Translations under genes and position numbers: made by a program
Source: Kiritimatiellia bacterium
GTDB lineage: Bacteria; Verrucomicrobiota; Kiritimatiellia; RFP12; UBA1067
Reading direction: 5' to 3'
Assembly (NCBI GenBank): GCA_017613085.1
Contig: JAGAEL010000206.1
Location: 1-35,997 of the forward strand
Length of the DNA: 35,997 bases
Shown: positions 1-35,997 of the stretch, piece after piece
Numbering within the stretch: position 1 is the stretch's first letter
Layout of the letters: every line of letters starts with the position of its first letter
The notes under the pieces: generated by a model
What the model was told of the DNA's origin: nothing
Database searches by the model: none
The model's input: the letters and a program-made list of their open reading frames with translations, nothing else

Positions 1-92
1 CGGGAGGGACGCGCTTCGTCGCGTCCGCACCGGGAGGGCGCGTGTCCCCACGCGCCGCATGGGAACGGACGCGACGGGGCGCGTCCCTCCCC
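1..92. repeat. Composite of palindromic intergenic repeats
   Basis: Three repeat modules lie head to tail. Positions 2-28 (family A, plus) contain inverted CGCG arms around a short loop. Positions 32-68 (family B) contain GCGCGTG and CACGCGC arms around a TCCC loop. Positions 66-91 are a family A copy in the opposite orientation. The 37 bases at 32-68 are repeated exactly at 26972-27008. Family A is matched at 929-955 inside the methyltransferase gene with 2 differences in 27. No coding frame is supported here. The modules resemble REP/MITE-like interspersed repeats, but their mobility is unknown. Confidence 0.85.
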
Positions 93-125
93 CTGTTTCA
101 CCTGGTTTCGTTTTTATCGGTTGGC

Positions 126-147
126 ACGATTCGCGGATGTGCCCGCG
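126..147. repeat. 22-bp box shared with the region upstream of the LRR gene
   Basis: This 22-base stretch matches 34278-34299 at 21 of 22 positions. It contains short CGCGG/CCGCG inverted arms. Both copies lie upstream of a gene that begins with a signal peptide (288 here, 34460 there), about 140 and 160 bases before the start codon. It may be a regulatory box, a terminator arm of a lost gene, or another dispersed repeat; the sequence alone does not decide. Confidence 0.5.
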
Positions 148-169
148 CCGATCAACAGTTTTCGACCCC

Positions 170-199
170 TTGACGGGAAAATACAAAATAGGGTATAAT
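170..199 (+). promoter_or_regulatory. Sigma-70-type promoter
   Basis: A -35 box TTGACG (170-175) and a perfect -10 box TATAAT (194-199) are separated by 18 bases. Transcription would start near 206 and read into the broken secreted-protein gene at 288 and then the restriction-modification genes. It is the only good promoter seen upstream of the methyltransferase. Confidence 0.65.
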
Positions 200-287
200 G
201 CCAGCCGTTCAAGCACATGGTGGACTTGAACGCCACAGGAATCGAAACACCGACAAAACCTTCAACAATCGAGCAGAGGTAACGCAC

Positions 288-589
288 ATGAAAACAGCGA
301 AACGATACGTAACACTGGCCGCGATTTGTATCGTTACTGGCGCGTTCGCCGACGGACTGTCCGAGGGCTATACGCAGTTGCCGTACCTCAAGGCGAACAA
401 GAACGTTCAGGTCAAGACGGGCTATATGTCTGCCGCGACGGACAGACCGTATTCCCGACCATCGGCTCAAAGAACCGTCAAGCCCCTCGCAATTCGCTCT
501 TTTTCGAGTATCTGCGGGTTGTCATATTGCGCCGTCTCAAAAATGGACGCGATGTTCATTCCGTCGATTATGGAGAGGGTTTGATATAA
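288..589 (+). pseudogene. Broken or chimeric small secreted-protein gene
   Basis: From the ATG at 288 (preceded by AGAGGT) the frame encodes a typical signal peptide (Lys-rich start, hydrophobic core, Ala-Phe-Ala-Asp cleavage region). A stretch containing LPYLKAN and VKTGYM follows, resembling the start of secreted LamG-like proteins of this group. After about residue 50 this frame becomes unconvincing and ends at 584. From about 440 the +2 frame gives a more protein-like tail (FFEYLRVVILRRLKNG) and ends with TAA at 587-589, overlapping the methyltransferase ATG as TAATG. The simplest reading is a frameshift or a deletion that joined the head of one gene to the tail of another. I do not recognise the tail's family. 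A functional short secreted peptide cannot be excluded. Confidence 0.5.
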
Positions 590-2313
590 TGGATGGTGCG
601 ATGAAAGAGCAGAAAGAGAGACGCGTCGTGCTTGTCGGTACGTACAGGGACGACCAGCTCACGAAGTGGAGCGGGTGGTACAATTATCCCGTTTCGGAGG
701 ATGATTTTAGTCGTGTAGATGGAAAGGCGGCTTGCCCTCAAGCCGACGCACCGGGAGGGACACCGTCCTCGGCGACCGTATTCTCGGATGTCACCGAACT
801 TTGGCTCTTCAGGGGTACGGCGGTGCAGAAGAATTACCGGGCGGAATTCATCGGCATCAAGACACGCGAGGAACTGATCCGCGACTACGGATATCCGGTG
901 GATGATTCTGCCGCAAAGAACGCAAAGGGGGAGGGGCGCGCTTCGTCGCGACCGCACGGCACACACTACGCGCTCTTCAAGACCGAATCTCTGTACCATA
1001 ACAAGGGCGACGTTCCAGAAGACGCGGAGCGCGTCATCATCCGCACGTCAGACTTCGCCAAGCGTTCGCCCAAGATAGCGAAGCAGCTGAAGGCGTATCT
1101 CGAATCGCCTGATCGCAACGACCCCGACCTCGCGAAGCGGCTTCCGTCCATCCTCACCCGCCTCCGCCCCGAACAGCTCCGCGTCTGCGAAGAAGCGGTG
1201 CAGCTGGAGTTGATGTATCGTACATCCATTTATGCAGAATCATTTTGCAGATACGTATTGGGATGTGATACGACACCGTTGTTTTTCTGCGGAGACGCAC
1301 TCTCCGTCCTGCGCGAATTGCCGTCAGAATGCATTGATTGTTGCATGACCAGTCCGCCATACTGGAACAAACGCCAATATGCGGGTGGAGGTATTGGGTT
1401 AGAAGCAGACTATCATACGTACATCGATAATCTGGTGGCAATTTTCGGTGAGGTAAAACGAGTCTTGAAATCATCAGGTTCTTTCTGGCTAAATATAGGA
1501 GATTCGTATCTTGGGAAAAATCTTCTAAATGTACCGTCGCGTCTGGCGATCCGAATGCAGGATGAGCAGGGGTGGATACTTCGCAATATCGTAATTTGGA
1601 ACAAGGTCAAAGGATGCCCGGATAATTCGGAAGATAAATTGCGGAACATCTACGAGCCGATTTATCATTTTGTCAAATCGGCCAGAGGGTATTACTACGA
1701 TGTGGACAGTGTGCGGAGAAAGCCTCATCAGGCAAAGGTTGTGAACGGTGCCGTTGTCTCTGCTACGGGGGTATCAGGAATACGTTATAAACGGAAAATA
1801 GAATTGTCGACAGAGCTGACCGATGAGCAGAAGGCAAATGCATTTGCCGAACTGAATAAGATGTTAGTAAAGGTTCGAGATGGCGAAGTGTCTGATTTCC
1901 GTATGATCATAAAGGGTGAACAAAGAACAACACATTCAGACTCGGAGTGCGTATCGGGACGGGCAAGAGAACTTCACGAGAACGGGTTTTATTTTTTGAA
2001 ATACAACCCCAAGGGCGCAAAACCAAGTGATCTTTGGGATATAATCCCGGAGGACACCCAGGGAAGAGTGGCGCATTTTGCCCCCTATCCAGAAGATCTT
2101 TGCAAAACCCCGTTATTGTTGACGTGTCCCGTAAACGGCATTGTTCTGGATCCGTTTTCGGGAACGGGGACAACGGCTGTTGTCGCGCAATCGCTTGGAC
2201 GAAAATCAGTGGGTATTGATATTTCTGATGAATATATTGATGATGCGCGGAAACGTGTTTGCGGAAAGGCATTTCAGCTGGAATTGAACTTGCAGGAGGT
2301 TTGCCATGAATAA
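589..2313 (+). CDS. Beta-class DNA amino-methyltransferase with N-terminal extension (type II R-M)
   Basis: 574 aa. The C-terminal half is an S-adenosylmethionine-dependent N4-cytosine or N6-adenine DNA methyltransferase: the catalytic motif TSPPY is at residues 254-258 and the AdoMet-binding motif DPFSGTGT at 521-528. That order (IV before I) defines the beta class. Residues 1 to about 220 form an additional domain that I do not recognise; it contains WSGWYNYP and a conserved-looking ELWLFRGT stretch. Two segments of this domain (about residues 47-65 and 107-123) are encoded by the genome's palindromic repeats and look like in-frame insertions. The start at 589 is supported by GGAGAGGG about 8 bases upstream; ATG 601 is an alternative. 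It overlaps the endonuclease gene by 8 bases, so the pair is probably co-translated. The methyltransferase would protect host DNA at the partner's target; the target sequence cannot be read from the gene. The region is AT-richer than its neighbours, suggesting acquisition. Confidence 0.9.
   Translation: MDGAMKEQKERRVVLVGTYRDDQLTKWSGWYNYPVSEDDFSRVDGKAACPQADAPGGTPSSATVFSDVTELWLFRGTAVQKNYRAEFIGIKTREELIRDYGYPVDDSAAKNAKGEGRASSRPHGTHYALFKTESLYHNKGDVPEDAERVIIRTSDFAKRSPKIAKQLKAYLESPDRNDPDLAKRLPSILTRLRPEQLRVCEEAVQLELMYRTSIYAESFCRYVLGCDTTPLFFCGDALSVLRELPSECIDCCMTSPPYWNKRQYAGGGIGLEADYHTYIDNLVAIFGEVKRVLKSSGSFWLNIGDSYLGKNLLNVPSRLAIRMQDEQGWILRNIVIWNKVKGCPDNSEDKLRNIYEPIYHFVKSARGYYYDVDSVRRKPHQAKVVNGAVVSATGVSGIRYKRKIELSTELTDEQKANAFAELNKMLVKVRDGEVSDFRMIIKGEQRTTHSDSECVSGRARELHENGFYFLKYNPKGAKPSDLWDIIPEDTQGRVAHFAPYPEDLCKTPLLLTCPVNGIVLDPFSGTGTTAVVAQSLGRKSVGIDISDEYIDDARKRVCGKAFQLELNLQEVCHE
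728..782 (+). repeat. Palindromic repeat inserted in frame in the methyltransferase gene
   Basis: A perfect 7-bp hairpin (CGGCTTG 728-734, CAAGCCG 739-745, loop CCCT) is followed by a stretch around 749-760 that shares GCACCGGGAGGG with 28-38 near the window start. The encoded peptide is rich in Ala, Pro, Gly and Ser and separates two ordinary protein segments (about residues 45 and 66). The open frame is kept. This suggests insertion of an intergenic repeat in a multiple of three bases. Confidence 0.55.
908..957 (+). repeat. Family A repeat inserted in frame in the methyltransferase gene
   Basis: Positions 929-955 match 2-28 at 25 of 27 bases. The preceding 911-927 (GCCGCAAAGAACGCAAAG) matches the flank of the inverted copy near 19863-19890, so both the repeat and its usual intergenic flank are present inside the gene. 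The encoded residues (about 107-123) are low-complexity Ala/Lys/Gly/Arg/Ser. The reading frame continues through it without a stop. Confidence 0.7.
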
Positions 2314-3142
2314 AATTGTCGAACTGTTTGGTTTGAATTGCTGCCGGCCTATGCCAACGCTTAAAGAATGTCTACGAAATCAGCGTTGTCCTTTTACAGG
2401 TGTAAAATGTGTAAAGATAAGGAAAAGTCAGCCTTCTGTAGCAATAGGAACCTGTACGATTTCCTATCAAGATGCAAGTGTAATCATTTGTCCATTTCGT
2501 TTGTTGGACAAGAACCAGATATTCATGGATTGCTTGCATTTGTTGACGGCGCATGAACCTGGAAATCGAATACATCTCGTCCCCGAAGTAAAGATACCTG
2601 GAGGTAACGTTGATTACTTTCTTGTCTCTGCGAGAGATGGTAAAGTAAAGGATTTTGTCGGGATTGAGTTACAGACAATGGATACAACCGGCACTGTGTG
2701 GCCAGAGCGTCAAAGATTGTTGGCAGAGGAAGGCGTCAACGTATTACAGAAGGATTTACGAAATATGCGATCCTTTGGGATGAACTGGAAGATGACAGCA
2801 AAGACAATACTTGTCCAGATGCATCATAAGGCACAAACTTTTGAAACGCTCAATAAACATTTTGTCCTAATTGTTCAAGATCCGCTCATGCGATATATGG
2901 AGCAGGCGTTTGATTTTAGCCATGTTTCGTCGGCACTGATCGGCAACACAGTCCATTTTCATTCTTATGCATTGAAAGAGGTTGATGGCGCGTTAAGACT
3001 TTCCTTATCTTCGCGTAAGAGTACAGATTCTGATGGTGTTGGGAAATGTTTGGGGTTAAAAGCGGAGTCGGCAATGGAGTTGAGTGAACTACTCAACGTG
3101 TTGGAGACTCGATTGTCGGATAATAACCTTCTGTCTCTATAG
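2306..3142 (+). CDS. NotI-family type II restriction endonuclease
   Basis: 278 aa. Seen in sequence: cysteines C28, C35, C50 and C62 in the N-terminal third, then E94 (in PEVKIPGG), D103 (in NVDYF) and E121/Q123 (in GIELQTMD). Known: NotI carries an Fe-Cys4 site and a PD-(D/E)XK-type centre in which Gln replaces the usual Lys, with the order Glu, Asp, Glu-x-Gln. The layout here fits that family closely, although the protein is shorter than NotI (383 aa). It would cut unmethylated DNA at a specific sequence that cannot be predicted from the protein. It overlaps the methyltransferase by 8 bases, forming a complete R-M pair. Codons are visibly AT-richer than in surrounding genes, which fits horizontal transfer. 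The C-terminal 130 residues have no motif I recognise and may carry DNA contacts. Confidence 0.8.
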   Translation: MNKIVELFGLNCCRPMPTLKECLRNQRCPFTGVKCVKIRKSQPSVAIGTCTISYQDASVIICPFRLLDKNQIFMDCLHLLTAHEPGNRIHLVPEVKIPGGNVDYFLVSARDGKVKDFVGIELQTMDTTGTVWPERQRLLAEEGVNVLQKDLRNMRSFGMNWKMTAKTILVQMHHKAQTFETLNKHFVLIVQDPLMRYMEQAFDFSHVSSALIGNTVHFHSYALKEVDGALRLSLSSRKSTDSDGVGKCLGLKAESAMELSELLNVLETRLSDNNLLSL

Positions 3143-3170
3143 GAAAGGGTTTGATGTGGTGGAGTAAACC

Positions 3171-5084
3171 ATGTTTGGAAAAAACATCTTAGGGAGCCTC
3201 ACGCTTGCCGCGCTTGCGCCGATGATTACATTCGCTGCCCCATCGGTACCGGTCGGATTCAAGGAACAGTGCCGGAAGCAGCTGTGGGTGACGTACCGCA
3301 GCTTCAACAAGGAGTTGGAGCGCACCGGGCAGTTCGCCGCGATGGGTATCACGAACAGATGTTTCTTCGCGGCGAACACGATCAACGCGCTCTGCAATCC
3401 CTACTGCGAATACCCGCTCATCTGGAAGGGTTTCAAGAAATACGACTGGTCTGCTCTGGACGCGCAGGCGGAGGATCTCGTGAAGGCGAGCCCGAACGCC
3501 CGCTTCATGGTGATGATCGACCTCAACACGCCCTATTGGGCGACGCACAAGTTCCACCTCGACTCCTTCACCGACATCACCCACGCGGGCGTCATGCCCG
3601 AATGGCGCAACCGCACGCGGGAGTGGATGCTCGACTTCATCGCCTACGCGGAGAAGAAGTGGGGCGACCGCATCGGCGCGTACATCCTCTCCGGCGGCTG
3701 CACGAGCGAGTGGTACGAACGTGACCGTGGCCGCACGAGCTACGCGAAGAACAAGGGCTGGCGGGGATGGTGCAAGGCGCGGAACCTCTCCTACGGCGAG
3801 GAGCCGCCGTCTCCGACGGTACTCGGCCGCGCCGCGTTCGAGAACCTTGTCTACGATCCCGCCACGGAGCCGGAGAAGATCGCCTACTGGAAGTTCCACA
3901 ACTCCATCACGGCGAACGCCATCCTCTATTTTGCATCCGCCGCGCGCAAGGCCATTCCGAAGACGAAGGAAATCGGCGTCTTCTTCGGGTATTACTTCGT
4001 GACCAGCCAGACGTCGTTCGCCCACCTTGACTACGAACGGGTCTATGCCTCGCCCGACATCGACTTTTTCATCGCGCCCGGCAACTACTCCGACCGCGCG
4101 ATCGGCGGCGGTTCCGGCAGCCAGCTCGTCCATGGCACGGCGCTCCGGTACGGCAAGCGTTTCCAGCACGAGATCGACTTCGGTTCGCACGACCAGAAAC
4201 AGTGGGCCAAGGGTCTCTGGAAGACGCTGGAGGACGACCTCGCCGGCAACACGCGCGAGGCCGCCTTCGCCATGGCGAACAACGCCAGCTACTGGTGGTT
4301 CGACATGTGGGGACAGTTCTACCGCAATCCAAAGGTGCGCGAGCGCATTGCCGCACTGAAGAAAGTACAAGACGACCTTAGGCCCGCGCCGTCCGTCGCG
4401 GAGATCCTCATCGTGTGCGATCCCGAATCGCTCTACAACGTGAACGAGAAGTGCCCGCTTGAACGCGCGTTCGGGCGGCACCTGCGCGACAAGCTTGCCC
4501 GCATCGCCGCCCCCCACGACATCTATTCCTTCAACGACCTCCCCGTGCTCGACATGAACCGTTACAAGCTCGTCTGCCTCAACTCCACGCTTCTCATCAC
4601 GCCGGAGCGGGCGAAGTTTCTGCGCGAGAAGGTATGTACAGGCGGGCGTACGGTTTTGTGGTGTTACGCGCCGGGCGTGACGGACGGCAAGACGCTCGAC
4701 GCCGCGCGCGTGAAGGGGTGGGCGGGTGTTCCGTTCAAGACGCCCGGCATAAACGCGACGCAGATGGACGGCTGGCGTAGCGTCTATGCCTACGACTACA
4801 AGCTCTTTACTCCTGAATCACTCACCAAGATCGCATCGGATGCGGGGGTGCATCTCTATCTCGACAAACCCGCGACGGTGTTTGCGAACGAGAATTTCCT
4901 TGCGGTACATACGAAGGAGGGGGGCGGGCTTACCATTTCCCTGCCGCGCAAGTATGCCCGCGTGACCGACCTCCTTTCGGGGAAGATTGTGGCGGAGAAC
5001 GCCGATGCCTTCACCTGTACCTTCGCCTCGCCGGATACCCGTCTCTTCGGATTGAGGGAAGGGGTGACGGAAAAATCCGAATAG
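3171..5084 (+). CDS. Secreted GH42-like glycoside hydrolase
   Basis: 637 aa with an N-terminal signal peptide (cleavage near residue 23). Residues about 35-390 look like a TIM-barrel hydrolase: GGCTSEWYERD places a candidate acid/base at E180, and RFQHEIDFG a candidate nucleophile at E334. An aromatic-rich stretch (ASYWWFDMWG, 372-381) would line the active site. Residues about 400-560 (containing AEILIVCDP and TGGRTVLW) resemble the glutamine-amidotransferase-like trimerisation domain of GH42 beta-galactosidases, followed by a small beta domain. The family assignment is by architecture; a related GH clan A family is possible and the substrate is unknown. The gene begins 28 bases after the endonuclease gene, but its high-GC codon use matches the host chromosome, so it probably belongs to the resident genome. 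Confidence 0.7.
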   Translation: MFGKNILGSLTLAALAPMITFAAPSVPVGFKEQCRKQLWVTYRSFNKELERTGQFAAMGITNRCFFAANTINALCNPYCEYPLIWKGFKKYDWSALDAQAEDLVKASPNARFMVMIDLNTPYWATHKFHLDSFTDITHAGVMPEWRNRTREWMLDFIAYAEKKWGDRIGAYILSGGCTSEWYERDRGRTSYAKNKGWRGWCKARNLSYGEEPPSPTVLGRAAFENLVYDPATEPEKIAYWKFHNSITANAILYFASAARKAIPKTKEIGVFFGYYFVTSQTSFAHLDYERVYASPDIDFFIAPGNYSDRAIGGGSGSQLVHGTALRYGKRFQHEIDFGSHDQKQWAKGLWKTLEDDLAGNTREAAFAMANNASYWWFDMWGQFYRNPKVRERIAALKKVQDDLRPAPSVAEILIVCDPESLYNVNEKCPLERAFGRHLRDKLARIAAPHDIYSFNDLPVLDMNRYKLVCLNSTLLITPERAKFLREKVCTGGRTVLWCYAPGVTDGKTLDAARVKGWAGVPFKTPGINATQMDGWRSVYAYDYKLFTPESLTKIASDAGVHLYLDKPATVFANENFLAVHTKEGGGLTISLPRKYARVTDLLSGKIVAENADAFTCTFASPDTRLFGLREGVTEKSE

Positions 5085-5094
5085 CGGATATACG

Positions 5095-5134
5095 AAAATG
5101 CGTCCCTCCCGCGTACACGGGAAGGACGCATTTT
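5095..5134. terminator. Bidirectional rho-independent terminator
   Basis: An 11-bp perfect outer stem (AAAATGCGTCC 5095-5105 with GGACGCATTTT 5124-5134) and an inner CCCG/CGGG stem (5108-5111 with 5118-5121) are flanked by A and T runs on both sides. It sits between the convergent GH42-like gene (ends 5084) and alaS (ends 5156), as expected for a terminator serving both strands. Confidence 0.85.
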
Positions 5135-5155
5135 GTTCGCCAGCAAGTCCGCCGG

Positions 5156-6952
5156 TTACTTCATGTTGTCGATGACGGCTTTGATGCGACGGACACCGGC
5201 GGAGGAAGACTGCTCTTTCAAGATTTTGAACCCGCCCAACTCCGAGGTGTTCTGCACATGGGGACCGCCGCAGACTTCTTTCGAGAAGTCGCCGATGGTG
5301 TACATCGAGACCTGTTCGCCGTATTTCGCCGTGAAGAGCGCGGTCGCGCCTTCCGCCTTCGCCTCCTCCAGCGTGGTCATCGTCTTGACGACGGGGACTG
5401 CCAATTTGATCTGTTCGTTTACGAGGTCTTCAACCTGCTGGATCTGTTCCGGCGTCATCTTTTCCGGCCAGGTGAAATCGAAACGCAGACGCTCTGCCGT
5501 GATGTTCGATCCCTTCTGCAACGCGGTCGGGCCGAGTACCTTGTGCAACGCGGCATGGAGCAGGTGCGTCGCGGTATGCATCCGCGTGATGACTTCGCTG
5601 TGGTCGGCAAGTCCGCCGTGGAACGTCCCGGCGTTCTGCTTGCTGAGTTCCTGGTGCTTGTTGAAAGCCGCCTCGTACCCTTCGCGATCGACGGTCATGC
5701 CCTGTTCCGTCGCCAGCTCGACGGTGAATTCCAGCGGGAATCCGTAGGTGTCGTAGAGCTTGAACGCGGTCTTGCCGCTGATCTGCGTCTGGCCGTGTTC
5801 CTTCATCACGGAAGCGATCTTGTTGAATTCGCGCTCGCCCTGTTCAAGGGTCTTCTCGAAACGGGCGACCTCGTCGCGCAGTTCGCGCAGGACGGTCTCC
5901 CGGTTCTGCTCCAGTTCGGGATAGACGTGACGGTATTCGCCGATGACGACTTCCGCGATGGCTTCACAGTAACCGGGCTTGAGAGCAAGCATCTTCGCAT
6001 AACGGACGGAACGGCGGATGAGGCGGCGCAGGACGTAGTTCGCGCCGAGGTTTCCGGGTTTGACGCTCTGTTTCGGGTCGCCGAGAATGAACACGCTCGT
6101 GCGCAGATGGTCGGCGATGATGCGTTCGGCTTTCGTCCTCGCTTCCGCCTCAAGGTTCTCGGCGGCGGCCAGCTCACGGATCTTCGCGATAATCGGGGTG
6201 AACAGCTCGGTTTCAAAGACGGTCGGGTATCCGTTCATCATGCAGATGGTACGTTCGACGCCCATGCCGGTATCGACGTTGTGGCGGCCGAGCGGTTCAT
6301 AACGGCCGTCCTCCGTCTTGTTGTACTGCATGAAGACGTCGTTCCAGATTTCGATGTACTTGCCGCAGTGGCAACCGGGACGGCAGTGTTCGGAACATTT
6401 CTCCTTGCCGGTGTCGATGAACATCTCCGTGTCCGGACCGCAGGGGCCGGTCTGCCCGGCCGGCCCCCACCAGTTGTCCTCGCGGGGGGAGGGGAAGATG
6501 TGGTCGTCGGCGATGCCGAGCGATTTCCAGATCGCGATCGCCTCGTCGTCGCGGGGAATCCCTTCCTCGCCGGCGAAGACCGTGACGTTGATCTGTTCCG
6601 GCGAGAAGCCCAGTTCCTTCGTCAGGAACTCGAAAGACCAGGTGATCGCCTCTTTCTTGAAGTAGTCGTTGAGCGACCAGTTGCCGAGCATTTCAAAGAA
6701 CGTGAGGTGCGCGGGGTCGCCGACGGCGTCGATGTCGCCCGTGCGGACGCACTTCTGCACGTCGGTCAGGCGCGTCCCGGCCGGGTGTTTCTGCCCGAGC
6801 AGGTACGGGACCAGCGGGTGCATCCCGGCGGTGGTGAAGAGGACGGTCGGGTCGTTCTCCGGTATGACGGACGCGCCGGAGATGATGGTGTGTCCCTTGG
6901 ACTCGAAGAAACGCAGGTATTTTTCGCGAAGTTCGTTAGCGGTTAGTTTCAT
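5156..6952 (-). CDS. alaS: Alanyl-tRNA synthetase, short form lacking the C-Ala domain
   Basis: 598 aa; charges tRNA-Ala in the cytoplasm. The class II catalytic core (residues 1 to about 240) has the expected FTTAGMHPLVPYLLG and GNWSLNDYFKKEA segments. The tRNA-recognition region follows (YVLRRLIRRSVRYA). The editing domain carries both parts of the zinc site: HTATH at 459-463 and CGGPH at 561-565. The protein stops just after the editing domain, whereas a typical bacterial AlaRS is about 870 aa and ends with the oligomerising C-Ala domain, which is absent. A Cys-rich insertion (KCSEHCRPGCHCGKY) in the catalytic domain may bind a metal. There is no frame break at the end; the stop precedes the terminator, so the short form appears native. 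The gene lies 18 bases downstream of pgi and is probably co-transcribed with it. Confidence 0.96.
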   Translation of the reverse strand: MKLTANELREKYLRFFESKGHTIISGASVIPENDPTVLFTTAGMHPLVPYLLGQKHPAGTRLTDVQKCVRTGDIDAVGDPAHLTFFEMLGNWSLNDYFKKEAITWSFEFLTKELGFSPEQINVTVFAGEEGIPRDDEAIAIWKSLGIADDHIFPSPREDNWWGPAGQTGPCGPDTEMFIDTGKEKCSEHCRPGCHCGKYIEIWNDVFMQYNKTEDGRYEPLGRHNVDTGMGVERTICMMNGYPTVFETELFTPIIAKIRELAAAENLEAEARTKAERIIADHLRTSVFILGDPKQSVKPGNLGANYVLRRLIRRSVRYAKMLALKPGYCEAIAEVVIGEYRHVYPELEQNRETVLRELRDEVARFEKTLEQGEREFNKIASVMKEHGQTQISGKTAFKLYDTYGFPLEFTVELATEQGMTVDREGYEAAFNKHQELSKQNAGTFHGGLADHSEVITRMHTATHLLHAALHKVLGPTALQKGSNITAERLRFDFTWPEKMTPEQIQQVEDLVNEQIKLAVPVVKTMTTLEEAKAEGATALFTAKYGEQVSMYTIGDFSKEVCGGPHVQNTSELGGFKILKEQSSSAGVRRIKAVIDNMK

Positions 6953-6970
6953 GGCGGGATTCCTTTCGGC

Positions 6971-8590
6971 TTACTTGCGCCCAAGCACGGCGCGGTAGTG
7001 GGAGATGAGGGAGTTGGTGGAGGAGTCGTGGGCAAGGGCGGGTGCGGACTCCGAGGTGAGTTCGTCCAGCACCTTCGTCGCCAGCACCTTGCCGAGCTGG
7101 ACGCCCCACTGGTCGAACGAGAAGATATTCCAGAGGATACCCTGTGTGAACACCTTGTGTTCGTAGAGGGCGATCAACGCGCCGAAGGTCTCCGGCGTGA
7201 GGTCGTCCGCGAGTAACGTGTTCGTCGGGTGGTTCCCCTTGAAGGTCTTGTGCGGGACGAGCTTTTCGGGAACGCTTTCGCGACGACATTCGGCGGCGGT
7301 CTTCCCGAAGGCCAGAGCCTCGGTCTGGGCGAAAAAGTTCGCCATCAGTTTGTCATGGTGGTCGCCGATCGGATTGTGTGTCTTGCAGAAACCGATGAAG
7401 TCGGCAGGCACCATCTTCGTGCCCTGGTGGATGAGCTGGTAGAAGGCGTGCTGTCCGTTCGTGCCGGCCTCACCCCACAGCACGGGGCCGGTCTGGCAGT
7501 TGACGGGGTTCCCGTCGCGGTCGACGGATTTGCCGTTGCTTTCCATGTCAAGCTGCTGCAGATAGGCGGGCAGACGGGCGAGGTACTGGTCGTACGGCAG
7601 CACGGCGTAGGTCTGCGCGTCGAAACCGTTGTTGTAGAGGATTCCCAGCAAGCCCATGATGACAGGGAGGTTGCGGTTGAACGGAGCCGTCTGGAAATGG
7701 CGGTCCATCCTGTAATAGCCGCGCAGCATCTTCAGGAAGTTGCGCGGCCCGATGGAAATCATCACCGGCAGTCCGACGGCGGAGGGAAGGGAATACCGCC
7801 CGCCAACCCAGTCCCAGAAACCGAACATATTCTCGGTGTCGATCCCGAATTCGCGCACCTTCTCCGCGTTTGTCGAGACGGCGACGAAATGTTTGGCGAC
7901 CGCCGAGGCGTCCCCGCCCAGTTGCTTCACGAGCCAGTCGCGCGCGCTCTTCGCGTTCGTCATCGTCTCCTGCGTGGTGAACGTCTTGGATTCGATGATG
8001 AAAAGCGTCTGTTCGGCTTTCACTTGTCGAAGCGTCTCCGCAAGGTGCGTGGAGTCGACGTTGGAAACGAAATGCATCGCGAGGCTGCGGCGGGAAAAGT
8101 TTTTCAACGCCATCGTCGCCATGCAGGGGCCGAGGTCGGAGCCGCCGATCCCGATGTTCACGATGTACTTGATCCGCTTGCCGGTATGTCCGAGCCACTT
8201 GCCCGCCCGCACCTTGTCGGCGAAAACCGCCATCCGGTCCAGCACCTCTTTCACGCCGGGCATCACATCTTTCCCGTCGACCAGCACGGACCGCTCCGGC
8301 TTGTTGCGGAGTGCGGTGTGCAGCACGGCGCGGTTTTCGGTCTCGTTGATCTTCTCGCCCGCAAACATCGCGTCGATCCACTTCTTCAAATCGCTCGCCT
8401 CTGCGAACGCGATCAGGAGCTTCATCAGCTTCGGCGTGATGAGGTTCTTCGAATAGTCCAGCGTCCAGCCCGCTGCTTCAACGGTGAACCGTCCTGCGCG
8501 GGCGGGGTCTTCCGCGAACAGTTCGCGCAGGTTGGTCTTCTTGATTTCCGCGATTTCGGCGGCTACTTCATTCCAAGCTTCCAGGTTCAT
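6971..8590 (-). CDS. pgi: Glucose-6-phosphate isomerase
   Basis: 539 aa; interconverts glucose 6-phosphate and fructose 6-phosphate. Recognisable segments include [26 protein letters not shown], the signature [14 protein letters not shown], the catalytic Glu region [15 protein letters not shown], and [16 protein letters not shown]. The start at 8590 is chosen because GGAGA lies about 7 bases upstream and the protein then has the usual length; an upstream in-frame ATG at 8674 would add an unrelated leader overlapping the promoter. First gene of a probable pgi-alaS operon. NagB in this window would supply fructose 6-phosphate to the same node. Confidence 0.97.
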
Positions 8591-8624
8591 AATGTGTCTC
8601 CACGTATCGAAAAAAGGAAACGCC

Positions 8625-8653
8625 AGTATACTTGCTTTTCCCCTGTTTGAAAA
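8625..8653 (-). promoter_or_regulatory. Probable promoter of pgi-alaS
   Basis: On the minus strand a -10 box TATACT (reverse complement of 8625-8630) lies 17 bases from a weak -35 TTTTCA (8648-8653). It faces the pgi start at 8590 with a leader of about 30 bases. The 157-base region also serves the divergent antiporter gene; no convincing promoter could be assigned for that direction. Confidence 0.5.
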
Positions 8654-8747
8654 GCTTATGTTTTCGCTTTTCAACTTTTACGCTTGCGTTTTGCGGGAGG
8701 TTGGGGGAAAATACGTCGCGTTTTTCGTTTGTACACGGGGTTCAGTC

Positions 8748-11039
8748 ATGAGTCTTTTGGGTCGAGAGCTTCCGGCGGGATGCCCGGGGGTGTTTCAGCG
8801 CGGCGGTTTACTGCGCAGGTGGTGGGTTTTCCTGTTGGCAACCCTGCTTGCCGCCCTCCCTGCCGTTGCCGCCGAAGAGGCGGTCTCCGCAGGGGATAAG
8901 TTGACGCATCAGATGATGTTCCTCGTCTTCCAGATCGGCGTGATCCTGTTTGTCGCGAAACTCGGCGGGATGCTCGCGTCCCGCTGCAAATTGCCCAGCG
9001 TACTGGGGGAACTGGCCTCCGGTGTCTTGATCGGCCCCTATGCCCTCGGTGGTTTCCCGATCGGGCAGGGGCTTTTGAAGAACGGGATTTTCCCGCTCCC
9101 CGCCGATGCTTCGATCCCCGTCACGCCGGAGCTATACGGCATCTGCACGATCGCGTCGGTCATCCTGTTGTTCCTCTCCGGCCTGGAGACGGACCTGAAG
9201 CTCTTCCTTCGCTACTCGGTCGCGGGTTCGTTCATCGGCGTGGGCGGCGTCGTGGCTTCGTTCCTTTTCGGCGACTTTTGCGCCGTCTACCTGATGCCGC
9301 ATTTCCTGCCGCATTTCGCGGGGATCGGTTTCCTGCATCCGGCCTCGCTCTTCATGGGGATCATGTGTACGGCCACCTCGGTCGGCATCACGGCGCGTAT
9401 CCTCTCCGAACGCAAGGCGATGGATTCGGCGGAAGGCGTGACGATCATGGCCGGCGCGGTGATCGACGATGTGCTGGGCATCATCGTCCTGGCGGTCGGC
9501 ATGGGGATTATCGGGACTGAGAAGGCCGGTTCCACCGGCGGGGTTAACTGGGGAACGATTAGCCGGATCGCGATCCAGGCGTTCGGGATCTGGCTCGGCG
9601 GGACGATCCTCGGAATCCTGTTCGCCCGCTGGATTTCCCTGCTGCTGAAGTTTTTCCGCACCCCGGTCGCCGTGGCGACGCTGGCGTTCGGGCTATCCCT
9701 GATTGTCGCGGGGTTGTTCGAGGCGATGGGGCTTTCGTTGATCATCGGCGCGTATGTGATGGGACTGGCCCTTTCGCGCACGGATCTCCGTTACCTGATC
9801 CAGGAGAACCTGCAGGCCGTCTACACCTTCCTCGTGCCGGTCTTCTTCTGCGTGATGGGGATGATGGTGGACTGTTCCCAGATCCTCTCCAAGAACGTCC
9901 TGATCTTCGGCGGCATCTTCACGCTCCTCGCTATCTTGGCGAAGATCATCGGCTGTTCGTTCCCCGCCCTCTTCTGCGGGTTCAACTCGCTGGGGTCGCT
10001 CCGCATCGGCGCGGGCATGATCCCCCGTGGCGAGGTCGCCTTGATTATCGCCGGCATCGGGCTTTCGTCGGGGTATCTCACGAAGGATGTATTCGGGATC
10101 GGGATTTTGATGACGCTGGTGACGACGATCGTCGCGCCGCCGCTTCTGGTCGCCTTTTTCAACGTGAAGCGTCCCGGCGTCCGCAACCCGCAGGCGGGTG
10201 GGGAGGGGACGCCGATTTCGGTGAAACTCCCGAACGGGACGCCCGTCGCCATCATCCTGCGGAATCTCGTCACCGCCTTCCGCCGCGAGGGTTTCTTCAC
10301 CTCGCTGTTGAATCCCGAGGAGGAGATCTGGCGGTTGACGAAGAACGACATCGATATTTCCTGCCGGCGCGGCGAGGGCGAGATCCTGTTCGAGTGCGCC
10401 CCGAAACACGCGGGTGTCGTCGAAACCGCCGTCCAGGAGGTCATCGCCCAGTTGAACGCGATGGCGCGCGACCTTCCGCATCCCGTGCAGCTGCGCCAGT
10501 TGAATGCGATGGTCCAGGCCAACGCCGAACACGTGGCGGAGGACGAGCGGACGCGCGAAATCACCAAGTACCTCCGTCGGTTCGAGATGTTCCCCGCGCT
10601 TGAGGTTTCCTCCTTCAAGGAACTGGTGGAAACGATCACCGCGAAGATGGCGGAGGATGGGTTGATCCAGAATCTCGAAGAGGCGCGGAAGTCGATTTTC
10701 GAACGCGAGTCCGCCATGGGGACGGGGTTGAAGCACGGCCTCGGCGCCCCGCACGGGCGGACGGGCGCCGTTTCGGGGCTCGTCGGCGCGGTCGCCGTGA
10801 TCAAGACGCCCGAGACGCTTGCCGACTACAAGACGATGGAGGGGCTGCCCGTTTCGCTGGTGATCCTCACCATCGCTTCGGACGCCGGCGCGACGCCCCA
10901 TCTGCAGTTGATGGCGTACATGAGCCGCCTTCTCCGCGCCCCGGAGGTCAGCGAGGGGTTGCGCCGGTGCGAGACGCCCGACGCCATGCGCGAGTATATT
11001 TTGAGCGGCGGCAAGTCCGCGCAGAAGGCGGCGAAGTAG
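8748..11039 (+). CDS. CPA2-type cation/proton antiporter fused to a PTS EIIA domain
   Basis: 763 aa. About 12-13 hydrophobic segments occupy residues 25-490, with the acidic pair of the transport site in AVIDDVLG (D240, D241) and GLETDLKLF in an early loop, as in Kef/NhaP-type exchangers. After a linker of about 130 residues, residues 623-763 match the fructose/mannitol-type EIIA fold (PTS_EIIA_2). The phosphorylatable His is in LGAPHGRT (H669) and the second conserved His in TPHLQLMAYMSRLL (H718). This suggests transport regulated by PTS phosphorylation or by the nitrogen PTS; that role is inferred. ATG 8748 is preferred because CGGGG lies upstream and the frame upstream runs into pgi. FolB follows 21 bases later. 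Confidence 0.88.
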   Translation: MSLLGRELPAGCPGVFQRGGLLRRWWVFLLATLLAALPAVAAEEAVSAGDKLTHQMMFLVFQIGVILFVAKLGGMLASRCKLPSVLGELASGVLIGPYALGGFPIGQGLLKNGIFPLPADASIPVTPELYGICTIASVILLFLSGLETDLKLFLRYSVAGSFIGVGGVVASFLFGDFCAVYLMPHFLPHFAGIGFLHPASLFMGIMCTATSVGITARILSERKAMDSAEGVTIMAGAVIDDVLGIIVLAVGMGIIGTEKAGSTGGVNWGTISRIAIQAFGIWLGGTILGILFARWISLLLKFFRTPVAVATLAFGLSLIVAGLFEAMGLSLIIGAYVMGLALSRTDLRYLIQENLQAVYTFLVPVFFCVMGMMVDCSQILSKNVLIFGGIFTLLAILAKIIGCSFPALFCGFNSLGSLRIGAGMIPRGEVALIIAGIGLSSGYLTKDVFGIGILMTLVTTIVAPPLLVAFFNVKRPGVRNPQAGGEGTPISVKLPNGTPVAIILRNLVTAFRREGFFTSLLNPEEEIWRLTKNDIDISCRRGEGEILFECAPKHAGVVETAVQEVIAQLNAMARDLPHPVQLRQLNAMVQANAEHVAEDERTREITKYLRRFEMFPALEVSSFKELVETITAKMAEDGLIQNLEEARKSIFERESAMGTGLKHGLGAPHGRTGAVSGLVGAVAVIKTPETLADYKTMEGLPVSLVILTIASDAGATPHLQLMAYMSRLLRAPEVSEGLRRCETPDAMREYILSGGKSAQKAAK

Positions 11040-11060
11040 ACGGAGGGGAAGGTGGTGGAC

Positions 11061-11426
11061 ATGGGCGACACATTGCGGTTACAAGGTCTGGAAGTCTCCT
11101 GCATCATCGGGGACCTGCCCGCCGAACGGCGCCACGAACAGGTGCTGACGGTCGATGTCTCGCTCTCGCTCGACCTCCGCAAGGCGGCGGAGTCGGACGC
11201 GCTTTCCGACACCGTCGATTACGCGGCGCTGGTCGAAGAGATCCGGACCCGTCTTCGCGCCGAGAAGTGCCGTCTGTTGGAACGCGCCGCGCACGTCGTT
11301 GCCGATGTCTGCCTTCGCGGGGCGGGCGTCCGCGCCGCGACCGTCTGCGTCACGAAACGTGAAGTCATTCCCGGACTCCGTGCCGCCGTAATCGAGATCA
11401 CCCGTACTGCGGAGGATGCCCGATGA
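11061..11426 (+). CDS. folB: Dihydroneopterin aldolase
   Basis: 121 aa from ATG 11061. Cleaves dihydroneopterin to 6-hydroxymethyl-dihydropterin in folate synthesis. The family pattern is clear: LRLQGLEVSCIIGDLPAER at the start, LTVDVSLSLDL in the middle, DTVDYAALVEEI, LLERAAHVVADVCL, and a C-terminal VTKREVIPGL. Two in-frame GTG codons at 11052 and 11055 are alternative starts nearer to the GGAGGGG at 11042-11048. The last four bases (ATGA) overlap the start of the next gene, indicating translational coupling. No other folate genes lie nearby. Confidence 0.92.
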   Translation: MGDTLRLQGLEVSCIIGDLPAERRHEQVLTVDVSLSLDLRKAAESDALSDTVDYAALVEEIRTRLRAEKCRLLERAAHVVADVCLRGAGVRAATVCVTKREVIPGLRAAVIEITRTAEDAR

Positions 11427-13354
11427 AGAAGGCCCTCGTCCTCGCCGCCGGTCTCGGCACCCGTCTGCAACCGTTCACCCGTCTTTACCCGAAAGCCTTG
11501 ATGCCGCTCTGGGGCGTCCCTCTCTTGGAAGCGGCGTTGCGCCGGCTGGAGTCGTGGGGCGTGGAGGAGGTGGCCGTCAACGTCCACGCGCACGCCGATC
11601 AGGTGAAGTCGTTTCTGCGCGGGCGTAAGGGGAAGGCGCGGATCCGCGTTTCAGAGGAACGGGAAATCCTCGGTACCGGCGGCGCGCTGCGTCCGCTGCG
11701 TTCGTTTTTCGGCGATGCGCCGTTCTGGGTGATGAACGCCGATGTCGTCGCCTCGGTCGATCCCGCCCCGTTGCGCGAGGCGTTCGCGCAGAGCGGTGGT
11801 TTCGCCGCCGTCTGGCTCGACCCCAAGCGCGGTCCCCGCACGGTGGAGGCGGACCGCAAACGCCGGATCACCTGTTTCCATTCGGAAACGCCGGGCGTGC
11901 CCGGTACCTACACCTTCTGTGGGCTGCACCTGCTCTCGCCGGAGATTTTCACGTATCTGCCGGAAACGGGATTCTCCACCGTCATCCAAGCGTATGAGGC
12001 GGCGATGGCGGAGGGGCGTTTCGTGGTCGGTGCGGTCGATCCCAAAGCCTACTGGGCGGATTGCGGCACGCCGGAGAGCTACCGGAAAATCCACGCCGAG
12101 GTCAAGGCGCTCGCTTTCGCAAAAAAGCCGGGCGGCGAGGCGTATGTCGGGGCGTGCGACCGGATCCCCTTGCAGGAACGCCACTTTTTCTGCGTCTGTC
12201 CGGGGAGCAAGGTCCCTGCGGATGTGAAGGGCGTGGACAGCGTCGTCCTGCCCGGCACGGAAATTCTGCCGGGAACCCGGCTGCGCGACTGTGTCCTGGC
12301 AGGCGGGCGTTACGGCGGTTCGCTCTCGAAACAGAATGTGGCGGCGTTTTCGGCGGACGGGGCGTTCAACGAACTTTCCAGCGAGGCTGCGGCGGGCTGG
12401 AGCGGTGTGCAGATGCTCGGTGCGCGCGGCAGCAACCGTTCCTTCTGGCGGCTCTTTGACGGCGAACGCCGCGCGATCGGTATTTCGTATTCCGAAGAGC
12501 GTCCCGAAAACAAACGTTACGCCGGACACGCCCGGCTTCTCGCCGATGCGGGGGTGCCGGTGCCGGAGGTGCTGGCGGACGATGCGCAACGCCGCGTCCT
12601 GCTGCTGGAGGATTGGGGCGACGACAATTTGCAGGCGCGGGTCAACGCGAAACCCTACGATGCCGTCCGCCTCTACACGCCGGTCGTCCAAGCCCTCGCC
12701 GCGTTCCACCGCGACGGCACGCGGCTTGTCCGGGAACGCGGCACCGGACTCGAACCCGCGTTCGACGCCGCGTTGTACGCATGGGAACGCGACCTCTTCG
12801 CCCGCCACCTGTTGGCGGACCGGTTTGGAATGGGGCAGATCCCGGATGCGGTCGAGCGGGAACTGCTGGGTGTCGCGGAGCGGTTGCTCGCGCAGGAACC
12901 GGTCGTGATTCACCGCGACATGCAGTCCAGCAATGTGCTGATGCGGGGTGCGCGTTTCGTGTTCATCGATTTTCAGGGGATGCGTTTCGGTTCGGCGGCC
13001 TACGATCTCGCGTCGCTGTTGTACGATCCGTATGTCAAGATTTGCGAGACCGACCGGGCGTCGCTGGCCGCCGTCTACGCGGAGGCGTTCCCGGAACAGG
13101 CGGTTTCGGCGGGCGACCTTCTTCCCTTCGGCGCGGTTCAGCGCTTGACCCAGGCGCTCGGCGCCTACGGGCGGCTGGCGTCCGTGGGGCAGGGGACGTT
13201 CACGCGCTACGTCTATCCGGCGCTGGAACGTCTGCACGACCTTTCGCTCGCCCTCCGCCTGACCGCCCTGCATGAGCTTTGCGAAACCCTGCTGAAACGG
13301 GAACGGATGCGTCCGGACAGCGGGGCGCACCGGGAAGGAGGCCGGGCGCGGTGA
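11423..13354 (+). CDS. Fusion of MurU-like nucleotidyltransferase and AmgK-like sugar kinase
   Basis: 643 aa. Residues 1 to about 235 are a sugar-1-phosphate nucleotidyltransferase: LAAGLGTRLQPFTRLYPKA (8-26), EILGTGGALR (81-90) and the metal-binding NAD (105-107). A linker of about 100 residues (with VLPGTEILPGTRL) follows. Residues about 335-625 are an aminoglycoside-phosphotransferase-fold kinase with HRDMQSSN (H497 to N504) and IDFQG (D516). Known: AmgK phosphorylates MurNAc/GlcNAc at the anomeric position and MurU turns MurNAc-1-phosphate into UDP-MurNAc, bypassing de novo synthesis. Here both steps sit on one chain in MurU-AmgK order. Function is inferred from this pairing; another sugar is possible. 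It overlaps both neighbours by four bases (ATGA at 11423, GTGA at 13351). Confidence 0.85.
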   Translation: MKKALVLAAGLGTRLQPFTRLYPKALMPLWGVPLLEAALRRLESWGVEEVAVNVHAHADQVKSFLRGRKGKARIRVSEEREILGTGGALRPLRSFFGDAPFWVMNADVVASVDPAPLREAFAQSGGFAAVWLDPKRGPRTVEADRKRRITCFHSETPGVPGTYTFCGLHLLSPEIFTYLPETGFSTVIQAYEAAMAEGRFVVGAVDPKAYWADCGTPESYRKIHAEVKALAFAKKPGGEAYVGACDRIPLQERHFFCVCPGSKVPADVKGVDSVVLPGTEILPGTRLRDCVLAGGRYGGSLSKQNVAAFSADGAFNELSSEAAAGWSGVQMLGARGSNRSFWRLFDGERRAIGISYSEERPENKRYAGHARLLADAGVPVPEVLADDAQRRVLLLEDWGDDNLQARVNAKPYDAVRLYTPVVQALAAFHRDGTRLVRERGTGLEPAFDAALYAWERDLFARHLLADRFGMGQIPDAVERELLGVAERLLAQEPVVIHRDMQSSNVLMRGARFVFIDFQGMRFGSAAYDLASLLYDPYVKICETDRASLAAVYAEAFPEQAVSAGDLLPFGAVQRLTQALGAYGRLASVGQGTFTRYVYPALERLHDLSLALRLTALHELCETLLKRERMRPDSGAHREGGRAR

Positions 13355-15471
13355 AGAACGATTTCCTCCAGTTTATCGGACGCCTCCGGCGGGACGCGAA
13401 GAAACGCCCGCAGCAGATGACCGCCGTTTCGGCGGGAAGGACGCGCGTCTTCGTGGCGTTCGACTGGGGGAGCGACACGTTCATTCTGGAGAAAGGGATC
13501 TGGCAGAATACGGAAAACCATGCGCCGGTGCTGATTGTTCGGAAGACCGACCTCGCGCGCGGTTCTTCCGGCCGCATCCTTACGTTGACGACGGGTAACC
13601 ACGCGACGGCGGCGATCCCCCTGTTGACCGGGAAGTTCTGGAATTTCGGGCAGGTCGCCCCCGCGAAACGCAGCACCGTGTTGAGCGAACGGATCGTCTG
13701 CGCGAACGTGGCGAACGGGATTCTCGAAATTTCGCAGCGCGATGTCGCCACGGGCGAGATCGTGGAGGCGGACGACTGGTTGCAGAGCCTCGGTCTTCCG
13801 CTCGATGCCATCGTCATGGCGGAACGCAACGACAAGACGCTCGAATTTTACCGGCAGCTCGGACAGGAGTGGCGCGTGAAGCCCTTGGCGTGGACGCGTT
13901 CGGAGATCGACTTCGCGTTGCGTACCAGCCAGACCCACATCAACACGCCGTTACTCTATTACCACAGCGCGAAAGGTGTGCATTTCCTCTCCTACAGCGA
14001 ATTCCACAAGTTGAACGCCCTGGCGCGGACGGATTTTGCGACCTTCACGCAATGCCTGCACGAACTCGTCTCCATCAACGAAGGGGAATCCTCTTCCTTC
14101 CTCCGGATGCCGAAATTCCGGGGGCACCACGAGGTCGAGCTTTTCGGTATGCGGCGCGGCGTCGCCTTGGATCGGATCATCCCCGACATGGAGCGCCTGA
14201 TGGAGGGCATCACGCTGCATTTGATTCAGCAGGGAGAGGCGGTTGCGAAATTCGCCGCGATCGACGCCGCCTATAAATCCCTCCTGGAACGCGCCACCCT
14301 CGCCGATTCGGACAGCACGGATTTCGTCGAAACGCTCTACATGCACTTGACGGGCGAGATCTACTACACGCACAACGACCTGGGCAGTCCCGCGTTCGAC
14401 GACCGCCGGACGCCGCTTCCCGGCGCGACTTTCCAGGGCGGACATCCCGATTGGCATCCCGGCGCGGATGCGCGGACGCGCGTGCTGCTCCAGAACATCG
14501 GGCAGCAGTTGAGCCAGGACGAACTGATCGAATACGCGAACGTCTACGAGATCCGTTCGGAAGAGGACGACGGCAAGGTTGCCGGGACGGGGGCGACACG
14601 CGAAGTCGTCTACAAGACCAACCGCCGCGCGCTCTGCCAGGGGTTGATCGAAAAGCGGCTGGCGCAGCGCAAACCCGGTTACGGCAGCTACATGCTCACC
14701 CGTGTCCAGGCGTTCAAGGAACTCGGCGTCAATTTCGGCGAATACAAGCTGCTGGTCCTGCGTTCCGCAGACGGGCGACGCGACACGAATTACTACATCC
14801 GCTCGCGTTGTCCCGGGGAAACGCTGGACGACATCCCGGCGCGGATCTACAACCATTCCGGCGAGTTCGGCGGCGCGGAGGCGGGCGAGGATCCCCGCGT
14901 GGTGTTGAGTCTCGGCGGGCTGCTCGGCGATGCCGCCGCACAGAACCTCGTGTTGAAAAAGTATCTGCCGGACGAAGGGTGCCGTTTCGGGATCGGCAAA
15001 GAGGTCTTTGAATTCGGGTACAGCATCGCCTACCGGCGCGAAATGCCGATGCGCGTGGCGATCTGTTCCGTGCGCGGAAGCCTCGGATGGCCGGATCTTT
15101 CGCATACGGAAGAAAATATGCGGGCATTTTTTGATTTTTATCTTTCCGCCTATGCCGACGTCCTCTTCTCCTTCTGGACGCGGCACCGGCAGACGGTCGG
15201 GCTGGACGCGCTGGTCGGCCAGTTCTTCGACAGTTTCGAGTTCAAGACGCGCGCGATGCACTGGCTCTACTCCGCCTCCCGCGAGATGTTCGACGGCTTT
15301 GACCCGCACCTCCCGCCCGTCTACGGCTTCGGCAAGAAATGGCGGTTCGCGCTCTGGGCGCTCGACCGCCAGCTGCACCGGATTGAGTCCCTGCGGGAAC
15401 TCTTCTGCGAGAAGATCGCGAACCTTTCCCATTCCAAGAAACAGGAAGAAGAGAAGGGGACGGGCGCATGA
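13351..15471 (+). CDS. Uncharacterised 706-aa protein with degenerate kinase-like motifs
   Basis: Starts with GTG at 13351 (GGAGG about 10 bases upstream; GTGA overlaps the preceding stop) and ends in an ATGA overlap with lpxL. I do not recognise its family. Seen: no signal peptide or membrane segments; an N-terminal region beginning like a beta-rich domain (TRVFVAFDWGSDTFI); a middle region with FLRMPKFRGHHEVEL; and a C-terminal half with RCPGETLDDIPARIYNHSG, then LLGDAAAQNLVL (D527, N532) and KEVFEFGYS (551-558). The spacing recalls phosphotransferase-fold kinases (GD-x4-N loop, then a DFG-like triad, here FEFG). If so, the metal-binding Asp is replaced by Glu (E554). Position between the AmgK/MurU fusion and LpxL suggests an envelope-related role. 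Both the kinase relation and the role are inferences. Confidence 0.85.
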   Translation: MKNDFLQFIGRLRRDAKKRPQQMTAVSAGRTRVFVAFDWGSDTFILEKGIWQNTENHAPVLIVRKTDLARGSSGRILTLTTGNHATAAIPLLTGKFWNFGQVAPAKRSTVLSERIVCANVANGILEISQRDVATGEIVEADDWLQSLGLPLDAIVMAERNDKTLEFYRQLGQEWRVKPLAWTRSEIDFALRTSQTHINTPLLYYHSAKGVHFLSYSEFHKLNALARTDFATFTQCLHELVSINEGESSSFLRMPKFRGHHEVELFGMRRGVALDRIIPDMERLMEGITLHLIQQGEAVAKFAAIDAAYKSLLERATLADSDSTDFVETLYMHLTGEIYYTHNDLGSPAFDDRRTPLPGATFQGGHPDWHPGADARTRVLLQNIGQQLSQDELIEYANVYEIRSEEDDGKVAGTGATREVVYKTNRRALCQGLIEKRLAQRKPGYGSYMLTRVQAFKELGVNFGEYKLLVLRSADGRRDTNYYIRSRCPGETLDDIPARIYNHSGEFGGAEAGEDPRVVLSLGGLLGDAAAQNLVLKKYLPDEGCRFGIGKEVFEFGYSIAYRREMPMRVAICSVRGSLGWPDLSHTEENMRAFFDFYLSAYADVLFSFWTRHRQTVGLDALVGQFFDSFEFKTRAMHWLYSASREMFDGFDPHLPPVYGFGKKWRFALWALDRQLHRIESLRELFCEKIANLSHSKKQEEEKGTGA

Positions 15472-16346
15472 ACACGATCACGCTATTGCTTGTGCGTTTG
15501 CTGAACGGGCTGTACGGCGCAGTCCCCGCGCAGAAGGCATACGGGATGGGGGCGAGGCTGGGCGAACTGCTTTATCCGCTTTTCCCGGGACGGCGCAGGC
15601 TCTCTTCCGACAACATCCGCCAAGCCGGAATCACGGACGATCCGGACGAGGCGGACCGGATCGGGCGCAAGGCGTTCGGCCATTTGGCGGGACACATCTG
15701 TGAGGCGTTGAAGATCGGGGAGGTCGTCACGCCGGACAACTGGCGGGATCACATGGTGTACGAAGGACCGCAGGAGGTCTGGCATATTCTCGCCGAGACG
15801 CCGGAACGGCCGGTGATGATTTTGACGGGGCATCACGGAACGTGGGAGGCCGCCGTCCCGATCATCTCCGCTTTCCGCCCGATGATCGCCGTCGCCCGCC
15901 GCATGAACAACGGCGTGGTGGAACAGTTCCTTTCCAAGAAGCACTTCCGGGGCAACATCACCATCATCGGGAAGGAACACGGCTTCACGCCCGCCATCAT
16001 CCGCCAGTGGAAAACGGAAAAGGCGGCGATGACGCTGGTCATGGATCAGCACGCGGGGAAAAAGCAGGGCGTTCGGGTGGACTTTCTGGGACGTCCCGCC
16101 TCTACGCACACCTCGCCGGCGCGGCTCTACCTGGCCTCCCGCGCACCGATGCTGGTCGGTTCGTTCATCCGCGAGGCGCCCTTCCAATACCGCATGATTT
16201 CGGCGGGGGACGCCTTTGAATACGCGCCGACGGGCGACCACGACCGGGACGTCCGCGAAATCCTCGCCGGCATCAACGAACGCCTCGGCAAGCTCATCCG
16301 CCGCTATCCGGAACAATACCTTTGGGCGCACCGCCGCTGGCGGTAA
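15468..16346 (+). CDS. lpxL: Lipid A biosynthesis lauroyl/acyl acyltransferase family
   Basis: 292 aa. Transfers a secondary acyl chain to the lipid A precursor at the inner membrane. The hallmark H-x4-E motif is H122 to E127 (TGHHGTWEAA). Other family features are IGKEHGFTPAIIRQW, MDQHAGKKQGVRVDFLGR (an Asp-Gln-x-x-Gly-like segment) and the C-terminal RYPEQYLWAHRRWR. The N-terminus is hydrophobic (ITLLLVRLLNGLYGAV), as expected of a membrane-attached enzyme. Last gene of the overlapping folB to lpxL run. Its presence indicates a lipid A-bearing outer membrane. LpxL and LpxM paralogues cannot be told apart here. Confidence 0.9.
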   Translation: MNTITLLLVRLLNGLYGAVPAQKAYGMGARLGELLYPLFPGRRRLSSDNIRQAGITDDPDEADRIGRKAFGHLAGHICEALKIGEVVTPDNWRDHMVYEGPQEVWHILAETPERPVMILTGHHGTWEAAVPIISAFRPMIAVARRMNNGVVEQFLSKKHFRGNITIIGKEHGFTPAIIRQWKTEKAAMTLVMDQHAGKKQGVRVDFLGRPASTHTSPARLYLASRAPMLVGSFIREAPFQYRMISAGDAFEYAPTGDHDRDVREILAGINERLGKLIRRYPEQYLWAHRRWR

Positions 16347-16421
16347 AAATAAAAAATCCGTTGAGACCGTTCGGCGGCCGCCGATAGCCATTGTTCGCCA
16401 TCGGCAACCGTCGATTATTTT
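16347..16421. terminator. Possible bidirectional terminator between lpxL and trpB2
   Basis: Between the convergent lpxL and trpB2 genes an A-rich tract (16347-16358) and a T-rich tract (16413-16420) flank inverted arms GCCGAT (16380-16385) and ATCGGC (16400-16405) with a long loop. A palindrome (CGGCGGCCGCCG) lies at 16372-16383. The hairpin is weak, so termination is suggested mainly by location and the flanking tracts. Confidence 0.4.
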
Positions 16422-17780
16422 TCACGGCAACTTCGTGAGGGCTTCCGCGATTTCCTCGTCCGTCGGGATCTTATCGACCATCGTGCCGTCGTTGAAACTC
16501 TGGTACGCGGTCAAGTCGAAATAGCCCGTGCCGGTCAAGCCGAATACGATGTTCTCTTCGCGGTTCGCCTCCTTGCAGGCGAGGGCTTCGTTGACGGCGC
16601 CGAGAATCGCGTGGCTAGATTCCGGCGCGGGCAGGATGCCTTCCGTGCGAGCGAACATTTCCGCCGCCTTGAATACGGCGGTCTGTTCCACGCTCACGGC
16701 CTCCATCAATCCCTCGTCGTAGAGTTCGGAAAGGATGCTGCTCATGCCGTGGAAGCGGAGGCCGCCCGCGTGGCTCGGCGAGGGAATGAAACGGCTTCCG
16801 ATCGTGTACATCTTCGCCAGCGGGCAGATGTTGCCCGTGTCGCAGAAATCGTAGGCGTAGCGTCCGCGTGTGAAGCTCGGGCACGAGGCTGGCTCGACAG
16901 CGATGATGCGGTAGTCCGCCTCGCCGCGAAGCTTCTCGCCCATGAACGGGGAGATGAGGCCGCCGAGGTTCGAGCCGCCGCCCGCGCAGCCGATGATGAC
17001 GTCCGCCTTGACGCCGAGTTTGCGGAGTGCCATCTGTGTCTCCAGACCGATCACCGACTGGTGCAGAAGGACTTGCGACAAGACCGAGCCGAGGACGTAA
17101 CGGTACCCCTCGTGCGTACAGGCCGCTTCAACCGCCTCCGAAATCGCGCAGCCGAGCGAACCGGTCGTGCCGGGGAAATCGGCGAGGATCTTACGGCCGA
17201 CCGCCGTGGTGTCGGACGGGGAAGGCGTCACCTGGGCGCCGTAGGTGCGCATGACTTCGCGCCGGAAGGGCTTCTGCTCGTAGGAACATTTCACCATGAA
17301 CACGCGGCAGTCAAGCCCGAAGAACGCACAGGCCATCGAGAGCGCGGTGCCCCACTGGCCGGCGCCGGTTTCCGTCGTGACGCCTTTCAAGCCCTGCTTC
17401 TTGGCGTAGTACGCCTGGGCGATGGCGGAATTCAACTTGTGGGAACCGGAGGTGTTGTTGCCCTCGAACTTGTAGTAGATGTGGGCGGGCGTCCCGAGCG
17501 CCTTTTCCAGGAAATAGGCGCGGACAAGCGGGGAAGGGCGGTACATCCGGTAGAACTCGCGGACGGGACGGGGAATGGGGATCTGCTGCGTATCGTTGTC
17601 CAGCTCCTGCGCGACCAGCTCGTCGCAGAATACCGTGCTCAACTCCGCCGCCGTCATCGGTTGGCGCGTCGCCGGGTTGAGAAGCGGCGCCGGCTTCGTC
17701 TTCATATCGGCGCGGACATTGTACCAGCACTCCGGAAGTTCATTCTCGGCAAGATACGTTTTGTAGGGAATCTCAGACAT
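16422..17780 (-). CDS. trpB2: Tryptophan synthase beta-like protein, TrpB2 type
   Basis: 452 aa, pyridoxal-phosphate enzyme expected to make tryptophan from indole and serine. The PLP lysine is K115 in NTSGSHKLNSA. The phosphate loop is CAGGGSNLGG, and the segments ETGAGQWGTALS and PSPSHAGGLRFHGMSS are typical of the TrpB2 branch. The N-terminal extension (YKTYLAENELPECWYNVRAD) also marks TrpB2 rather than TrpB1. No trpA or other trp genes adjoin it, consistent with TrpB2 working alone as an indole scavenger. It is transcribed alone from a good promoter upstream. A distinct beta-replacement activity is possible. Confidence 0.95.
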   Translation of the reverse strand: MSEIPYKTYLAENELPECWYNVRADMKTKPAPLLNPATRQPMTAAELSTVFCDELVAQELDNDTQQIPIPRPVREFYRMYRPSPLVRAYFLEKALGTPAHIYYKFEGNNTSGSHKLNSAIAQAYYAKKQGLKGVTTETGAGQWGTALSMACAFFGLDCRVFMVKCSYEQKPFRREVMRTYGAQVTPSPSDTTAVGRKILADFPGTTGSLGCAISEAVEAACTHEGYRYVLGSVLSQVLLHQSVIGLETQMALRKLGVKADVIIGCAGGGSNLGGLISPFMGEKLRGEADYRIIAVEPASCPSFTRGRYAYDFCDTGNICPLAKMYTIGSRFIPSPSHAGGLRFHGMSSILSELYDEGLMEAVSVEQTAVFKAAEMFARTEGILPAPESSHAILGAVNEALACKEANREENIVFGLTGTGYFDLTAYQSFNDGTMVDKIPTDEEIAEALTKLP

Positions 17781-17845
17781 GGTTTTCCTCGCGGTGATGT
17801 TCCTGTGGGTGGAGGCGCGAACGGTCGCGCCTCAAAACGCCCGGA

Positions 17846-17874
17846 ATGTTACTCTAAATAGAATCACCTGTCAA
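17846..17874 (-). promoter_or_regulatory. Sigma-70-type promoter of trpB2
   Basis: On the minus strand a perfect -35 TTGACA (reverse complement of 17869-17874) is separated by 17 bases from a -10 TAACAT (17846-17851). It points towards the trpB2 start at 17780, leaving a leader of roughly 60 bases. It is divergent from the nagB promoter about 55 bases away. Confidence 0.7.
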
Positions 17875-17927
17875 AATGATTTTGGCGTTTATTGAAAAGG
17901 TTGTCCAGAAAAGGGTTCTTCGGGTTA

Positions 17928-17956
17928 TTGACAGTTCGGGTGGGGTGGTGTAAACT
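17928..17956 (+). promoter_or_regulatory. Sigma-70-type promoter of nagB
   Basis: A perfect -35 TTGACA (17928-17933), a 17-base spacer and a -10 TAAACT (17951-17956) precede nagB. The start codon at 17990 has a strong AAAGGAG site. The leader is about 27 bases. No operator-like palindrome was noticed between the promoter and the gene. Confidence 0.75.
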
Positions 17957-17989
17957 TTCTTCCACGTTTCGATTTCAAAGGAGAGACAC

Positions 17990-18751
17990 ATGCAAATTTC
18001 GATTTCCAACACGATGGAAGAGGCGAGCGCGCTCGCCGCGAAGTTGATTGAAGACGCGGTCCGGACGAATCCGTTCACGGTTCTCGGTCTGGCGACCGGA
18101 AGCACGCCGCTTCCGCTCTATGCCGAATTGGCCAAGGCTTGCAAGGAAGGGCTGGACTTCAGCCGCGTCCGTTCCTTCAACCTGGACGAGTATTACGGAC
18201 TCGCGCCCGAGCATCCGCAGTCCTACCACTACTTCATGAAGGAGAACCTGTTCTCGAAGATCAACATCGATCTCAAGAACACGCGCGTCCCCGACGGCCT
18301 CGCGAAAGACGTCCCCGCCTTCTGCAAGGCGTATGAAGAGGAGATGAAGGCCGCCGGCGGCGTGGATATCCAGGTGCTCGGTATCGGCAGCGACGGGCAC
18401 ATCGGGTTCAACGAACCCGGATCTTCGCCTGTTTCGCGTACCCGCCTCGTCTCCCTCACCCGTCAGACCATCGTCGATAACACCCGCTTCTTCGCGAACG
18501 AGTCCGAAGTTCCGCGCCAGGCGATCTCGATGGGCATCGGCACGGTGATGGAAGCCCGCACCTGCCTGTTGCTGGCGTTCGGCAAGAACAAGGCGAAGGC
18601 GGTCAAAGGGATGGTCGAAGGCGGCATCTCGCAGTTCTGCCCCGCCTCCTTCCTGCAGATGCATGCGTCGGCGTACGTCTTTTTGGACGAGGACGCGGCG
18701 AGCGATCTGGAGTTGAAGGATTACTACAAGGAAATCGGGCTCTCCCGGTAA
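17990..18751 (+). CDS. nagB: Glucosamine-6-phosphate deaminase
   Basis: 253 aa. Converts glucosamine 6-phosphate to fructose 6-phosphate and ammonia. Key segments: LATGSTP (34-40) for phosphate binding, FNLDEYYGL with the general-base Asp (D66), and GIGSDGHIGFNEP with D135 and H137. The length is usual for the family. It heads a short run with dtd (21 bases downstream) and a membrane protein. Biologically it would consume amino sugars released by the GH20 enzyme at 25461 or by cell-wall recycling. No nagA lies in the window. Confidence 0.96.
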   Translation: MQISISNTMEEASALAAKLIEDAVRTNPFTVLGLATGSTPLPLYAELAKACKEGLDFSRVRSFNLDEYYGLAPEHPQSYHYFMKENLFSKINIDLKNTRVPDGLAKDVPAFCKAYEEEMKAAGGVDIQVLGIGSDGHIGFNEPGSSPVSRTRLVSLTRQTIVDNTRFFANESEVPRQAISMGIGTVMEARTCLLLAFGKNKAKAVKGMVEGGISQFCPASFLQMHASAYVFLDEDAASDLELKDYYKEIGLSR

Positions 18752-18772
18752 TTCCGCCTATCGGGAGACGCC

Positions 18773-19240
18773 ATGCGTGCGGTTGTGCAGAGGGTAGCCC
18801 GTGCATCCGTCACGGTAGGAGAGGAACGCCTTGCCGAAATCGGCAGGGGGTTCCTTGTCTTGCTTGGCATGACGCATGACGACACCGTGGACGATGCCGC
18901 GTGGATCTCCCGCAAGATTGCCGGGCTGCGTGTTTTCGACGACGAGGACGACCACATGAATCTCTCGCTCCGCGATGTGGGCGGAAGCGTCCTCGTTGTC
19001 TCGCAGTTCACCCTTTACGGCGACGCCGTGAAGGGCAACCGTCCCAGTTTTGTCGCGGCCGCCCGTCCCGAACAGGCCGAGCCGCTGTATCGTGCGGTCG
19101 TGGACAACCTCCGTGCGGAACTGGGGCGGGACCGTGTCGGGACCGGGCGTTTCGGCGCGGATATGCGCGTCGAACTGGTGAATGACGGTCCTGTTACCAT
19201 TTTGCTGGAAGGGAAGGGGAACCGTGCCGGAGCCGCTTGA
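18773..19240 (+). CDS. dtd: D-aminoacyl-tRNA deacylase
   Basis: 155 aa. Hydrolyses D-amino acids (and glycine) mischarged on tRNA. The start [13 protein letters not shown] is characteristic. The two family motifs are present: SQFTLYGD at 77-84 (catalytic Thr in the loop) and the cross-subunit NDGPVT at 137-142, the form expected of bacterial DTD. It lies 21 bases after nagB and overlaps the next gene by 17 bases. With the editing-capable AlaRS at 5156 it covers removal of misacylated tRNA-Ala species; that link is functional, not positional. Confidence 0.96.
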
Positions 19241-19799
19241 ACAGCCTGTCCCTCAGACCCCGGCGGATCCTGCGGGGGAAGCGAGGGAGGAACCCGTTCC
19301 CGCCGGGACGGACGTGGAGCAAACCCCGCCGGTTAAACGGCGGCGTGGGCACCCCTTCCGTGAATGGGGCGGGGATGCGGCGATCGCGTTTTTTTCGCTT
19401 CTCGCGATTATTCTGGGGGCGCTCATCTGGTTCCAGCCGCCCTTGTTCCGTTCCTCCTCCCCGCGTGTGACGTATTCTTTTCTCGGCAAGGCGCGCCAGG
19501 ACGCGATCCTCTATCGTCCGGTCGCGATGCCCACGCGGTACTACATCAAGCTTCCCTACGAGTTGCAGAAGACCTACCGCTGGTTTTCCGTGGATTTGCG
19601 GCGCGAAGTCTGCGCCATCTTTCCCGGGCCTTCCCGGAGTTTTTTCGGGCTTCCCGCCATCCGCCGGAGCGATCCCTTGGGGCTCGACTTGGAATTCCGC
19701 CATCTTGACAACTCGGAATGGCGTGTCGGTTTTTTTGAAGATTCCATTGTCTTTTCCAACGCCATCCTTTCCGTCCGTCTGGAAAACAACGCGAAGTAA
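19224..19799 (+). CDS. Hypothetical single-pass membrane protein
   Basis: 191 aa from GTG 19224, which is preceded by GGAAGGGGAA and overlaps the dtd end by 17 bases. Not recognised. Residues 1-47 are Pro/Glu-rich and end in a basic patch (KRRRG). Residues about 51-70 form one transmembrane helix ([19 protein letters not shown]), suggesting a cytoplasmic N-terminus. The remaining 120 residues ([16 protein letters not shown], ending in [11 protein letters not shown]) look like a small periplasmic beta domain. It may be specific to this lineage. A longer frame upstream of the GTG lies inside dtd and is not preferred. Confidence 0.7.
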
Positions 19800-19829
19800 C
19801 GCACGCCCATCGGACAGACAAACAAGATC

Positions 19830-19990
19830 GCCATTCGGACGCGACGGGGCGCCTCCCTCCCTTTGTGGCCTTTGTGTTCTTTGCGGCTAGAACCACAGAC
19901 CGACACAGACGCGACGCGCTTACGCTTGCGCCATTCGGAATCAAGGCGAGCGTTAGCGAAGCCTGTCCGTGTCCGTCCGTGGTTAAAAAA
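19830..19990. repeat. Intergenic repeat cluster between the dtd operon and the GH51 gene
   Basis: An inverted family A copy is at 19837-19861. Its flank at 19863-19890 (CTTTGTG/TTCTTTGCGGCTAG) reads, on the other strand, like the flanks of the copies at 911-927 and 33814-33841. Further on, ACCACAGACCGACACAG (19892-19908) and GTCCGTGTCCGTCCGTGGTT (19965-19984) form imperfect inverted arms. No gene is supported in 19800-20104. An extended reading of the GH51 frame into this area encodes only repeat sequence. Confidence 0.65.
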
Positions 19991-20036
19991 TGTCAACGTG
20001 TCAAACCACTCGCGGTGCATCGCCGCGAATATGGGC

Positions 20037-20065
20037 TTGTAGGCGGTATCGAAATTCGCTATAAT
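20037..20065 (+). promoter_or_regulatory. Promoter of the GH51-GH78-GH20 operon
   Basis: A -35 TTGTAG (20037-20042), a 17-base spacer and a perfect -10 TATAAT (20060-20065) lie 40 bases upstream of the GH51 start at 20105. The leader is short (about 33 bases) and carries AGGAAAGGA before the ATG. No clear operator palindrome was seen. Confidence 0.7.
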
Positions 20066-20104
20066 GGTCTCCGTCAAAACCCATGTAGGAAAGGACGAGA
20101 GAGG

Positions 20105-22693
20105 ATGAAGAAAATCGCAAAATCGGGGTTTTCAGGGTACAGGAACACGCTTGCCGCCCTTGCGGTGATTGGTCTTGCGGGGACGATAACAGCCGCAGAA
20201 ATACCCGCTGCGGATGCGCTGGCGCACCGCTGGCGGTTTAATGGGGATGTCGCGGATTCCGTGACGGGCACGGAAGCGAAGCAGATCGGCAAGCCGGAGC
20301 TTACGGCGGCGACGCTCGTCCTGCCCGGCGGCAAAAAAGGTTCGGGGGCGCTCGACCTCGGGACGGATCTGCTTCCGGCGGACGGCTCGGACGTCACGAT
20401 CGAGGTGTGGGGGACGCTCAAGTCCGTCCATCCATGGGCGCGCATCTTCGACTACGGTTCGGACGACAAGAACTACTTTACGATGGCGTGGAGTTACTTC
20501 GACCAGCCTGGCACGGACAGCATCGAGATGTGCTGCGACGGAAAGAAGCGTTCTGCGTTCAAGACGCTGTGTCCGTACAAGGTCGGAACGCCGTACCACA
20601 TCTCCGTGACGCTCATGAACAACGGGAACGGTTCCACGACGATGCGTGCGATGCGCCGCAATGCGAAGACCGGCGCAATCGAGCGTGAACACCGCCAGCT
20701 CTACAGCGGATGGACGCTTGCGTCCATCAAAAAGCCGCACCTACTTCTCGGCGGTTCGCAGTATGCGGCTGACGGCGACGCGGGCGCGGAGTATGACGAG
20801 GTTCGCGTATGGAAGGCCGTGTTGACCGACCGGCAGCTTGCGGCGAACGTCATCGCGGGACCGGACATCCTGCCCGCGAAAGTCTCCGTTTCGACGGAAC
20901 GCGGCGCGAAGCCGGTCCCCGCTTTCATCTTCGGGCAGAACATCGAGCATACGCGCTCGGCGGTGCAGGGCGGGCTTTCCGCGCAGCTCGTCAAGAACCG
21001 CAAATTCGCCGGCAAGCCCTCGCGCATCGGTGTCGCGATGATGTGGAAGCCCTACGGTTCCAAGGCGTTATATCACCAGGCAGAGGGGCTCTCCTGCACG
21101 CGCCATGCGAAGCGCAGCCGGATGTTCCGAAAGAACGAGCGCGCCTCGCAGGTGATCGGGTGCCTTGACGAGAAGGGCGAGGCGGGCATCCGCCAGGAGG
21201 GGATCGGACTGCGCGGCGGAGTCGCGCACAACTTCAGGGCCGTCGTCAGCACGCTCCATCCCGTCGATACGCCCTTCGTGCTGCGTGTCGCCGCGAACGG
21301 AAAGCTCCTCGCCGAACGCGCGTTTACGGTGAACACAAAGAAGCGCGACGACTGGACGCGCATCGCGTTCGACTTCACGGTGGAGAAGGACGTCACGGCG
21401 GAGATTTCTATCGGCGTGAAGGGGAGGAAGTACGGGATTGTGGGCGCCGTCTCGGTGATGCCGGCGGACAACTTCCGCGGGATGCGCGCGGACGTGATCG
21501 AGCACCTGCGCGACATCGGCACCTCGATCGTCCGCTGGCCGGGCGGCAACTTCGCGGGCGAGTACCGCTGGCGCGACGGGCTCATCGCCGACCCTGACGA
21601 GCGCGCGCCGCTTCAGGCGTACACCGAGATCGAATCGCAACCCCATAGCCTCGGCTACGACTCGAACGACATCGGCATGGAGGACATCCTCGCACTCTGC
21701 GAGCGGATCGGGGCGCAGCCGTTTTTCACCCTCAACGCGACGTGGGAGGAACCGCAGGATTCCGCCGACTGGGTGAAGGCGTGCAGGGGGCGCGTGAAGC
21801 TGTGGTCGCTCGGAAACGAAATGGGCTATGGCCACATGGAGGGGCCTAAGGGCGCGAAGGGCTACACGGACATGGTGCGTCCTCACGCGGAGGCGATGCT
21901 CAAGGTCGATCCGACGCTCACGATCACGGCGTCGGGTCCGTACCCGTGGGGCGGGAACGACTGGATCGAGGACAGCGCCAAGGCGCTCAACGACGTCGCA
22001 CCTGTGATCTCCTACCACCGCTACGACATCTGGAACGGCTGCATCTACGACTACACCACGCCCGAAAGCACGGAAAGGCTCTTCGCCGCCGTGTCGCAGT
22101 GCGTTGACAAGACGATGGACACGCTATGCGCCTTCCGTTCGCGCCTTCCGTGGAACATTGGAATATCCTACGACGAATGGAATCTCTGGTATATGTGGTA
22201 TCGCAAGGAGGCCATCGTCGAGGGGCTTTATGCGGCGAAGATGCTCACGGGATTCATGCGCAGCTGGGAGGACGCGGGGCTCACGTACGTCTGCTACTTC
22301 CAGGCGATCAACGAGCAGGCGATCTGCGTGAGCCCGTTCGAGAGCCACCTTACGTCGCTCGGCGAGGCGATGCGCCTCTGGAAGGGGCACGTGGGCGGTG
22401 TCCCGGCGCGGACGGGACAAAGCCCGTCCCTCCCGGACAATGCCTTTGTCACGGATGCGCCGGACGGCACGCGCTACGTGACGTTCTACAACTTCTCGAC
22501 CGTGGAGCCCTGCACGTTCCGTATCCCGACGGACGGGCGAGGGAAGATTGTCGCGGCGGAGACGCTTGTCCCGAACGGCTTGGAGAGCGGCTGCCGCTTT
22601 GAACGCAAGCCGGGAACCGGCAAGGTTGTCGGTGGATTCTACGAACTGACGCTCACACCCGCTTCCCTTTCCTGTGTGAGACTCGAGAAATGA
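20105..22693 (+). CDS. Secreted GH51-type alpha-L-arabinofuranosidase with LamG domain
   Basis: 862 aa. A signal peptide ends near residue 31 (TITAAEI). Residues about 36-260 form a LamG/concanavalin-like domain (HRWRFNGDVADSVTG, VTIEVWGTLKS, EYDEVRVWKAVLTD). The GH51 region follows: FGQNIEHTRS at the barrel start, SIVRWPGGNFAGEYRWRDG, the acid/base E572 in SLGNEMGYGH, and the nucleophile E691 in SYDEWNLWYMW. A C-terminal beta domain ends in LSCVRLEK. Expected to release arabinofuranose from plant arabinans or arabinoxylans outside the cytoplasm. Residues about 766-778 derive from a repeat insertion. ATG 20105 has a strong ribosome site and gives the signal peptide. It overlaps the GH78 gene by four bases (ATGA). 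Confidence 0.9.
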   Translation: MKKIAKSGFSGYRNTLAALAVIGLAGTITAAEIPAADALAHRWRFNGDVADSVTGTEAKQIGKPELTAATLVLPGGKKGSGALDLGTDLLPADGSDVTIEVWGTLKSVHPWARIFDYGSDDKNYFTMAWSYFDQPGTDSIEMCCDGKKRSAFKTLCPYKVGTPYHISVTLMNNGNGSTTMRAMRRNAKTGAIEREHRQLYSGWTLASIKKPHLLLGGSQYAADGDAGAEYDEVRVWKAVLTDRQLAANVIAGPDILPAKVSVSTERGAKPVPAFIFGQNIEHTRSAVQGGLSAQLVKNRKFAGKPSRIGVAMMWKPYGSKALYHQAEGLSCTRHAKRSRMFRKNERASQVIGCLDEKGEAGIRQEGIGLRGGVAHNFRAVVSTLHPVDTPFVLRVAANGKLLAERAFTVNTKKRDDWTRIAFDFTVEKDVTAEISIGVKGRKYGIVGAVSVMPADNFRGMRADVIEHLRDIGTSIVRWPGGNFAGEYRWRDGLIADPDERAPLQAYTEIESQPHSLGYDSNDIGMEDILALCERIGAQPFFTLNATWEEPQDSADWVKACRGRVKLWSLGNEMGYGHMEGPKGAKGYTDMVRPHAEAMLKVDPTLTITASGPYPWGGNDWIEDSAKALNDVAPVISYHRYDIWNGCIYDYTTPESTERLFAAVSQCVDKTMDTLCAFRSRLPWNIGISYDEWNLWYMWYRKEAIVEGLYAAKMLTGFMRSWEDAGLTYVCYFQAINEQAICVSPFESHLTSLGEAMRLWKGHVGGVPARTGQSPSLPDNAFVTDAPDGTRYVTFYNFSTVEPCTFRIPTDGRGKIVAAETLVPNGLESGCRFERKPGTGKVVGGFYELTLTPASLSCVRLEK
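22402..22437 (+). repeat. Palindromic repeat inserted in frame in the GH51 gene
   Basis: Arms GACGGG (22411-22416) and CCCGTC (22423-22428) flank a short loop, followed by CCTCCCGG, the hallmark end of the genome's palindromic repeats read in reverse. The encoded residues (about 766-778, PARTGQSPSLPD) lie between the catalytic barrel and the C-terminal beta domain, a tolerant linker position. The frame is maintained. Confidence 0.5.
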
Positions 22694-25416
22694 AAAAACT
22701 CGTTTTCCGGGCGGTCGCGGTATTTTTTCTTGCGTCGCATGCGTTCGCGGCGCATACGGAGGGGGCGGCCGCCGCATATGCCGACAATGTGGCGTTCCCG
22801 GTGACGCTGGCGTATCCCGCCGGCGGCAAGCCGCAGGTGTTGCGGCTGGATCTCGGCGCACCGGGTTTCGGCGGTTACGCCGTCTTCGACGTCGCGTCCG
22901 TGAAAGGCAGTCCCGTGCTGCGGATCGCCTACGCGAACCATCCCGACGGTCTCGGCGAGAAGGGATGCTTCACCCGCGAGACGAGTGCCCGCTACCTCGG
23001 TCCGACGTTCGACATTCCCGCGCTCCCCGGCAACATCAACCGTCACGAAATCTACCACATCTGCCGCACAGGGCGGTTCGTCGCGCCTCTCATCCAGGGG
23101 CAGGAACGCTACGTGCGCGTCCAGTTGGACACGCCCGGTTCGGAGGTGACGCTTTCCTCCTTCAAGATCGAAAACGCGAAGGTGTTCCGCGAAGGGAAAT
23201 TCACCGGGACGTTCAACTGCTCCGATCCTCGCCTCGACAAGCTCTGGCAGATCAGTGCGTGGACGTGCCAGATCGCCGCGTTTCCCGATCACAACGCCTG
23301 GAAGTGCGCGGGCGGGCGTCTTCTGCCGCGCAAACTGGAGGCGGCGCAGGGGGAGGGATGGTGCCGCAGGACCTCCCCGTGCGACGGCGTTCTGACGGTG
23401 GAATACGAATTCGATGCCAACCCGCACGTGCCGCAGGGACGTTTCCATATTCTCGCCGGTGACAGGCGTACCGAAACCGTGCAGACCTCCACGAATGAGA
23501 TCAAGACGGCATCCGTCACGATCCGCAAGGGGGAACGGTTCGGTCTCGCGCTGGAGAAGGAGTCGTGGCCGGTCGTCCACAAGATGCAGATTGTCGGCGG
23601 CGGCGTGGTGCGTTGGCAGAGCCGTTTCGAGGAGGCGGACGGATTGGACGAATGGGATTTCCCGCGCACGGTGTCCTACGTCGCGGACGGCGCGAAGCGC
23701 GACAGGCTCATCTGGAGCGGCGACCTATGGTGGGCGGAACGGAATCTTTTTTATTCATTCCCTCCCGGCGACGAGCCGTATCTGCGCGGCTCGGTGGAAC
23801 TCCTCGGCTTCAACCAGACGCCCGCCGGTTACGTCCACGCCTGTCCGTACGCGGAACGCGCCGCGCCGCCGGTGGACGGCGAATACGGCCCGTTTCCCTC
23901 CGACGAATTCGCCGCGTGGTTCGTGCCCGTCCTGCGCGACTACTACCTCTACTCCGGCGACGCGGCGACCCTGCGCAAGCTCTATCCGAACGTGTGCAAG
24001 TTGATGGACTACCTTGCCGCGCACACGGCAGAGGACGGTACGTTCATCCAACGCGCCGAGACGTCCAAACACGCCTGTAACCTCAAACTCGGCGACACGT
24101 CGCACCGCGCCTACATGGACATCCTTCTCTGGAAATGCTGCAAGGACGCGGCGGCGATGGCGGCGGATCTCGGCGATGATGCCGGACGCAACCGTTTCGA
24201 GACGTGGGCGGAGAAACTTTCGTCGGCGATCCGCTCCCGTTTCTGGAAAGAGGAACAGGGGTTCTTCGCGCTCTCCGACAAAATTCGCGGTTTCGGTTTC
24301 GAGGCGAACGCCCTCGCGCTCGCCGCCCGGTTCGCGACGCACGACGAAGCCCTCCGGATTGCGCCGCACCTGAAGCGTACCGGCCACGGGAAGTTCCAGG
24401 CGCTCGCCGCGCGCGGCTTGATGGAGTACGGGTTCACGGAAAGGGGGCTCAAGGCGATTGCCGCGCATAACTGGTTCAAACTTCTCGATCCCGCCTGGAA
24501 AGGGGCGCATACCACCACGGAGTGCATGGGGATGATCCGCAAGGGATGGGGCGACGAATCGCATCCCGACACGGCCATCGCGGGTCTGCTTTCTGCGGGG
24601 CTGCTGGGCGTTGTGCCGACTGCGCCGGGGTATGCGGAATTTTCCTTCCGCCCGCATCCGTGCGGCCGTGTTTCTTGGGCGAAGGGGAAGGTTCCCACAC
24701 CGCACGGTGAAATCGATGCCGCGTGGCGGATGGAGGAGGGTAATCTTGTGGTGTCGCTCGTCGTTCCCAAGGGGACGACGGTATCGGTCGTGCTTCCGAA
24801 GTGTGAAGGGGTGACGTTGAATGGTGTCGAGGCGGTCGGCCTTGACGCGCTTGCGCCGGGCGAGTACGCGATGGTCGCGAAGAACGTGTCCCCGTCCGCC
24901 CTGGCCGATCCCGTTACGGATGATGCGGCCGGCGAATCGGAGAAGGAACTGCGCATCACGGCGTCGTCTTCGCACGAAGAAGGCGGGTGGAGTCTGCGGA
25001 ATCTTACCAAGCCGATGAACGCGCGAAGGGCGAAGGGGTGGAGTACCAAGGCGCATGGAAGCGCGAAGACGGAAGCGTGGCTCAAGATCGATTTCGGCGC
25101 GGTGAAAAGCGTCGAACGGCTTGAACTGTGGGCGCGGGACGACACCCGGTCGGTGGACGGCGGCGTGGCGGGATTCCCGAAGTCGTTTGCGGTGGAGGGG
25201 GTGGACGAGTCGGGCGCGTGGCGCGTGCTGAAGGAATTCCGAAACGCCGCTCCGCCTGATCCCGTGAAGCCGTTTGTGGTGGACTTCTACACGGTAATCG
25301 GGTATCCTAAGGTGAAGTCTTTGCGTATCCGTGCAGAGGAACTGGGAACACCGGCAGCCGACGAGCCGAACGTCTGGCGGCTTCAATTCCGGCGCCTCTC
25401 CGTTACGCGGCAATGA
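22690..25416 (+). CDS. Secreted GH78-type alpha-L-rhamnosidase with C-terminal F5/8 domain
   Basis: 908 aa with a signal peptide (residues 1 to about 20). N-terminal beta domains lead to a six-hairpin barrel (about 310-660). The catalytic signature DGAKRDRLIWSGD places acidic residues D333, D338 and D345 with the 5- and 7-residue spacing of GH78 enzymes, with Asp at the position often held by Glu. A candidate base is E611 in TTTECMGM. The C-terminal beta domain (about 660-740) is followed by a discoidin/F5-8-type carbohydrate-binding domain (about 750-905, AWLKIDFGAVKSVERLELW). Expected to cleave terminal rhamnose from pectins, arabinogalactan or glycosides. It overlaps the GH51 gene by four bases, and GH20 follows 44 bases later. 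Confidence 0.87.
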   Translation: MKKLVFRAVAVFFLASHAFAAHTEGAAAAYADNVAFPVTLAYPAGGKPQVLRLDLGAPGFGGYAVFDVASVKGSPVLRIAYANHPDGLGEKGCFTRETSARYLGPTFDIPALPGNINRHEIYHICRTGRFVAPLIQGQERYVRVQLDTPGSEVTLSSFKIENAKVFREGKFTGTFNCSDPRLDKLWQISAWTCQIAAFPDHNAWKCAGGRLLPRKLEAAQGEGWCRRTSPCDGVLTVEYEFDANPHVPQGRFHILAGDRRTETVQTSTNEIKTASVTIRKGERFGLALEKESWPVVHKMQIVGGGVVRWQSRFEEADGLDEWDFPRTVSYVADGAKRDRLIWSGDLWWAERNLFYSFPPGDEPYLRGSVELLGFNQTPAGYVHACPYAERAAPPVDGEYGPFPSDEFAAWFVPVLRDYYLYSGDAATLRKLYPNVCKLMDYLAAHTAEDGTFIQRAETSKHACNLKLGDTSHRAYMDILLWKCCKDAAAMAADLGDDAGRNRFETWAEKLSSAIRSRFWKEEQGFFALSDKIRGFGFEANALALAARFATHDEALRIAPHLKRTGHGKFQALAARGLMEYGFTERGLKAIAAHNWFKLLDPAWKGAHTTTECMGMIRKGWGDESHPDTAIAGLLSAGLLGVVPTAPGYAEFSFRPHPCGRVSWAKGKVPTPHGEIDAAWRMEEGNLVVSLVVPKGTTVSVVLPKCEGVTLNGVEAVGLDALAPGEYAMVAKNVSPSALADPVTDDAAGESEKELRITASSSHEEGGWSLRNLTKPMNARRAKGWSTKAHGSAKTEAWLKIDFGAVKSVERLELWARDDTRSVDGGVAGFPKSFAVEGVDESGAWRVLKEFRNAAPPDPVKPFVVDFYTVIGYPKVKSLRIRAEELGTPAADEPNVWRLQFRRLSVTRQ

Positions 25417-25460
25417 GTGTACACGCTGTGTTTGTAACGCACAAAAGAAAGGAAACAGAG

Positions 25461-26936
25461 ATGAAGACGTTTGTTCGGTTTGCCCGTTACGCCGTGATCA
25501 CGGCCTGTTTCGCGGCCTCGGCCGCACCAACCCAGACGTTCAAGATCGAGAAGGGCCAGTACGTGCCGTTCGACGCGACCACGACCGTCAGTCTGGCGTG
25601 TCCCGACCCCGCCGCTGCGAAGTGGCTTCAGGCGCACTACAAGGAATGGTACGGCGATTATGCGCCGAAGGTGACGACTGGGCCGAGTTTCGTCGTTCCG
25701 CCGGAAAACAGCGAGGGCTACGCCGCCATTGTCGACGAAACGGGCGTGAAAATATCTGCCAATACGCTTGCGGGAACCCGCTGGGCGTCCTACACCCTGC
25801 GCCAGCTCGCCATCGCGAAGCGCGGCACGTTCAAGACGGAAGGGTATATCCTCCCGAAGCTCACGATCGAGGACTGTCCGCACCTCGCGTTCCGCGCAGT
25901 CCACCTGTGCTGGTTCCCGGAGGTGCGTCCGCAGCAGATGGAACGCGCCATCCGCCTCGCCGCGCTCCTGAAGTTCAACTACGCGATCATTGAGCCGTGG
26001 GGGATGTACAAGAGCGAGAAGCATCCGTGGTGGTCGTGGCCGCAAGCCAACCTCACGAAGTCCGAAGTGAAACGCCTCGTCGCCCTCGGAAAAGACATCG
26101 GCATCACGCTCATCCCGCAGATCAACTGCTACGGGCACGCCTCGGCGTCACGCGGCTGCACCATCAAGCACAGCGCGCTCGACATCCATCCGGAGTACGC
26201 GCCGCTGTACGAACCGGATGGATGGTGCTGGTGCCTCTCCAACCCCGAGACGCAGCGCGTGCTGCGCGAACTGATCGCGGAAATGCACGAGGATTTCGGC
26301 AATCCGCCGTACTTCCACATCGGTTGCGACGAGGCGTTCGGCGCGCAATCCTGTCCGGCGTGCGTCAAGACGCCTCACGGCGAGCTGGCGCTGAAGCACT
26401 TCAACGGCCTTTCGGCGTTTCTCAAGACACGCGGTGCGCGGGCGATGATGTGGCACGATATGTTGCTGGAGAAGTCCGATCCCCGCTGGGCGGGGTTCAT
26501 CAAGTTCGGCAGGAAAGAGGCCTCCAGTATCCTTGCCGGGCTTTCCAAGGACATCATCATCTGCGACTGGCAGTACTGGGACAAGACCAAGGACAAGGAT
26601 GGCAAGGACTGGCCCACGATGACGTACTTCGCGGACAAGGGGTTCTCTGTGGCGGGGTGTCCGTGGATGAACTACAAGGCGATGATGCCGATGGCGAAAC
26701 ATCTTGTGAAGATCAACGGCTTCGGTTTCATCGAGACCACCTGGCACCGCTTGCGCGGCAAGGACTGGGAGAACATGTACAAGCTTGGGGCTTATGCCGC
26801 ATGGGGCTCGCCCGTCTCGCACGACGTCTCCTTCCAGCGTTCCCTGCGCCTCGTCGGGAATGACATGAAGGTGACGGACTACCTCGACACGGGATACCTC
26901 AACAACCAGGTTCCCCCCGCCTGGTGGGCGAATTAG
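25461..26936 (+). CDS. Secreted GH20-type beta-N-acetylhexosaminidase
   Basis: 491 aa. Start at ATG 25461 (AAAGGAAA upstream), giving a signal peptide ending around residue 20. Residues about 25-135 look like the GH20b-type alpha/beta domain (GYAAIVDETGVKISANTLAGTRWASYTL). The barrel carries FRAVHLCWFPEVRP, IPQINCYGHAS and the substrate-assisted catalytic pair D290-E291 in HIGCDEAFG. The C-terminal FIETTWHRLRG and AYAAWG segments belong to the barrel end. It would remove terminal GlcNAc or GalNAc; the protein is more divergent than classical hexosaminidases, so the substrate is open. Last gene of the operon; no obvious terminator beyond the repeats at 26943-27073. Confidence 0.85.
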   Translation: MKTFVRFARYAVITACFAASAAPTQTFKIEKGQYVPFDATTTVSLACPDPAAAKWLQAHYKEWYGDYAPKVTTGPSFVVPPENSEGYAAIVDETGVKISANTLAGTRWASYTLRQLAIAKRGTFKTEGYILPKLTIEDCPHLAFRAVHLCWFPEVRPQQMERAIRLAALLKFNYAIIEPWGMYKSEKHPWWSWPQANLTKSEVKRLVALGKDIGITLIPQINCYGHASASRGCTIKHSALDIHPEYAPLYEPDGWCWCLSNPETQRVLRELIAEMHEDFGNPPYFHIGCDEAFGAQSCPACVKTPHGELALKHFNGLSAFLKTRGARAMMWHDMLLEKSDPRWAGFIKFGRKEASSILAGLSKDIIICDWQYWDKTKDKDGKDWPTMTYFADKGFSVAGCPWMNYKAMMPMAKHLVKINGFGFIETTWHRLRGKDWENMYKLGAYAAWGSPVSHDVSFQRSLRLVGNDMKVTDYLDTGYLNNQVPPAWWAN

Positions 26937-26942
26937 CCGGGT

Positions 26943-27073
26943 AACGGGCGCATCCCTCCCCCCCGTCGGCGGGGAGGGCGCGTGTCCCCACGCGCCGCAT
27001 GGGAACGGCGCGACAAACCCCGTCTTTGGTCTCTCGCGGAGGCGGGGAGGGTCGCGCCCCGTCGCGACCGCCT
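26943..27073. repeat. Intergenic palindromic repeat cluster
   Basis: This fills the gap between the convergent GH20 and UvrD-like genes. Positions 26972-27008 are an exact 37-base match to 32-68 (family B). Positions 27046-27072 are a plus-oriented family A copy (about 23 of 27 bases like 2-28). CTCGCGGAGGCGGGGAGG lies between them. Their hairpins may act as terminators here, but there is no T-run after the GH20 side. Confidence 0.8.
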
Positions 27074-27086
27074 GTCGTGCGGTTTT

Positions 27087-29051
27087 TTAATAACGTGAAA
27101 AACCGTAATGCTCCTTGAGGAGGGAGCGGGGGATTTCCTTGACGAAACGCGAGGGTTTACAGAAGAACGTGCTGCCGTCGCGCATGACGCGCATGGAGGG
27201 CGAGGCGATCACAAGTTCGTCCTTCGCCCGGGTCACCGCGACATAGAACAGGCGGCGTTCCTCGGAATCGTCGGAAGAGGATTCCACGGCTTTCGAGGAG
27301 GGGAACATGCTCTCGCTGGCCCAGATGACGAAGACGACCGGCCATTCCAGACCCTTCGCCTGATGCACCGTGCTGAGGTACAGTCGCGGCGTTTCATCCT
27401 CCTGCATCTGCGCGTATTCGGCATCGACGTTGGTCAACAGCGAGACTTCCTCCAAAAATCCGAGAACGCCGCGCGGGTGCTTCTCGATCTGCCGGGCTAG
27501 TTCGCGCACGTCCTCCTCGCGGTCTTCGGCGTTGTCGTAGGTGCGTTGTAAATAGCCGCTGTAAAACACGTCGCACAATCGGCGGAGAATTTCGGCGCCC
27601 AGCCGTCCTCCGTCCTGCCCGTCTGCGCCGCGCGCCGCGTGATAGTCGGCGAAGAGGGCGAGGACGGGTTGGAGGGTATCGCGGGCGGCGGAAGGCGCGG
27701 CGGCGAGCAACGCCGCACGGGCTTCCTCGCTGGCGGCGTCGAAACGCGAACCGAGTTTCACCCAGTATTTCTCGACACTTTTTTCGCCGATTTTCGGGAA
27801 GAGGCAGAGGAAACGGAGAAAAGCCAGATAGTCGCGTGGATTCTCGCAGAGGCGCAGGAACGCGATCACGTCTTTCGCGTGCGCCTGTTCAAAGACGCCG
27901 ACGCCGGAGGTGATACGGAAGGGTAGGCGCGTCCGTCCCAGCATCATCTGGAGTTCGATGGAATGGTAGTGGGCGCGGTAAAGGACCGCCATGTCGCCGA
28001 GGGAATACCCTTCATCCAGGTAGCGGCGCACCAGGCTGGTGACGGCGTATGCCTGTTCTTCGCCGTCGCGGAGAAAATAAACCTGCGGCTTGCGCCGGCC
28101 GGGGCGCGTGGGGCGGAGGGTCTTCTGGAACTGTTCCGGGTTTCCGCAGATACAGGCGTTGGCGACGTTCAGGATGTCGGGTGTGCTGCGGTAGTTCCGC
28201 TCCAGCTTGATGATCTTCGCGTCGGGCCAGCGGCGGGGGAAGTCCATGATGTTGCGGAAGTTCGCGCCGCGCCAGGAATAGATGCACTGGAAATCGTCGC
28301 CGACGACCATCAGGTTCCGGTTCTTTTCGGCGAGGAGATCGACCATCTGCGCCTGGATCAGGTTCGTGTCCTGGTATTCATCGACAAGGATGTAGCGGAA
28401 TTTCCGCTGGTAGAATTCGCAGACGTCGGGATGTTCGCGCAGAAGGCGCAGACCGTTGACCAGAAGGTCGTCGAAATCCATCGCGTCCAGTTCGCGTTTC
28501 TTCTCCTCGTACCGGTGCGCGATGTCGTGGATCTTGTTTCCGTGGAACAGCACCTCCTCGGAACTCTCGGCGAGGACGTCGGCGAGGGGGATCGCCCGGT
28601 TCGCGGCGGAACTGATGAGCGAGGCGATGACTTCGCGTTTCGGGAAATCGCGTTTCTGCGTGACGACGGCGCGGATGCACTGGTCGATCAGGGAACGGGA
28701 ATCGTCCTGGTCGAGGATGGTGAAATCGTTCGCATAGCCGAGCCGTTTGGCGAAATGCCGAAGGAAACGGTTGCAGATGTGGTGGAAGGTGCCGTTCCAG
28801 AGTGTGCCGACCGCGTCGCCGACCTGCTCCCGCGCGCGCTCGATCATCTCCCTCGCGGCGCGGTTCGTGAACGTCAGGAGAAGGATATTCTCCGGATCCA
28901 CCCCGCTTTCCGTCAAGTAGGAGACCCGGTAGACGAGGGTGCGCGTCTTCCCCGTGCCGGCGGCGGCAAGGACAAGCAGGGGGCCGTCCCCCGCCGTGGC
29001 TGCCGCGCACTGTTCCGGGTTCAGCAGTTTGGCGTAATCCGTCATGGGCAT
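27087..29051 (-). CDS. UvrD/PcrA-like superfamily 1 DNA helicase
   Basis: 654 aa. Unwinds DNA 3' to 5' in repair or replication. All SF1A motifs are visible: the Q-motif start LLNPEQCAA, Walker A AAAGTGKT (29-36), VDEYQDTN, GDDFQCIYSWRGA, LERNYRSTPDIL, STVHQAKGLEWPVVFV and RLFYVAVTRAKDEL. The length is like Rep and shorter than PcrA; the C-terminal extension is minimal. It starts at 29051 with TGATG overlapping the sigma-factor stop codon by one base, a clear sign of coupling; a second ATG at 29045 is possible. UvrD, PcrA or Rep cannot be separated from sequence alone. Confidence 0.95.
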   Translation of the reverse strand: MPMTDYAKLLNPEQCAAATAGDGPLLVLAAAGTGKTRTLVYRVSYLTESGVDPENILLLTFTNRAAREMIERAREQVGDAVGTLWNGTFHHICNRFLRHFAKRLGYANDFTILDQDDSRSLIDQCIRAVVTQKRDFPKREVIASLISSAANRAIPLADVLAESSEEVLFHGNKIHDIAHRYEEKKRELDAMDFDDLLVNGLRLLREHPDVCEFYQRKFRYILVDEYQDTNLIQAQMVDLLAEKNRNLMVVGDDFQCIYSWRGANFRNIMDFPRRWPDAKIIKLERNYRSTPDILNVANACICGNPEQFQKTLRPTRPGRRKPQVYFLRDGEEQAYAVTSLVRRYLDEGYSLGDMAVLYRAHYHSIELQMMLGRTRLPFRITSGVGVFEQAHAKDVIAFLRLCENPRDYLAFLRFLCLFPKIGEKSVEKYWVKLGSRFDAASEEARAALLAAAPSAARDTLQPVLALFADYHAARGADGQDGGRLGAEILRRLCDVFYSGYLQRTYDNAEDREEDVRELARQIEKHPRGVLGFLEEVSLLTNVDAEYAQMQEDETPRLYLSTVHQAKGLEWPVVFVIWASESMFPSSKAVESSSDDSEERRLFYVAVTRAKDELVIASPSMRVMRDGSTFFCKPSRFVKEIPRSLLKEHYGFSRY

Positions 29052-29596
29052 CAGAAACGCAGACCGCCCGAATAACGGGATTTCACGTTCGCCAACGCCC
29101 TTGCGTAACGGGTTTCTGCCTCGCGGGGGGTGATTTTCAACGCCTTCGCGCAGGCGATGTTGTTCATGCCCTTGAAGAGACGGAGGTCCAGAATCTGGCG
29201 GTCCTGCTCGGAAAGCTCGTCGATGATTTTGTGGATGGCGGCGTACGGATCGGAACGCACCATGCGGATGTGGCTTTCGTCCTTCATGCCGGACATGTCG
29301 ATATCGACTTTTTGCTCCGAAGAGGCGGCGATCTGGTCGGTGTGGTGTTTCTTCTCGAGGGCGAGGATGTCGTCCAGCATCATGGAGAGGAAACGTTCGC
29401 GGATCGGCTTGCCGGAGGGAAACTCCGCCAGATTCGCCGCCGCCCGGTAATACGTCTCCTGCACGACGTCCGCCGGCGGCACGATCTGCTTCAGCGCCTC
29501 GCTCATGTTCTTCCCGGCGGATGTCGTCATCTCGTTCCGGATCCGCATGAAGGCTGCGGCGAACTCGTCAATGGTCATTTCGTTGCTTGCTTTCAT
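29051..29596 (-). CDS. ECF-like RNA polymerase sigma factor
   Basis: 181 aa. Residues about 40-83 resemble sigma region 2 (ADVVQETYYRAAANLAEFP, then FLSMMLDDILALEKK). Residues about 125-175 are a region-4 helix-turn-helix (DELSEQDRQILDLRLFKG, NIACAKALKITPREAETRY, ALANVKSRY). There is no anti-sigma gene next to it. It lies between tatD (17 bases upstream) and the UvrD-like helicase (one-base overlap), so it belongs to their operon. The start at 29596 is chosen as the first ATG of the domain, without a strong ribosome site; an in-frame ATG seven codons later is the alternative. Its target promoters are unknown. Confidence 0.8.
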   Translation of the reverse strand: MKASNEMTIDEFAAAFMRIRNEMTTSAGKNMSEALKQIVPPADVVQETYYRAAANLAEFPSGKPIRERFLSMMLDDILALEKKHHTDQIAASSEQKVDIDMSGMKDESHIRMVRSDPYAAIHKIIDELSEQDRQILDLRLFKGMNNIACAKALKITPREAETRYARALANVKSRYSGGLRF

Positions 29597-29613
29597 GGGT
29601 ACTAGTTTACGGC

Positions 29614-30450
29614 TTATAGCCCTTCCGCGCAAGAAGCAAATTTCGAGAAAACGACAAGATCCTTCTGGAACAGGGCAAGGGCGTTTCGGGTCGTCACTTC
29701 GGCGATGCGGGCGCAATCCGTGTTGCGGACGGCGGCGAGACAGGCCGCGACGTGCGGGACGAAGGCCGGCTCGTTCCGTTTCCCGCGCATCGGCACCGGG
29801 GCGAGGTAGGGGGAGTCGGTCTCGATCAGGAGGCGGTCTTCCGGGATCTCCGCCGCCACGGCGCGGAGCGGGTCTGCGTTGCGGAAGGTGACGATGCCGC
29901 TGAAGCTGATGGCGAAATTCCGTGCGAGCAGTTCGCGGGCGAATTCCATCCCGCCCGTGTAACAATGGATGACGCCGCGAAGCCCCTTCCGCGTTTTCTG
30001 CGGAACCGCGTCGAGCGAACGCAGCGTTTCCGCGTCCGCCTCCCGCGTGTGGACGCTGACGGGGAGTCCGCAGCTGTCCGCGAACCGCAGCTGGGCTTCG
30101 AAAAGCGCCTGTTGCGCGGGCATATCCGCGTTTTCCCAGTGGGTGTCGAGACCGATCTCCCCGACGCAGGAGAGGCGCGTTTCCCGGCCTTCCTTCACGA
30201 ACGGCTTCAGGAGCTGGATCGCGTTGTCCGGGGTGAGGCTTCCGCTTGTCGAATAGTCGTATCCGCGCGCAAGAAAACATTGTTGCGGCGCGGCGCGGAA
30301 GGCGGCGACCGCGCCTGTGTTCGTTTCCGGATCGCACCCGATCGCCAGGACGTGCGCCACGCCGGCTTCGCGCGCCCGCGCCAGGATGCCGGGGGTGTCG
30401 CCCGAAAGGGGGAAGTGGCAGTGCGAATCAAAAAAGACGGGCGTTACCAT
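29614..30450 (-). CDS. tatD: TatD-family metal-dependent DNase
   Basis: 278 aa. Known members are 3'-5' exonucleases or deoxyribonucleases with a two-metal TIM-barrel site. Metal ligands seen: FDSHCHF (H10, H12), GEIGLDTHW, VHTREAD, HCYTGG and ETDSPYLAPVPMRGKRNEP. The start at 30450 has AGGAG 8 bases upstream. First recognised gene of the tatD, sigma factor, helicase operon. Its neighbourhood with a helicase suggests DNA repair, though that is inference. A 42-codon frame overlaps its start by seven bases. Confidence 0.94.
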   Translation of the reverse strand: MVTPVFFDSHCHFPLSGDTPGILARAREAGVAHVLAIGCDPETNTGAVAAFRAAPQQCFLARGYDYSTSGSLTPDNAIQLLKPFVKEGRETRLSCVGEIGLDTHWENADMPAQQALFEAQLRFADSCGLPVSVHTREADAETLRSLDAVPQKTRKGLRGVIHCYTGGMEFARELLARNFAISFSGIVTFRNADPLRAVAAEIPEDRLLIETDSPYLAPVPMRGKRNEPAFVPHVAACLAAVRNTDCARIAEVTTRNALALFQKDLVVFSKFASCAEGL

Positions 30451-30572
30451 TGGTGGTCTCCTGAGGTGACTTCGACCCAGCGGTTCAGGCGGGCGGTCCA
30501 GACGCGGACGGTGACGCCGCCAATCCAAGGCCGGACACGCCCCGCAAGTTTTCGGAAGGCAGTATGACACAT
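30444..30572 (-). CDS. Possible 42-aa protein overlapping the tatD start
   Basis: An ATG at 30572 opens a frame ending with TAA at 30446-30444, overlapping the tatD start by 7 bases in another frame. The product (with GGVTVRVWTARLNRWVEV) has alternating hydrophobic and polar residues, and GC-rich third positions like real genes here. Against it: no ribosome site, and the ATG lies just upstream of the best -10 box. It may instead be the remnant tail of a lost gene. I do not recognise a family. Confidence 0.3.
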   Translation of the reverse strand: MCHTAFRKLAGRVRPWIGGVTVRVWTARLNRWVEVTSGDHQW

Positions 30573-30589
30573 ATCGGGACAAAAGACAA
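30561..30589 (-). promoter_or_regulatory. Probable promoter of the tatD operon
   Basis: On the minus strand a -35 TTGTCT (reverse complement of 30584-30589), a 17-base spacer and a -10 CATACT (30561-30566) precede tatD by about 110 bases. If the 42-codon frame at 30572 is real, a promoter further upstream would be needed for it. Confidence 0.5.
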
Positions 30590-30735
30590 GGTTGTTTTAG
30601 GTCGAAAATACCCCGGAAATAGGGGCAAAACCGGCGTCGGGGAAAGCGCCGGATAAGGGAAACGGGGCGGCGGCGGGGGAGAACGGGGAAGGGGAGGGGC
30701 GGGAACGGTAAAAAAAGAGGTGAAAAAGAGATTTT

Positions 30736-30782
30736 TGCGCATATATTGTGTGCCGAAACGAGGGCTACCGCTATATATAGCG
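30736..30782. promoter_or_regulatory. Pair of NrdR boxes upstream of nrdD
   Basis: Box 1 (30736-30751) matches the right side of the NrdR consensus fully (ATATATTGTGT). Box 2 (30769-30782) is a perfect palindrome CGCTATATATAGCG. Their centres are 32 bases apart, about three helical turns, the spacing expected for cooperative NrdR binding. Known: NrdR is an ATP-cone repressor of ribonucleotide reductase genes. They lie about 225-270 bases upstream of the nrdD start. nrdR itself is not in the window. Confidence 0.75.
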
Positions 30783-30800
30783 TGTTGATAAATTGTAGAA

Positions 30801-30940
30801 AAACACCAGAATGGGGTGTTTAGCCCCCCTTTTTCGTCGATTTTGAAAATAATCGGAAAAAAATCTTCCATCGTCCCGCGAAGTCGGCTAGAGTAATCCC
30901 GATTTCCCTAGGGGAAGGTGGTCGCGGAGGGCTCCGCGAC
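30801..30940 (+). other. Structured leader region of nrdD
   Basis: Three hairpins precede nrdD. The first is AAACACC (30801-30807) with GGTGTTT (30815-30821), then a C-run and TTTTT, which looks like a terminator or attenuator; the GGGG inside its loop could pair alternatively with the following CCCC. The second is TTCCC/GGGAA at 30904-30916. The third is a 9-bp perfect stem GTCGCGGAG (30921-30929) with CTCCGCGAC (30932-30940), extendable with a bulge. It matches no riboswitch I recognise; the B12-box pattern was looked for and not found. Otherwise 30590-30735 is an unremarkable purine-rich non-coding stretch. Confidence 0.4.
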
Positions 30941-31005
30941 ACCGGAATTTGAAAAAAAGGCGGGCCGCACGGCGGTTCCGCGGGAGAACAAGGGGTGTTA
31001 AACCG

Positions 31006-33177
31006 ATGAAGATCATCAAACGAGACGGGACGGAGACGGATTTTGACAGACGGAAGATCGCGGACGCGATCCGCAAGGCGAACCGGGCGGGGGTGCCGGA
31101 GCTTTCGGACGAGTGGATCGACACGCTGGCGCTGACGATCGAAAAGGACTGCCAGAAGCTGAACCGGGCGATCTACGTTGAGGAAGTCCAGGATTTCGTC
31201 GAGTCCGGCATTATGAAACTCGGCGCGTTCGAAGTCGCCAAGCGGTATATCCGCTACCGCCATCAGCGGAACCTGACGCGCAAGGCGAACAGCACGGACA
31301 AGTCCATCCTCTCGCTCATTGAAAGCAACAACGAAGAGATCAAGCAAGAGAATTCGAACAAGAACCCGGTGGTCAATTCGGTCCAGCGCGATTACATGGC
31401 CGGCGAGGTGAGCAAGGACCTGACGCGCCGGCTGTTCCTCCCGGCGGATATTGTGCAGGCCCATGAGGAGGGGTTGATCCATTTCCACGACGCGGACTAC
31501 TTCGCGCAGCACATGCACAACTGCGACCTCGTCAACCTGGAGGATATGCTGCAGAACGGGACCGTCATCAGCGGTACGATGATCGAGAAGCCCCATTCCT
31601 TCTCCACCGCCTGTAACATCGCCACGCAGATTATCGCGCAGGTCGCCTCCAACCAGTACGGCGGCCAGTCGATCAGCCTTACCCACCTGATGCCTTTCGT
31701 CCAGGTTTCCCGCGAAAAGATCACCAGGGCGGTCGAGAAGGAGGCGGCGATGCTGGGCGGGAACCCGGATTCCGAGGCGGTTTCGAAAATCGTCGAAGAG
31801 CGCCTTCGCGAAGAGATCAAGAAGGGGATCCAGACTATCCAGTATCAGCTGGTGACGTTGTTGACGACCAACGGGCAGGCGCCGTTCGTCACGATCTTCA
31901 TGTACCTGAACGAGGCGCGCAGCGAACGCGAAAAGGCCGATCTCGCGCTTGTGATCGAGGAGATGCTGAACCAGCGTATCGAGGGTGTCAAGAACGAGGT
32001 CGGCGCCTACGTCACGCCCGCCTTCCCGAAACTGATCTACGTGTTGGAAGAGGACAACATCCGCGAGGATTCGCCCTACTACTACCTGACGAAGCTCGCC
32101 GCGAAATGTACGGCCAAGCGCATGGTCCCCGATTACATCTCCGAGAAGATGATGCTGGAGCTGAAGGTCGATAAGACCGGCGAGGGTCGTTGCTACACCT
32201 GTATGGGATGCCGCTCCTTCCTGACCCCGTACGTCGATGAGAACGGCAAGCCGAAATATTACGGGCGTTTCAACCAGGGGGTGGTGACGATCAACCTGGT
32301 CGATGTCGCCTGCAGCGCCGGGCGCGGCAAGCTGGACGAATTCTGGAAGATCCTGGACGAGCGACTGGAACTCTGCCACCGCGCCCTCCAGACCCGCCAC
32401 AAACGTCTGCGCGGCACGCTCTCCGACGCCGCCCCGATCCTTTGGCAGCACGGCGCGCTCGCCCGCCTCGCCAAGGGCGAGAAGATCGACAAGCTCCTCT
32501 ACGGCGGCTACTCCACCATCTCGCTCGGCTACGCCGGCCTCTGGGAGTGCGTCTACGAGTTGAACGGCAAGAAACTCACCGAACCCGAAGGCGAGGAGCT
32601 TGGCCTTGAGATCATGAAGGCGTTGAACGCCGCCTGCGCCAAGTGGAAGAAGGCCGAGAACATGGACTACTCGCTCTACGGCACCCCGCTGGAATCCACG
32701 ACCTACAAGTTCGCGAAAGCCCTCCAGAAGCGGTTCGGCGTCATCCCCGGCGTCACCGACAAGAGCTACATCACGAACAGCTACCACGTCCACGTGACCG
32801 AGCCGATCGATGCGTTCGACAAGCTCATCCTGGAGAGCAAGTTCCAGAAGCTCTCCCCCGGCGGCGCGATCTCCTACGTCGAAGTCCCCAATATGCAGGA
32901 CAACATCGAGGCGGTCCTCTCCGTGATGAAGTTCATCTACGACCACATCATGTACGCCGAGCTGAACACGAAATCGGACTACTGCCAGGATTGCGGGTAC
33001 GACGGCGAAATCAAGATCGTCGAAGATGACGGCAAGCTCTACTGGGAGTGCCCGAAGTGCGGGAACCGCGACACCTCCAAACTCAATGTCGCCCGCCGCA
33101 CCTGCGGGTATATCGGCACCCAGTTCTGGAACCAGGGACGCACGCAGGAAATCAAAGAACGCGTCCTGCACCTGTAG
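31006..33177 (+). CDS. nrdD: Anaerobic ribonucleoside-triphosphate reductase (class III)
   Basis: 723 aa. Reduces ribonucleoside triphosphates to deoxyribonucleotides using a glycyl radical, in the cytoplasm without oxygen. An N-terminal ATP-cone (MKIIKRDGTETDFDRRKIAD) gives allosteric control. The core follows (DYFAQHMHNCDLVNLEDML; SNQYGGQSISLTHLMPF). Two CxxC pairs form the C-terminal zinc site (CQDCGY and CPKCGN). The radical Gly is G701 in RRTCGYIGTQFWNQG. ATG 31006 is chosen because it begins the ATP-cone and has AGGGG ten bases upstream. Regulation by NrdR is suggested by the box pair upstream. The activase NrdG follows after 75 bases. Confidence 0.97.
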   Translation: MKIIKRDGTETDFDRRKIADAIRKANRAGVPELSDEWIDTLALTIEKDCQKLNRAIYVEEVQDFVESGIMKLGAFEVAKRYIRYRHQRNLTRKANSTDKSILSLIESNNEEIKQENSNKNPVVNSVQRDYMAGEVSKDLTRRLFLPADIVQAHEEGLIHFHDADYFAQHMHNCDLVNLEDMLQNGTVISGTMIEKPHSFSTACNIATQIIAQVASNQYGGQSISLTHLMPFVQVSREKITRAVEKEAAMLGGNPDSEAVSKIVEERLREEIKKGIQTIQYQLVTLLTTNGQAPFVTIFMYLNEARSEREKADLALVIEEMLNQRIEGVKNEVGAYVTPAFPKLIYVLEEDNIREDSPYYYLTKLAAKCTAKRMVPDYISEKMMLELKVDKTGEGRCYTCMGCRSFLTPYVDENGKPKYYGRFNQGVVTINLVDVACSAGRGKLDEFWKILDERLELCHRALQTRHKRLRGTLSDAAPILWQHGALARLAKGEKIDKLLYGGYSTISLGYAGLWECVYELNGKKLTEPEGEELGLEIMKALNAACAKWKKAENMDYSLYGTPLESTTYKFAKALQKRFGVIPGVTDKSYITNSYHVHVTEPIDAFDKLILESKFQKLSPGGAISYVEVPNMQDNIEAVLSVMKFIYDHIMYAELNTKSDYCQDCGYDGEIKIVEDDGKLYWECPKCGNRDTSKLNVARRTCGYIGTQFWNQGRTQEIKERVLHL

Positions 33178-33198
33178 CCCCGGACCGCCTCCTTCCGC

Positions 33199-33239
33199 GC
33201 GCGACGCGGCGTCTGTTTTGGACGAACGCCGCGTCGTGC
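33199..33239 (+). other. Intercistronic hairpin between nrdD and nrdG
   Basis: Arms 33199-33212 and 33226-33239 can form a 14-bp stem (one G-U pair) with a 13-base loop. There is no T-run after it, so it is unlikely to be a full terminator. It may stabilise the nrdD 3' end or set the reductase-to-activase ratio. It ends 13 bases before the nrdG start and may also limit ribosome access there. Confidence 0.6.
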
Positions 33240-33252
33240 GGGTAGAACCGCC

Positions 33253-33780
33253 ATGAACTATTCCGAAATCAAAAATTTCGACATCGCCAACGGACTCGGC
33301 GTCCGCGTTTCCCTGTTTGTTTCGGGATGCCGGAACGCCTGTCCCGGCTGTTTCAATCCGTCTACGTGGGATTTCGCCGCCGGAAGACCGTTCACGGAGG
33401 CGGTGGCGGACGACCTCCTGCGGATGCTGGAACCGGATTACATACGCGGGCTGACCCTGCTGGGCGGCGAACCGTTCGAGCCGGAAAACCAGCGCGTCCT
33501 GCTTCCCTTCCTGGAACGGGTCCGGCGCGAACGCCCGGAGAAGGATGTCTGGTGTTTTTCAGGCTTCACGTTCGAGGAGTTGTGTTCCGGCGCTTCGCGC
33601 TGTTGTACGGAAGATACGGAACCGATGCTCGCCCTCCTCGATGTCTTGGTGGATGGACGTTTCGTGGCGGAGAAAAAAGACATATCCCTCCGTTTCCGCG
33701 GTTCCTCGAATCAGCGGATTCTAGACGTCCCCGCCTCCCTCAAGACCGGCACCCCCGTCCCTTGGCACTCCCTCCCGTGA
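33253..33780 (+). CDS. nrdG: Anaerobic ribonucleotide reductase activating protein
   Basis: 175 aa radical-SAM enzyme that installs the glycyl radical on NrdD. The 4Fe-4S ligands are C26, C30 and C33 in GCRNACPGCFN (CX3CX2C). The typical start YSEIKNFDIANGLGVRVSLFVSG and TLLGGEPFEPEN are present, and LDVLVDGRF appears near the end. Start ATG 33253 lacks a strong ribosome site, so translation may depend on coupling or on the upstream hairpin. The C-terminal RGSSNQRILDV is also typical. The order nrdD-nrdG is the usual one. Confidence 0.97.
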   Translation: MNYSEIKNFDIANGLGVRVSLFVSGCRNACPGCFNPSTWDFAAGRPFTEAVADDLLRMLEPDYIRGLTLLGGEPFEPENQRVLLPFLERVRRERPEKDVWCFSGFTFEELCSGASRCCTEDTEPMLALLDVLVDGRFVAEKKDISLRFRGSSNQRILDVPASLKTGTPVPWHSLP

Positions 33781-33956
33781 GGGACGTTAGCCGCGAATCC
33801 ATCCGTTTGTTTTAGCCACAAAGGACACAAAGAACACAAAGGTATGGGGCGTCACGCTCCGCGTCTCCGCGTGAGATAAAAACGACAACATGGACAACAA
33901 GGGACAACAAAAAGGTTGTCCCGGTTGTCTCCTTTACAAGGAAACGCGGGCGGACT
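33781..33956. repeat. Intergenic repeats after nrdG
   Basis: Positions 33814-33841 (ending in ACACAAAGG) match the flanking segments of the repeat copies at 911-927 and 19863-19890. Next comes GGCGTCACGC/GCGTCTCCGCG (33847-33872). A hairpin GGGACAAC (33901-33908) with GTTGTCCC (33915-33922) could terminate nrdG transcripts, but no T-run follows. Short open frames here translate repeat sequence only and are not supported as genes. Confidence 0.6.
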
Positions 33957-34168
33957 GGGAGGGCGCGTGTCCCCACGCGCCGTGTACGCGGCAGTCGCGG
34001 CGGTTGAGGACAACCGCCCTCCCGTTTCAAATGACCCGAAGGAGGGAGGGGGCGTGTCCCCACGCGCCGTGTACGCGGCAAGTCGCGGCGGTTGAGGACA
34101 ACCGCCCTCCCGTTTCAAATGCCCCGAAGGAGGGAGGGCGCGTGTCCCCACGCGCCGTGTGGGAACTG
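33957..34168. repeat. Tandem array of 87/88-bp palindromic units
   Basis: Three copies of the family B hairpin (GCGCGTG, loop TCCC, CACGCGC) lie at about 33963, 34050 and 34138, with periods of 87 and 88 bases. Between them is a second hairpin, GGCGGTTG with CAACCGCC, at 34000-34019 and its copy about 87 bases on. The intervening bases are nearly identical between units. The array is too short and too similar throughout to be CRISPR. It appears to be a locally amplified version of the dispersed repeats. Confidence 0.85.
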
Positions 34169-34459
34169 TAAACACGCAGATTTGTTCGCGGCTAACACCG
34201 TTCACGGGAACGTGGCCGGTCAATCGATTTGTGTCAATTTGTGGTTTATTTATTTCGATCCCGTTTTTTCCGATTGTACGATTCGCGGATGCGCCCGCGA
34301 AAACGTTTAAAGCAAAATGGGGCTTGCCATGCGCGGAGGAGTTTGGTATCGTTCCTTCTGTCCACTTGAGAAAGCCCTTCGGACACAGACATCGGAGGAG
34401 GTGTTGTGTTTTCCTCGCCGCTTCCGATTCTGAAACAGGGAAAAGCGAAGGAAAAAGCA
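34169..34459. other. Non-coding region upstream of the LRR gene
   Basis: It holds the 22-bp box at 34278-34299 that matches 126-147, AT-rich sequence around 34230-34270, and a weak promoter-like pair TTGCCA (34324-34329) with TATCGT (34347-34352), 17 bases apart. GAAGGAAAAAG directly precedes the ATG at 34460 as ribosome site. No gene is supported; short open frames here are not protein-like. Confidence 0.45.
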
Positions 34460-35997
34460 ATGAAGAAACTGTGGATGACCGTCTTTGGCTGTATCTTGTA
34501 CACACTTCCAATCTGGGCTGACATGGAGATAGTCGGTGGCTTCATGTTGACATACCGCCTCAACGGCGACACGGCGGAGATTTACCGCGTCGTCCCCGTC
34601 TCCGCCTCTCCCTCCCCGTCGAGCGAGTTGACGATTCCCGACACCCTCGGCGGCAAGCCGGTGACGAGCATCGGGGAGCATGCGTTCAAGTCTCTCTCGC
34701 TGACGAGCGTGACGATTCCGGGTTCGGTGACGAGTATCGGAGGGGGGCGTTCTATGATTGCGACGCGTTAACGAGCGTGACGATTCCGGAATCGGTGACG
34801 AATATCGGAGGGGGGCGTTCTATGATTGCGACGCGTTAACGAGCGTGACGATTCCGGAATCGGTGACGAATATCGGAGATAATGCGTTCGGTAATTGCAT
34901 TAGACTGACGAGCGTGACGATCCCGGGTTCGGTGACGAGTATCGGGTCTAGTGCGTTCTCTTATTGCTATCACTTGAAGAGCGTGACGATTGGAAACGGT
35001 GTGACGAGCATCGGGGAGTATGCATTCCGCGATTGCAGCGAACTGACGAGCGTGACGATCGGCAACGGCGTGGCGAGCATCGGGAAGAGTGCGTTCGAAT
35101 GTTGCAGTATGTTGACGAGCGTGACAATCCCGAGTTCGGTTCGATTCATCGGGGAGTATGCGTTCAATGTCTGCGAGGCTCTAGAGACGGTCATCTTTAA
35201 AGGCAATATGAACGCGATAAACATGGATCTAACGTCTGCGTTTAGACATACGCCGTGGCTTGACGCCTGGGGGAAAAGCAACAATGGCTCCGACGCTACC
35301 GAAATCTTCGAGTCGGGGGAGGCCCAGACCGGCACTTTCGCGGGTAACGCCCAGTACACGGGCTGGCTGAACGACGCGGACGGCAACCTCGTCGGGACGG
35401 TCACCGTCAAGGCGGCGAAGCCGAACGCGAAGACGAAGGCGTCGAAACTGACCGCGACGGTCGTCATGCTCGCCGACGGCAAGAAGCTGACCTTCAGCGG
35501 GACGGCGACCGCCGGCGTGGGCGTTGCAACCGCCAGCCTGACCGGCAAGGGCGGTCCGCTTGCCTTGACGCTCTCGGACGATTCGGTTACCGGCACGTTC
35601 GGCGCCTACACGGTCGAGGCGGCGAAGAACGTCTTCACGTCGAAGGATTCCGGCGACAAGGCGTCCGCCGCCATCGTCGCGAAGAAGACCTGGACGGCGA
35701 CGCTCGCCTCCGCGAAGGGGTACACGCCCTTCACGATCGCCGTGGCGGCGAAGGGCAAGGCGAAGGTCACGGGCGTCCTGCCCGACGGCACGAAGGTCTC
35801 CGTCTCGGCGCAGGCCGTCGTGGGCGACGGCGGGCGTTGGGCGGTCCCGGTGATGTACGCGAAGAAATCCCGGTTCGGGTTCGTCGCCTGGTTCGAGAAG
35901 GGCGCGGACGGGCAGACGGCGCTCACGGACGTTTCCGACCTGACGCCGCTCCGCGGCCCGAAGGGCGCCGTCACGGAGTGGGCGGCTGACCTCGACG
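34460..35997 (+). CDS. BspA-like leucine-rich-repeat surface protein, twice frame-broken, partial
   Basis: ATG 34460 gives a signal peptide (KKLWMTVFGCILYTLPIWA), then LRR_5-type repeats of 23 residues with the pattern LTSVTIPxSVTSIGxxAF. At 34742-34747 a G6 tract shifts the frame, and translation would stop at 34769-34771 (103 aa). The repeats resume in the +1 frame, break again at the G6 tract 34810-34815, and then run open in the third frame to the window edge. About nine repeats are followed by Ala/Lys/Thr/Gly-rich beta-sheet modules (KLTATVVMLADGKKLTFSG, TWTATLASAKG), as found in C-terminal parts of secreted proteins of this group. One extra G in each tract would restore a single frame. 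The 3' end lies outside. Phase variation, ribosomal slippage, pseudogene or assembly error are all possible. Confidence 0.75.
34741..34876 (+). repeat. Exact 68-bp tandem duplication with G6 tracts in the LRR gene
   Basis: Positions 34741-34808 and 34809-34876 are identical over 68 bases, and each begins with A followed by six Gs. A normal LRR unit in this gene is 69 bases (23 codons), so each copy is one base short, and the missing base falls in the G run. Three copies (204 bases) would be a multiple of three. Both slippage in the G run and copy-number change could switch the frame. Confidence 0.9.

Follow-up and report, generated by a model that had tools for sequence, protein, structure and literature searches.

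The N-terminal domain of a DNA methyltransferase carries two in-frame cassettes built from the palindromic repeats (REPs) of its own genome. The gene lies in the window, which is the whole analysed stretch of 35,997 nucleotides and constitutes contig C206 of the source genome (G000), a metagenome assembly of 2.43 Mb in 206 contigs, ca. 67% complete. The REPs have very probably been copied by a REP-associated HUH/Y1 tyrosine transposase (RAYT), with in-frame copies in loops surviving selection and the same loops being refilled repeatedly by the local REP type.

The methyltransferase gene and its two cassettes

The following features of the window are referred to below.

2–91, no strand: intergenic REP cluster with alternating orientations (inverted repeat I1), including the copy at 2–28 used as reference in the first-pass annotation
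589–2313, + strand: DNA methyltransferase gene, 574 aa, with an N-terminal domain at residues ca. 8–212 and an N6/N4 methylase domain at 249–554 (Pfam PF01555, E 1.5e-46)
703–720, + strand: T-rich leader of loop 1, GATTTTAGTCGTGTAGAT, of the 9-mer CGTGTAGA type; the same leader occurs in the C23 paralogue of G000, in G028 and G003, and scattered elsewhere
706–786, + strand: loop-1 cassette, residues F40–S66, replacing ca. 8–9 native codons; gap in 24 of 28 N-domains
726–745, + strand: loop-1 hairpin with a perfect stem, GGCGGCTTGCCCTCAAGCCG, similar to the hairpin of the intergenic GGCGGTTGTCCTCAACCGCC REP
753–774, + strand: degenerate GGGAGGG-tagged REP unit of loop 1
898–954, + strand: loop-2 cassette, residues V104–P122, replacing ca. 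5 native codons; gap in 25 of 28 N-domains
904–928, + strand: loop-2 leader, GATTCTGCCGCAAAGAACGCAAAGG, of a type present also 5' of intergenic REPs
929–953, + strand: loop-2 REP, GGGAGGGGCGCGCTTCGTCGCGACC, with 263 genome copies (≤3 mismatches) against one in the control
2306–3142, + strand: NotI-like restriction endonuclease (PF12183, E 1.1e-7)
19837–19890, − strand: intergenic leader and REP cassette of loop-2-like composition
22410–22434, − strand: in-frame REP within an 810-aa GH51-like gene (20261–22693)

The methyltransferase belongs to a restriction-modification pair, the NotI-like endonuclease being its likely partner. A 71% direct repeat (559–593 / 3129–3163) brackets the pair, the open reading frame immediately upstream (from 288) appears truncated, and the module may have been inserted at the 559–3163 site. 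The simple codon-usage gene caller overlooked the methyltransferase gene, and long open frames were also examined.

The N-terminal domain of ca. 200 aa forms a separate module. Peptide patterns of the protein retrieved 67 named relatives, which begin at query residue 144 or later, mostly after 190. Within the set of genomes searched, homologues of the N-domain came solely from the same order, with no case of the same residues in unrelated bacteria. The N-domain (window 610–1224) produced no Pfam match, and the fold search gave nothing at E ≤ 0.001, the ASCH/YTH (PUA-like) folds recurring weakly and none of them significantly.

The reading frame is kept through both segments, as the first-pass annotation had stated, in an open frame of 574 codons with the PF01555 domain downstream. 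Its description of two repeat-derived segments held in that both derive from genome repeats; the first segment is, however, wider than noted (codons 40–66, not 47–65), and both are composite cassettes of leader and REP, with different ones in the same loops of sister lineages. The cassettes are 81 nt (loop 1) and 57 nt (loop 2) long. Each replaces about 5–9 native codons and is not a clean insertion, and neither a clean empty site nor a target-site signature or duplication was found. AF2 modelling of the N-domain of the window protein gave a mean pLDDT of 77.7, with ca. 83–94 in the core blocks and values below 50 at fragment residues 34–52 and 109–114, within the two inserts. Both loops are thus predicted as likely exposed and disordered, in line with the added peptide loops proposed earlier.

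Identity and distribution of the repeat

The segment 929–955 is identical to 2–28 at 25 of 27 bases, which bears out its first-pass identification as a repeat copy. With at most three mismatches allowed, the pattern GGGAGGGNCGCGCTTCGTCGCG had 130 + 133 = 263 matches in the genome and the reversed control one, so the match lies far above chance and the family has abundant further copies. The repeats consist of a GGGAG tag and a GC-rich hairpin, frequently with a T-rich tandem leader of 8/9-mers on the 5' side. They have the palindromic form (20–40 bp, hairpin present) and the copy number (more than 100 per genome) that characterize REPs. Intergenic relatives of the loop-1 hairpin are present at 33999–34023 and 34087–34111. 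The GTAG foot is absent from the repeats of the window genome, which have GGGAG in its place, while GTAG REPs are present in the sister genomes G001 and G028. Since the GGGAG tag differs from that of the GTAG superfamily, the window repeat is a RAYT-type REP and not a member of that superfamily.

The flank at 911–927 proved a genuine part of the repeat context, as close relatives of the GCCGCAAAGAACGCAAAGG leader stand directly 5' of intergenic REPs, for example at 19837–19861(−) in the window and at two further places on contig C17. The order of leader followed by REP is common to loop 2 and the intergenic copies (e.g. 19837–19890(−)). A leader was found within 70 nt 5' of 10 of the 97 REPs in a 403-kb sample, the loop-2 copy counted, in comparison to 0.3% of random 70-nt windows. 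The leader sequences had no match in any paper text searched, and the leader has no explanation in RAYT biology as known. GxxExxY nuclease genes as companions of the leader found no support in papers and were set aside, and a REP-like match on contig C1 (L146 462) was dismissed as a chance match.

The sample consisted of contigs C1–C40 (at most 20 kb each) and the window, with a coding fraction of 0.85 according to a crude gene caller. Eight of its 95 hairpin places were genic, with coding signal on both sides, and distributed among seven genes; the remaining 87 had no coding signal on both sides. Thus 8% of the REP places are genic against 85% of the sample coding, and the repeats are predominantly extragenic. 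The host genes are two methyltransferase paralogues, two GH106-like genes, a NAGLU-family gene, a surface-type protein and the GH51-like gene. Among the genic REPs both orientations and several phases are represented, the NAGLU-family gene having two in opposed orientation.

Leader peptides were also observed elsewhere. The peptide FSRVERVERVD is present in frame in a repeated domain (SAGEFSRVERVERVDG) of the surface-type proteins L213, L214, L216 and L218 of G029, and in an adenine-methylase-like frame in G024 (L205). Separately, the window includes BspA-like leucine-rich tandem repeats at 34651–35165, in which two units, both including GGAGGGGGGCG, are one nucleotide short (68 nt, not 69); the frame would break there, and either an error in sequencing or a G tract of variable length may be responsible.

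The same loops and transposases in related genomes

In an alignment of 28 related N-domains both segments were gaps in most rows, as the first-pass annotation had predicted for relatives from other genera. Inserts were present in four N-domains at loop 1 and in three at loop 2, and an additional loop-2 case outside these counts was found in G015 (L048). The inserts vary, with leaders of CGTGTAGA, CGCAGAG, CGCAAAG or CACAGAG and various hairpins. In the paralogue and in other genera both loops hold other cassettes, built from each genome's own REPs. The GGTAGGGCGCG-type REP carried by the G028 inserts has 155 copies in G028 and three in G000, and the G028 loop insert is identical to other places in that genome. 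The window-type REP has 478 copies in G001, 263 in G000, 141 in G002 and 25 in G003. As the inserts match REP types abundant locally, these lineages used their own REPs.

The tree constructed without the insert columns requires no fewer than three changes in loop 1 and two in loop 2, so that on it the inserts have more than one origin, and a single loop-1 clade was rejected (p-AU 0.017). The group for this test was picked after the alignment had been viewed, and its result is suggestive rather than strict. A broken N-domain remnant in G003 (contig C130; L143:600-1500(−)) carries a loop-1-type cassette, beyond which the homology continues in a different frame, as is expected if insertion ignores frame. 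The first-pass annotation had implied repeats spreading at lengths that reading frames tolerate. The genic minority of eight places among 95, the several phases, both orientations and this out-of-frame copy do not support that idea, and survivorship is a simpler reading than frame-adapted repeats.

A RAYT gene of the source genome was found at C140:7338-7766, with a score of 84.9 bits, above the cut-off of the NCBIfam RAYT model NF047646. Its stop codon is immediately followed by REPs, and upstream a REP fragment stands at the contig end. Copies of GGGAGGGTCGCGCTCCGTCGCGACC, a window-type REP, also stand on both sides of the G020 RAYT, so that RAYT genes flanked by the same REPs are present in both genomes. 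Y1_Tnp (PF01797) alone had identified one weak gene in the source genome, without flanking REPs, and the NCBIfam model was needed. A generic scan for GTAG/GGAG hairpins around Y1 genes showed no enrichment (24 against 26 in the reversed control), and the evidence linking REPs and RAYTs was consequently restricted to exact repeated copies. Some Y1/RAYT-like genes in the genomes examined had no adjoining REPs.

REPs of the respective genome are present in frame also within RAYTs themselves, namely L262:1465-1995 (G000 C140), L263, L268, L269 and L239. The four same-genus RAYTs have a REP at one constant loop, and this REP changes from species to species. In the alignment of close relatives, the loop between the HUH and tyrosine motifs is occupied by AVAARGDTRPHVGGRLSSTAEN in G000, TGGPQFIAADNDADTPDAMNCVPP in G001, GLGNEDVAPP in G002 and a two-REP stretch in G003, and by nothing in G020. 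The REP inside the G000 C140 gene reproduces the one after its stop codon exactly over 30 bp. That inside the G001 RAYT has 25 genome copies within two mismatches, and a second G001 RAYT includes several in-frame GTAGCGACGGCGCCCTCGCCGTCG REPs, of a family of 141 copies.

Origin of the cassettes and comparison with known systems

Most likely, the REP family is copied by the RAYT encoded on C140, although the pairing of RAYT to REP appears ambiguous at the level of sequence, several REP types sharing the GGGAG tag. Insertions fall chiefly between genes and would be nearly neutral. The few copies seen in genes are the ones in which the frame is preserved and nothing but disordered loop residues is added, presumably through selection after insertion and not through frame-aware insertion. 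Filling of the same permissive loops has recurred in several lineages, always with the local REP type, and modules may also be replaced at a loop already occupied.

Recombination or gene conversion could instead install the loop REPs, the REP of an ancestral cassette being overwritten from the genome's REP pool. Such overwriting would fit the cassettes of the window and the C23 paralogue, both of which share their start (GATGATT) and end but not their middle hairpins and leaders, as well as the exact copy inside the C140 RAYT. It fits poorly with the separate loop-1 gains needed on the tree, where one clade was rejected, and with the G020 RAYT and most N-domains being without a cassette, and we consider it the less likely explanation. 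An adaptive or regulatory role, in which the tandem leaders would provide phase-variable switching of the gene or the REP hairpin would modulate the mRNA, could be read from the restriction-modification context, the 8/9-mer tandem leader and the frame-broken G003 copy. The leaders have, however, only two or three units, and cassettes or REPs are also present in glycoside hydrolases, surface-type proteins and RAYTs, which makes such a role improbable. An assembly or binning artefact is more improbable still: repeats may provoke misassembly, and the source is a metagenome assembly 67% complete, but the frames are open across cassettes in several genomes and paralogues, and the protein alignment is consistent on either side of them. 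Ordinary low-complexity growth of the loops with chance likeness to the repeats, conceivable in a GC-rich genome (0.595), is refuted by the pattern counts (263 against 1) and contradicted by the leader–REP order shared with intergenic copies and by the exact matches of the G028 insert elsewhere in its own genome, leaving it practically no probability.

We also offer, tentatively and with less than even confidence, a wider proposal. Some protein loops may be recurrent docking sites for the genome's current REP type, refilled or overwritten species by species. They would include the methyltransferase N-domain loops and the HUH–tyrosine loop of the RAYT, so that the transposase gene would bear its own substrate REP in frame and possibly regulate or maintain itself. 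The loops, filled differently in sister species, empty in others and in one case frame-broken, form a natural experiment in which noncoding mobile repeats become protein sequence, and the REP-bearing RAYTs provide a concrete test of transposase control by a substrate embedded in the transposase's own gene.

In-frame insertion is already known for REPs and for Rickettsia palindromic elements (RPEs); recurrently filled loops and RAYTs decorated with their own REPs appear undescribed in the open-licence papers searched. Intragenic REPs have been reported with the GTAG cases most abundant in Opitutus terrae, a Verrucomicrobium, and flexible loops have been proposed as sites tolerating them (PMC3733652). 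The first-pass remark that no description was known for this group is not supported, the repeat being of the REP/RAYT type. Like the intragenic GTAG/CGTC REPs, those of the window are tagged palindromes of 20–40 bp, mostly extragenic, some genic, and linked to RAYTs (PMC3733652). They differ in the GGGAG tag of the window genome, GTAG being found in sister genomes, in being composite with a T-rich tandem leader, and in the re-occupation of the same loop across lineages and the REPs within the RAYT itself.

RPEs, the classic case of such palindromes, are elements of ca. 150 bp present in frame inside unrelated proteins (PMC10969869). Palindromic repeats are likewise in frame in unrelated proteins here, in methyltransferases, GH106-like, GH51-like and NAGLU-like proteins and RAYTs. 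Ours are, in contrast, ca. 25–80 bp long and GC-rich, with a RAYT present; the first-pass distinction from RPEs stands by size (cassettes of 57 and 81 nt against ca. 150 bp) and not by direct comparison of sequences. Coding-region MITEs (PMC10969869) are similar as small non-autonomous repeats fused to genes, while their terminal inverted repeats with target-site duplication were not found here. With the REP/REPIN–RAYT systems (PMC2817692; PMC3116915) the repeats share the high-copy hairpins with a foot tag, the inverted pairs and the RAYT adjoining REPs, the difference being that the RAYT frame itself bears REPs here, at a constant loop and in species-specific form.
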